Position numbers and translations under genes: made by a program. The notes below the pieces were generated by a model, which worked only from the letters and a program-made list of their open reading frames with translations, did no database searches and was not told the origin of the DNA. Positions 1 through 64,000 of a DNA stretch of 64,000 nt are shown in pieces. Each line of letters starts with the position of its first letter. Positions within the stretch are counted from its first letter, which is position 1. This stretch comes from Phlyctochytrium arcticum (lineage: Eukaryota > Chytridiomycota > Chytridiomycetes > Chytridiales > Chytridiaceae): assembly GCA_025602905.1 (NCBI GenBank), contig JAHLKI010000015.1, positions 248,001 through 312,000 on the forward strand, in the 5' to 3' direction.

Positions 1-371
1 CGCATATGGTACGTACCAAGTTCAACGAACTATTCATATGCTCATCTCAATTTCTTTCCACAGTACAGGCCATCCAAATAAAATGTCCGCCGAGCAAAAA
101 GAAGAGCCAACAAAAAAAAACTATATTATATAAAACCGACGAAGAGGTGCGGATAGCCGTTCGGAATGTCTGCCGTACACGACCCGACCGCTCTGTCCCC
201 TTTACGACTGAGGCAGAGGCCATGCAGATGATTTACGATAGGTACGGGTGTAATCCGTGGCAGGATGATTTTAAGAAGAAGAAGAAACCATCTGTCAAGA
301 AGAAATCGTATGATGCGAAAAAGAAGAAGGAATCAGACGATGCTGTGAAGAAGAAGGAATCGACCGCTTGA
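1..371 (+). CDS. C-terminal part of a lysine-rich protein (5' end outside window)
   Basis: The open frame runs to a TGA at 369-371. Its first in-window ATG (position 6) is probably not the true start, because a GTACGT donor at about 9 and a TTTCCACAG acceptor at about 62 suggest an intron, with coding beginning near position 63. The readable part has a folded-looking stretch (YKTDEEVRIAVRNVC, then an FTTEAEAMQMIYDRYGCNPW segment) followed by a tail of repeated KKK blocks, typical of nuclear or nucleolar proteins. I do not recognise the family. The gene is cut by the window edge, so its real length and start are unknown. Confidence 0.5.
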   Translation, partial: HMVRTKFNELFICSSQFLSTVQAIQIKCPPSKKKSQQKKTILYKTDEEVRIAVRNVCRTRPDRSVPFTTEAEAMQMIYDRYGCNPWQDDFKKKKKPSVKKKSYDAKKKKESDDAVKKKESTA

Positions 372-622
372 TAAAAGGACGTTTGATCATCTGTGACAAT
401 TACGACTACAGCGTCGTTCTTGAACAGTATGATGAATGTTTGAACAAAATTCGTGGGTTCATTTTTTGAGATTTGTGTATTTACAAATGTATGGGTGTGT
501 GAACATTATAGAGGAAAACCAAAAAGTGTGTGTGTATACAAAGAAAGATCCAAAAATTTCAACGGTCCAAAAGGGAAGAAGTGATACTCGCTTCGCTCGG
601 CGTCGGGTTCCCGGACTCGGAC

Positions 623-1024
623 CTAGACAATGGGGTGAACACCGGCAATGGGGTGCTTGAGATGAGCTGCGGCGCGTTCGGCTTTCTGAACGTCACCCTT
701 GTGGAGGGCACCTTCGGCCTTGAGTTTGTGTCCGGCCTGAGTTCCTGGGAGCATGTGTCCGAGTCCCCGTTGGGCTTCACCCTCGAGGTAGCTGCCGGTG
801 GTAACGGGTTGGTGGACGCCGTGGTCCATTTGGCTTTCGGCCTTCATGGCTTTCGCATCCTGGCCCTTTTTGTGAGCGCCGTCGGCCTTGAATTGGTGGC
901 CGAGGTCGGTGCCTGGGAGCAAGTGACCGATGCCGCGCTCGACGGTGCCGGCAATCTTTTCGCCGGTTGTGGGAATGTGGGTGGGAACGACGGTTACGTG
1001 AGCGTGTCCAGTGTCGTAGTTCAT
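623..1024 (-). CDS. Small Gly/His-rich hydrophilin-like stress protein with an internal duplication
   Basis: Single-exon gene of 133 codons. The ATG at 1022-1024 is preferred over an upstream in-frame ATG because a TATA box lies 82-92 nt upstream. The protein is very hydrophilic, rich in Gly, His, Ala and Lys, and has no membrane segment. It contains two copies of one unit: the first reads RGIGHLLPGTDLGHQFKADG and the second RGLGHMLPGTQAGHKLKAEG, each followed by a helical K/A/E-rich part. This composition and repeat design resemble hydrophilins or LEA-like desiccation and stress proteins. That role is inferred from composition and no known domain was recognised. Codon choice is strongly GC-ending, as expected of a highly expressed gene. 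Confidence 0.75.
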   Translation of the reverse strand: MNYDTGHAHVTVVPTHIPTTGEKIAGTVERGIGHLLPGTDLGHQFKADGAHKKGQDAKAMKAESQMDHGVHQPVTTGSYLEGEAQRGLGHMLPGTQAGHKLKAEGALHKGDVQKAERAAAHLKHPIAGVHPIV

Positions 1025-1105
1025 GGTTGCTGATATGCGATGTAGTGTTGTTTGTTGCTGCTGAGTTGCTGATTGATTGTTATGGGGAGTCAAGGGCACG
1101 ACCCC

Positions 1106-1115
1106 GTCCTTTTAT
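1106..1115 (-). promoter_or_regulatory. TATA box of the hydrophilin-like gene
   Basis: On the minus strand the sequence reads GGTATAAAAG, a consensus TATA box about 85 nt upstream of the ATG at 1024. Such clear boxes are rare in this window, which fits an inducible or strongly expressed gene. Confidence 0.6.
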
Positions 1116-2094
1116 ACCCGGACCCGTGCCCCGTTGGTTGAAGATACAGAAAGCGGAGTGTGAAATCCTCAAGCATGACGTTTGGTGTTTGCGGCGCTGG
1201 GGCCTAGCGAACGTGACGTATCGTGGCCCTCTGCTCCCATTGAATTCTGCCCAGGATAATATCACTCTCGTTTCTTGGGCCCCAGAGCCTGCCTGAGCCA
1301 GGCAGGCGAATGAGGGTCGTGACGTCACGCCGGATTCCCAGCGACCGAGAAACTCTCGATCGAGCATAATGTGGGTACATTCGAGGTCTACTCGAGTATA
1401 CGGTAGGTAGGTCCGGAATCAATCTAAAGCAAGAAAGAAGAATGAACACGTAATACCTTTGGAGACGAAAGTATCAACAATCTGACCTGACCTGTATTTG
1501 CTTGGACCGCTGGAATGATATATACACGGGAGACGGTGGGATGATGAATCGATGGTTGGCAGAGGTATTAGGGAAGCTGAAAGGTACAGCTCAAAATGTC
1601 GGGCAACATGTCCGCCATGCATGTCTGCCATGTCCCAAGCCAGGATCGGAGAGGCTCCGCCCGCACTCACCCCACGTGTGGTGATTTTTCCCTTTACCCC
1701 ACAGTCCATCAACCCCACACTTCTCCATCAAGTCCCGAGAATATGTCTTTCAGGAAAAGTAGGCCGAGATGCCCAACATCTCATCTCTCTCACATAACAA
1801 CGACATGGCTTCAAGCCACGTTTGAGCCACCTTTGAGCTAGACAAAGATCTCGGAGGGCACTTTGAGGGATAGATCCCTCGTTTCAAAAGATCTGGCTGG
1901 TCCTTTGGGAAAGTGCCTGGGTACAGTACATATCATGGTCCTAGTTGTTTGAGAATGTCCAAAAGGCATCTCGAGATCCAGAGAAGGTCGTCGAAGGAAA
2001 ACGCGCGCCAAGGGGACAAGGCGCATTTGTAATTGCGATCCAAATGACAAATACTCGAGTACAAGGGGGTTTGTAATGGGCCATTTTTGACACA

Positions 2095-2102
2095 TATAAA
2101 AA
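2095..2102 (+). promoter_or_regulatory. TATA box of the glutathione S-transferase gene
   Basis: TATAAAAA lies about 95 nt upstream of the GST ATG (2195). It is followed by a pyrimidine-rich stretch including a C21 homopolymer, in which transcription could start. Confidence 0.55.
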
Positions 2103-2120
2103 GGACGCTTCCCCCACTTT

Positions 2121-2141
2121 CCCCCCCCCCCCCCCCCCCCC
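2121..2141 (+). repeat. C21 homopolymer in the GST 5' region
   Basis: Twenty-one consecutive C residues sit between the TATA box and the GST start codon. Tracts of this kind vary in length by replication slippage and could alter promoter spacing or the 5' UTR. Confidence 0.8.
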
Positions 2142-2194
2142 ACCTCCACAACTCCCCCACTCCCCTCACCTTCACACTAGTTTGAAAACTCAAA

Positions 2195-2899
2195 ATGCCA
2201 GTCCCAAAATCCCTCAAGCTCCGCTACTTTGACATGGCCGTAAGTCTTCGGATCAAAATCTCGCCTTGAACAAAAGCTAACCCTCTTCATGCTCATCAGG
2301 GCCGTGCCGAGGCCAGCCGTCTCGCCCTCCACATTGCGGCTGTTCCCTTCGAGGACGTCCGCTTCAGCCACGAGGAATGGGCAAAGATCAAGCCCAGCTC
2401 TCCTTTCGGCCAGTGCCCTTACCTCACCATTGACGGACAAAAGCACTTGTCCCAGTCCTCCGCCATCCTCCGTTACATTGGTCGCATCGCCCCCGAAAGC
2501 GGCCTCTACCCCGAAAAGGACCTGAATGCCGTCTCCAAGGTCGACGAGTACCTCGGTGTCCAGGAAGACATTCAAATCATGCTCCGCCCATCATTCATGG
2601 AAAAGGACGCCGAAAAGAAATTGCAAATGCGCAAAGAGTTGGTTGCGGGACCCATGCTCGAGATTCTCAAGCGTTACGAAGCCAACGTTGCGTCTAACGG
2701 CTCTACCTTCCTCGTCAACGACAAGGTCACAATCGCCGATCTCAACTGGTACGCCCTCTCTTCCTGGTTCCGCTCTGGTCTCCTCGACGGTATCCCCAAG
2801 GACTTTTTGGACCAGTTCCCTACCCTGAGCAAGGTCAACAAGGGTGTTGACTCCCACCCCAAGGTTGCCGACTGGTACACCAACCACAAGAAGCTGTAG
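2195..2899 (+). CDS. Glutathione S-transferase, sigma/alpha-like
   Basis: Two exons, 2195..2239 and 2300..2899, give 214 aa, the usual GST length. Exon 1 encodes MPVPKSLKLRYFDMA and joins in phase to GRAEASRLAL, forming the N-terminal thioredoxin-like motif; Tyr11 is the expected catalytic tyrosine that activates glutathione. The glutathione-binding segment QSSAILRYIGR follows at about residues 65-75, and the C-terminal all-helical domain ends in NHKKL. GSTs conjugate glutathione to electrophiles or act as peroxidases or isomerases in the cytosol. The KLRYFDMAGRAEASR start resembles sigma-class (prostaglandin D synthase-like) enzymes. The TATA box and C-tract upstream suggest regulated expression. 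The exact substrate cannot be read from sequence. Confidence 0.93.
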
Positions 2900-3169
2900 A
2901 TATCATTCCCCTGCCACTCCACCCATAGATTTCATCTTGTCATATACCATTTTGGTTTGACACAAGTTGTCAAAACTGTACATTTTTTGAATATATAACA
3001 TTCGCGTCGTCTATCCACTACTCAGATTCCTACTCCCTCATAAACCTTCTACTGGGCAAAAAAATCAAAGTCCAAGTCACTGGCCCACACCAGTCGGATC
3101 ACCACTCCGGGTGATTGATCAACTTCCTGATTTCATCCATCCCACATCAAAAACAAAAACCAAGAAAAA

Positions 3170-3751
3170 ATGCCGGACCACTACCAATGCAACCACTCCT
3201 TCCTGCAATCCCCCTCAATAGCCATCAACACCTCAAACCCCATCAAACTCGCTGAATTCCAATCCTACCTGCCTCTCCCCCTAACATCCACCTCCCTCGA
3301 CCTCCCCGAACCCTCCACCCCCGATCCCTTCACTATAGTCCAATACAAAGCCTCCCAGTTCTCCTCCACTACACCAACACTCATCGACGACGTCAGTCTG
3401 GATATCCCCGGTCTCTCTATCGGCACCAACGTGAAATGGATGCTGGGGCAGCTTCCCACTCTCCCCCATGGGACTAAAGCACTATTTACCTGCATATTGG
3501 GGATAAGACATGAGGATCATGTGCATATGTACCGGTCGGAAATACAGGGGAGGATAGTCCAACCCCCCCGCGGTGACAATGTTGGGTTCAGAGCGTATTT
3601 TGAACCGGATGGGTGTGGGTATACATTGAGTGAACGGACGGTACCAGAGTGTAATCCGCGGTATTTGGCCGTAAGGGAGTTTTTGGAGGGGAGACCGACC
3701 TGTATTCGGGATGTGATGGAGCATTGGGGAAGTGATTTTCAGGATGATTAA
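3170..3751 (+). CDS. Divergent Ham1/ITPase-like (inosine triphosphate pyrophosphatase fold) protein
   Basis: Intronless, 193 aa, the same size as Ham1/ITPA enzymes that remove deaminated purine NTPs. The N-terminal INTSNPIKLAEFQ matches the nucleotide-binding (T/S)xNxxK-x-xEF motif. LIDDVSLDIPGLSIG followed by VKWMLGQL corresponds to the family's EDT-x-L...PG...(I/V)KWFL segment, and VGFRAYFEPDGCGYTLSE to the FGWDPIFxPxGxxxTyaE segment. The conserved SHR triad near the C-terminus is not seen: the equivalent place reads NPRYLAVREFL. The acidic metal-site motif reads DDVSL rather than EDTSL. The fold assignment is strong, but full pyrophosphatase activity is doubtful. Codon use changes along the gene, with the first half markedly C-rich. 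Confidence 0.75.
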   Translation: MPDHYQCNHSFLQSPSIAINTSNPIKLAEFQSYLPLPLTSTSLDLPEPSTPDPFTIVQYKASQFSSTTPTLIDDVSLDIPGLSIGTNVKWMLGQLPTLPHGTKALFTCILGIRHEDHVHMYRSEIQGRIVQPPRGDNVGFRAYFEPDGCGYTLSERTVPECNPRYLAVREFLEGRPTCIRDVMEHWGSDFQDD

Positions 3752-3988
3752 TTAGCAGATCTATCCCCCTTCCCTCTATGGAGATCGCAAATGTAGACTA
3801 TTTAATTCCTACTAATCATCCCACCACGACCAACATTAAGAATAAACTCTTGTCAAATGTAATCCAATTAAACTCTCAGGGCCCATCTTGCATCCCGTAA
3901 ACAAATCAATTTCGGAATATTTTCCTGTCAAAATTACGAGGAAAACAAACAGAATCAAAGTTGTAGAGAGAGAAAAGACTCCCCAAAC

Positions 3989-5408
3989 ATGTCCGTCCTG
4001 ACTGAAGCGCAAGTACTGGGTAAAGCCCGAGTCTCATCGCAAAAAATCATTACCGATCTAGGTAATCGTTTATGTGGGAAATGTTTGACAAAAAGTTCAG
4101 AGAACTGACAGGGTGACAACACTTTTTCAGCGAGCATAAAAAACTTGAATTTATGGGGTCAGAATTTGACCAACGTCGACATACTCGAAAGACTGCCCTA
4201 TCTGGAAGTTCTCTCCTTGGCCATCAAGTAGGTGAGCCGTACTTTCAGGAACCAATCAAAGAACGGCGCAAGCTCACGATCCATTAAGCTCGTTGACAAC
4301 CCTCTACCCATTCCGCAATCTCACTAAAGTCACCGAACTCTATCTCCGCCGCAACAACATTTCGGATATCCGCGAGTTACATTACCTGCGAGACTTGAAG
4401 CAGTTACGCGTCCTATGGTTGAGCGAAAATCCGGTTGCGACACTGCCAAAGTATCGGGCGACGGTGATCCGGTTGTTGCCGCAACTAAGGAAATTGGATG
4501 ATCGGGATATTGCTGATAAGGAGAGGGAGATGGCCGTGTCGGAGGGTGTCATTCCAGGTAATGCGCTGGCATGATTCAGAGTGGACGTCGTCAATTGACC
4601 AACGATTCTTCAGATTTGCCACATGTTCCCAGTTCGCCGTCCCGACAAGGGCAGTCGGCCATTCCGGGGGATAAACCAGGATGGTTAAAGGAGCGTCACC
4701 AAGAACAGCATTTGCGGGGTGCGGGGATGGAAGTCATTACCGGTCCACCCCGAAACCCCGATGGGCGGGGCGGCCGGGGCCGACGTCAGGAGGATTTGAG
4801 GACGGGCCTGTATACTGACTCTGCCCTACTAAAAGAGGTCTCGTCCAGAATGCTACCTTGTCCAATGGAACACTGACCTTGATTGTTACATAGGCCCATC
4901 CACCCGATGAACGACACCACCATACCCCGCAACATCAACGCGAATCCCACGATATCTTTATCCCCCATACAACCAAACTGGCCCAATCACCCCCGAGTAG
5001 TCGTCCATTGAGTAGCCAGGTCCAAAAACGGCGACCGACCTGGCTGGTCCACAAAGAACAGGCAAGGAATTCACTCGGCCCAAAATACTGTCCGATTTGC
5101 GTGTCTAAGCTTAGTCTGAATATAGTCTGGTCAAGTCAAAGATCGTATCCGGGCCGCATCGCTCGATGCCCAAGTAGCCGAAGAATCCGTAAAAGAAGAA
5201 CAACCACCAAAAGCCGTCGACAACAACGACGACTACGAGCCAACCCGCGCCGTAAGTCCACTCCTCATTTCCCAACCTTTCTTGCAGTCCTAATCTTTTG
5301 AATAAGAATAATATCCTCTTTGCGGTACTCTCGTTGATTAAAGAATTGGACTGTGCATCCCTCCGAGTGGTCGCTCACGAAATCCAACGCGCGAGCAATA
5401 TGACATGA
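3989..5408 (+). CDS. CFAP410: CFAP410 (C21orf2/LRRC76) orthologue, ciliary leucine-rich repeat protein
   Basis: Proposed exons: 3989..4061, 4131..4227, 4289..4557, 4614..4837, 4894..5061, 5126..5251 and 5307..5408 (about 352 aa). The N-terminal leucine-rich repeats match animal CFAP410 closely: NLNLWGQNLTNVDI, then SLTTLYPF, ELYLRRNNISDI and LRVLWLSENPVATLP, and the cap RLLPQLRKLDDR. The final exon encodes NNILFAVLSLIKELD, equivalent to the short C-terminal helical oligomerisation domain of CFAP410, with a low-complexity linker between. CFAP410 acts at the basal body and cilium (with NEK1 in animals). Intron 5 appears to be GC-AG (5062..5125), and introns 2 and 6 use AAG acceptors. The donor after 4837 (GTCTCG) is weak, so the linker exons are less certain than the two ends. 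Confidence 0.85.
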
Positions 5409-5493
5409 TTGTCCGGACCGTCCGGACAATGTAAACACACAATATTTTTGGAAACCAAAAAACCCATTTTGACCACATCGTTCTTAGTTAGTC

Positions 5494-6791
5494 ATGTACA
5501 AAATATGTATTGGACGCAACCCTGACGATGATGGTATAGAAGGCAGTGTGCCAGTCTTGATACAGTTACCCCACCCAAGAACAGGTTTCATTGTGTTATT
5601 TCTTACCAATACATTCATATTCTGATTTTTTTCCTTAAGGTCAAGCATCCTGTTATATTATCCGACCCTCCGAGCCATGTCTACTGGAAGTCCAGCAAGC
5701 AGATGGCAAAGCCCATTCTTGGTTTATCAGTAATTACGTTCAAGCAGGTTAAAAACCAACATTTTTTTCATCACATGGCAAAAACATCTAAAATTTTGGA
5801 TAGATGGAAGTTTTTATACATTTTCGCCCATGGACCCGCTCTTCCTCCTACTACCCATACTCGAGAAACATCGTGAGAAGGTATGGGATTCCGAGTATAT
5901 ACTTTTTTCTCTTTGCATTTGTCTGATATGTTTGGATTAGACGACAGAAACCGCTGGTCGATTTCTGTCCTTGGATGATTTACTCCATGATGAAATATGT
6001 ACTTCTCTCGCCAAACTCGCTGATATTCCGACACTCGGTCATCGTCTCCATTCCATAAGTGATACGTCGAGTAAGTACCGAACCGTTTTTGATGCTATTG
6101 GACATTTATCTAATGACTTTTTGTTAAGCTGTACCCTCTGGCGATGTGTTCTACCGCTTGAATGATGAGAAGGTGGTAGCGTGGTTACAAGCAAAGGTTC
6201 GTACCTGTCCCGTATTCACCGAATGTGCGGGTATCTCAACGACTATGCAGGCAAAAAAACTACTCGGAAATTTTGACACGTACGCGTTTCTGGAAAACTC
6301 AGTACTGGGGCTCAAAGATCTTGACGAATCACAACTAAAAGGTATTAAACGTTCTATCAAAACCCAACAATCGCAACCATTCGACTAAAATCGTTTATAT
6401 AGAAGCTCGCACGCGGGTGGTTCTTCGCGTACTAGCAGAATACGTTCCCATGCCGTGGATCATCAAACTCCGGGATTCATTCGGGTAAAAAGCCCATCCT
6501 CTCCCACCCCCCAAAACTTGAACTGATTTTGTTTGTAGCTTGTCCGCCGAACCCGAAATCGAATTTACGTATTTCGATAATATCGTTAAACGACCATTAA
6601 GTACATCCAATACTGGTGGGGATAGTGGGAGTCCTGTAACCAAGGTTTGTTTTTTGATAACATTTTTTTTGGTGGGGACTGATTGTTTTTTGTGTGGATA
6701 GAAATCGAAATTGACGTCGGCGCATAAGGCGTTGAGTAAAGTGGATAAGACGGGGATGAAGTCTTTGTCGAGTTTTTTTACTAAAAAGTAA
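5494..6791 (+). CDS. RNASEH2B: Ribonuclease H2 subunit B
   Basis: Eight exons: 5494..5584, 5640..5747, 5804..5880, 5941..6070, 6129..6341, 6403..6484, 6539..6644 and 6702..6791, giving 298 aa, close to the human subunit. Diagnostic segments are KAHSWFISNYVQ and FSPMDPLFLLLPIL (triple-barrel core that pairs with subunit C), FYRLNDEKVVAWLQAKV (helical domain) and the C-terminal AHKALSKVDKTGMKSLSSFF. The last part contains a PIP-box-like MKSLSSFF, as in animals, which would dock the complex on PCNA. RNase H2 removes ribonucleotides and R-loops from DNA in the nucleus, and subunit B is an essential non-catalytic scaffold. The gene follows CFAP410 by about 85 nt on the same strand. Intron phases agree throughout. 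Confidence 0.92.
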
Positions 6792-7331
6792 CAAAGAATG
6801 ACGGAGTCGAAGGACGTTTCAACGGTTTCACGCTAGCGGTCCCGGTTACATCCTAGGGCACCGGCACCTTTTTGGCTTTCCTGCACCCACCTGGATTCTC
6901 GCACATGCCATCCGGACCCATCCCATCTTACTGTCACACACCAGCTAGGGAAACTGTGATTCAACTCTCAGTATGCCCAGCTACCCTTGGCCAGATTTTC
7001 GCCACACCTCCATATCGGCGTTACGCGGTATTCAAATCGCTACTTTACATGATGTTTCTCATGAGATAGAAATCAGATTTATAGATATAATTTGCTGAAT
7101 ATATGGCTTATACCCTTTGACATCCAAAGAAACTGATCCCAAGACATATAGAACTTGCCAGTCTGGCAGAGACATTCCAGCAGACATTCCGAGAGAGATT
7201 TGCGCAGGATTTGCACAGCAGCGTGCTACTAAAACCATTTTGGGGGAAATGAAAAATTTGCTTTGAGGCTCCGACTTTTGCAATTTGCTTTTGGCTTTGG
7301 TTTTCCCAAAGACAAGAAACGGACAACAACA
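6792..7331 (+). other. Intergenic region, nothing recognised
   Basis: About 540 nt between RNASEH2B and the next gene. Short open frames exist on both strands but none has coding character or family similarity. It probably holds the RNASEH2B 3' UTR and the promoter of the next gene. Confidence 0.4.
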
Positions 7332-7848
7332 ATGTCACAAAAGCTCGCTCGAAAAGCAGTGGTAAGTGCCATACTGATCTCAGCCGCCTCCTATTTGACC
7401 ACGAAACTAAAGTCAGTGATCCTTTGTAGGAGACGCTACTCAAAGAATCCTCAAAATCCTCCAACCCAAAAAAATCATCCGCCAAACCCTCCCTCTCCAC
7501 TCTCAATGATTCCTCCACAAAGATAAAACGAAACGTACCCAACCGAGTCAATTTCCGTAAAGACGAGCGCACAAAACTGGCCAAACGGCGGCGAGCCCGC
7601 GAGGAATCTCGACGGCAGGAAGTCTTGCGAGTCGGTGCGACGGTCGAGAGCGAGGTTCATGTTGAAGACATTGTTGAGAAGAACTTGAGTTACTTTAAAC
7701 GCAAGACGATGACGGTGAAGCAGAGAGAGGCTATGGCCAAGGTAAAGGCTTTTGTTTGGACTTGATGGTGTGAGTGGGCTGGGGACTCATTTGTGTTTTT
7801 TGCGCTGATTTTTAGGTGAAGGGGTTGGGAGGATTGATCACGACATGA
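7332..7848 (+). CDS. Small basic protein of unknown family, possibly nucleolar
   Basis: Three exons, 7332..7361, 7430..7741 and 7816..7848, all in phase, give 124 aa. Exon 1 encodes only MSQKLARKAV. The protein has a Ser/Lys-rich N-terminal part, then NRVNFRKDERTKLAKRRRAR (a likely nuclear localisation signal), a short acidic stretch VESEVHVEDIVEKNL, and a basic end (YFKRKTMTVKQREAMAKVKG). No domain is recognised. The composition resembles small ribosome-biogenesis factors of fungi, but this is only an impression. Canonical GTAAGT donors and TAG acceptors support the model. Confidence 0.65.
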
Positions 7849-8092
7849 TGGGAAACTTCAAATCTTCCTCACCCAACTGGCAATTTATGAGACGATCATG
7901 TTCGTCTTGAACCACTTTCTTTTATCGTTTAGATATTGTACATACTCGTAGTCTTATTTATATTTCCAACAATGTTTTCCCTGACGCTCCACTATATACT
8001 CAATCACCTTGCGAATGCCGTTGAAAAGATAGGGTTTACGTGGGCTGTTTTGGTTTGATGTCAAGCTAGAACTTGAAGCGTCCAACCCGTCC

Positions 8093-8847
8093 ATGTGCCG
8101 GCAAATGAACGCTCACATTCGAAATTTCGCGATCGGGCACACTTCAAGATCACTTCTCCGTCGGGTCTTCTCCTCGACGAGTACTCCCCGTACCTTGGGC
8201 ACCGCCAAAATGTCAATACCGGAACAGTCCATCAAGCCAGAACCCCTATGCATGTTTATCATGTTGCGCAAAGATCTACAAAAGGTGAAAACAGACATAT
8301 AACAGGAAAATTTGTGCGGAACAACACATCCTTATTGAGAGACTTGGTATATCGAAAGTCGATGGAATGGCCTACAGGCAGGTATGCCAGACCTCTTCTG
8401 TTCACGTCGAATCATTTGTCTGAATCTATATGGATAGTATCGTCACGCAAGGATGTCATGCCACAGCAGCCGTTCTGCATACTCATAGGAACGATCCGGA
8501 CGTATCCGCCTACCTGGACAACCTAGATTCGATGCATAAAGTCGCCTATGAGGTAAAAAAACAAAACTTGGGATGTAATAAATGACTTCTCTAAACTTTT
8601 TTCCCTATGAAAGCTCAAGAACCAATCACATCTTGACAAAGCCTGTCAGATCCTGGACGAGAATGGAATAATCTATTACAGGTTTTACGAAGGAATCGTT
8701 TATGCGAAACAGAGCCATTTTAATGATAATGTCACTAGATGGACGGAACAGCCTGAAAACATTCCCACATGCCTTGCTACTAAACCGTATTTGAGAAGCG
8801 ATATTGCCGATGTTCTCAAGAAGTGTAAAGTGAGCTTGTATCGGTAG
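8093..8847 (+). CDS. PTRHD1: PTRHD1-type peptidyl-tRNA hydrolase-domain protein, probably mitochondrial
   Basis: Five exons: 8093..8284, 8359..8381 (only 23 nt), 8438..8552, 8614..8681 and 8739..8847, giving 168 aa. The family core is clear: PLCMFIMLRKDLQK, EWPTGSIVTQGCHATAAVLH, DNLDSMHKVAYE, and WTEQPENIPTCLATKPY, matching human PTRHD1 along its length. The N-terminal extension HIRNFAIGHTSRSLLRRVFS is Arg/Ser-rich without acidic residues, like a mitochondrial targeting peptide, so the start at 8093 or 8105 is favoured. PTRHD1 is a Pth2-fold protein whose hydrolase activity is uncertain. A GTGAGC donor at 8830 could instead splice to 8871 and add 76 residues (stop at 9101), but that 41-nt intron would be unusually short here. 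Confidence 0.85.
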
Positions 8848-9343
8848 CCGATGCAACTCTGTCCTTTCAGGGTGGCAGTTACTGGCATACTCACTCAACG
8901 CATGTACCCTCGAAATCGATACCTGCGGCTATTGTAGTCAGCGACACGACCACTAAACGTATGGAAGGCCACTCTCACAGTCATGTAGTCATCGCTCAAA
9001 TGTATGATGATCAGAGCTGGATCGGAAACGGGGTACAGCTCCTCGCGTCAACCTTGATCGAAGTAGAAGCGTGCCCCTTACGAATGAAGGGAACTTTGTA
9101 GTGTAGACTATAGCCTCAATGGACCATCATGTTACAACTAGTTTAGCAGGTTTCCAAAAGTTGGAGAAAACGGTAGACCGTTCGAGTGGCAGGGTACAAC
9201 TTTTGATATAGCGGTAGTCAAGTGGTTCCTTTGCACCAGATGCTGTATCACATATTTATATACAAGAGCAGGAAATCAATGAATCATGGCACAGGTCACC
9301 GTAGGAAGAGCTAGACACGAATAAGGAGTGTACAATCCAAGAT

Positions 9344-12300
9344 TTAGTGGCCGGGTGGAGGTGGACCCGCTCGCTTCGGAGCGGGAGCCGGCGCCCCACG
9401 AGCTCGGGCATTGGCGCGGCGTGCTTCATCGTCTTTGAAAAACTTCAAAAGACCGTCCACGGTGTCAAATGCCCGTTTGCGAAACAGATAGCCTTTATGG
9501 TTGGCAATGACGTACTCTTGGTGCGGGCGACTTTGAGGATGCTTGTAAACCAGCATGAACTGACAGGGCTTATCGGGAACAATAATGAAGCCATATGCCG
9601 ACCGTCGGGTTGTAGAGCACTGGTCTTCCATTACGCGCACTAATGTCATGTCAGTCTAAATTCTTATAGTGTCGTCCGTAGCAAAATAGAATTACTTACT
9701 CATGTCACTGAGAGCCTTACGTTGAAACTTTGGATGTTTCGTCATATCAGAAATACGGCGATGTGCAGGTTCTATCCGTTCGGCGATAATTTGGTCAATC
9801 TCGTGGTAGCGCTCTCCTTCAATATTGAGAATCTTTCCAAGAGCCCATTCGTTTTCTTTCTGCAGTTCCGCGACATCTACAGAATTGTCAGCAATGGAAG
9901 TCGCATAGAGTACGAACGCATCATATAGCTACCAAGGTGTTGATAAAGGTCCTCGTCTACTTTCCAGGTTATGGAAAAGTGGTCATTACCCTTTGTGGAC
10001 GGGCGAATCACAACGGTTCCGGGTGGTTTATCCGCCAGGAATTGCTGAGCATGTTTGTAATCCATGGGTTTGAAGTAGGGATGCTTGATAACTCGGACTT
10101 GCTTGTGTTTAGATTTCCGAACCTCAACTGAAAAATAAATAAATTAGACAAGATTGCAAGCAGTAAAATCTGGTCCGCTTACTATTTCGCTCTGCTGCCA
10201 ACTCGTCCAGTTCAAGGTCCTCCCTGTCACGATCAAAACGAGGGTCCACAGGCACTGTATTTCGTAGCCGGACACGATCGGTATCCCGGAGTGAAAGTTC
10301 GACCGACATTTTTTCCTTATCGACCCGAAGGACTTTGGCTTGCAATAAGGTGTTCTCCTGGTACAGTTCAGTCAGAATCGGCTCAGGACCGTGCGTTCGT
10401 TCGAGCGGCATGTTGCGAATGTGTATTATAGCATCCAAGCCTGATGGTAACCGACACTTCAGGAACCTGTCCATGACTCGGATAACTTGAGCAGACACAA
10501 TATTAGATTCTCGAAGACTTTCATCAGACTCGTGAGTTAACATCGTGAAAATTTCATCCGTAGTGGCGGGTGTGAATGCCTTACGCCGCTCGTTGTATGG
10601 TGCCATAAGTTCCTTCATGATGTCGTTCAGGGTCATTTTCTTCTTTTCATTCAAACGTCGCTCCAACTCCATCGCGAATTCGTCCAGCGCCAAATGGGCG
10701 AGCTTCTCAACATCATCACTCTCCATTAACTCGGCAACGTGTAGAGATGGATTTTCTTCGTCCTCTCCCGCAGCATCATCGTAATCCAATGCATCAGCAG
10801 CCATCTTTCTAGCCAAATCATAATCCTCAGGGTGCACTCTTGTATCATCCAGAACATCCAAGTTTGTCTCATAGGTAGCAAAGTGGCGACTCCGGATACG
10901 AATAAAGGATGCGCAATTCATAAACACGCGCTTGCCGCATAGACCCTTTTTAACTAACTGTGCCCGACTTTCGAGGCGACCGCCGGTACGTTTGATGCGT
11001 GTAATGAATGACTGTGCTTTACGAGGACCAAGTCCAGCAACGAATTGAAGAGTACTCGCTCTATGCGGGAATTGAGCAGCCAGGTTTATATCCACACCGG
11101 TAGTGTTAACAACGTTGACAAAAGCCTTTTCCAAAGCGTGCTTCAGCTTCTCCGGAGGGATCAAATGCTGCTGTGGGTGCAGACGCAGATGCAGTATATC
11201 ATCATTAAGGTCCATCAAGCCGGCAAACTCAGTTGTTGGATCCTGAACTCTCCTTCCTAACGATATGCAATAGCGAACAAGGGGTGGGAAGCTTTCCTCG
11301 GGAAACTCTTTGATTCCCCGTTTGGAATTCATATAGATGCGTGCAACATCATCCTCGACAAAGACAATACGAATATCGTCATTTAGACGGCGACTGACGA
11401 GGCCTTCCTGGATTATGTCCTGAAGGGTACGATGCAAGATAGTTTTGGTGTTTGGAGTGAAACCGGCGATGGCTATAACGTCAACTTCATGACGAGTGAT
11501 CAAGCCGATGATAGCATCGATGTCGGGCCCGCGATGTTCAGGTGGCCCGCGTAAACGATCGAGTTTCATGTATTGGAGAACCTCCCCAGTCTCCTTCAAA
11601 ACCGCAGCATACGTTGTTGCGTTAGGCTCACCATCCCCCCAGGTTATACTCAGTACGCGTGAGTCCCACTCATGTGACTCCTCCTCGTCTGGGCGTCTAT
11701 ATCCCGCAACAGAAATTTTCTAGATGACAGTCAGTCTGAAGTAATCAACACCATGCAAGCAGCCCGCATCTTACCTTTTCCAGCTCTTTTTGGCATTGCA
11801 AAGCGACATACTCAGCGGCCCTGGTGCCAAGTCGTTCTTTCTGCCACTTCACTATCTGGGGGAATACAAGTTCTCGGCAGGAATATTCCAGAATTTTACG
11901 AATTTCCTCATTCCAAGCGAAAGCATTCTCATTGGAGGATTGGATGCAGCCTCTAGTGTAGACGTCTCGGAGGAAAAGATCTTCAGCGGAAATTTTCATT
12001 TCGACAGTCACCAAGCCCTCTTCCTCAGCAGAGAGAATTTGCAAAATTTGCCCGTCCGTGAATTCAAACAGATATTTGTTGGTCAGGAATTTGAATGGAT
12101 AATATGGGTGCTGCGGATCGATCTCGGTCTTCCCCTTCTTTGTCGGAGTAACTTTTATGGCGGCATCTGAAAGATAAACCTTACGAACATATGCACGAAA
12201 ACTGGGATCGGCTGCAATATCAGCTGCAAGCATCATCCGTGCCGCTTCCAACACCTCTTCCGCATTCTGATATGGTTCATTGACAAAGCGTTCAGCAGCA

Positions 12301-14078
12301 ATGATGGGTTCCTCATCGGGCATCTCTGGGACAACTGCTTCAGCAGAGTTTTGCGATGCGATGCGACGCACATCAATGTGGAACATCTTTGCGAATTGTC
12401 CAATACCAGCCTGTCGCGCAATCTCATAGGGTGTCTTCCTTTTCGAACGCTTGAACGTTTGTCTACGCGCTTGCTCCACATGGGCCACCTCGTGCCCATA
12501 TTTCAAATGCAGGTATTGTTGTACATCCTGGACTTCCTCGATGTGCATAGCTCTCTCCAAAGTGTACTGAATCTCGAGATCTTGTGCCGCGCGCTCCGAT
12601 TGTTGCGCCAAATCCTTCAGAATGGCCGTTACATTCCGTTTTTTCGCCTGGAATGTCATAAACTGAAGGTCAAGGTCATGCACCCTCCACAGGTCAAAGA
12701 TGTCGAGTTGACCCTCGATGTAATCCTTCCGATGTCCATAAATGAATGGCACTTCAAAATAGAAGCGTTCCCCCTTCTCATTCTCACCCCGGAAAAAAAG
12801 GAGAACTTTTCTAATCGATTCGACCAAGGGATGGTCGGACGTGATTATTTCCTTAACATGCTTCTCCTCTGCAATGCGGTGCGCAACATAAATGGCTTCA
12901 GTCTCCAGTTCACCAGGTTCCGGAGCGGGGAAATCTCCACGTAGCTGCAATCTTTCCGGAAGATCCGTCACCCGTATAAGCTCATCAGCATCAGTCAGAA
13001 GTTTTTCAGCAATCTCTGTTGGCTCATAAATATCGGTGAGCTTCACTTCTCTCTGTTTCGGTGCCATAATCTCCTCCTCATTCTCGTCGAGATGCAGCAT
13101 ATCCATGCCTGACTTGAGCTGATGCATTGCCCAACCATAGTCCATTTCGTAGTCGAAAAGCTCTTGGGCGTCCCTCCATTGATCATCCGATATGCCCATA
13201 GAACGGCCCAAATTCTGGCCCAAGACCGCTCGTTCCTTGCGTCTTTTTTCAATAAGGATTTTACGATCGGCGTCACCTTCGGCTTCCTCGTCGTCATTGA
13301 TGATAAAATCGTCCATATCATCCTCGTTATAATGCTGGCCTTCATGAAAATCCATTCCCTCTCGTCCAGCAACAACATCCTCCTCGTCAGAGAAAATACG
13401 TGCGACATCGTCTTCTTCAGCTTTTCTTTTTAACCTCTTAAATACGCGACCCTTCCCAGTGGCCTCATCCAAAAGATCTAAATCGTCGGCATCCAAATCA
13501 CTTTCGCTCTCCTCAATAGTCTTTCGCTTCTTCTTCCGTTTCCGTCTACGAGGACTTTGTGTATCACGGTCTGAACCGGGTGCATCTTCTTCATCTTCCG
13601 CATCATCAACGATGAATTGCTTGTCAGCTTCGGTCATCTCTTCATCGGACTCATCGGAATCTTCCTCATCGCTGTACATCTAATGATTTTCCTCCAGTTA
13701 CATCCTTTACAACAAAAGTAAAGAGAAGAAATTGTGAACTTACTCCTACTCTTTTGGCCGATGGCCGTGCGGTCTCTTCACCGGAACCTTCATCCTCTTG
13801 ATCTGATGGAGCAAATTTCTATCAAAATATGGTAAGCACACAAATGTTGGCCATTGAATCAGAATCAAGAGCCCACCCCAGATCGTTTCTTCCCATTTTC
13901 CGCAGGAGTTTCTGAGTATTCACCCTCCTCTGCTACGTGATCACCTTCGGCGTCGGTATCGTCCCTGCGTCTTTCTTGCGGTTCAGGAGATGTGTGTGGT
14001 GCCTCATCTATTTGACATACATTTTAGGGATAAGCAGCAACATAAATACGCTCTTAGAAGCTTACCGTCGGAGTTCAT
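9344..14078 (-). CDS. SPT6: Transcription elongation factor and histone chaperone Spt6
   Basis: Eight exons, all in phase (14066..14078, 13877..14007, 13744..13818, 11775..13679, 10183..11719, 9933..10127, 9700..9876, 9344..9639), give about 1442 aa, the usual Spt6 size. The order is classical: a long acidic N-terminal tail (SDEEDSDESDEEMTEADKQF), helix-turn-helix core, YqgF/RNase H-like domain (near SVAGYRRPDEEESHEW), HhH segment (FVAGLGPRKAQSFITRI), S1 domain (residues around GLDAIIHIRNM), and C-terminal tandem SH2 (FLADKPPGTVVIRPSTKGND). Spt6 travels with RNA polymerase II, binding its phosphorylated linker through the tandem SH2 and chaperoning H3-H4. Exon 1 encodes only MNSD plus one base. 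The end is a short Pro/Ala-rich tail. A 437-nt spacer separates it from the next gene on the same strand. Confidence 0.96.
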
Positions 14079-14515
14079 ACTGTCGGTTGATTAAAATCAC
14101 CTGCATGCAAAGCGGCCAATGCCTGCCAATGCACCAAGAGCAATTCATGAACAGCAATGCCAGCAATGGCATTTCGTGCACGTGACCTGCGCGTCAAGGA
14201 ACCAGCAGGGGAAGCAGGAATTTGGAGATGTTCTCGTGCAACTTTCGTGCAAGCCCTCACTACTTTCAAACCAGACCAGCATGGCCCGGTACTAGTTTGT
14301 AGTATGTTGCGTAGTGCCGATTGAGTTGGGGTGGAGTTGAGAATTTCCAAGGACGTTAGATGACATCAAGTAGATGATTTTTTGAAAAGCCAGCGGAATT
14401 TCTATCTAGGCATGAAAACATGCAATACGAATGACAAGTATTTACAAGAATGACGCTTTGGGGAGTGATGGTTGTTGCGTATGAACGTATCTACAGGGAG
14501 GGATGCCGCTCTGCT
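14079..14515 (-). other. Intergenic region upstream of SPT6
   Basis: About 440 nt between the SPT6 start and the end of the DCAF6-like gene, both on the minus strand. No convincing coding frame. It should contain the SPT6 promoter and the 3' UTR of the upstream gene. Confidence 0.4.
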
Positions 14516-16211
14516 TCATGGATCATGGAACAGGGCACGCAGGTCAAAGTTGCTGTACGTACGCCCAGTAGGTTGAGGAAGTGAGCCCATGTCCAACAAC
14601 GCACCTTTCTTCCACCCATCGGCGGCATCAGGCCACCACATTTTGATGTCTGAATCGATCCCTGAACTTGCCACAATTGGCAAATAAGGGTGTGGTTGCA
14701 CACAGTTTACGACATCCTATGTCCGTTGTTAATAAACATCAAGCAACAGAAATCGATGTTCTTCTCACCCGGTCACCCTTCAACAAGCAGCAAATTTCGG
14801 AACTTTCCTTGTCCCAAACGAAAATCTTTCCATCGTCAGAACCTGACATAATGAATTCACTTTGACCGCCAAAGAAATTGGCCTCCTTGATCTACACATA
14901 GAAATATTTAAAGAACTGGGTAAAGACAGAAGGCAGACTTTGTTTACCATAGTGTGAGCATTCTTGTGTCCCACGAATGTGCGAGCAATGTCCGAATCAT
15001 CATGGCACTCAACTACCTCCGGTGCCCGATGGGACAACTCATCCGCCAGGTCATTTTCTTCTGAGTTCTCTCTGGCAAGGTACGGTATGGCTTTCGAAAG
15101 GTTTGGCTGAAGGAGATATAGGTGCCCAAAGCTATAAGACACCAATAAGTCCCCTGAATTGAATGGGTCGAATTTGACGCTTGTAATCCGATGTCGAGTA
15201 AGACTATTCAAGGTAGATTCATTTTCCGATGAATCTGAATCTGACGAGTCACCGCTATTCTCCGTTCGGGCTTGTGATTCCACATCTTTAAGTCGAGCTG
15301 GCAAGCACGAGTACACCTCTCCAGAAGATTTGACATCTGCATTCCGTATTAAGCGCCGATCGTATATACGAACGACGTTGTCCGATCCCGCAACTGCCAT
15401 ATATTCGCTTCTTATTGGATTGATATCAATAGCCCCGCAACCAATCTCCGCGGATGGAAACTCTCCACTGAGCAGAGCGTGAAGCTGCCGCAACAAAAGC
15501 GGAGGAATGGAACTTTGACTGACTGCATTGAAAGCCATAACATGGGTGGCGTGCGCAGACTTTCCACCTTTTGCCAGGTTCAAATCGATGAAGGAATGCT
15601 TAGTGCAGCTTGAAGGATCGCATTCACAGGAAGTACTTTCTCTCAAGTCATACTGATTTACCGTCCCGTCGTCGCTACTGCTCCAGAACAGGTGAGGTGA
15701 ATGGCTGTCTACAGCAACTTCGTACGTCACGTCAGCGTGGCAATTGAAGCCCGGGTTAATGGTCTTCTGATTGAAATCAGTATATCTAACCATGCCCAAG
15801 GCGTCACAGCTGACGGTACGAAGGTCACTACCATGGTCGAAATACGGAACAAACTTTGCAGAGAATATGTTGGACTGGTGGCCCGAGGCAATACTTGCGC
15901 ACAGCTTCCCGTTGAACGGATCCCAGACTTTTAACTGGCAATCATCTACCGTAATCATAAGTCGAGCGGTTAGGCTGAGGAGCTTGTTGGAGGGCAGAAT
16001 ACCAACCACTGCCAGATAAGATGGTGGTTCCCGTATGATTCCATTGCAGTGTGTTGACACATCCAGTATGCCCCGTTAGTCTTCTTTCCAGTTTGAGACG
16101 TGAACATAAACTTTTCGAACTTGTGACTCTCGAAATAAATGGAGTTTGAAAATCTCTCTCCCGATCCTCAATGCTCTTGAGTAGAGATTGGCGGAGAGGA
16201 GGTAGGGACAT
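14516..16211 (-). CDS. WD40 protein of the DCAF6/WDTC1 type (DDB1-CUL4 substrate receptor)
   Basis: Four exons (16007..16211, 14948..15945, 14769..14891, 14516..14716) give 508 aa. The WD repeats follow DCAF6: [20 protein letters not shown] (joined across intron 1), [49 protein letters not shown], then an acidic insert, and after it the strongly conserved EANFFGG...[15 protein letters not shown] and [20 protein letters not shown]. The two WDxR-like boxes (QYDLRE, IYDRR) are those used to bind DDB1. DCAF6-like proteins recruit substrates to the CUL4-DDB1 ubiquitin ligase. The insert between repeats ([13 protein letters not shown]) is acidic and Ser-rich. No TPR region, as in WDTC1, is seen. 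Confidence 0.85.
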
Positions 16212-16878
16212 GCCGTGCTTCTTTGACAGCGCTGGTGAAAGTGTAGGGCAAGTGTGTCGGGCTGTGTGGGTTGCTAATCGTTTCTCGATCGTACAAGACA
16301 GAGCAAGCTGTCTTGGAAGCTGTCACCTGCGGCGCGTCCAAGCGTATGCAATCCCTTTTTCTATGTTCTTCTCAGCCTCTTCACCCATTAATTGAGGAAG
16401 TGAGAGAGGACGCTTCCCCGCTACTGATGGCAAGAGGACGCTCGGCGGAGAATGCCTCCTACGACAAATGCCTGATTCAGGATTGGCTACATAAAAAAGT
16501 TCAAGATGGTAGCGTAGCCCATGACATGCGCGTCAAGCAGATGCCACCGGCACTTTGGCACTTCAGCATCAGCGCTCAGAAAACATATTGACCAGGCATC
16601 CTATACATTCGGATGAACCCAAGGGAAAGTTTCTGGTATATCCACTATTCTTGACTCCTCGGGAAAAGGCGGGTTTGAGACTATAGAAAGCAGTGCCCAA
16701 ACCTACACTCCGGCAATTCATTAGTACAGATTATTTTGCAACAGTTAGCATTGGTAGCAATCCAAAACTCTTTCGATGTGATGTGTGTGAAGTCCAACGA
16801 GTTGTAAGGATGTCAAAACGCGGTCGCCTGTCAAAGTGCATAAACAAAAGGCTCAAAAGCGCTTTATAACGAGGCAAA
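16212..16878. other. Divergent intergenic region between the DCAF6-like and KAR5-like genes
   Basis: About 670 nt serving as the likely promoter region of both genes. A 106-codon open frame (16271..16591, +) lacks family similarity and coding character. No clear TATA box was seen. Confidence 0.4.
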
Positions 16879-19541
16879 ATGTTTCTTTCCCAGGCTCCTT
16901 CTGAGCCATCAACAAGAATGCTCAGACGCAGAAACCACTTATACATTTGGGCTTTATTTTTTGTCGCAGCCCCCTCAATATCTGCCAAGTGGTTCGGGCA
17001 ACAGGAGACAACTGCGCACCATAATGAGATACATCTGCCTCCCCGAACCGCCAATCCTGCAGCCGAGGAGGAAATGGAAGGTGCAAACACGCCAGTGAAG
17101 TTGTATGTCATATGAAACTGATTTCCATAACAGTTGAATTCATTCTGGATGCTGTATTCCGGGGGCATCTGAGTCGCGAGGAAAGATTAACCCTTGAACA
17201 TGCAACAGGTAAAAGAGATTTCCCATTTCCGATAGATTGCTCTTACATTATAAGCTTCCCAGACTCCTTGAGTAAGTACGGCAAGCAAGAAGGGAGCTGC
17301 TTCCGAAATGCCGCAACAGAGTTGAGAGCCGGATGTGCGGATATGCAAATGACCGACGCGGGCAAAGTCAGATGTGAGTTGTTCAAATCCACTTTCCCAG
17401 GGCGTCTGGCTGATGACAAACCTCTAGACGCGATTATGTTGACCAAGTGCGAAATCGCAACCGCTGGAATAACCAGCCCGAGGGAATGTCAAGTCGATCA
17501 TGCGGATCGTAATCTTCCCGCATGCGTAGAGTAGGCCAGCATCACTATTTGTGGTGACAAGGTTTCATCTAACAAAATCTCCATCAGAGTACTATCGCGA
17601 GTTCCACAGCTTTGGACGTCCTATTCTGGGTATTTGCGGGAAGTTGGTAAGTAATAGTTCGGAGGCTTCCCGCTATTCTTGGTCTGACCGCTCCCAAGTG
17701 AACATGTGCTTTGCTGCGCAATATGAAGCACATCAAGGTAATCTCAGCCATATTTTTGTTTACCGCGTTGCTCATACGAAAACAATAGAAAATCTCCAAC
17801 GAATGTTTCTCAATGTGACCCGTCATCAAATCTCTACGTTCCGCCTGATACAGCGTCAGACCAGCGATCTCACACAGTGGCACGCTCGAGAAATGGCCAC
17901 TCTGAGAAACATCGAAAGTATTCAAGGGGGCGTCCAAACTGACTTGGTCGAGTTGCAGGTGGGATATTTCGTGATCTGTCAAGCCAAGAGCACATACTCA
18001 TGAACAATCTAGCGTATTGCCCGGGACAGCCTACGAACGGAGGTTGAACTGCGCACTAATCTTGCCGAAACACAAGAAGCCCTTAAAACACTCGTGGAAG
18101 GTCAACAGTCTACCACGGCAGCATTCCAGTCATTCATAGAGCAATCGAAAGCGGGCGCGTCCTCAGTAAAGAACGTGCTTTCATCTACAGCCTTGGTAAC
18201 CCGCAATGCTACATGACCTTATTCAATCGACTCATATGAGGAGTTGTAGACAGCAGAGACTGTACAAATGGCAACCTCTGACATTCAGCAGCATATGAAC
18301 ATGGTGCTGGAAACCACAGTCGCCATCTTGAGATACAATGAAGAGCAGCAGGTTGGTTGAGTTGCCGCTTGCAATTTCAACGCTCCAAACTTACCTCCCA
18401 TCCAAAGCGTGCCATGGACAGTCTGACGATGGAGATTCGCTCCACCACCATGGATTTGAAAGATGTAAGATCGCAATGATGCACAAGTGACCATTGTTGG
18501 TTTACATTTCTGCTAGAAACTCACCCAACTGAGTGCTAGCTCAGATCATGCACTGGAGCAGATTGAGCGCGTTGCGCAAGACTCGACACAATCCTTCCTC
18601 CAGCTCGTGGTAAGTCATCGCGGACCTACTGCACCTGGCTGATGGACACTGATGATACCTGGCAGAACAACTTGGACGACTTGTCCGCCAGACAGCAGGA
18701 TGAGTTTGGCCGGACTTTGGAGGTTAGTTACAACTGAGCGGAAAGAAAGATACTTCGCCAACACTCATAATACTAGATCCTCTCTGCGGTACGCCAAATT
18801 AGTAACGAAAATCTGAGAAATCAGCAGGAAATGCACGCGTCTTTGGACAATATGCAGGTCCGTACGACTTTGTCGGAAAGTGCTGTCTCGTTTTTTGATC
18901 ATTTCGACAGGTAGACCAACAGAAGCTTGCCGGCTTTTGGGCCAGTACTTTCCAAAATGCTACCGACACTCTGGACACCTTAGAAAAACGATCGTCTCGC
19001 CAAATCCAGCTGTTACTTGATGCAGCAGAGATGGGTTATACACGACACGCAAAACTTCTGTCACTTACTGAGCCGTTTCTGGATATCTCGGAGTGGATCA
19101 TTTGTAAGTCATTGGCCAAAATGTTAAACGACGAACGACTCATCAAAGTTTGCAGCAACATACATTCACACACTAATCACGCTATCGGGCCTTGCTCTTG
19201 TCATTATTAGTATGATCTTCGGGTGTGTTTCCGAGAGACTTTACCGAGCGCGTAGCAAAATGATTGTCGGTAAATATCCAACACAGTAAATGTCTCGCTT
19301 ATGCAACTTGCAACTTTCTGACCGAATACCAGCGTCTATTGCAGGGACGGGCTTTGCGATGTACACAGCACCAAGGCTACATTTTCAAAATGCTACACTT
19401 GTTCTTTTGGTACGCGCTCTTCACTTGCGATGCCTTTCAGTTCAGCTCATAAGCATAAATCTTAGACTCAATGCGTTCCATTTGCGTCCATTATCGTGCG
19501 AGAATTTTGGACGCTCGGGTCGGCTGAACGCATGCGCATAA
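16879..19541 (+). CDS. KAR5: Nuclear fusion (karyogamy) protein of the KAR5/GEX1/Brambleberry family
   Basis: Sixteen small exons, all in phase: 16879..17102, 17174..17208, 17263..17373, 17428..17530, 17588..17646, 17699..17737, 17789..17958, 18013..18195, 18250..18351, 18408..18464, 18517..18609, 18666..18722, 18777..18857, 18911..19103, 19156..19269, 19333..19541 (about 609 aa; a start at 16918 is also possible). A signal peptide (NHLYIWALFFVAAPSISA) is followed by the Cys-rich family domain: GSCFRNAATELRAGC, then VRYAIMLTKCEIATAG, and CVEVLSRVPQLWTSYSGYLR. Next comes a coiled coil of about 300 residues and two C-terminal membrane stretches (HTLITLSGLALVIISMIFG and a second near residue 560). 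These proteins sit in the nuclear envelope and drive fusion of gamete nuclei. Exons 1-3 are the least certain part. Confidence 0.85.
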
Positions 19542-19869
19542 ATTCTGGTGAAATTTTCACGAGCAGTCAATATGAAGCCGCCCTAGACCCCCGGCATCGG
19601 TAATAGACTCATCTTCAAGTACGTTTTCCAGTCGTTGACAGTTTTTTAACAGCATCAGCAAAAGACCAAACCGCGTGCCTATGCAGATCGGGTATCCTGG
19701 ACGTGTTTACGTACCACCCAGGTTTGCACGTTGACCAATTTTCAAGTTCAAAATCAGCCAGAGTTGTCGCGCACAAAAGTCTCATCAAATTCATAGCCCG
19801 GCCAAAGTCTTCATTATATATTAGCATCAGATAGAAACAGAATGACAAGGAACGTTCCCCCTCCCATAT
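19542..19869. other. Convergent 3' intergenic region
   Basis: About 330 nt between the ends of the KAR5-like and CC1-box genes. No coding frame or structured RNA was recognised. Confidence 0.35.
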
Positions 19870-21571
19870 TTATATAGCGCCAAAAGCGGTACCATCACCA
19901 ACCACAGAGCTCCACGCTGCCTCCTCTTCAACCCCTTCCTTCCCAACTGCCCTGTTAAGATAACCATAAAAGATATTAAATAGAATAGCTCTGTGATTTG
20001 CTGAAGGTGCGAGCATTTCACCAGGAACATGAGCATCCATAATCTGCACGCGGTTGGGTTGCTTATAGTATGGAGGCTTGAACAATTTCACAAACATAGT
20101 GGACCAACGGAACAAGGCCGACGTCTCAGGCCCAGCTGACGACCCTGGAGTCTTCAAAATCCCAGTTAGGACTTTTGGCGACTGCGCATTCTCTTGCTTG
20201 AGAGCCAGCAAATCCCATGCGGAAGGCACTTTTCCTTCCAGACTTTCATGTAAATTCTTCCCACGAGACTCTTCCAAGACAATATCTGGGTCGAGTTGCG
20301 CTTTCCGATCGGCTCTAGATTTCCCTACAGTCTGCCATTCTTCCCGTTCTCCGCTTTGGCCTCCGCGCAGATCCTCCAACTGACTCTTCAATTCTTCGAT
20401 GTCACTTTGCTGCTCCGCGCATATGCGCTTGAACTCTTCTGACCTCTTAGTAGTTGCGTCCAGCTGTGAGATCAGGTTTTGCATGTCCCCAAGCTCGTCC
20501 AACACTTGATTGAGATATGCCACACTTTTGCTTTTTTCTTCAGTCATGATCGCTAATGCTTCCTCTGTATCTTTCAGCTTCTTTGCCAACCGCTCAATAT
20601 ATCCATTGTCTTGGATCTCGGTGTTCAGCCTCTCCTTAGTCAGATCACGGATTTGTTTACGAAAATTATGATTTGCAACAGTCAGATTTTCGAGCTCCTC
20701 ATGTACCCTAAGTTGTTCCGCCCGTAACTCTTCTAATTGATCATGATGTCGCTGAGCTTCCTTATTTTTGAGTGTCAGATCCCTGATATCCTTTTCTAGT
20801 TGTCCGATCTGCGTCTGAAGTTCAACATTTTGCTTTTCGAGTGTCGTCGTGTAAATTGACTGACTGTCATCCGTGTTGCTGAAATCATTCCTTCGCGATG
20901 AGGAATAAAGTGGTAGATTTTTTCGGGAAGACCGTAGCGAGGTAAGAGTTTCCATACTTTTTGCAATGCTAGCTCTTGATCCTAGAAATTCCATCGAGGG
21001 TGCTCGATCTCTTTCTTCTCTCCTTTTTCTCGGTTTGGATAGTGAGCTACTTAGATCGGGAACGGATAAAAGCATCTCTGAGCTTGTAAATAAATCCTCG
21101 AAAGACTTGACAAACTGATTGATTTTGTCTTTCTTGGAATTTGTGACATTTTTATACACGACTGATGTGGAGTGCGAGTCATTAAAGCAGGGGACAGACA
21201 TCGACCGGCTGAATGTGGAGGATTTCGGAAGCTGATTGATATCGGTCAAGTAATTATCATAAGCTTCTCTGAGAGCAGCATGTGCTTCCATAAGATGTTG
21301 CCCAACTTCAGCAGCTATGACCAAATCTAGCAACACATTTCATGAGATTTTGCGATGCTTCAGTCTGATGTCGTTTACCTCTTTCTTTATCACGTAAAGT
21401 AAGTAGTACTTCCCGCAAAGTCTTTCGCAATTCTTTAACACCCATTTTATTCAAGGCGTCATCGTTGATCTCAACCCCGGCAAAGCTGGACCAGGCATTG
21501 GCGACCTCATTTTCCAAAGAATTCTCATCCACGGTAGGAGTCATTGAAGAAAATGTTTCTACCAGCGCCAT
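19870..21571 (-). CDS. Coiled-coil protein with a CC1-box-like dynein-adaptor motif
   Basis: Two exons, 21379..21571 and 19870..21326, joined in phase, give 549 aa. The start is the ATG at 21571; the frame continues upstream without another ATG. Just across the splice, LVIAAEVGQHLMEAHAALRE fits the CC1-box pattern AAxxGxxLLexNxxL found in BICD, BICDR, HAP1/TRAK and Spindly adaptors that bind dynein light intermediate chain. A Ser-rich linker follows, then about 180 residues of heptad coiled coil (LEKQNVELQTQIGQLEKDI and later), and a non-coiled C-terminal part containing RWSTMFVKLFKPPYYKQPN. Such adaptors link cargo to dynein-dynactin. The motif is seen; the function is inference. No close family name could be assigned. 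Confidence 0.7.
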
Positions 21572-21823
21572 CGTACCATCGAACGAAGAACGAGACAATA
21601 AATTGAGTGCGCTTTGGTATCAAGATTCTTGGTGATAAAAATTCTATTAAGCGGCAAAATATAAGAAGGCCGACCCTTAACGATCCCCAAAAAAAGGGTT
21701 GCATCTAGGTTTTCTTGGGAGCTTCTTTTTTTTTAACAACCTAGGAACTACTACACTACATATGACTAACAATTCAAATCGACTAAAGTACATACACGCT
21801 CAGAATGCCGTAGGTCGCTTGAA

Positions 21824-23293
21824 TTACCCATTGTTCAGCGCGGTTGATAGTCGGTAGTCGTTACTCACGTCGAAGGATGGTCGTTTGGTAATACCAAGCT
21901 CACTCTTTAGCTCACTTCTCATGGATGAACCTGGTTTGTGGGTCGAAAGCGCATCTTCTGATTTTTGATACTTTGATGTTTGCGCCTCTAGCTCTAAAGA
22001 TTGCTGGTCCACCGTTTTTCCTCTGGACGGATCATGGTATGTAACGGCGCTGTCGACAGTGATGGTCCGGATATTGCCTTTTGCAGTGTCCTTCGCGACG
22101 GCTTTGAACAAGAAAATAAATCGAAAGCTAACGAGGAATCCGAGCAGGAAGGGGACGTCCCGAAAGACTGCCCATTCAGCATTTTCGGAACTTGGTCGCC
22201 AAGCTTGAATACCGGTCAGAGCAAGCGCAGCAAGAAGCAGAAGCATGAGAACCGTATAATGCACAATCAGATGGGTTCGAGAAACTCGCAAGACAACGAC
22301 ATTGAGATCTTTGGCAATCTTCAGCAAAGTCCTTATAGCCAGCGATGAGCAGCCTATATCAAGGAGAATGGCGTAGGCATATGGAATAGTGGCCATCGCA
22401 CGAAGGTCGACATCCCAGGTACCGTCCCAGATTAAATACACGTTAATCAAACCCAGGGTTTCGAAAAAGAACAAACCCGCCAGTAGCGTTGGAAACACAA
22501 ATGCTGGGATTTGAACAATGGCCTTGAAGAGTTTGTAACGGAGCAGAAGAGCCATGCCGTAAAATATTGAGGTAAGTGTCCGACAAGCATAGAAAGCGTG
22601 TAAGTTGCCACCTCCCGCATCAGCAATAGGAATAAGGTCCTTCATCTTTGTAACAGTCAACTTGAAACTTAGCAGAAATATCGTTCCCTGGGTTACGGTG
22701 TTCTTCCCCAGCGTTAGAACATCATCAAGAGCCTGATAGGGGATAAGTTCTGTCGGCGTGATGTTGAAGGTGGGAAAAGTCGAGTTCCAAGTAAGAGCCT
22801 GGATATATTGTGGTGGAAAATAGCGCATGATTTGAGGAGAAGCATATGTTGAGATCTCGCCCAGTGCAGCCTGCACCAGGTTAAGGTTGGATATTATAAG
22901 GCCCACATTATCATTCATTTTATTGAACAACTCAAGTTCTGGCGGTGTTAGATTGGTGGTGTTGATATTCTGCCTGGCCGCCGAATAAAGTGCAGTTTTG
23001 TAAAGAAGAACGGGCAGATCATTTTGAAGCCCAATCGCTTTCGGGGCAATGTCATCTCCCGACGTTTTCAGCACCTGAATAATCCATTGCCCCCGCGCTT
23101 GAATGGCCTCGGTGAGCAGCACAAATGTCACACACCCAAGGATCAGAACGTGAATTGCCGGAAGGCTACGCTTGCGTTTCCAATGCCGGAATAAGGTAAA
23201 TCCTTCGAAACAAAGAGCACTCGCTGCCATAACGCAGCCTAAGATTGCGAGTACGAAGCCGAAAAGCCCAAGGGGATGCCAGACTACTGCCAT
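21824..23293 (-). CDS. Multi-pass membrane protein A (uncharacterised; paralogue of the protein at 42790-44217)
   Basis: Intronless, 489 aa. About seven hydrophobic helices are visible: residues ~10-30 (GLFGFVLAILGCVMAASALC), ~45-62, then after a ~140-residue loop with NxT/S sites ~205-220, ~240-255, ~265-290, ~305-325, ~345-365, with an eighth possible near ~390. The cytosolic tail is Ser/Lys/Asp-rich. The topology is that of a seven-helix or similar membrane protein, but no GPCR family signature was recognised. The paralogue at 42790 shares ITLEAIQARGQ-like, ALYGFRTATSICYG-like and DVPFxLGFLxSFRFxFLFKA blocks with it. Function unknown. The absence of introns stands out in this intron-rich neighbourhood. 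Confidence 0.85.
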   Translation of the reverse strand: MAVVWHPLGLFGFVLAILGCVMAASALCFEGFTLFRHWKRKRSLPAIHVLILGCVTFVLLTEAIQARGQWIIQVLKTSGDDIAPKAIGLQNDLPVLLYKTALYSAARQNINTTNLTPPELELFNKMNDNVGLIISNLNLVQAALGEISTYASPQIMRYFPPQYIQALTWNSTFPTFNITPTELIPYQALDDVLTLGKNTVTQGTIFLLSFKLTVTKMKDLIPIADAGGGNLHAFYACRTLTSIFYGMALLLRYKLFKAIVQIPAFVFPTLLAGLFFFETLGLINVYLIWDGTWDVDLRAMATIPYAYAILLDIGCSSLAIRTLLKIAKDLNVVVLRVSRTHLIVHYTVLMLLLLAALALTGIQAWRPSSENAEWAVFRDVPFLLGFLVSFRFIFLFKAVAKDTAKGNIRTITVDSAVTYHDPSRGKTVDQQSLELEAQTSKYQKSEDALSTHKPGSSMRSELKSELGITKRPSFDVSNDYRLSTALNNG

Positions 23294-24137
23294 GGTGCAC
23301 TATGTGAAAATCCGCGTAAAGGGCGACCTATTTTCCAATCTGCCTTGTGAAACTAGTGGGGGGTCTCCGAAAAATGAATCGTCGCTCTTGAGGGGGTATA
23401 ATGATTAATTGACCTTGTCGCAGACCTTCCACACCTTAAAGTGCTTCGAAACTACACGGCGCTGAAAATACAATCAATGGCTGAGAGGCATAAACCACAC
23501 TAGCTAGGTATTGTTTGTGCGGCTCAACTCAGGGTTCATTTACCATATTGACGGCGAAGCTAAGTAAGAAAAGTTAAGCATAATTTTTTTTGTTGTTGGT
23601 ACTCGAGTACAGTTCCAAGGGTTCATTAGGGTTCTAACTTTTCTTTGTCATATATTTTGTCTCGCAATGGGATACGATAACACATCCTTGCTTTGTTTGA
23701 ATTTTGCTAGCTGTCGAGAACAAGGCGAGGTATTTATTTGGACTTTCTCAAGGCAATGCAGTAGAAGTCTAATGAAGGCTTCATAAAGTTACGTTCGTCC
23801 AAATATCAAAACTTCGAATGTAGTTTTTTGCCCAGCGTCTCATCACAGAACCGATATTTTGTCAGACGAGAAGATAAGGAAGAAAAAGCAAAAGGAGGAT
23901 TAGGAAACATTGTCATACCGAATATATTTTTGTGAGGGAGAAACCTTCAAAGGCAGCATTATTATCAGTTGATTCCTCGACGACAATATTCCCTCGTACT
24001 GCGCAACCAGATTCCATTCCATGATGACGTTTGCAACTTTACTGGGGGTGTTTGGTCGGACCTGATGGGAAGAAACGGCCGCAAAGCATCTGCATAGAGG
24101 ATTGGTCAGACGATTCCGAAGAAAGTGATGATCCAAG
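23294..24137. other. Intergenic region with a TACTCGAGTA palindrome
   Basis: About 840 nt, AT-richer than its surroundings. A 12-bp palindrome GTACTCGAGTAC lies at 23599-23610, some 300 nt upstream of membrane protein A. An open stretch on the plus strand ending at 24237 (acidic, IEDWSDDSEESDDPSYHRD) looks protein-like but has no usable ATG. It may be the remnant or last exon of a gene I cannot complete. Confidence 0.4.
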
Positions 24138-25605
24138 CTACCATCGAGATATAGCAGAGATTGAAGAGTTGAAGGAAGCGGCGGACAAATTGGGGAAGGG
24201 GGTAAAAATGTCGCCGATTGATATAGAAATGGTATAGTAATGGATTAGGAAAGCTGGTAGAAAATGATTTTTACTATAAAAATTATTTGTTACATCAACT
24301 AGGGCATATCTTATTTCCATCCTTGGACAAAGCGACTGATCTTTGGTTGTGCCCTCACCGACTTTGTTTCCAGGATTTTCACCCTCTTCCTCACTGATCT
24401 TACCCTCGGCCAGTAGTGCGAGAGTCCTCGCCCCTTTCAAGATCCGGGCCTCTTCCACTTTGCCCTGCAACAGCAGGGTCGTGATCGCGTCCAATGGGGT
24501 GGGAATTGTGGATGTGGGAGTTGTGGCAGTTGCAGTTCGCGCTCGGCCCATTAGTGTGTCTGCAGCCTTGCCGACAGCTGCAAACAGATGGGTTCCAAAT
24601 GGCATGGGGACGAAAGTCCCTGCTGCCTGTCCAATCTTTTCAATCGACGCCGACCGTGAATGGCTTTCGGGAGTGCAGCCGCGACGGCACCAGCTTGCTT
24701 GATGATTGGCGTGGCCAGAGAGATTGATTCCATGTGTCCGGCAATATCGTCCAAGAAGAAGCAACCTAATGCCAGAAGTTCAAGGTCAGTATTGGTGTAT
24801 GTAATCCTCACTCAAGCAGAGTAGCACTGACCACTTGAATGTGTCCGTAGTGCTCTGTCCGATGATGGGGTGGGAAGAACCATTGCGGCATATGGTATGA
24901 TCGGGGGGAGGGTACCGTTGCGAACTATGGTCAGTCGCTCCTCCTCCTTCAATTGACGGGCGGTTCCGACGTCAATCCCATCTCGTTGGAGGCGGGAAAT
25001 AACACAGCCAATTGCCGTAATGGCATCAGCGGTGACGGCGACACGCGTGAGAACCAGAGTCTTCGAATTGTAGCGGCGGACGGCGTGGGCCACATCGTGG
25101 CTTGACAAACGTTGTGAAATCCTGGTTTTTAGGCCAGGATGTACAGTGTTGATAGACACCACGACATGCACGAGACCATGTCCAGGCGGAGTGGGATACT
25201 CAGAGACCAAATCCTGCACAGCGGACCAGTCTCCACTGGCAATGCAGTCCTGGCTTGACTTGATAATGGCTGCTCTCGTGATTTCCGTGAGTTCCACCAG
25301 ATGGGTGTAGGTCGGTAACGAAGTCATGAAACAGAATGATAGCACTCTGATCTTGTACTTGTATGGAAAGTTGACGAAATCATGAGAGGCGAAGTGGTCG
25401 GGTTAGTTGCTTTCGGATGGTCCTTTGCAGTTGGTTGGGTTTTGGTTGCGTGGGTGCAATCGCAATCCATCGATGGTGACCTCCCATGGGTCTGATGATG
25501 AAAACGTACAGGGGGTGGGATTTCCGCCTGTTCAGAGGTGTCGGCGTCGAATTCTAATGGTCGGAATGTTCTTGCGACGTATATTTTGTAGAGAATGATT
25601 GACAT
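24138..25605 (-). pseudogene. Uncharacterised gene with an apparent frame break (or unresolved exon)
   Basis: The clearest part is 24832..25327 (from MTSLPTYTHLVELTEITRAA), which splices in phase to 24765 downward (SSGCFFLDDIAGHMESISLA). Coding character continues in that frame to about 24668 (AGAVAAALPKAI), then switches to the next frame (SIEKIGQAAGTFVPMPFGTH...) down to a stop at 24138. Without the switch the protein would end at 24551. Candidate introns across the junction would be only about 30 nt, so an indel, sequencing error or decay is likely. A possible first exon, 25510..25605 (MSIILYKIYVARTFRPLEF), ends in a good GTACGT donor and could join near 25350-25360. Helical, Ala-rich; no family recognised. 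Confidence 0.5.
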
Positions 25606-25903
25606 GGTTTCGTTGTGAACTGGGAGTTGAGTGTCGAAATCGGATGGAATATCTTCGGGAGCATCTCAAAGCTCTGTTTATATGGGAGCGTGTGGCTGGC
25701 TGACATCTAAACAAACGGATTTCACCAAGTTGAAACTCCGTCCAGATCGTACGTTGATAGATCGCCCTGCCCACTCAGATCATAATCGATAGTACGCCCC
25801 AGATACACTGCTAAAGTAACCACGCAAAGGTCAGACTCCTATGAAGTAGCTGATTCCCATTGGTTGGTTGTAACGTTTCCCGTTTTTTCTCGGTAGTTGC
25901 AAG

Positions 25904-26278
25904 ATGACCATCACTGATTTCCTGCGGAAAACGCTTTACCAACCCACTCAACCATTCTCATTGACAAAGAGCGAATTTGACGAGCAATGGAAGTGCGGTA
26001 GTAACTTTTGGGTGAAACAGCACAAGTACGACGCTGTCGGAAAAAAAGGACCGCCCCTTACTACAACGGTTTATACTTGTCGAATGGCTATGCGACGAAA
26101 GGAACATGGATCAGGACCTCGAGAAGCGGAGTCCGGGCCAGTCAAGAGAAGGGTCACTTCAGGACATATCCCCGTGGAATGTCCGGTCAGATTGCGCGTA
26201 GTCGAAAATCATGAAGATTCAACGGTCTCCGTCGAGCTCCATTCCGCCTATCTGCGTGCGAGGAGACGTAAATGCTAG
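25904..26278 (+). CDS. Putative zinc-binding protein, possibly derived from a transposase N-terminus
   Basis: Open frame of 124 codons starting MTITDFLRKTLYQPTQ. The spacing of TVYTCRMAMR, HIPVECPVRLRVV and VSVELHSAY is reminiscent of the Cys-Cys-His zinc knuckles of FAR1/FLYWCH/WRKY-GCM1-type DNA-binding domains found at the N-termini of Mutator-like transposases. The last ligand pair reads HSA rather than HxH, so the comparison is tentative. The frame ends just inside the left end of the 289-bp duplicated segment, so the true 3' end may have been rearranged. Confidence 0.4.
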   Translation: MTITDFLRKTLYQPTQPFSLTKSEFDEQWKCGSNFWVKQHKYDAVGKKGPPLTTTVYTCRMAMRRKEHGSGPREAESGPVKRRVTSGHIPVECPVRLRVVENHEDSTVSVELHSAYLRARRRKC

Positions 26279-26532
26279 CCGCCAGCACCTTCAGCTGCCG
26301 TGCGTTCGGCAACCCCCAAAACCCGTTAAAAAATTGCCAGACCCTTGAGTGTGATCATCTGAACACTTTCGTTCATCCTATATTCCGAGAAACTTGCCAT
26401 TATTTTGCAAATCAGACAACTTGGCAAGCAGGCGAGATCAGCAACACGTTTTTCTTGGAAAGAACAACAGCAGATGGTGTGGCGGTTCTAAGGGATCGGG
26501 ACAACTTACTCCTTGCCTATTTCGAAGGGTCA
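26244..26532 (+). repeat. Direct repeat, left copy (289 bp)
   Basis: This segment recurs at 26627-26915 with an offset of exactly 383 bp and only about six mismatches (roughly 98 % identity). Both begin CCGCCTATCTGCGTGCGAGG and end TATTTCGAAGGGTCA. A 94-bp spacer lies between. It is a recent local duplication. Confidence 0.95.
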
Positions 26533-26625
26533 TATTGTGAATGGCTGGGAGGCGCCGAAAGATGTATTTTTGCAGAAAGTGTTCAGAGTGGTGAAGCAAA
26601 CATTGCCAGTGTAGTAAGTTCGTGA
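26272..26625 (+). CDS. Duplicated ORF, left copy (truncated-looking), function unknown
   Basis: 117 codons from ATG 26272, overlapping the end of the preceding frame by 7 nt. The shared body includes FVHPIFRETCHYFANQTTWQ and SNTFFLERTTADGVAVLRDR, with several Cys. After the repeat end it reads into sequence unrelated to the right copy and stops. It lacks the hydrophobic C-terminus of the right copy, so it looks like a partial duplicate. Confidence 0.35.
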   Translation: MLAASTFSCRAFGNPQNPLKNCQTLECDHLNTFVHPIFRETCHYFANQTTWQAGEISNTFFLERTTADGVAVLRDRDNLLLAYFEGSYCEWLGGAERCIFAESVQSGEANIASVVSS

Positions 26626-26626
26626 A

Positions 26627-26915
26627 CCGCCTATCTGCGTGCGAGGAGACGTAAATGCTAACCGCCAGCACCTTCAGCTGCCGTGCGTTTGCCAACCCCC
26701 AAAACCCGTTAAAAAATTGCCAGACCCTTGAGTGTGATCATCTGAACACTTTTGTTCATCCTATATTCCGAGAAACTTGCCATTATTTTGCAAATCAGAC
26801 AACTTGGCAAGCAGGCGAGATCAGCAACACGTTTTTCTTGGAAAGAACAAAAGCAGATGGTGTGGCGGTTCTAAGGGATCGGGACAACTTACCCCTTGCC
26901 TATTTCGAAGGGTCA
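26627..26915 (+). repeat. Direct repeat, right copy (289 bp)
   Basis: Right copy of the 289-bp duplication. Here the internal frame continues into unique sequence and a hydrophobic C-terminus. In the left copy it runs into a different 30-residue tail and stops at 26625. Confidence 0.95.
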
Positions 26916-27080
26916 CGCCCCAAGCCTTTAAAAAAGAAGCATTCCGAGGATGAGTTTGTGGGTAGTCGTGGGTGGAGTTGGGAATACCGATGGAGGAATT
27001 ATGGAATTGTGGCCGGCTTTTGGGTGTTTAATGTGGTGTTGGTTGCGGCGTTGGTTGGGATGTACAGGAGTGGACGTTGA
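26655..27080 (+). CDS. Duplicated ORF, right copy, with C-terminal membrane helix
   Basis: 141 codons from ATG 26655. The first ~87 residues nearly equal the left copy. The unique end is basic (RPKPLKKKHSEDEFVGSRG), then Trp-rich, then a membrane-like helix (YGIVAGFWVFNVVLVAALVG) and MYRSGR. This suggests a tail-anchored or single-pass protein. No family recognised. Introns may be missing from this model, since the start of the repeated part (MLTASTFSCRAF) is not obviously protein-like. Confidence 0.4.
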   Translation: MLTASTFSCRAFANPQNPLKNCQTLECDHLNTFVHPIFRETCHYFANQTTWQAGEISNTFFLERTKADGVAVLRDRDNLPLAYFEGSRPKPLKKKHSEDEFVGSRGWSWEYRWRNYGIVAGFWVFNVVLVAALVGMYRSGR

Positions 27081-27632
27081 GATGACTGTAAAGGACACAT
27101 TTTTGTAACGTATTTTGTTGCTTAGTGGACGTTATTTTATCATGAATGGTCATTTCTTTTGTAAATGGAGGAAATGTATCATACGCGAGGAATTGTTCAC
27201 TATATATTGGTGATGAAGTTGGGGTTGGTACCTCTCAAACATACAACAACGAAAGGGTGGTCTTCTGTCAAAATCACCTCTGAATATTCAGATGCACTGC
27301 TGGCGGTAATACAGCGATTGAAATTTAAGTACAAAGTTAACGGGTTTGACGGCTCGGGTCTTTTGAACGGACAGAACAACAAGAGGACCGGAGCCATCGA
27401 ACCGCTATGGTGTAAAAACCTCGTACACAACAACAACATGAGCAAATCATTCGTTTCTCCGAGCCCAATCATCAAAAAATGAAAAATAACAATGATCTCA
27501 CCCATGAGAGAGTACAACATACGCAAGATATGATATTTGGCGTAGCAACCTGAGATAGGATCATATAAGAGATCACAAAATTGTGAGCAAGGATCCAAAA
27601 GGAAACTTACGATTGATTGGGGAGTGTATAGA
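27081..27632. other. Region without a confident gene
   Basis: About 550 nt. A minus-strand frame (27200..27721) and a plus-strand frame (27165..27482) overlap here. Neither has recognisable similarity, and a GTAAGT donor on the minus strand near 27605 suggests an unsolved spliced transcript. Confidence 0.3.
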
Positions 27633-27794
27633 CTAAGCGTTTGCTTTGATCCTGTAGACACGGTACTCGCAGATATCTGTCGCACCCGGAATCCGAAGTT
27701 GTCCAGGTCCGCCTTGAGCAAGGAAGGGTTGGAAGTGGGTTGCGCAAGTTTGACCTGCGGGAGGGATGACGGTGCAACCAGTCGTGGAAGCCAT
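27633..27794 (-). CDS. Possible small protein (53 aa)
   Basis: Short frame from ATG 27794 to TAG 27633, reading MASTTGCTVIPPAGQTCATH and continuing with Gly/Pro-rich sequence and DICEYRVYRI. Codon choice is GC-ending, like good genes in this window. It has three Cys and no signal peptide. An inverted CCAAT box lies about 90 nt upstream. It is too short to be sure, and could also be the end of a longer spliced gene. Confidence 0.35.
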   Translation of the reverse strand: MASTTGCTVIPPAGQTCATHFQPFLAQGGPGQLRIPGATDICEYRVYRIKANA

Positions 27795-27972
27795 TGACCT
27801 GCATAAACTTCCGAGGGGTGGCAGGTTCAGGATCTATCCGAAATGTGCTAGAGGTAAGTTTCAGGCGACAATGTCCAATCAGCGTTTGGAACGAACTTAG
27901 CTGCATGTCTAGTATCCATCTAAGGTGTTGTTTTCCAAATTTATCCCTCTCCTACACAAAGCATATCTGCAA

Positions 27973-28363
27973 GCCAGTGGATGGGTAGCCGTCGCCCCTA
28001 CGTCGCCGACACCTTTTTTCATTCCAACATCGAATCATGATGATGGAACGCCATGCACTCCCGCTCTACTACACCGGCCCGATATAGTCAACAGACTCTG
28101 GTCTAATGGTGGTTCAGGCACTTGGTCGCGCCCCCTTTCGGGAGCGGAAACTCGCAGAATTGAGACTTTGCTCTGCAGCGTCAGCCAGTGCATGGGTAGC
28201 CGTCGCCCCTACGTCGCCGACACCTTTTTTCATTCCAACACCGAATCATGATGTTGGAACGCCATGCACTCCCGCTCTACTACACGGGCCCGATATAGTC
28301 AACAGACTCTAGTCTTATGGTGATTCAGGCACTTGGTCGCGCCCTCTTTCGAGAACCGAAACT
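27973..28363 (+). repeat. Two direct copies of a ~180-bp non-coding unit with an internal hairpin
   Basis: Copy 1 spans about 27973-28152 and copy 2 about 28184-28363 (offset 211 bp), separated by about 31 bp of unique sequence. Both start GCCAGTGxATGGGTAGCCG and contain CACCTTTTTTCATTCCAAC and CACTCCCGCTCTACTACAC. Inside each is an imperfect palindrome, TTCCAACA...TGTTGGAA in copy 2 (around 28232-28258), able to form a hairpin. The frames through it are not conserved as protein. It sits upstream of the WKF-domain gene. Confidence 0.85.
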
Positions 28364-28555
28364 GATCGCTGCAGATAAGTGAGGTGAAATAAAGGAGATG
28401 CAGGTGAAATGGGTGAAACGGTGGCCCTGGCGGGGGTGCTTGAACTCCTGGTCAAAAAGCGACCAGGTCAGGCTGCGCCACGCTTATGCGCAAGTTCGCC
28501 AAAGAATCTCGCCTGCCAAATTGAACAATTTGCCAAAAGGACGTATAACCAAGCC

Positions 28556-29716
28556 ATGTCGGGCCCGGATATAGAGTCAAAGGGGGACGGTGAGCCAATC
28601 AAGGTTGCAAAAACCAAGAAGAGAAAGTCCAAGGATCGGAGCGACTCTGTTCCTCAAGAGACTGAATCGACAGTGGTGGACACTACCCACCAGAACACAG
28701 ACCTTGTGGAGGGTAAAAAGATGAAGAAGAAGGCCAAGACGGAAGAAAGTCATGTTGACGCGGGTAAAATTGTTATCAAGAAGAAGGAGCGGAAACCGAG
28801 AACTCCCAAAGTTGTAGTGGACGGAGAAACTGGGATGGACGCCGTTGCGGATACGGAAGAAGCTGTCCCCAAAAAGAAGGAGCGGAAACCGAGAACACCC
28901 AAAGCTGAACTTGCGGATGGTACGGACGGTACGGCAGAGCAGACCCCTGAGGATACCACCGCATCCGGCGAAGCAGCAGTGAAATCTAAACGAAAGCGAA
29001 AGCCAAAAAAGGGAGACCGAAAACCACGGACAAAAGCCAAGCTCACCGATGTCCAAAAACTCAAATTGCGTGAAAAACAACGTGAAAAGCAACTATTAGT
29101 CGAATCTGTCGTCATCAACAAACCCTCCATGCCAGAGGCTGTCGCCCCGAAACCGACCGAATCTGCTGAAGACGAAGAACAACCAGATGTAGCGCCATCT
29201 CGACCAGCTCCCACCCCCTCATCCGGCCCCGGCGAGGCCAAACGCCGCCAAGCCGCCATAGACTACCTCCAACTTTTCGTCAACGATAAGCCAAATTGGA
29301 AATTCCAAAAAGTGAAACAAGTCTGGATTTTGCGGAATATGTGGTACCCCCATCAAATCGCTGAAAGCACCCTACCCCTCGCACTCGAATATATCAAGGG
29401 GTTGAGCCATAAAGCCAGAGAGGTAAATACTTCCTTTCAAAGAGTATATATCCGTTTGTTAACACTATTGTTACAGGAAACGATGGAAGAGGCCAAAGCC
29501 ATATTACTTTTGGTGGACCCGAAAGCGACCGAGGCGCGGAAAGGGGTTCAGATTGGGAACAAGGTCAAGTTTGAAGAATCGGATGATGAGGAGGATTCAG
29601 AGGAGGAGGAGGATGAGGCCGAGGAGGGTGAAGACTCTAGTACGACCGAGGATGCCAACAAACTGGTTATAAAACGGGCGAAAGCCATTTTGAATACGTT
29701 GAAATCGTTCGTTTAG
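28556..29716 (+). CDS. WKF-domain protein (C7orf50-like), probably nucleolar
   Basis: Exons 28556..29422 and 29477..29716 give 368 aa. The start MSGPDIESKGDGEP is chosen because upstream in-frame sequence (from 28409) looks like 5' UTR. The N-terminal 240 residues are Lys-rich and disordered, with KKKERKPRTPK present twice. The C-terminal WKF domain is clear: AIDYLQLFVNDKPNWKFQKV and KQVWILRNMWYPHQI, then EETMEEAKAILLLV, followed by an acidic tail (ESDDEEDSEEEEDEAEEGED). Human C7orf50 shares the WKF core and is nucleolar. The 54-nt intron is in frame with no stop, so its retention would add 18 residues. A molecular role is not established. Confidence 0.85.
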   Translation: MSGPDIESKGDGEPIKVAKTKKRKSKDRSDSVPQETESTVVDTTHQNTDLVEGKKMKKKAKTEESHVDAGKIVIKKKERKPRTPKVVVDGETGMDAVADTEEAVPKKKERKPRTPKAELADGTDGTAEQTPEDTTASGEAAVKSKRKRKPKKGDRKPRTKAKLTDVQKLKLREKQREKQLLVESVVINKPSMPEAVAPKPTESAEDEEQPDVAPSRPAPTPSSGPGEAKRRQAAIDYLQLFVNDKPNWKFQKVKQVWILRNMWYPHQIAESTLPLALEYIKGLSHKAREVNTSFQRVYIRLLTLLLQETMEEAKAILLLVDPKATEARKGVQIGNKVKFEESDDEEDSEEEEDEAEEGEDSSTTEDANKLVIKRAKAILNTLKSFV

Positions 29717-29898
29717 AGTTTGTGTAGATAGTCTTAGGTAGGATAATTTATTGTTTAATTTAAATGTACGTTGTGGAAATCCTGAGACGGACCTGCTGCT
29801 TTGGATCGTTGAGTTCCGTGTGAGCATTGAGCACGGAATGACAAAATCTCACATGGAATAAATATGGCATGATGGTGGTTTGCAAAAATAAAAACAAT

Positions 29899-32800
29899 TT
29901 ATATGAGAGACCCCAACCCACCCTCTCCAATCCCCTGCACAAAAGCCTGAGCGCCAATAACCGCCTGGCACGAAGCCAACGCGCCCCGTACATATTGCGG
30001 CAGATCCACACCCACCACCGGATCTTGTTCGCTCAATGCCTGCCGCCGTGCCCGATCCAGCGATCCTTCATCATCGCTGTCGGGGGGAGACTCGTACGTA
30101 TAAATGATCGCTCTGAAAAAACATGTCCATTAAGTTCCCTCAAAAGTATAAAAGTAGGGTGTAAACAACAACGTACTGGTCAGAATCCAACCCCTTGAGT
30201 TCAATCAAGACGCTGGAGAGAATGGGAAAAATGTTTTGGACGCGTTCAAAGACTCGTGGGTTGCCGGTACTCAGAAGGCTGGCTAACGCCATGGCGGTCA
30301 ATTTTCGATGTTTGCCGTGTCCCATTTGATCAAACTTGGGGAAGAGTTCAGCAACTACAAAGCTTTACAGTCAGATTGAGAATCTCACCTTTTCACACCA
30401 CACATCCACAAGAGGCGCCAACTGGGAATCCATCGCCACGACCAGACTTTCCGCCCCACATATTCCAATCCGAGCAATAACGGCCAAATACCGGACAAGA
30501 ATCATACCCACTTCACTATCCTGCAACACGGTCGTGACGAGTTTGGTGTAGAGACCGGTTTGGAAGAGAATGTCGCGGATGGCGTCAAAGCAATTGGCCA
30601 AATTGCAGGATTGGAGAATGATGTCGATCGAGTTTAAGATGGCAGTGGATGCCTCGGGGCGCAGGCCGCCCAGCATTTCTGCAAATTGGTGGAAGAGGGG
30701 GTGTGCATAAATCTGTTTTTCTCATTTTTAATTTCCAGAATCGCAGGCGTGTCAATAGACAAAGGTTTACCCGTAGAACCAGCAGAGGGTCCAGAATCAC
30801 ATATCCTTCCACAATGGCCAAAATCTTTGTCATCTGCTCGCCGCCAAAGGACAATAATTTAAGCGCGTAATCCATCAGGGAGAGTAGCTCGGGTGAAATC
30901 CTTTGGCTATTTTGTACAACAGCCAGCCACAAGTCAATCCCATCTTCTAGTAAATACACATGAGCGGGCTTTTGGAAATAAAACATTAGTCGGGTATACT
31001 CATGCAGACATGAAAAGAACATTTTACCTGAGACTCATCGACACTATGAGCTATTATGGGGACCACGAAGGAGTTGAAGCCTTCAGAATCAGCACGAAGG
31101 GTCTGATTCACCCATTTAGAACCCGGGATGGTAGACATTTGAGACGGCAAGCACAAACCTTTGTGACTGTGGTCAGAATCGTCATGATGGATGCACGTAA
31201 CATATTCCGGCCTTCGGATCCTTCCCATAGTGGAGGTAGCAGGTTCATCACGTCCTGGGTATACGGTAGAAGCTGATACCGAGATAAGAATTGTCGTAAT
31301 GTACAAAAACAAACGTTGCGACACTCACCGAATCTCCCATACGTTCAACCGCAACACCTAGGCACGCAACAACACTCAACGCGCTGTCAACCCCATCCAG
31401 TTCATTCAACACAGAAGCTAACCGATCAAGCAGTTCCTGAAACAAGGGCACAAACTCGTTTTTGTCAAATTCAAAGTCATCAATCATGACGCGCATGGAG
31501 GAGACGGCGGTCAGCCGGACGACAATATTGTAAGAGCTGCCCATGAGCAGAAGAAGGAGTTTGTAGGCGTCGGCCCGAATGCTGGGTGTGGGTTTGACGG
31601 GAAACCATTGGGCGAGAAGCCAAGCGATGCGGCGGTGTAAAATTGTAAAGCTAAATTTTCTTTCAGCCAGCGCTTATTGTAGTCGTTCTTTCAATGCGAA
31701 CATACCTCGAATCTGTCTTACTCGCCTCTGGGAGAAGGTTGGACCGAAACCATTGCTCGAGATCGACGAAATCATACAGGTCACTAGCTGCCAGCCCGAC
31801 CGCGCAGTAGACCGCGTCCTTGAGCAAGAGCGTGTGAAGATCTGCCGCCAGTTCGATATCTATAAACAAAAAACGGAATCAATGCCAAATTTGTGGTTTC
31901 AAGTAGTTGAAGAGTCAAATACTTGAGGCTTGCTGAAGCATATTCATGACGACAGGTTGCAGGATGGCGCGATTTGTGGACATTAAATCCATGAATACTT
32001 TCTCAGCGCATAGCTACGTGCAAAAAACGAACAGGTTAGAAAAAGTCACCTGGCTGCTAAAGCAAGATCCCCTTACTCGCAAATTATACTCCCAGGGATC
32101 CGACTCATCATCACCAACCCACTCCTCAGGATCTTCTTCCCACCTGGTTCGCTCCTCTTCGGATAAAATCATATATCGTCCAATCAGGATCTCGCATGCC
32201 TTTGTGACAAAACTCGGCGTAAGGAGTTCGCGAGCTATGTAATCTTTGAGTGCCAGCGGACCAGTGGCGGTCGTTGCGGAGAGGACTGGGATGGTGGATA
32301 ACGTCCCGCCTGTGGGATAGGATGATGGGGCGGGCTTCAGAACAGACTTTAGAATACGTAAACTTTGAATATACAGTTTCTCGGACATGATATCGGCTAC
32401 CCGAGATTTTAGTATAGATCTGAACAATTATTTTCGAAACTTACAAATGGGCAGTGAACCAGACTCTAGCAGGTTCCAGTAAAACTTGACAACGTCCATA
32501 CTGCCGGGCATCTGAACAAACGATGGGAAATTATGACTTTGCAAGTTCAGATTGATTTTGCCAATTTGATTTAGGATGGTGTTGACTTGTTTATGCAGGG
32601 TGGTATAGCTTTCGGGAAGAGCTGAATCTGCACACCGATAGTCCAATTGAGATTACAGAAGTCAAAGATCATGGTCGGTCACACATGAACATACGTAGGT
32701 GTAAAAAATTTTCCAGGAAAACGGCATTGGAGTGGAAGACAGCCACTGCCTCGTTGAATTCATGAACATTCTCAAAGCCGTAAATGAAGACTCGTCGAAG

Positions 32801-33702
32801 GGTTTTCAGGGATATGACTGCAATGGCACCGGCCGCTTCTGCCTTCTGTACATTGAGAGTTGATGTATTGTTGGCCGCGCTCAAAAGTTCCGTGCTGTGC
32901 CGATTAAACATATCGGACATGAATCTCAGAAGCTCGGGAGACATCTGACAGGTTTCCTTCGTCAGTATCCAAGTCTTGAGAAAGGTGCGTCCAATTTTAC
33001 CTCTCGGAATATCTTTCGACTTTGTGGTATAATTTTTGAGCAGAGGGATTTGATGACTTGGTATAAAGTCGCCAGTGCTCTCAGATGCAGCAATGCTTGT
33101 TGAGGGTCCTGAGATCCACTTGTTTTCTCCAGGCATTCGACCAGTGCCCGCAGTAGATCGGGCCACTCAGACGGAAAATCTATACGAGCAATCTTGGCAA
33201 TGATCACACTATTGTATCGAGCAATCTTATCGTGGGGCTCTTGTAGCGTCTTGAGTAGGGATGTCCGTATCAGCTGCTTTTCCTCTGGTGACATCCGCCT
33301 GAGTATAAACAAATGAGATGCTTGATGTTGTGGGTTTCTCCACATTCAATGTGCCTCATACCCTTCGCGGACCGACTTTCTCCAGTACTTATCAACCCCA
33401 TTCTTGAGAGTAATGACAGCCAGCAGCCGCATCTTCGTATCAAGATTCCCATTAGATGCAATATCCTATATTAGATCCTGTTAATAACGCATCAACTTTT
33501 AGGAAAACTCCCGCAAGGAAAAGCCCAGATCTCCGAGATTCAGAACGATCTCAAGACAGAGAGCAACACATACAAGTAACGTGGAGTGGAACCCGGGTTG
33601 TATTTCCCACGACTTGAGTTGTTGTTCCGCAGGTTGTCGGGTACTTTCTATCGGAGAGGCAGAAGCTTGAAGCACAGTGTAGATCTGTTCGGCCGCTGAC
33701 AT
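29899..33702 (-). CDS. IPO11: Importin-11 (Kap120-type karyopherin beta)
   Basis: Fifteen exons, all in phase: 33574..33702, 33362..33465, 33001..33298, 32695..32974, 32445..32627, 32077..32396, 31923..32013, 31706..31859, 31329..31650, 31159..31272, 31028..31102, 30771..30968, 30389..30712, 30177..30334, 29899..30112 (987 aa; human IPO11 is about the same). The N-terminal importin domain reads VITLKNGVDKYWRKSV, then IAKIARIDFPSEWPDLLRAL. Later family landmarks are LHRRIAWLLAQWFPVK, AHVYLLEDGIDLWLAVVQNS and HRKLTAMALASLL. Importin-11/Kap120 carries ribosome-assembly factors and ubiquitin-conjugating enzymes into the nucleus in a RanGTP-controlled cycle. The start at 33702 (MSAAEQIYTVLQASASP) follows family alignment; the frame stays open upstream to 33801. 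The end overlaps no neighbour; the WKF gene converges 182 nt away. Confidence 0.93.
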
Positions 33703-33963
33703 CGGGTTTTGGGCTATTTCTTGGTTACGACTGAAGCATACGGTGCGAAGAATGGGAATGGAAAGTGCGAAATTTGACCTTGGGCGGAGGTCTTCTCCCA
33801 ACCAAATTGCTTTTATGACTGCGCCACCATAATGTCATGTCCAAAATCCCAAACCACTTCGACAAAAAGTGAGTGCATATCCCGTGGATATCGTAACTAG
33901 TAAAGTTGAAGTAACAGCAAACAGTGTGTATGAGAATCAGTATGAAATTAAAAGGTTTACAGA

Positions 33964-35628
33964 CTATAAATTAAGATACTGGTCCTTTACCCGGAAATAT
34001 TCCCGGAAGCGCTGGGAACCATACCCCAGGTAGTCAAAGTCGATGTTGGTTTCCCCAGACTGCATGATTCCCCACAACCCCCAAAGCAGATTGGAGCAGA
34101 GTGAGAATTGATTTGCTTCTCGGCGCATATCCTTTAAAATCTCTTGGCGTTGCGCCTCTGACGGTTTCTCAATCTCTTTAGCCTCCACCTGTGCATCGAT
34201 ATAGGCAGAGAGGAAATTGTCTTGCTCAGCTTGCGTAGGGTATCGATCAAAGTGCATTTCATGGGATGCGTCAGAGTGATAGTCTGCAAAAAACATCAGC
34301 TAAGAGACAGGATGAAAAAGTCTAGTAAAATGCGTACCAGCAGCCCATTCACAAAAGTGATTGCCAAAATCGTAACCCCGGTAGTTTATACTTGAGTATT
34401 CGTAGTCAACAATCACAATGGAGCCGTCCTTGACTTTGCGAAGTATATTGCCATATTGTAACTTTCCTCCATAGTCAGTACATCCAACCCACAATCATAA
34501 ATGTATAACATCTTTGAACTTACATCGTTGTGAGCAAAAACGGGTGGCGAGTTGATTTTTAAGAGTTTTTCCTCCAACTCATCAATTTCGGCTGCAAGAG
34601 TCCGTACATTGACAACGTTTCTGAGCTCCAAGTATCGTTGTGGATGAGACTCTTTGCATTCCTGAGCTGCTCTCAGCGCAAGCTTATGCCACCTGCGCAT
34701 CTTTCCGAAAAGATCCGGATCTGCTGTGGCCTCCTCCTCCCCATCGCAATTTTGTAATAATTGGTGCAACTTGAAAAGACCAACAGCTATCTGTCGGGAG
34801 GTTTCGGGATCCCTGATATCGTCTTTTGTCAAGGTGACGCTGTCCACTATCGGAAACTGTAATTAGAACATGAAAAACCCAAGAAGGGTCTAAGGATGAA
34901 GTTCCTTACAATATTGTTCAAATCGGCCATTCTCAAAGGCGGCCAACAGTTTGGGGGCTACACCAGAGCTTCCCATTTTGCACAACCAAAACATTTCCCG
35001 GTCTCGTTTGATAAAGTTGCCGGCAGCCGCACCATATATGCGGAGTAGAACCTTGGGAGGTTTCGCACTGTCACTCTCGGCGGGGCCACTGACAAAGAAA
35101 ATGCAATTGGTCATTGCTCCACTGACTCGTTCCAGCTTGAGAGATTTGTGATCGCTGACGTGACCCCAAGAGGATGGGAGAAGCTCGTGCAGCATGTCGA
35201 GAACACATTTCTGTAGTGGCTCACCGCCTTTAAGCTTGCTAAAAAATGCATATTCATCAGCCGCTAGACATCAAAGGTTCCGTTGCATAACAAGCAAACC
35301 TCAAGTCGATGGATTCAGAGCTCAGCGGAATGTCGTTGGCGGAGAGGACACCAGCCAGGTACGCCTGTCGGTCTTCAGCGTCCGAGAGGTCTGATACGAC
35401 GGAGCAGGTGTCATCAGAGTTGTCGTCCCCGGCTGAAAAGTGGGGTTCGGCGGCAGCCGCTACCCTGTCCCGTCTCGAGTCGACATTGGTGGTATGCCGT
35501 TCTACCCGGGGACTGTCGGTGTTGTCTGATTGCGACAGCTTGGGGGTTTCGCCGTTGGCCGAGTCAGCAGCAGTAGCCGTGGTCGAGGCGGGAATGTTGT
35601 AAGTGATGTTTGTGGGCTCCAGGGCCAT
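33964..35628 (-). CDS. Choline/ethanolamine kinase
   Basis: Five exons (35300..35628, 34910..35238, 34524..34846, 34338..34461, 33964..34283) give 474 aa. After a ~115-residue Ser/Thr/Asp-rich N-terminal extension, the kinase fold appears: VSGAMTNCIFFVS (nucleotide loop), VLLRIYG (Lys/Arg strand), Brenner-type PPVFAHNDLQYGNIL (catalytic Asp and Asn), and the metal motif IVIVDYEYSSINYRGYDFGN with HFCEWAAD. The C-terminal helix reads SNLLWGLWGIMQS. The enzyme phosphorylates choline or ethanolamine in the first step of the Kennedy phospholipid pathway, in the cytosol. Choline versus ethanolamine preference cannot be decided by eye. The acceptor of exon 3 (GATAG, 34847) is chosen because the nearer ACAG would break the frame. 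Confidence 0.93.
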
Positions 35629-36058
35629 TGTCTTTGTTCGTTGTTGTAGTTGGTGTAGTGGTGGTTGTTCGTTTGGGGGGAAAGGTGTGATTGAGGCCGT
35701 ATATGAGGTTGCTGAAGGTTCCGTTCCACCGCGGAACAAACTTTGGCAAAGCCGCAAAAGTGGCTGGTATCGATTCTGATTGTCGCGTGAGAAAGGTGAC
35801 GCAACGGCTCCGCGACGGTTAAACTTTCTTGGCTCGGCGCTGCATCCAGGGATCCCAGCGTCATAACCCTGCAATGTGGGCAGCCTGAAAAAAGTAAGAG
35901 CGGGATGTCGATGAAGGACAGCGGATGTACTACTCGAATATGCAAAAGTAAGAGTTACATGAACGGGATTAATGTGTACAAAGCAACGGCATTGAGGTTA
36001 ACGGTTCAGGGTGAGCGGCGGTTAGAGGTTCGAAAGATTTGTTGGATCGAAGACACGA
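35629..36058. other. Intergenic region between choline kinase and the Fanzor gene
   Basis: About 430 nt, containing the choline kinase promoter and the 3' flank of the Fanzor-like gene. In active systems of this kind a guide (omega) RNA is often encoded at or beyond the 3' end of the nuclease gene. I could not define such an RNA or a terminal repeat here. Confidence 0.3.
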
Positions 36059-38068
36059 TCAGCAAAAGCAAACGGTGAGAAATCGCCTGAAGGTTACCGT
36101 ACGCCATGCAGAGTATTCAAGTAAAAGTAGGTATGGACGAGTAATGCAACTTCCCAGGTTGCGAGAGTCGGGTAGTGTTAGTGGCTTTAGTGCAGAGGAA
36201 GAAGAAAGCCGTAGTAGTGTGGAGATGCCTTCACGTGGCAATCCCAGCGAGTGTTGATGATCGACGTAGGGGGAATGGTCGCTTCCGTATCGTCTTTCGT
36301 ACCAGAACAGAAAAGATATGTTGCGGGCCGCGTTCGTGTCTCGGTTCCATGTCGTGAGGCATTTTGTGGCAATGGCGTACGGCATAGATCGCGGAAGGCG
36401 ATTCACGGCTCCCTTTGGGAACATACATTGCGTCGACATCCCTGTTGTGCTGTGTTTTAGTCGAAGAGTTGGGAATCCTTGCGACATGTGTTTCCGACGT
36501 ACCATTGTTTCTGGTCCTTGGTTGAATATCGTCTTCTTCTTCGAGGGGTTCTAATCCGAGCTGGTCATCTTCGTCCTGGTCATCGGCGGGATTAGGGTGT
36601 AGGATGTGAGGGGAGTGTTATTGAGAGCATGTACATGTGTAGGGGTGGTACCATCGTCCTCCCAACAATCTTGCACCCAACACCCGGAACAAGCCAACGA
36701 CGTATGATGTTCGTCCATGACCACCAAAGTGACATATTTGCGAAGATGTTTTTTGAATTTCTCTATGGGGGCACCTCGACTTCCTTTTCGACCACCAGAC
36801 TTTCCAAATTGGCCGTTGTCAAACGCAACGACAAACCTAGATTTGTCCCTTTTTAAATCGTCACCTTTCACCCGTCTCACAACTTCGCATAAGGCCTTTT
36901 GCGCTTGTCGGTATTTGAGGAAATTCCACCGATGCTCTTTGGAGTGGTATGTGGCCAGGAACTTCTCATGATGGAATGTTGTGTGGAGATGTCTGAGGTA
37001 GACGTTGAGGATCACTGTCTTTGGCGTGGTGATTCCGGACGTAACGGTTGAAACGGAGACGTCCGCCATATCCTCAGAAACTTTCTTCCTCCAAGTGTCT
37101 CGCCACTGATCCGTCAAGTGGTGTCCGGCCAAATGCAAACTTCTCGCGCCGGTAATAGGTCTGGCCAGTATTCTGATCGACCTTCTCCTCCAAATCTGAT
37201 AGCAACATAGATAATGGCTGACCCCCGCGTTCAATCAGGTACATGGCAACGTACACTTTTACGCGATGAAGCAGACCCTCAGCAGTGTTGGGGTTGCAAA
37301 AAATGGAACTCGAGATCATCTCGTTTTCCTTCATCGTGAAATTGTCCGCACTGCTTACGCCGGTATATCCTTTTTCTTGAAGGTTCTTAAAGCGGGCGTT
37401 CAGAATTTTATTGAACCCCCTGAACTCGATGTCGGAAAAAAGGTTGATGTCTTCACCTCTTTCTTCATAAAGAGTTTTGAAGTGTCAGCCCCCATCAGTT
37501 CCGGGTCCCAAAATGAATGTTCTCTAAGTATACGACACATAGTTTCAACAGATATCCAGTTTGTCTAGAGTGTATGAAGCATCAAAAATGTGGAGCGAAA
37601 CTTTCAGGTAATAAGCTTACCGGCCACATTGGCAAGTGGTCGTTCTCGGTCCTGACTAATGGCGGCAAACCCAGTCTTCGCGGTGGTATCCTTAAAATCT
37701 TTACCACACTCTTGCTTGACCTGATGCCAGAATTGCTGCAGGTAACCATCTAATTGATCCTTGCTAATCAGTTCATCGGTCGTCGTCACTCCTATATCTG
37801 ACTTGGAAAGTTTCCAATTGTTCAGCCAGGTTGAAGTACTGGTAGAAGTGTTGCCGTTGACGCTTGATTGCTTCATCACGTCAAGCTCTTCAGTGGATAC
37901 AATGTAATAATATTTGGGTTGAATGACGGCCGCCCTTTTGGGGTTTGCGGGAAGTCCCAAATACTCCTGGGTAAAACGATCTTGGTGATCTTTTTCTCTG
38001 TCAAATTCTTCAAAGGACTCAAAGCCAGAACTGTCGTCGAGTAGCTCATCGAGACCGTCCTGCTCTTG

Positions 38069-38099
<31 letters not shown>

Positions 38100-38478
38100 A
38101 GTGTCTTGGGGCCGCGAAGCCAGACGTAAGGGTAAGTTTGGTCGCTGGTGATCTTGCGGTTCAGACTGGTTTGAGATCGGGGCTCCTGACAAGCTGTGTA
38201 GAATTGGTAAGGTAAAAGTTTATTTCTGAATCCTAAACTACTACGGGGGACTCCGAATGCTCTCTATATGAGGATTTGTGGGGGGAATTGACAGGTGGGA
38301 CAGGTGGAGCGTCCAAAGAAGGGTCCAAGGGCCCGTGATTTACGGTAGTCCCGCGCCGCAGCACACTTGCACTTTTTGCTATGCGGGTAACCTTGATATT
38401 ACCCAGCTTCCATGTTGATTGCTTTATTTGATTCAAAATTTCACAATATGAGGCGTGCGTGCGAGAGCGTGCTATCAT
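36059..38478 (-). pseudogene. Fanzor-type (eukaryotic TnpB homologue) RNA-guided nuclease, frame-disrupted
   Basis: Exons read in phase: 38245..38478, 37621..38185, 37457..37521, then 37385 downward, with a 59-nt intron (36585-36643 region, GTACAT...GACCAG). Family features, N to C: a candidate RuvC-I strand IERGGQPLS (about 37215-37242), TGQTYYRREK plus HLAGHHLTDQW, RWNFLKYRQAQKALCEVV and RFVVAFDNGQFG, the DEHHTSLACSGC block (Glu plus first zinc pair, 36678-36718), RHCHK (second zinc pair begins) and WNRDTNAARNI (RuvC-III, about 36316-36349). Two frame breaks occur: at 37137-37139 (TTT; one extra base) and at 36362-36365 (AAAA on the minus strand; one extra base). The usual RuvC-I Asp appears to be Glu. 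Fanzors are guided DNA endonucleases carried by mobile elements. This copy looks decayed. No transposase is adjacent. Confidence 0.78.
38070..38094 (-). repeat. G/C homopolymer of 25 bp inside the Fanzor-like gene
   Basis: Twenty-five G on the plus strand (C on the coding strand) encode part of a run of eight prolines between KTLSS and QEQDGLDELL. At this length the upstream and downstream frames agree. A change of one or two bases would break translation. Confidence 0.9.
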
Positions 38479-38523
38479 TACTTGGGCAATAGGGGATATA
38501 TATACAAATTTTTGTCAGTTCAG

Positions 38524-39873
38524 CTACAGGAACTTCTTATGTATGACGTCGGGGTCTTCCTGATACTCCTCCGCCGAGACCCACATCTTGCGGAACGTGC
38601 CTGTGCATCGCATTAGTCTTCTCACACCAAAACATGAAAATCACAGGGAAAACGTACTCAGAGAGGCTAGAATCGACCCGCCGATCCACGTTGAATACTT
38701 CCGTTCTGGTGGGGCGTAGATTTTGATCTTGATATCCTTCAGCGCAAGCCGCTTGACCTCGGAAAGTAACCGGTCTCCGAATCCACGACATAGTGTGGTA
38801 CCCCCGCTCAGTACTATATTTGAAAACAAGCTCTTCCGAAGGTCCATGTCGGCTTTGTTGATGGCATCGACGACAACTTGATGAACCCCTGGGTATTCCA
38901 TTCCAACGAGCTCGGGCTGGAACAGGATTTCGGGCGCACGGAATCTCTCTGCTCCCAATTTGATGGTATTCCCATCAGGCAAGACAAAGTCGGTATATTT
39001 CCCATTCGAGTCCTTCTCCTCTTTACTTGGATTCAAGGCGATATAACATGTTTTTTCCTTCATAATCTTGACAACTTCTTTTTCGGCCGATGTATGGAAA
39101 GCATGTCCCGACTTGCGCAACAGTAATTGAAGCTGATCTGTGATATCTCGTCCCGCAATATCTATACGCCGAACAGCATGCGGCATGGTAAATCCTTCGT
39201 ACACAGGGACGGCGTGACTGACTCCATCGCCAATGTCTAAAACAACACCAGTTGTTCTCCCTGACGCATACAGCGCGAGAACCGCCTGTATAGACATGAA
39301 CAGCGCTGGAACATTGAATGTCTCAAACAAGATCTGCGCGGCTTTGTCGCGATTTGTCCGGGGATTGAGGGGTGCCTCTGTCAGCAACACAGGATGCTAG
39401 CTCCATTGTTTAGCTCATGATTCTTCATGAGTAGTCGGTAAGCGCCCACCTCTTCTGACAGAATCTTCAGCTCTTCTTCATAAACAAATCCCCAAATCAT
39501 CTCCATGTCGTTCCAATCCGTCACGATTCCATGCTCCATCGGGTATTTGACCCGCAAAAGTCCCCGTAGTTCCTGTGCCTTCTTCCCGATAAACGTGTCC
39601 CCTTCTGTTGCACCTGCCATGACTCGCAGGTGCTTGGGTCTTCCTACACTTATGAGTTCTTGGTAAGTTTGTTTACGACGGTGGCAGACCTTCATAAGCC
39701 AACTCACTATGATGGAAAGAAACATTTCGGTTGCTCATCACCAGCAAACCCCGCCTTTATGATCCCTGATCCCTATCTCTTGGATATTAAGGTGCTGTCC
39801 AAGATAAGTCAGTGAGGTTGCCTACATTGTCTATGACTACCGGCTGGTTAGTCAGGACATCGTCAAATTCCAT
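38524..39873 (-). CDS. ARP1: Actin-related protein 1 (ARP1, centractin), dynactin filament subunit
   Basis: Five exons (39826..39873, 39708..39772, 39451..39658, 38658..39396, 38524..38600) give 378 aa, the family length. It begins [16 protein letters not shown] and continues [16 protein letters not shown] (phosphate loop), [57 protein letters not shown], and ends with [20 protein letters not shown]. The Arp1-specific [20 protein letters not shown] segment distinguishes it from actin and other ARPs. ARP1 forms the short filament of dynactin that couples dynein to cargo adaptors. Exon 3 uses an AAG acceptor, chosen because it restores the conserved Tyr-Val-Gly. The divergent NDP kinase gene starts 278 bp away. 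Confidence 0.95.
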
Positions 39874-40151
39874 GCCGCGTCGCGAATCCAACGTTGGCGC
39901 AAGTTTGGCGGTAAAACGGTTCTATACAAAGTTTACGGGGTGCACTTCAACGAGGAGAGGGGTTGGCAAACTCTCAAAGGGTCAGATAATCTATGGGGCC
40001 GCGAGGAGTCGTGGAGGAACGGTGATCACCGAAGATCGGTCAAAACTTGCGACCTTTGAGTTGCTCACGTGAGGCAGTCGATTCCCAAATTTCCCAGCTT
40101 CCAACAATCTTCTTCCTCCATCCCCGGACATCTCGCGTCAAAATCTTTACA
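39874..40151. promoter_or_regulatory. Divergent promoter region, ARP1 and NDP kinase
   Basis: Only 278 bp separate the two divergent start codons, so the promoters must overlap or be shared. No TATA box was seen. Confidence 0.5.
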
Positions 40152-40961
40152 ATGTTCAGCCGAATCGTTCCCGCCGTATCTCGCCGTGTCGCTCGTGGCC
40201 TACACACTGCTTCCAGCGCTCGTCCGTCTCGCACGATTTCCGCCACGGCTTTCGCGTCTGGATTGATTGGTGCTGGAGCGATCCTCGCGTACTCCCAGAC
40301 GTTGCACGCCGAAAAGAAGGACTCGGGGGCGAAAAAACCGACCGTCGCCCGCCCCACGTTCTCTCCCGCCGGAGTTAAAGGCGGTGTAGAGCGTACATTC
40401 ATTGCCATCAAGCCCGATGGTACTCAGCGTCGCCTTGTGAGCGAGATTATTAGCCGTTTCGAGCGCAAGGGTTACAAGCTGGTTGCCATTAAAGCGACTG
40501 TCCCATCCAAGACATTGGCCGAACAACACTATGCAGACCTAAGCACCCGTCCATTCTTTGACGGCCTTGTGAACTACATGACATCTGGAGCCGCGCCAGT
40601 GGTAAGTCAATGAGAAGATTGCCTGAGACTTGCTAAACTAACGTAAAACTCTCCAGATTGCCATGGTCTGGGAAGGCAAGGATGTCATTCGACAGGGACG
40701 ACGATTGATCGGAGCGACCAACCCTCTGGACGCGGAGCCTGGTTCTATCCGCGGAGATTACTGCATTAGTGTTGGGCGTAACATCATTCATGGATCCGAC
40801 TCCTTTGAGAGCTCGGAAAAAGAAATCGCTCTCTGGTTTGGAAAGTCCGAGGTTTTCAACTGGCAATGTAAGGTTTAAGCAATTATGTTGATGTTGGCTT
40901 GTGCTAACCCCATTCCTTTCTATCAGTCACGGATGCCGAATGGGTCACTGCTGACAACTAA
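40152..40961 (+). CDS. Nucleoside diphosphate kinase, mitochondrial type
   Basis: Three exons (40152..40601, 40657..40867, 40927..40961) give 231 aa. The first ~78 residues are an extension: an Arg/Ser/Ala-rich presequence ([20 protein letters not shown]) followed by a hydrophobic stretch ([17 protein letters not shown]), as in mitochondrial NDPKs. The catalytic domain starts [11 protein letters not shown] (ATP-binding Lys) and has [28 protein letters not shown] and RNIIHGSDS, whose His is the phospho-acceptor, and ends NWQFTDAEWV. The enzyme exchanges terminal phosphates among NTPs. The hydrophobic segment after the presequence could be a membrane anchor in the intermembrane space; that placement is inferred. 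Confidence 0.95.
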
Positions 40962-41289
40962 GTTGAGAATGGTCAAGGTTTCTTTTTTTCATTTCAATAA
41001 AATCTACCCCGAATACATGAAGGTCCGAGTGTTTTTGAGAATCCCGTGCAGGGTCATCCAAATGCTGCTGCGCGGTGAGGGTTGCTACGGGTTTCAGTTG
41101 CTATGCCAACATGGCCCTGAACTCGAAGCTGTCATCGCGCGCGGTCATTGAACCAGGCCTACCATTATACAAGCATTTGCAGCAAACGCAAACAATTGAC
41201 GACTTATAACCGTCCATCCCTGGCCAGCTTCTACCTTCTATCCGCCCGCTTGAAGCAAATCTATACTGGACAATCGAGGGTCGCTTATC
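40962..41289 (+). other. Intergenic region, nothing recognised
   Basis: About 330 nt between the NDP kinase stop and the next ATG on the same strand. It should hold the NDP kinase 3' UTR and the promoter of the next gene. No structure was seen. Confidence 0.35.
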
Positions 41290-42339
41290 ATGAGTGCCGC
41301 GAGCGATGCGCGCACCTCTGCTCGCCAAGCAGAACATAAACGAGAAGACGATACTGAGGACCCCCCAGAAGGAAATGAACGGCGGTCAAAGAGACGGCGC
41401 GTTGCTGCAACACCATCCTCAAGTACAACAGAAAATACCAGCGCGAATATGTCCGTAACCCCATCACCCCTGCCATCCTCAATAGGCGCACTATCTGCGG
41501 CGGAAGCCCTTCTCGGCAGCTTTAGCAATGAAATACCCCATACAATACCCATCATCGACCAACTCCCTCCCCTTCCCACTACCAATACATTATTGCCATC
41601 AATCACGGACGTCTCTAATGCCACATTGCTGAATGGCATCAGTGGCGTCACTGCAAATCACACGTCTTCGGAAGATAGATCAGATACCCTTACAAAACTG
41701 TTGCAGCCCCTTTCTGAGCCACCACTTGTGCCCCACATCCGCGCTCGACGAGCACCCACATCCTATCGTCGACGAAAACCTCAGGTTTATTATCCTGCCG
41801 CAAAACCACCATACCTTCTAGACCGACCTCCACCCTCCATGGGATACCGCGTATACCCCGGGTTTCCAGCTTTCTTGCAACAAGTCACTCCAAGAAATCA
41901 AGTGACGGCAGGAGAAGCGCATCGAAATCCAGTTTCGGCCAGATTTGTCGATCGGCGGTGGTGGATGGGGGCTGGCGGTGGAGCAGGAAATGGCGAGGCG
42001 AATTCTGACGAAGGGGGTGATTTGGCAGCAGATGCGACCCATGAAGAAGAGTTGACGTCACTGGAAGAAGGCCACGGGCAAAGATCTGAACAAGAGGTGG
42101 AGTGGGAGGCTCGCGCAGCTGCAGCAGCCGCGGCCGCAGCGGCTGCTAGAGTTGCCGGGGTGACAGGTTTTGAGGAGGGTTTGGCTGCATTCGGCGCTGG
42201 ACACCAAGAACTTGTTTATGCCCAACAAAATCCACACGCCAATTCTCCTGCTGATGAACAGGCCGAACCTACCGAGCATGTGACTGAAGCCAGAGACTTA
42301 CTAGGAATGTTGTTGATGGCTGCTAATGGTGAAGCTTAG
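41290..42339 (+). CDS. Low-complexity, probably nuclear protein of unknown family
   Basis: Intronless, 349 aa. A basic cluster near the start (NERRSKRRRVA) is a likely nuclear localisation signal. The middle has Ser/Thr/Pro-rich disordered sequence, then a more ordered and possibly conserved core (RRRKPQVYYPAAKPPYLLDR and GYRVYPGFPAFLQQVTPR, then RFVDRRWWMG). It ends with acidic stretches, a run of eleven alanines within ARAAAAAAAAAAARVAG, and LLGMLLMAANGEA. No domain is recognised. The aromatic core suggests a short interaction domain. Confidence 0.7.
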   Translation: MSAASDARTSARQAEHKREDDTEDPPEGNERRSKRRRVAATPSSSTTENTSANMSVTPSPLPSSIGALSAAEALLGSFSNEIPHTIPIIDQLPPLPTTNTLLPSITDVSNATLLNGISGVTANHTSSEDRSDTLTKLLQPLSEPPLVPHIRARRAPTSYRRRKPQVYYPAAKPPYLLDRPPPSMGYRVYPGFPAFLQQVTPRNQVTAGEAHRNPVSARFVDRRWWMGAGGGAGNGEANSDEGGDLAADATHEEELTSLEEGHGQRSEQEVEWEARAAAAAAAAAAARVAGVTGFEEGLAAFGAGHQELVYAQQNPHANSPADEQAEPTEHVTEARDLLGMLLMAANGEA

Positions 42340-42789
42340 AATTTTTTTTGGATACCCAACATATTTATATAGATTCTGGTCCGTAATCAGGACAGGTATT
42401 ATCAATACCAAAAGATTTTTTGTCGAACGATCTTTCCTTGTAAAATAATGTCAGAGATTTAATTTCAGACGGACCCTTGAAAGGCTGGCTACCTCGGGTA
42501 TAACCTTGTTACGAATGGCGGCTTTGCTTTTATTCCAAACCATGACCTGTTGCTAAAAATATCTAAAAAGCATACGGCTGGTTGGTACCTTCTTCTGAGC
42601 CATTCATTTTACGATGCATTTTATAACTAACTGTAAATTTCGGCAATTCGGAAAAGTCACAATATGATGAAAAATGCTACGCTGTCAAGTCGAAGAGGCT
42701 GCTCAAAACCTGTCGTTGACAAGCTTGGTAAACTTTCCAGGGCGTCATCTAGATAGCAGTGAGGTGTATTTTGCGCGCTGAACAAAAAC
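42340..42789 (+). other. Intergenic region upstream of membrane protein B
   Basis: About 450 nt, AT-richer than the flanking genes; no coding frame, tRNA or repeat recognised. It includes the probable promoter of membrane protein B. Confidence 0.35.
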
Positions 42790-44217
42790 ATGCATTGGGG
42801 AACATTCAGTCTGTTCTGCTTCATACTGGCATGTGTCACTTGCGGCATTGCGGCCATTTCACTCGTCCTTGAGGGAGCGACCATATTCAAGTTGTGGAAA
42901 CAGAAGGGAGTTTTTCTCACGGTCCATCTGGTCATTTTCGCGTGCATGCTGTTCATGATTGTTACCGAGGGGATGCAAGCTCGTGGGCAATTCATCATGC
43001 AAGAAATCAGGAATGCGGCCGACTTGATTTCACCGGAATCCATTGACCTGCATTTGGTGCTTCCCGCCGTTGATTACAATCTCAGCCTCTACCAGGCGGG
43101 TGCCACTTCTTACATCAGTACCAGGAATGTGTCGTCGGCCGAGGAGGTGGCGATAAATTCGACGAGCGCTACCATCGACACACTAGCGTATCAAGTGGGA
43201 GTGGTCAAGGCCGCAGTAGCCCGATTAACAGCGTACGAAAAATCGGCCAATGGACGGTCTTGGGCGTCAAGTTATAAGGAGGCGTTGAATTGGGACATAG
43301 TTTATACGTCAGTCAATACCACTTCGCCCGAGGTAGCACAGTTTGATACCTCGGCCAAGCTCTTGGCTTTTGGAAGAAGTACTACGTACTCTGCAGCGGC
43401 CATGTTGATCCGATTCGCCAAACTTTCGGCGCAATTGTCTGCACTCGGTCCGATTCTCAGCACTGGGGGACACAATTTAAACGCTCTCTATGGGTTCAGA
43501 ACAGCGACATCGATATGCTACGGGATCGCCGTCCTCGATCGGTTCAAACTCTTTCGGGCAATCGCCAACATCCCCCGATTCGTTTTTCCCACGCTCTATG
43601 TGTGTTTGTTTCTATGTGAAGCCATCGGGTCAACGAGCATCTACATCACAACCAATTCCAGCATACCTTACGTGAACTTGCCATATCTATACCACATCCT
43701 TCTCGACCTGGTTGCGTCCTCAGCAGCTTTGAGAAAGTTGCTCAATCTGGCGAAAGACCTGAACGCCGTTGTTCTCAACGTGTCGCGCACGCGTCTCATT
43801 GCCTACTACGTTGTCTTGATGTTTTTCCTTATTGTTGCGCTTGTTATGACAGTCGTGCAGAACCTGCGACCAGGGAATGAAAGTTCGGAATGGGCGATTC
43901 TGAGAGATGTACCTTTCATGCTCGGGTTCTTACTCAGTTTCCGCTTCGTGTTCCTCTTCAAAGCCGTGGCATCCGATACGGCCAAAGGCGGCAATCTCCG
44001 GAATATCACAGTAGGCGATACTAGCGGAACGTACGCAACCACCACTGGCACCGTGGAACTAGGTGAATTCCGCTCTGAAGCGGATTCGGAAAAAGCCGTT
44101 GTTAGCCCAGCATTATACCTGGAACCATCTCAGAGCGATATGCCACGCAAGAGAATGAGTCAGGCAGCAGACTCGGCGAGAGAGAAAACTGTTCTTGGCT
44201 CGACTTGTGAGTACTAG
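42790..44217 (+). CDS. Multi-pass membrane protein B (uncharacterised; paralogue of 21824-23293)
   Basis: Intronless, 475 aa. Same architecture as membrane protein A: two N-terminal helices (FCFILACVTCGIAAISLVLE and VHLVIFACMLFMIVTEGM), a long loop with N-glycosylation-type sites, then five or six more helices and a polar tail rich in Ser and acidic residues. Shared blocks with A include MQARGQFIMQ, GGHNLNALYGFRTATSICYG, FKLFRAIANIPRFVFPTLYV, LAKDLNAVVLNVSRTRLIAY and LRDVPFMLGFLLSFRFVFLF. The two copies differ widely in loops, so the duplication is old. No known receptor or transporter signature was recognised. Function unknown. Confidence 0.85.
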   Translation: MHWGTFSLFCFILACVTCGIAAISLVLEGATIFKLWKQKGVFLTVHLVIFACMLFMIVTEGMQARGQFIMQEIRNAADLISPESIDLHLVLPAVDYNLSLYQAGATSYISTRNVSSAEEVAINSTSATIDTLAYQVGVVKAAVARLTAYEKSANGRSWASSYKEALNWDIVYTSVNTTSPEVAQFDTSAKLLAFGRSTTYSAAAMLIRFAKLSAQLSALGPILSTGGHNLNALYGFRTATSICYGIAVLDRFKLFRAIANIPRFVFPTLYVCLFLCEAIGSTSIYITTNSSIPYVNLPYLYHILLDLVASSAALRKLLNLAKDLNAVVLNVSRTRLIAYYVVLMFFLIVALVMTVVQNLRPGNESSEWAILRDVPFMLGFLLSFRFVFLFKAVASDTAKGGNLRNITVGDTSGTYATTTGTVELGEFRSEADSEKAVVSPALYLEPSQSDMPRKRMSQAADSAREKTVLGSTCEY

Positions 44218-44656
44218 TTTTTCTTTAGATATCTAAATCGCTATGTTTTACGCATAGTTTCACACGCAATATTCAATGTGCGTTATACCCATTCTACAAA
44301 TGACACAATAGTCTATCCTCTCTCTCTGTAAGCGTATTTCTTAGATATTAAATGATACAACGTTTTTCCTCCTTCTTTCCCTTGATCGCTCCTTTTGATA
44401 CCGAAAAAGTCGGCTAGTTAGCACTCTCTGGTAGTCTCCTCCCGCGTAATACCCTATTCTAGAGCTTGCGTATTTTGTGTGGGCAAACATTTACAACACA
44501 AATAATTCAATCAGATTTCCATCAAGCTCAAAAAAGTATTCCTCAATGAGGGTTGAATGTAAAAATTCTATTATATACATGTCCGAAACATGAGACAAAT
44601 TGATAGGATATCATACAATGAGATACATCAGCACATAATGCCATTGGGGGTTTCTA
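44218..44656. other. Convergent 3' intergenic region
   Basis: About 440 nt between the ends of membrane protein B and the dynein heavy chain; AT-rich, with no gene recognised. Confidence 0.35.
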
Positions 44657-47600
44657 TTAGCTTGTGGCGCAAAGCAGTGCTACACCACGCATAATCCAGT
44701 AGTCGGGCGCCTGAGTTGTCTTCAGGTCCACATCAAAGATGTAGTTCTGATCTGTTCTCCTCGGCCGTCGGTAGACTGGGCATCGGTACATCCGCGGGTC
44801 GACTTCATCAGGAGAGTTCGTGGCGCTGACGTGTACAACAGGCATTGCTTGGTAAATGACCTTGGGTTGTGATTCGGTCAAGCGAATGTTCTTTCGATCC
44901 CAGGCTGCACCCTCTATAAAGAGACCATGAATGTAAACTCCTTCTGATGGTGGGGCTGTGATGTCCTCCTTCATTTGTTTCATAACCTCTGGCGCCAGCT
45001 ACAGATAAAGAAGATGAGTGACCTTGGAAATATATGTAAACTCATCGTCCGGCTTACCTTGACATTGTCTAGAGCCCATCCGTTATGCAAACGAGTGATT
45101 TCTTGCCTGATGGCAGTCAAGAAACCTTGGGGATTAAAAAATCCGCTGAGCCAGAAAACCAATGGCCGCCCATCATAGAGCCACGTTTGGAATTGCGCAA
45201 CGCGGCCAAGTAGCTCAGAGTACCAAAGTCCCAATGTGCTGCCCTGCCATGAGATCTTGATCCAAGCGGTTGGGACTCGTGCATCGTAAAGCGCATCGAG
45301 AGCTTCCTGGAGCTGAGAACTGACAATGATTGTTCCATCGATAGCCAGCTTGAGATCCGAGAGCGTGGAGCGCACGGCTCCGATGACAATTTGCATACGG
45401 TCTACCTCTTGTCCAAGGAAAATATTGAGAGGTTTCGGGCCCCCTTGCTTTTGAATACACGTTTTGGTTCGGTTCTTGTCGAAATCCTCCGGAAGCTTGC
45501 TCAAGAGATCATTGGCAATGCGCTTGACGACTTCCTCACGGGTTTCCCCGCTCCCCGTTCCACTGTCCTTGGGTTGGATGGACATGATCGTATCCAGCAT
45601 TTGTTGGGATTCTTTGGTTTGGGAAGAAATATCGGCGTTGGGATGAAGACCAAATACATCAGGTGTATCCAAAAGGGGAAGGTTCTCAATAGATGTTCGA
45701 TACTCCTCTACAGATTTGAGATGAGGTATTGTGTAGCCTTTGTAGAAAGCAAATGTTTCCGTAAACATATGATCGCCGAACCACACTTTGCCATACGTGT
45801 TCAGCAGGCGCCGATCAAAGTCATCCGTGACACGTCCACCATAATGCACTTCACAGAACATGAAGCGCGCCGTATTCCAAGATATCGGGGCTTTTGGTGC
45901 CAGTTCATCGACGTGATTCTGTACAAATTGTACACTAGCAGCGAGATCACTCTGATTGAACTCGTATGGGATATTCCAACCTAGGGGGCCGAATTTCCTG
46001 CGCTCTTGAACAACTGAGTGCAAGAAGGCGAGCCCATAGAGTAGAGGTTTGTATTGTGGGCGTTGGCTCATATCCAGCATGTCTTGAGTGTACCATGCAT
46101 AAGTTCTCTTCAATCCAGCTTTGACACCTTGGGGAGGTTCGTTGGTGAATTTGATCGCCGTTTGCAAGAATGTGATGGGGAATTTGGTGCTAACATCTGT
46201 TGTGATCCACAGACGGAATTTGTCGTGTACTACTTCACTCTCCAAAATGAGTCCTAAAAGCTCATCCATAAACGGGATTCCCAGATGGCAATTTTGCAAA
46301 AGAGCCCATCCTCCATTGGTCATGAACGCCGAGAGAAGCTTTCGAGCATGGACTTCCTGACCTTGTCCCATGGAGATAGCCTTGATGTCAATCTTGTACT
46401 TCTTGCTCAGGTTCTCGATATCTGCGGAAGGATCCGAACCAGTAGACAGCAGACAAATCATCGGAGTTCGATTGTCCGATTCGCCCAACAGGGCATCAAG
46501 ATCCAAAATTTGAGATTCCGCAAAACGAGGCTGCATAGCTTCGGAAATGTACTGCTTGGCCATCATGACTGTCCGATCCAAACACCAGGACCGCATCAGA
46601 AGCAACCGATGAAAGGCATCAAGTGTATTCTGATAACCACCTGGAAGCATTTCATTCTCGGGCGAGTCCTTTTCATACCAGGATCGCCATGCCTTCTCAT
46701 TTTTCCCGATTTGATTGAGAAGATCATTGAATCCATTCATCTTGCTGAGGGCAACCAGGTTCAACCACGTCAGATCCGGAATCCAGTTGAATGGCTTCTT
46801 GACTACAGCATTAATATCCAGCGCAGCCCCACCCTTGATTAAGCAACGGAATTCCTCGTGGGTGAGCTTGCCCATTGAGATGTCAATCTTGATTGCCAAC
46901 AGCAGCACAAAAAGTACTTTGTGAATCTCGTAAAGACCGCGGGCAATATAAGAGAATGCTCGGAACGTACAATACTCAATGATATTCTGAATACGTTTGC
47001 TTGGGATGGGCGAAGGTGCACTCTTCTCCATACTTTCGTCGAAAAGTTGCAGGAACTGTTTGAGGGATGTTTGGTACATGACATTTACCATGGACATCTC
47101 AGCAATCAAAAAGTATATGATGGATCCGCGGCTGGCAACGGGTCGATATTCTTCTCGGGCGGTTCCAATTTTCTTTTGAGTTTCCGCGGCAACTACAAGC
47201 TTTTCATTCACTTCTTCCGCGGTAGTCTTGGTAACAGCCAATACTTCAATAAGGGATTCGTCATCCACCAATGAACCTTTGGTGGAGGTCAAACGTTCCA
47301 ACAAGTTATCTTCCAGCTGCTTCATCTTCTTCTTGTTTGAGTTGACCTCTTCCAGCAGCTTCGCTCTTTCGGTTTCGAGTTCTTGCTTTTCGCGCATGAT
47401 GACACGACCAAGCAATTGTTCTTCCAAACCTTTGTGTGTCACAGTAAAATCAATTACCGAACATTTCGCGTAAATTTCGGGCGACCAGTTTGGATTTGGT
47501 AACTTTGTCGTGATGAACATATAAAAGCCATCGCCCCAATCAAGTTCTTTATCACCGAACGCCACCTTGAACGACCTTCCCGCCTTCATCAAGTTCTTTT

Positions 47601-50600
47601 GCAAGATGTTGTCAAGAGTTGGGTCTAGTGCTTCTTCAACATCTTCAATCATGAGAGGCCTTCCTTGGCTGACGCAATCCTCTACATGTGATCGGAAGTA
47701 CTTATTCGTTAGACTTGTAATCAAAAGCTTGTTCTTCTCCTCTTTGTTCTTGATCCACGCTTTTGCTTGGTTCTGAGGATCAATCAGGAGAGGGTAACGC
47801 GAGCCCTTGGTGACAACAATGCCATTCTGTGTGGAAAGTTCGTCCGTTGGCAAGCCCTGAATATTCCATTCACCAACGACTGTAGGATCTACAAGAAGAC
47901 CGATGATATCGAGATCTTCACTGTGTGGAATTTTCCGTTTAATCAGCTCTTTCTTCCAATCTCCCAAGAGACTAGCACGGAAGGATTGATTGAATGGGCC
48001 ACTGTACGACAAGAAAGCCGTTGCCAGAATAATGTCTCCAACAAGCCGTCCGATGCGCTCTGAGAACTCCTTACTTTGAATCGTCCACCGATCTTTTTCG
48101 CCTTTCAGACCAGAGATCAAAGCCGTAGCAGCGTTCATCTTTCTTTTACACGCATCTGCGTCAGCTTGCAGAGCCTGCTTGGTCCCCACGGCCTGATTGT
48201 ATTTTGCTTTAAACACATCTAGCTCGGCTTGTTTCTCATCTAGCTGCTGTTGAGCCTGTTGCAAGTCATTCATAGCCAAGGTCAACTTGTGTTCTTGAAC
48301 AATCAAATTGGCTTTTAGTGGAATAACTTTCTTGTTGACCCCGAAGTAGAACGCCATTGCTCTTGTCCACGCCGCTAAACCAGCAACATCAGCGGACACT
48401 TTCTTGGCACCTTCCAGATTGAAATCCGGCATTTCAATGTATGGCTCAACCAGCTCAACTGTTTCCTCATTGATTTCATCTTTGCCAAAGTTCATCAAAG
48501 AAGAGAGGAAATCTGAAGCGGACATCAGTTTCAAAGATTCAGACCATGATGGTTTAACGCACGGCCGATCGGGATCCTGCTGCACTGCATCTACCTTACG
48601 CTTTTGCAGCAAGAGCACCGCATCCATAATACGCATAACCAAGTGCGGTGGTTTAGCAAGCTTTCGCACTGTGGAAATATGAGATGACTGAATAGAATTC
48701 AACGCATTCGTGGCCTCTTCAAGAGCTGGCTTCGCTGCTTCCAACTGGGATTCGGCGTAGTTTTTGTCTGCCTTGATTGTATTGGCAATACCTTCAGACT
48801 TGGTTTTAACCTTCAATACGGAATCCTTGACCTTCTCAGCGGACGCGGTACTTGAAGTCACCTCAGCAAGGACAGTATCGGCAGCTTTCGAAGCGACGGC
48901 CAGATCTTTCTCCTTGACCACGAGCTCTTCCTGGAGTTGAGCTACTGATTTGGAAGCTTCCACCAGCTTTGCAAGACCCATGTTCATTCGATCAGCAAGT
49001 CCTCCAACCTCGTCTCGCTTCTGCTTGTATAGATTTTTGTATGAGTCCAAGAATGATAAGTACGACTTGGGGGTGACATGTGTTCTCCTTCGGAATTGCG
49101 TGAAATAGTTATTGCAAGCCTCAGCAACGAGATCATGCACATATGCCATGTGGAATACTACTTCTTTCTTCGCTTGTTCGCTTCCAGAGATATCCATTTC
49201 GCTGATATACTTTTCGGCCACAGCCCGTAAAGCTTCATTGGGCCAACGGGTGAACCAATCCATCGTACACCCGGACACAAGACCCGGAAATTTGAGCGAT
49301 CGGTTACGGAATTTGTCACCCACAGGAGAGAAGCAGAGAACAACATGGAGGTTAGCTTTCACTCGATCAATAAAGAATTGCCATAGGTTCTCTAAAGTGT
49401 CGGGAACTGTGGGACGGGCTTTCTTCATTGGCACTCGAAGATCGCCTGTAATTCCAATGACTTCGTCTTTCGGAAATAGATTGGTTACTTCACCCGATGT
49501 CAGAATGTTGTTGATGTACCCAAGAAATCCTTCTTCCTTGATTTCATTGTCCGTAAAAATGAAGGTCACAGACTTTCCTTGTGCACCTGCGAGTTTGTAC
49601 ATGAACTTGAAATCTTCCATCAAATTGGTAACACCATAATTCTTAGAGATGGAAATTTGAAATACTTGACTCTTGGCGATAAATGCTGCAAGCTTCGTCA
49701 AAGACTGCTTTCCAGATCCTCCTACTCCCACAAGTAAAGCGTTTCCACGCGGGGTGCGAATAATACGGGATATCCTGACAATGTGCTTCATGGCATCCTC
49801 GAAGAGAACCAAATCCATCTTTGATCCACGAATTGCTTCGTTGTATTGCTTCATGTAATCCTGCAACCTTTCTCGTAGGGAATCAAATGAGGGAATACGC
49901 TCATACACTTTGATTGCGTCTAAATCAATTTCCACATCCGGATCGTCGATTTCTGGTGGCTCACGTAAAAAGTCAACAAAGTAACTTTTTTGCGAGACTG
50001 CGGCAGCTGCTTCGTCCCCCATATCCTTTTGAGCCAGATTTGTCATGGACTTGCTGAACCAGTCGATATCTTCAGATGAGACAAATCGGTCCGGAATGAC
50101 GCGTGAACATTCGTGCTCCCAGAGGTGGTAAAGCATTTTTGGGGAATTGATAATTTCCGCATTTGTGTTAAGCATGCCCTCAATAATACGGGACAAGTCA
50201 CGTAAGTTGAAGATGTAGTGAAATTTGGCAGGAGTGGGCAACATTTTTCCTTTGGTTATCTGCCACAACTTCCGGGTCAATGCTGGCAACTTGGTGGCGA
50301 GCGCAATCACCTCATCTGGGAATTTGCGGGCTGCTGAAAAGTGACCTTCCAACATCGTCCCAAAAATTTTGTCCACTGAGACATCAGATGGAATCGTACA
50401 GTTGATGACAAGGAACTGTCTCTTCAAACGGCTGGGGATGTCGTTCCGGCCGCCTCCAGGGTGCATCATGGCGGCCAAAAACTGAAGATCCACAATTCCC
50501 GTCCAGTCACCTGGTCGATCTAGGGAGTAGAAACCTTGGTACTCCATGAGCTGTCGGACAATCTCGCCAGTCACTTGGTCGCCCCATTCGTTGATTTCCG

Positions 50601-53600
50601 GCATGTTTATGTCGTCAATGAAAAGAATCATTTTCTTCCCTGCAGGGGGGCCATAAGTGCTACCCATACGCTTGTCTAGATAACTTTCAATCGTGCGCTG
50701 GAAGATCATTGGCGTGGTCGCGGACGAGAAACTTAAGTTTTTGGACAAATGTGTGTCTGGATTCAACTTGGCAAGGTACTTTCGGATGGTAACTGTTTTG
50801 GCCGTCCCGGGTTCACCGATCAAGAGAACTGATTTGGACTGTTTTGACACAGTATCGATTAAAAACTCGGTACGCACATTGTCGACGGTGGGGATAATGA
50901 TGCTCGAGAACTCAGGGGTAACATCCTGAGGATATATCCAGCCCGGAACACGCTCTTTCCAGTGGCACCAACGTCCAGATTCATCCACGAAGTATTCGAA
51001 GAAGGTGTCGGAGGAGCTCGGGTCAAGTGGAGGGTATTTTAGATCCGGGCATTTTTCCAGCATAAATGCCTGTAATTTTTTTCTTTCGTCAAGCTCTAAC
51101 AAAGCGCCTAAAGCCCAGAACATACAGAATACGTAAAGTCGCTCCAGATGGTCTGCAGGTACCTGGGACTTATTAGCCTCCACTTTGGGAATGAGACCAG
51201 TCAAAAGTGTTGTGGCATTGACCACATACTGAACGCGCGCAATCAACATTTTGGGATGAAGCTCGATGTTTAAGAATTGGTTACACGCTCCGAAAGTAGA
51301 GCTGAAGAGGGGCTCAAGTACGGATGCTTCAGCCGCGGGACGAGACTTGAACCATGACGCTAGCACAATGTCCCATGTCAATGCGGTAACTCCAATATAG
51401 ATCATACCACACCGGGAAACTGTAGCCGGGGAAGCATTTCGCAAGCTGTGAACCTCAAATGTCAATTTGCAAGCCGCAGACATAGGAATTCGATCTCCGT
51501 TTGCAAGCGTTAAGCATTTGTTGTCATCCAGTACACTGTTCAGATTCTCGATCCACACGGCGTCAACCGGTCCGTCGAGTACCATCCAAATAGTTTCTCC
51601 TTTCTTCTTAAGGGTCTTACGCCAAAGAGATGAGAAAATTCCATCCGTCCAGTCGTTTGTAGCCACATCCAATCGCCCGAACATTTGGTAATCAGTAATG
51701 GCTTTCGGGTTCATACGTAGCTCTTTGTGTGGATCTCCGCAAGCCGTCATAGCTTTTAACAAAGCATTGATGCACTTGGATTTGCCCGTACCCGTGGGTC
51801 CCAAAACCATGATCCCGTGGCGAACCTTTGCCGTCTCATACAGCTGGATCACTTTCAAGGTCCATGGAGGGTGATTTATGAGGTGAGCATCCTGCAGCTG
51901 CTGATCAATAGCGGCCTCCATGTTAGGGTAGGTACTCTTCTTCGCTACCAGTCCCGGGAACAAATCGTTAACCAAACTCAAGAAGAGGGCTTCGTCCTCG
52001 TCTACAAGCTTGGACAGATTCATGTCACGAAGTACTCGCATAATAATCAGGTTCTCTGAATCTTCTGGGCTTCCACGTTTTGCCGCACCACAAGTACGGA
52101 GCACAGACAAGATATTTCGCAAACCGAAATCATAGTGAACTTGCTTGGACAGCTGTTCTTCACAGAGACGATATAACACGAAGAACTTCTTTGCGAGGAC
52201 AATGTTGTTGAGGAAACCGCAACCGGCAAGTTTCACTCGCATAATAATTTGTCGATCAGGCACCATCATAGCAACATATCGGAAATGCACTTTGAGATTC
52301 TCTGGCAATTCCACTCGCCCCGCGTAACCAGGATTCATTGTAATGAACATGCCAACCTCAGGATTCAGTTCCACCGTGTCTCCATCGGTAAATATGAAGG
52401 AGCTTTTTCTTTCTTTCCGTGCTGAAAAGACGCAACCGATCTGTTGCGCAGCAACAGAGAGCACTGGCAATTCGATTCGATTGAATTCATCGAAGCAACC
52501 CCAACAACCACTTTGGGCAAGTCCTTTGAAGATACGACCCAGACCACGGTAATCCATCTGGTCAGAGCAATTGAAAACCACGACCCATTTGCCCAGGTTC
52601 TTGCCCAAATCTTTTACCGACTCGGTCTTGCCTGTTCCCGCAGGTCCAGCAGGTGAGCCGCCCAAAGACATGCCGATTGCTTGTGCGAGAGTGATGTAGC
52701 AACGATCCGTCAAGGGAGTAATAACTAGACGATCTGTACAGCCAAGATACTCGCATTGGTATCGGAAATCAAAATTGGTAATGGAAGCAATACAGCAGTC
52801 CTTCGTCTCGTGCCAATAAAATCGAGCTTGTTTCAACCATTCAAAGTCGTCCGGACTTTTAACGTGGGCTTTGTAAAGCTTTTCGAAGACATCACGATGA
52901 TGCACTTGGATGGTAATCAGTGTCTCGTACTTCGTGCGGTCCATCTTTGTCAAATCTCTGGTGGTGATTTCGATCAATGTGTTCAAGATCTCGGTAATGC
53001 GCTGGTTCGTGGCTGCCATCTTCTTTTTGTCAGTCTTGGACACGGTCAAAGCTTCCTCGCACATTTGTGTCCACTGGATCTGACAACACAAAAGTCCGAC
53101 TTGGGCAGGATACTCATCCATAAATTTCTGAAGCGGCATATCGTTCATCCGACTTGCAGCCTCCCTAATGACATCGTTGACAGTGGTTTGCATCGATTTC
53201 AAGAGAGTTCCAAGCCACATTTCGACGTTGCCCGCCGCGAGCATAGGTCTACTCAAGGTAACTCGCTCACCTTCAGCGCTTTCCAGGGCAAGAATCTTGT
53301 CATAGTCCTTTTCGTGAAACTGCACAGTATTCACGTTCTCAAAAACCGATTTAAGATGTGCTTGAATGGTATGGGAGTCACTAGCTTGACCAAGAATTTC
53401 AAGTAATGCTGGATCAGATACGAAGAAAAATCGCGGGAAGATTGCACGCTTGGATTCCAAATAACCAGATAATGATTTCTGACACAGTTCCAATTGTTCC
53501 GTCAAGTGGGGAAGCAGGTTCGCTATCGTTTCGTCCAGGACACAGCACTGTATAACATTCGGATGCTCATTCGCCAGTCCCATAATTTTTACCCAGCTCT

Positions 53601-56600
53601 TGTCAATATTGCTGAAACGCTTTGCCTCTTTGGGCATTTGCTTGGCAATATCACCGCCAACAAATACGGCTTCCAAGTAAATCCACAAATTTTGCACTGC
53701 CAACCAATTTTCGATCACCTCCGATGCAGTAGACAGGTTGTGAACCCAGGTTTGAATAACTGGCTTGAAAGGGGCATTATACCGATTGCTCATTAAAGAT
53801 GCTAGAGTCATCAAACCATCCTCCATCTGAGAAATGATTTCTGATGTCGAAGACGGCTTCAAAATGAGATTGCCACGGTTCTTAAAACCGGCGAGGATGA
53901 AGCTCTTGTCTTCCCATTCAGTGACAACAGCCTTCAGCTTAATTTCGATGTCAGCCTCCTTAACAGCAGCAGTGCAAATGTCCTCAATATCTTCTCGATT
54001 CTCATTTAGCGGCGCATCCAGAAGATTTCTCAAGTAGAACATTTCCGGGTCCAGATTGAAGGTAGCATTGGTAAGTGTTTGTATTCGGTCCCAGTGACGC
54101 GACTGCATAGCTTTGTTGCTCATCATTTCTAAAAGGGGAACGATAGCCGTAAGATTGTCCACAATCTTTTTTAATTCCAGGAAAGCATCCCATTCTTTAA
54201 GCGCTTTGGGAAGCTTCTTAATTTTATTCTGGAACTCCGTCATGTCGTTGTTAATTTGCTCCAAATCGAGGTCTGTCCAAAGTGTTTCATTGTACTGCTG
54301 CCGCTTTTCCAAAACATCATTGTACAATCCATACAGATTTTGAAGTAGCTTGAGCTCTTTCTTGATTCGCACCAAAGTTGGAAATGGGGTAACCGGAAGA
54401 GAAAATAATTCTTCTCCGGCGGAATAGGTCTCCCATTTGCGGTTAAGTTCGTCAAATGAGCGCTGAAAGACGTTCAATCTCTCTGTTGCTGTTTTGGGCG
54501 GGATGCTTCCGACCATGGGTCCATTTTGGGAGTATTCAGCGGTAAAGTCATTTACATCCTGGGTGAATTTCTGTACAGAGCTGATGAGGTCGGCCTTGAA
54601 AACTGGTTGAATCTTTGAAAGATGAGTTTGTACATCGATCACGAGCTGCTTGAGTTTCTTCCAGCTGTACCGAAGGGAATCAACCATTTCCGTCTCTTCC
54701 TTACTGACGACGACTGAATGTTTTGTCAGCAGCAGATATGCCTCCTCAATGGGCGCTACCCGCATATCAATGTCAACCTCTGCTTCCCGGATCTCTGAAA
54801 GCGTCTGGACGGCCATACGTAGATCATCGATATCAGAAATTTTGCGACTAAGCTTTAGAGTTTTCCCTTCCATGTACTCCATAAGCTGCTCCATATCTGT
54901 CTTGACTTTTCGGTTAAGATTCAGACCATATTGCTGCTTCCATTCCTTAGTTTCCGCCATCAACGCTAATTTCAAAGGTTCGGAGGAAACCAGAAGCAAC
55001 CCAATTTGAGTTGTGGTCGCAATTTCATGAATCTCACGTTCAATGGCCTCATAGCGGTTGATTTCACTTTCAAAGTCTCCAATAGTTGGATTAGAATTCA
55101 GGAAGGCCTGTATGGTTTCTGTCTTGTCATCTTTCCAAAGGAAGTCATATTTGCTGGACTGTTCTCGGTGATTTTCCACCTCTTTACGCATTGAATTGAC
55201 AGTGGAACTCAGGGTAGCCATTGCTTTAAAAACATCTTTGTTGTTGGCAACCTGGGCGGTATCTTCCGGAGAACGTGGTGTAACATGTTCACCATCCCCC
55301 ACAGCCAAGAAAGTCCTCCAATTCAACGACAACTTCTTAGCGACTTCTACGACCATTTGCGCCGCGCGGTTAATTGCAACTTGGATGTCTTCCAGCTTCG
55401 GTTGCAAGACTACGTTGGGAATGTTAAGAACCAGCTCCGCCCGGAAAAAGGGTTTTTGACTTGCGGCGCGATTATATTGAGTGCCTGTGTAGTTTCCTAA
55501 TCGCGATCGGAGCAAGTCCAACGAGCCCTTCGTGCACTGAACCAAAGCCTCAAAGTTCTGATAGTTGAAATGATAGTAGACAGCTTCGTGGGCCATGCGA
55601 AGCTCCAAACTGGTAGATGTTGGAACACCTTTCGAAAGTTCTGCGATAATGTCACGCGCAGCCATTTCAATCAAGTTTGATCGATTTCCAATGACATTGA
55701 CGACAGCGGCGCAACGCTGCTCGGTTTTTTCCAGGAATGTCTCAACTGTCCACTGCTCTGTCTCGGATGGCGCCTCACAAAGGCAAAGTTCTGCAATTCG
55801 GCGAATGCCATGGTCAATGCGGACCTCAATAATGTCCAAAAGTTTGTCAACGAGTTCGTCAAGCTTTGCAAGTTGCGTATTATTGCGATGCAAATAATCA
55901 TCAAGATTTAAGGAGGTCCAAGTGTAAGCCGTCAGTCCTGGTTGGAGGGTTCGATCCAGCTCTTCAATGTGCGGGATCATTGCGCGGCGGAGGACGTTGG
56001 TAACCTTCAACAGAACCTTTTGCTTTGTCTGAAGTATAGAAGACAGTCCGCTGTAGAGATTTTTGTAGTACATCTCTTTAAGGCAAACGTTGCGCACACT
56101 TGGTGGAACTTGAAGCCCCAGTCGTTGCATATGTTTGGTCTCTTTAATCAACTGGAGAATCTGCGGGTCTAGGTTGACGTAAAGATTTCCCTCAGGATCG
56201 GCAACAAGTAAGGTGGCTTGCAACCCCGTTTTCGCCTCGTCAACAACATCGTACCAGGAACGGTACCAGAGCAATTCAAATTCGATCAGGGCTCGAGCGA
56301 GCTTGTTGTAGTTGCGAATGTGTTTTTTCGCTTCCGTCGAGTCCAACACCGATGTGTTTAGCTTAAAGTGCTTCATTGGATTTTCAATGCGACGATAGAG
56401 TTGACGTGCCCATTCAATCGCCCCAGAGACGGGAGGAGTGTTACGTGGAATCGGCGGAGACTCTTTGTGACGGGTGTACAACTTTCGAACGCCTTCCAAA
56501 TCGCGGCGAGTGTAGTGAACAAACACTTGATGGTACTTGGATTCCAAATCCAATTGCATGTCTTTGATCTGACTGAATTTCGAAAGCAAATTCAGAGCCT

Positions 56601-58581
56601 GCTCGGTGTTTGTAATGTGTTCAAAAGAAGCATCGATGAACTGTTGCAAATTTGCTTCCAAGTCAGAGATTTGCTTTTTGAAAGTGTTGTAATCGGAATC
56701 ATATTCCTGGAGTGAAGGTTGAAGGTTAACAGGTGCGACGTACTGCACAAATTACAGAAGCTACATACCATCTTGCGATGATCCAGAATATCGTACGGCT
56801 TACGTTGCATCTGCATCATGATGTTGGAGAATCGCTTGATGAGACTGTCCATTCCCTCAATGCCGAGTTTTTCAAGCAAAGAAAACTTCTCGATAATGGA
56901 GAACATATCCACAACTTTTTGAATTCTCTTGCAAAAAGCATCAAACTTCCCGAAGATGTACATTTCGGAAAAGTCAAACTGCTTCTCCTGTGGAGTTTCC
57001 GCTAATTTGCGCTAAAAACTCGCCTTTAGCTACGTTTACTTTGCACGAAGGAAAATAATGTTAGAGGTACCTTGACTTCATGGAAGACGCGTTGGTAAGC
57101 TTCATTCAGCCGAACACAATCGGTCAGTTTTCCAACCAAGAGTACTCGATCCTGGTCCCATAGTTTGCTCCCACCATCTTTGTAGATGTACTCCTTACAA
57201 CTTGTGATCATTTGATTTGTAATTTTGACAAAAAGCGATGTCATGCGCTCAGAAGTGTTGTAATAGCGGGATATGCTGTAGATCATTTTTATGGCATTGA
57301 TCAAACCTGGAATGGCCGGAACCATTCCAACGGGATCACTTCGGTAGAGCGGTTCACAGAATCTCTCCAGCGTGTATAGATATTTGACGTTATCCTGCGC
57401 AGGAGTTAGGCTTCAAGTACATCACGGTAGGGTATGATAACCGACCTTGCTCTCATTCGCCGCATCGGTTACCCTGTTGTCCAGATCTTTCCACGTCTTC
57501 AACAACGTGCGACTCTTGACTGCATGCAAAATCCCAATCACTCGCTTGCACATGGGGGATTTGAGTTGATCCGTGATGGAATTAAACTTCACCATGCGAG
57601 CTTTCCAATGAGCAAGTTCGGCATTCGGTCCAATATCATCTGCCTCCTTGCGCATCTGTTCGCTTTCAGCCAGTACCTGCTCAATCTGTTTGCACCATTC
57701 GGTGACGAGCGCTATGGTTGCACAATTAAAGAAGTGAAAGAGGTTTATAGATAATCAGCGGCTCTTACCTTCCAAAGCGTTGACAACATCCGGGTTATGA
57801 GCAGCGTTGGCGTACTCGCTGGGCTTCTTAAACGCCTCCAGATCCACCGTGCATTCATGCAATTGCACACTGTCGCAAAGATTTACCATTGCGACATCCA
57901 AATCAATGACAAACTTTTCAAGGACTTCCATAAAAGCTTTGACACTCTCATCCTTTTGTCGTGCCAGTACACCCCAATTCTCCTGTGCTTTGAGGGCAGG
58001 CAGAAGCACATGTTTCACTGTTGTCGTCAAGGATGGCAATAAATTCGGTGTAATTAACCCGAAGGAAACTTCCTGAAAGATATTGGCAGGTGTGATGGCC
58101 TTAGAACTCGGCCGAATAAAGAAACAACCGGTACCAGTCAGCACTTCACGGTTACCGGTGGTGACAATCAATGTGTTGGATTTGACAGCATTGAAACTTG
58201 GAACATTCTTGGGGATTTCGTCCTGCTGCACGCGATTAACACATATTCTCTTCTACTCGAACCCTCATGACTTACCTTTGTAGCTGGCTGCCAGAAGAAA
58301 AGAACTTTTTTAGCCCCCCCTTCGGCGAAAAAGTCATTTACCAAATCCAGCTTATTCCCTTGCAGGAATGAATTTTCCAATGTCGCGGGCTTTTCGTCAA
58401 TTGAAGAAGCGAATTTCTCCAAAAGATACCGATGTCGAGCATCCAAGGCTGCTCGTTTCTTCTCAACGGCGTTGACTGCTGCCGCTCGTTTCTTTGGATC
58501 CACAGCCGTGTCGTGGAAGAGAGTAGGATTGGACCTGTAAAGGTTGCCCATACTCCCACGCGTGGCGGCTATTTCCGCCAT
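44657..58581 (-). CDS. Outer-arm axonemal dynein heavy chain, DNAH5/DNAH8 (gamma) type
   Basis: Seven exons (58276..58581, 57769..58225, 57446..57711, 57071..57394, 56769..57011, 45058..56742, 44657..44998) give about 4540 aa. The N-terminal tail matches DNAH5/8 ([52 protein letters not shown]). The motor has four P-loops: GPAGTGKT (AAA1, ~residue 1900), GPTGTGKSK (AAA2, ~2180), GEPGTAKT (AAA3, ~2510) and GVGGSGKQS (AAA4, ~2870), then the coiled-coil stalk and AAA5-6. The C-terminus [15 protein letters not shown]...[20 protein letters not shown] is diagnostic of DNAH5/8 rather than DNAH9/11/17. It powers the flagellar beat of zoospores. Exon 6 is 11,685 nt long, remarkable next to exons of 23-200 nt elsewhere. 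The start at 58581 ([17 protein letters not shown]) is the first ATG in frame. Confidence 0.96.
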
Positions 58582-58870
58582 CTCTGCGTCCGCGCGCTTG
58601 GGCTTCAATGAGCTCGTGTATACGCCTGGATGGAGCAAGGAACGCAAATATGCAGTGGCCTGCACTGCTAGCTATTTGCTGCTGAACTCCGCAGTGCTCT
58701 CGGCCGACGCGCTCACCAAATCTCCGAAGTTGATGTAAGCAAACTTCGCCACACCCACGCGTGCAGGTTCCTCATTTATCCTTTTTTGGGTAAATAGAAA
58801 GTCATGACATCTTTTGCACATTTTTCCAATTTTTTGTCCTGGTCGGCAGACTCCGCACGACTCGCCAAAC
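58582..58870. promoter_or_regulatory. Divergent promoter region, dynein heavy chain and SETD6-like gene
   Basis: The two start codons are 289 bp apart, so flagellar dynein and a SET methyltransferase share this interval. No TATA box seen. Confidence 0.5.
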
Positions 58871-60704
58871 ATGACGGTCGAGCCAGGTGCTGAAGGGTCA
58901 GGGGCTCGCCTCAGAATCCTTCGAGAATGGTTTTTACAGCATGGGGTTGTATTTGATGAGGAGGCTATAGAGTTGCAAGCTCATGTCCGGGGAGCGCAAG
59001 CAGACGGCGACTCCTTTGGGATTCTTTCCAAGTCAAACTTGAACATAGACGATACAGGTAAGTCTAAAAAGCGATTTGGTACTTGCAAGCACTGATGTTA
59101 TTTCCTTCCCTCTTTCAAAGTTTGTCACATTTCAAAAGACGCAATACTGTCTATCAAAAACTGTGGTATTGCGGACATCCTTGAAGAGGCAGAATTGGGT
59201 GGGGTTTTCGCTCTTGCGCTGGCGTTATTGTATGAATTTTCACTCGGCATGCGATCGCCATGGTACGGCTATCTTCAATCTCTTCCAGAGCGGGAGAATC
59301 TACCGATGTTTTGGAACGAGAGCGATGTTGCTGAACTGGCGGGCACTGATCTGTCCGATTCTCTGCTATCCGACAAGTCTTTATTACGTGATGACTACGA
59401 GACCCTTCTTAAGCCAGTTTTGGAGGCCCATCCACTTATATTTCACGACCGGAAACATTTTACCTTCGAAAAATTTCTGGATGCGTCGTCGCTCGTGAGT
59501 TCCAGATCTTTCGAAGTCGACTACTATCATGGGGAGGCTATGGTTCCGCTTGCAGATATCTTCAATCATAAATCTGGTGCTGAAAATGTGCACTTTGAGG
59601 CCTTAGCTGAGGTTTGTACCACTTGTGGTGCAAGTGGCCCTTGTTGGTGCACCTTGTTGGATAGTGATGAGGAGTGGGAGGAAGTGTCCGAATTTGATGA
59701 TATCGATGACGAGAATGAAATGGAAGAAAGTGGCAATGACGATGAGTCTGACTGTGGAAGTGCGCCGCCCTCACTCTATGATCCAGACGATTGGGTCCAA
59801 GATGCCGAGGAGCGATCCAAGTTACTCATGTTGGATGATACCCCACTTGCCGATGTTCAAGATCTCATCGACATGACGGTGGTTCGGCCTTGTAAGGCTG
59901 GACAAGAGGTCTTCAACACATATGGGGAGCGCAGCAATATGCAGCTACTTCATCGCTATGGTTTCGCAGAACTGAATAACGTGCATGACAGTGTAGACAT
60001 TGACTATGACGACATTTTCGCTGCTATCTCTGGACGGCTGACAAATGAGAGGTTGGCCGAACGTCGGGAGTTTTGGCTCAAAATTGGAAGGAAGACCGTG
60101 GCAGAGAAACTACAACCTGATGAGGAGGAGGACAGCGATGATGAAGACAATGGGTCGCAAGATGGAGGGATAGACGGAGATCCAATGAACGAGGAAAGCA
60201 GTTCGGAGGAGGACGCAGAGGATTCCTTTTCTCTTACTCGGACTGGTCCATCCGAATTTCTTACTGCATTCCTACATGTTCTCTTTGTGGATGACAAAAC
60301 GTTCAAGACCTTCGCGAATGACGCCCAGCGATTTCAGCGCTACATCGACCAGCTGGCTTCTGGAGGCTGGTCTGTCAAATCATCAAGTTCTGTTGTAAAA
60401 AGTAAAGGAAAGATAAGGGGCAAAGCGACAGGGCAGTCTCCAATCGCACGAGGTATATGCATGTGTCTAGTGGAAGTTGCAGGAAATCGTTTGAAAAAAT
60501 TTCCAACCTCGCTTTCGGAAGATAAGGCCAAGTTACGTCAACTGGTATGTCATCTTTCTTACTCATACCAATTTGGGTCTAACCTTTACATTGCTTCTCT
60601 AGCCAAAAGCCCCTTCCAACCTTCGATGGGCGTTGATTTTGCGCGTGGGACAAAAAGAAATTTTGGAGGGTGTGATCACGCAATTTGGAAGCCAGACAAA
60701 ATAG
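58871..60704 (+). CDS. SET-domain protein lysine methyltransferase, SETD6/RKM4 type
   Basis: Three exons (58871..59057, 59121..60544, 60603..60704) give 570 aa. The split SET domain is seen in WFLQHGVVFDEEAIELQAHV and VCHISKDAILSIKNC at the N-terminus, then SRSFEVDY and MVPLADIFNHKSGAENVHFE (SAM-binding NH motif), an acidic insert (EEVSEFDDIDDENEMEESGN), and EVFNTYGERSNMQLLHRYGF (catalytic Tyr-Gly motif). A Rubisco-LSMT-like C-terminal substrate domain follows, ending LRWALILRVGQKEILE. Fungal RKM4 methylates ribosomal protein eL42; animal SETD6 methylates RELA and others. Which substrate applies here is not visible. The acidic insert is longer than usual. Exon 3 reads in a different frame from the retained intron, supporting the splice. 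Confidence 0.9.
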
Positions 60705-60770
60705 ACCGACCACATCTCCGCCATACTATTTAACTATTTATTTGCAAATGTAAATACAATCACTCCACGT

Positions 60771-61491
60771 TTATGGGCCCTGGCCCATTCGACCTCGACC
60801 CGAAAATCTGCAACACTTGGATGGTTCAATAGATTGGGTGTATCGCATCACCTCGGGGGGCACGAAACTTTGCCTTGTAATTGTTGTGTATGTTCTAGGA
60901 TCCGTACCAATGCCTAGGGGGCTGGGAAAATCGTGCTTCAACTGTAGATGGTCCGCTGTCATTCCCGGAAAGAGCCGTGATGGGGGAGCAGGAGTAAGTT
61001 CAGGAGCGAAAGCTCCAACCGTTTGCTTGGTTGTTGTTATGTAACTGTGCACACAATCAGTACCATCCAATACCTCGCGAAAAAGTGGGCACTTACTCTA
61101 GGGCTTCATCCGGATTCCCCATTCGCAATTCATGGCCGTGACGCGATCCAACCGGTAGGCCGGCGGCTCTCATCCCACCGTCAATTCTGTCACGGGCTTG
61201 GTAAGCATCTCGTTGCGATGTACTCGCATTAGCACAATCCTCATTGCCGAATGTAAAGTGCTCTCGACGAAGGAGTTGATGAGTAGCAGCGCACTGCTTT
61301 AAGGAGTCCATATGTCCTATAGGATCTTGTACCCCTTGATACGTAGATTGAGAAACCGATTGGGGTGTCTTCGTTTCAGGGTCGTGAGCGATTGGGTTTT
61401 TAGTCGCTGCGTTCGTGATGGCGGCAGGCTTGATTGCGCCAGTCGGATTCACGTATGCGGTTGATGTTACGGACTTGGCAGTAATAGGCAT
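60771..61491 (-). CDS. Candidate axonemal microtubule-associated protein 1
   Basis: Two exons, 61097..61491 and 60771..61044, join in phase to 222 aa. The protein has few hydrophobic residues and is rich in Thr, Pro and Tyr, with short repeated patterns: STYQGVQDP, DYITTTKQTVGAF, RTYTTITRQSFVPPE. HLQLKHDFPSPLGIGTDP lies between them. This style (Tyr-Thr-Thr stretches, 'KxDF' and Pro-Gly turns, no classic domain) is typical of microtubule inner proteins and other small sperm or cilium proteins. No family name could be assigned. A second gene of the same style lies 480 nt upstream on the same strand. The axonemal role is inference from composition and neighbourhood. Confidence 0.65.
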
Positions 61492-61971
61492 TTCATTACC
61501 AAATATGATGCTGGTTTTGTTTGCGGCTCGCTTGGGTAGGAAGGTTTACCAAAAAAAAACTCAGATAATGAATGTGCTGCGCAGTACCATTTTTTCCGCC
61601 AATTTCTGGTGGTCAGAGGATATCGCGCCAAAGTTTTTGTAAACCGATTGGGACCAGCTAGAACCAGTTTTTCGATCGTCATCATATTCTTCTAGTACAT
61701 GACTCGGTACCACCCCTGCCCGACGTCTATTTGGTAACACACCGGCGTGCGGTTGGAAGGAGTCGGTGTAATGTGAAGTGGTAGCATTTTTGCCCTCATT
61801 TCCCAGCTTGATGACAGTCAGTTTTGCCTATGATATAATGCACATGGGAGGATTGTGGAGGCCATACCGTAAAGTGGGTGGATCGAAGATCTTGAATGAC
61901 TTTCGTCATATCCGGACGCAAGGAATTAAAATTGAGATTTTCGGGGATGTTCGCTCCCGCTGATAACTTTT
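61492..61971 (-). other. Intergenic region between the two candidate axonemal genes
   Basis: About 480 nt; no gene recognised. It should contain the promoter of the downstream (minus-strand) gene. Confidence 0.35.
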
Positions 61972-63045
61972 TTAGCTGGAAGCCGGTAGCCAGCCTTTAC
62001 AGCAGTAAATACCTTCCTTAGCCTCGCTGACATAGTTTGTCGGTTCTCCATCTAAACCCTCCAGGACATGGGAAATATTGGACGGCTTCGCAGATGGAGG
62101 GATGGGAATTGGAGGAAGCGGTTGATATGCGGAAGTCGTACTAGTGGTGTAGTCAGTATCGTCTCCGCCCAGGGAAATATTAACTTTGCTTTTGTGACGC
62201 GCAGATATGACGGGACGAGCTTGAGGCTTCGGCTACTCAATGAACCTTTAGTACGACTTGCGACTCCGGGGGCATACGAATGAACTTACCTTAAAGAAGG
62301 TTGTCGAATATGTGGTAGTTCCTGGATTAGTATTTTCCTCGCAGTAAATAGGTGGATAAAGCTTAGAAAGTGTTAGCAAGTTGTAACAACAATGCAAATC
62401 ATGTACATACCTGGTATTTTTTCAGGATATCTTTCGGATCACCACGATGGAGACCCTTCCAGGAGAATCACTAAGATTAATGTCAGAAAATAATAGGTGC
62501 TATTTGAACCAACCGCTGTGTCGTGCCCGGGAAAGTCTTGCTTTGTCCGAGATGCAGCGTGGTCATCCCCGCCATCCGGTCCATCGAGGGAAAAATGAGA
62601 CCGGTCGATATCCGCGGCCACTATAAAGATTGTAAGGAAGCAATCATTTTATTTGTTGCCGCTCGTACATTGCTTTGTTTCCCGGCGGGCCGCGTTGTAA
62701 TCCACATGTTTCCGTATAAAATCTTGTTTCATCGTACTCTGCCATTGGGGCGGTACTTCATCAGCATAGTTTGAATTGTGCGATCCAGCCTCATTATTGG
62801 ATTTCGCTGCATTTGAACAAGATTTTTCATTAATTTCAAAGTCGGCATCCCTCTGCAAAAAAATACTTACGAACGTAGAGATTATCTCTGGCCTTTCCAT
62901 ACAACCTACATCGCATATATTCTCGATGCTGTTGCGACAAATCTAGCCATCGAGGATCATATTCGGGCGCATGAACCACACTTGGTGGCTCTTGTAACAG
63001 AGATTTCGTTGCTTGGGCATTCCGTGTACCAATGAGGCTAGCCAT
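61972..63045 (-). CDS. Candidate axonemal microtubule-associated protein 2
   Basis: Six exons in phase (62871..63045, 62669..62806, 62514..62620, 62411..62455, 62290..62337, 61972..62232) give 257 aa. Characteristic pieces are EYDPRWLDLSQQHREYM, VPPQWQSTMKQDFIRKHVDY, ASRTKQDFPGHD, LHRGDPKDILKKYQ, NPGTTTYSTTFFKPKPQARP and VNISLGGDDTDYTTSTTSAY. Repeated TTxY/STT and 'KQDF' motifs and the lack of a globular core recall microtubule inner proteins and SAXO-like axonemal stabilisers. Two exons are only 45 and 48 nt. In exon 1 a nearer acceptor would leave an 18-nt intron, so the 64-nt intron is preferred. Function is inferred from motif style and from the dynein gene next door. Confidence 0.7.
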
Positions 63046-63221
63046 TTTTTTCTCTATTGGGATTGCCTTACAATTTGAACTCTAAACATTGGAGGCGCGT
63101 CGGAGTTCGGAGAATTTGACGAGTTATGATCCGTTATTAGAACAAACCGCAAGAACTAACAAATGACCAAATTAAATAGATAGACAAACTTATGTACATA
63201 GATATTGGACATCAGCTTTTA

Positions 63222-63853
63222 CTAACGCTGGACGCTGCTATACGTCGTCCGTTGGGACCATCGATCCTGGAAGAATAATAAGATAGGAGCCAGCTTCCCA
63301 ATAATCAGATATTTGTTTACCTTGAAAAAAAAAGCGGTATACGGTTTTGTTGCTGCCACCACGAGAAGAGATATTACAATGATGATGAACGAGTAAATGA
63401 TGAATTCGTCTTTATAGCTGCCAAGTTCTAATCAAACATGTGAGCGAAGGTCAGACGTGATCCAGATTTTGGAAATGCCACGACTTACGATAACATTGAA
63501 CTTCCCAGTTCTCATCGCCTCTCAAGGTAGGAGTAGGTGAGATCCCGGGTGTTTCAGTGCCCAACAATGTTGTAGTGGTTGGAAGTGGTGGAAGAGCCGG
63601 CAGGACACATATTCCCGATTCTTCACAAAAGTTCTTAGTGCAATGTGAACAGTCCTGTACCACTTTGATGGCGGAATTTGGAGCGCATACACATTTACAG
63701 AATACAGTTGTATTAGCAGCTTCGACTGACTGTAAACTCTGATATGAGTAACCAATTTACAATGAAGATGGCAGGAGACGGACTAACTTGGGAAAAGTAA
63801 CAGAGGAAAAGAGCTAGCACCACAAGAAGGCAGTTTCTGTGCCCAAATATCAT
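63222..63853 (-). CDS. Small Cys-rich single-pass membrane protein
   Basis: Four exons in phase (63788..63853, 63489..63738, 63321..63427, 63222..63266) give 155 aa. Exon 1 is a signal peptide (MIFGHRNCLLVVLALFLCYF). The lumenal part has FCKCVCAPNSAIKVVQDC, SHCTKNFCEESGIC, then a Thr/Pro-rich linker and NWEVQCYQ. A membrane helix follows (FIIYSFIIIVISLLVVAATK), then a short cytosolic tail (DRWSQRTTYSSVQR). The CxCxC, xxCxxC and FC spacing resembles an uncharacterised protein conserved across fungi whose lumenal domain has the same order of cysteines. Function unknown. The frame is also open upstream to 63976, but the Met before the signal peptide is the natural start. Confidence 0.75.
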
Positions 63854-64000
63854 CTTATCAACAGCGCTGACGATGTTTGCGAAGTACTCTCTACATTCGC
63901 TAAAGGATCTGTGTCGGTGTGTCAAAGTCAACTTCGGGTCAACCTGCTTGCGGGGTCGGAGCCAGCGTTGTGTCACACAGAATTTTGAGAGTCAAATTCT

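Follow-up and report, generated by a model that had tools for sequence, protein, structure and literature searches.

The Fanzor locus of Phlyctochytrium arcticum examined here is, with a probability of about 0.9, a dead chimera made of mobile-element debris, in which a 5'-truncated Fanzor1 gene adjoins the front part of a tyrosine-recombinase gene. A Fanzor1 copy represented by its C-terminal part alone is placed head-to-tail against the 5' part of the recombinase gene, and an LTR-like fragment adjoins the 3' end of the Fanzor piece; we propose that an illegitimate rearrangement, either a deletion or an insertion, joined the two genes at about 37137. The locus is flanked by an actin-family gene and a choline-kinase gene. 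All positions refer to the window, the whole stretch of 64,000 nucleotides that was analysed (C15:248001-312000 of a genome of 31.5 Mb in 91 contigs). The first-pass annotation had taken 36059-38478 for one decaying Fanzor gene of a chytrid; identity, host and decay are supported for 36213-37136, and the extent to 38478 is not, since 37137-37490 and 37652-37915 match a tyrosine recombinase.

Identity and extent of the Fanzor piece

By its sequence, the minus strand at 36213..37136 is a fragment of a Fanzor1 (TnpB superfamily) gene from the C-terminal side. The blocks DEHHTSLACSGC, RHCHK, WNRDTNAARNI, RFVVAFDNGQFG and KYRQAQKALCEVV, on which the identification had first been based, are all present on this strand, and the resemblance is beyond chance, another locus in the genome matching at 64% identity (E 9e-71; reverse search E 4.9e-60). 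With the Fanzor-like frame of 227 amino acids (36551-37234) as query, the genome yielded 23 matches elsewhere at E ≤ 1, which form 18 loci when grouped by position, 16 of them at E ≤ 0.001. The nearest are L033-L036, with 54-75% protein identity piecewise and 71-75% DNA identity by blastn, and the edges of these blastn matches fall at 36213-36330 on one side and at 37131-37136 on the other. Apparently complete relatives exist elsewhere in the genome, where a search for intact copies had been suggested earlier. Among known proteins, the Fanzor-like frame matched five, of which two belong to P. arcticum.

Compared with 177,635 solved sequences, a profile built from nine sequences (L033, L034, L037, L038, L039, P0002, P0004, P0005 and the window frame) had the Spizellomyces punctatus Fanzor (8gkh, E 3.2e-05) as its sole match below E 0.001; five further rows had E near 1. 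Pfam on six single window frames gave sub-threshold matches only, the best being Cas12f1-like_TNB (E 0.0046). Homology to the RuvC/zinc-finger part of Fanzor is present, with the single frames lying below the PF07282 cut-off, and the window locus is absent from the 15 PF07282 matches in the genome at E ≤ 0.001 (13 of them over the cut-off) because its zinc-finger half alone is too broken.

Catalytic residues and missing parts

The piece holds the part of the protein that follows RuvC-I, namely the Glu motif MDEHHTS, the zinc-finger halves and WNRD. The Glu codon of MDEHHTS (36710..36712, minus strand) aligns with DEYKTS of SpuFz1, the Glu of which we infer to be E541, and the Asp codon of WNRD (36338..36340, minus strand) would, by analogy to SpuFz1 D606, be the third catalytic position. 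The metals of SpuFz1 are coordinated by D383, E541 and D606, as given in PMC11423790; the window keeps counterparts of E541 and D606, not of D383. Between the MDEHHTS and WNRD codons lie a stop, an intron and frame-changing length differences.

All four kin Fanzor sequences examined have the DPG of RuvC-I, at a distance of 68-71 residues on the N-terminal side of the HLAG/HSAG block. Its stretch is SIDPGESDVISGY in L033, with variants in the other kin; the DPG was read in L033 and L034 and also lies inside the aligned frames of L035 and L036. The region that would carry this catalytic Asp (D383 in SpuFz1) is absent from the window, and recombinase sequence stands in its place. Farther toward the N-terminus, L034-L038 share a homologous region, open over 355, 394 and 478 amino acids in L035, L038 and L037, and these three open frames found no match in the window at E ≤ 0.001; the region was likewise without a match at E ≤ 0.001 in L033, L039 and L042. 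The window copy has no WED/REC N-terminal part. Both halves of the CCCC zinc finger are present, not in one frame, with one frame change between the last two cysteines. We infer by homology that the ancestor of the piece worked as an RNA-guided DNA nuclease with a RuvC Asp-Glu-Asp and a zinc finger. With RuvC-I, the N-terminal part and the zinc-finger reading frame lost, the window copy itself should have no nuclease activity.

A tyrosine-recombinase fragment upstream

The minus-strand segment 37137..37490 is a tyrosine-recombinase fragment with a conserved ERGG box (Arg codon 37227-37229) and 57% identity to L054, and 37652..37915 on the same strand, within the open frame 37604-38263, is an upstream part of the same recombinase gene (33% to L056, E 7e-14). 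Apart from its self-match, frame 37074-37484 gives five matches of 54-57% identity, distributed over four loci (L054 and L056 on C3, L055 on C4, L057/L058 on C2). The matches of frame 37604-38263 lie directly upstream of these at all four loci; it also matches 53 amino acids on C24 at 72% and, more weakly, places on C64 (E 1.1e-4) and C9 (E 0.1). L054 is a stop-to-stop frame of 476 amino acids. Its motifs are ERGG (position 241), HSFR (position 367) and GHRS..HYNK (Tyr at position 402), and it matches Phage_integrase at E 6.1e-09 (36.3 bits, cut-off 27.1).

The IERGG of the window aligns with VERGG of L054, and from this position we take the Arg of the box to be the catalytic Arg. The Glu that had been read as a replacement of the RuvC-I Asp thus belongs to the RGG box of the recombinase, RuvC-I itself being absent, and an active-site oddity that would have been surprising if real is removed. 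The C-terminal half of L056 found nothing in the window better than E 1.1, and the window recombinase is a front part only that has lost the HxxR/Tyr half.

The class of this recombinase is read from one Pfam domain (Phage_integrase) and motifs. Its assignment to Crypton over another tyrosine-recombinase class is tentative, the pointer to Crypton being a QRICH1 match at E 0.0022, below the cut-off. No relative of L054 occurs among the 8000 best-scored candidates from 5.8 billion proteins, and no solved structure matched the recombinase at E ≤ 1. Neither L054 nor L056 has a counterpart of the ~160 bp at 37490-37652, where the minus strand shows a short frame, TNWISVETMCRILREHSFWDPELMGAD, and may hold a GT-AG intron (around 37565-37620). 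A 25-base G-run (38070-38094, plus strand) falls in the open frame of the N-terminal part and reads there as a proline run.

The junction

The two similarities stop at the same place. Fanzor DNA similarity ends at 37131-37136 in all four near kin, and recombinase similarity ends at about 37137 (query residue 116) in three of five matches, the other two ending at residues 98 and 53. The extra base that had been suspected near 37137-37139 is therefore no frameshift within a gene; it is the junction of two unrelated genes, which cuts both domains mid-fold and out of frame. The arrangement was seen at this locus only: the four other recombinase loci have no Fanzor of this subfamily within ~1.5 kb on each side at E ≤ 0.001, none of the 20 Fanzor loci L033-L052 shows the window-type recombinase at E ≤ 0.001, and L059 on C24, a closer recombinase relative (about 127 bp of similarity, 89.8%), gave chance-level Fanzor matches only when it was tested for recurrence of the chimera. 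Reading such loci frame by frame can mix two mobile-gene families.

We also considered that the fusion is the element itself, a Fanzor whose 3' end is fixed and whose 5' end can be exchanged, with the front of a recombinase captured there, as in MCi-2A of Mucor. The MCi-2 copies share their 3' Fanzor region and differ in their 5' regions, according to PMC3627910; L033, L034 and L036 are likewise similar at the 3' end and dissimilar in 5' extent, and at L051 a Crypton-F gene (NDC10_II, GCR1_C) lies directly upstream of another Fanzor. Against this, the junction is mid-fold in both domains and out of frame, no second pairing turned up among the recombinase and Fanzor loci compared above, and all six other tested loci of the L051 Fanzor group are without a Crypton-F match at E ≤ 0.5, so that we regard this explanation as improbable. 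A wider version gets equally little credit from us: as fungal Fanzor elements spread, their 3' end would be fixed and their 5' end free, as could happen if RNA-guided cutting led to copying that starts on the 3' side and stops short. They would repeatedly acquire foreign sequence at the 5' end, half a tyrosine recombinase being one case, and the window locus and Mucor MCi-2A would be two independent products.

Intron, frame breaks and decay

The splicing over several exons that had been proposed is backed by kin at one intron, a GT-AG intron of 61 bp (36442..36502, minus strand) that separates the acidic linker from the second zinc-finger half and has the same place in the three aligned kin L033, L034 and L036; L037 and L038 are without an intron there. 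Alignment to these three kin, with L035 left out, revealed five length differences not divisible by three that separate the window from all of them, at about 36628, 36597, 36527, 36365 and 36286. The one at 36365 is the A-run 36362..36365 (minus strand), which has one base more than its counterpart in each of the three kin and breaks the frame between the zinc-finger cysteines, as the first-pass annotation had recognized; the other four (~36628, 36597, 36527 and 36286) had been overlooked, as had the LTR-like fragment. Those at about 36628, 36597 and 36527 lie in or beside the poorly aligned acidic linker.

The locus appears to have a public gene model, P0001 (DFS34DRAFT_144564, 296 amino acids, 'hypothetical protein'), which reaches 25.0 bits against Cas12f1-like_TNB, just below the cut-off of 26.3. 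This model starts inside the Fanzor block and loses the homologous frame from the last intron to the A-run. The differences at about 36628 and 36597 fall inside an intron, 36576-36634, that P0001 apparently uses, and may therefore be spliced out.

The block 36635-37138 (168 codons) is free of stops in the Fanzor frame, and no frame change there is shared by all three comparisons; inside it L034 differs by one base and L036 by five, which were assigned to those copies. Since P0001 starts inside this open block, a transcript or protein is possible. The dN/dS of the window is 0.166 against L033 (157 codons) and 0.178 against L034 (162 codons; 0.259 and 0.139 for the two frames apart), and that of L033 against L034 is 0.180-0.181, all rough values given a dS of 0.79-1.14. 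A ratio near 0.17 suggests that decay came late, after long selection; because the L033/L034 ratio equals that of the window, it may reflect ancestral selection only. Against reading the locus as dead debris stand the 168 stopless codons, which look less decayed than expected of an old relic, the start of P0001 inside them, and the position of two of the five length differences within the apparent P0001 intron.

The open block could also be under selection as a domesticated, nuclease-dead nucleic-acid-binding protein, for which the open frame, the dN/dS of 0.17-0.18 and the predicted gene model speak. We consider this very unlikely, because the ratio between L033 and L034 is equally 0.18, the zinc finger and tail are frame-broken, and P0001 is itself out of the homologous frame over the stretch given above. 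There is just as little reason to favor a gene that is intact in the organism and broken by assembly errors: one break does lie in a short A-run, and the 25-base G-run marks difficult sequence nearby, but homopolymer errors do not produce the length differences of 22 bp and 7 bp, and base-calling cannot account for the missing RuvC-I and N-terminal part. As a weak control against assembly errors, the neighboring genes each have two frames that match adjoining profile stretches (Actin 34-102 and 95-388; Choline_kinase 2-73 and 74-172). Least credible of all is one Fanzor gene that would extend over 36059-38478, broken at two single bases and carrying Glu in place of the RuvC-I Asp. The order and strand of the frames, a Gly-rich motif before the conserved block and the confirmed A-run break would fit it, but the frames farther upstream have their matches in a separate recombinase family and in no Fanzor locus of the 20 (E ≤ 0.01), and RuvC-I of the kin is the DPG 68-71 residues upstream of the block.

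Repeats and the 3' end

An LTR-like repeat fragment of ~105 bp (36104..36209, no strand assigned) lies at the 3' end of the Fanzor piece and has at least 38 other matches. Four pairs of these are on the same strand and 6.69-6.76 kb apart, as for retrotransposon LTRs, which suggests the LTR class for the repeat. The segment 36001..36082 (minus strand) occurs otherwise only in the 3' flank of the Fanzor copy L036 (88%) and would be either an element end or a common flank.

L033, L034 and L036 have a common 3' end and different 5' extents; they end alike at CATTACT, where the window has CACTACT. In the genome the 3' motif GGGATTGNCACGTGA is matched exactly at four places, the window, L033, L034 and L036; with one mismatch allowed there are four more, and a reversed control pattern likewise gives four. 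The RNA folding of 3' stretches from four copies, examined for a guide RNA from the element end, was not better than that of shuffles (z -1.15 to 0.65). The terminal repeats that had been suggested around the locus did not emerge: repeats of at least 14 bp comprised two direct and three inverted pairs of 15-17 bp, which we take as chance. Separately, a ~239-bp sequence is common to L034:2365-2603 and L036:4219-4452 (97%, inverted), where it adjoins the 5' edge of the similarity of one Fanzor copy and interrupts the 3' end of the other; it is probably an LTR, because it lies beside gag/pol-like frames in L034.

Other Fanzors of the genome and comparison with known systems

The P. arcticum genome is a useful Fanzor collection, with 18 other related loci, some apparently complete. 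Six repeat copies (L040, L041, L043, L044, L045 and L046, on C44, C6, C1, C48, C17 and C27) extend over at least 4.4-4.8 kb and contain a Fanzor frame, which is 724 amino acids long in three, 674 and 609 in two others and split in one. Five of them are 99.2-99.7% identical to one another and L045 is about 95% identical, and the L040 frame matches SpuFz1 at E 8e-129. This near-identical SpuFz1-like family looks recently active. At L051:260-3799, a Fanzor C-terminal half with the RuvC-I motif WGVDPG directly follows, on the same strand, a Crypton-F gene (NDC10_II E 1.6e-39, GCR1_C E 8e-9). Linkage of Crypton-F and Fanzor as a family trait was dropped, as none of the six other loci of the group has a Crypton-F match at E ≤ 0.5. 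A genome search with PF16787 (NDC10_II) gave at least 132 matches at E ≤ 0.01, and the genome is rich in Crypton-F-like sequence.

Fanzors in chytrids, and Fanzors beside Cryptons, are already known. Bao and Jurka (2013, PMC3627910) described Fanzor1 from Spizellomyces and, in Mucor, a Fanzor element that carries a Crypton transposase truncated at its C-terminus. PMC10711439 names Crypton recombinases among the partners of Fanzor1 and describes the displaced RuvC Glu, and the functional study of SpuFz1 is PMC10432273. The open-licence literature held no paper on Fanzor in Phlyctochytrium; P. arcticum Fanzors may be reported in subscription papers.

Like the window piece, SpuFz1 (8gkh), from a related fungus, has the KT...L block, DE-x-x-TS with the displaced catalytic Glu and the Asp after the split zinc finger. 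In contrast to SpuFz1, the window copy is without WED/REC and RuvC-I and is frame-broken, and the profile match between the two is distant (E 3.2e-05). The loci L033-L036 belong to the same subfamily as the window copy, and L033, L034 and L036 share its intron and 3' end, whereas L033-L036 keep the RuvC-I DPG, and L034-L036 the N-terminal region, where the window has recombinase. With the Crypton-like recombinases L054-L057 the window shares the N-terminal region and the ERGG box, without the HxxR/Tyr half. PMC3627910 describes MCi-2A as three presumably complete copies with target-site duplications, in contrast to the single decayed locus seen here; in that account, MCi-2A resembles the window locus in having a C-terminally truncated Crypton transposase 5' in a Fanzor1 element.
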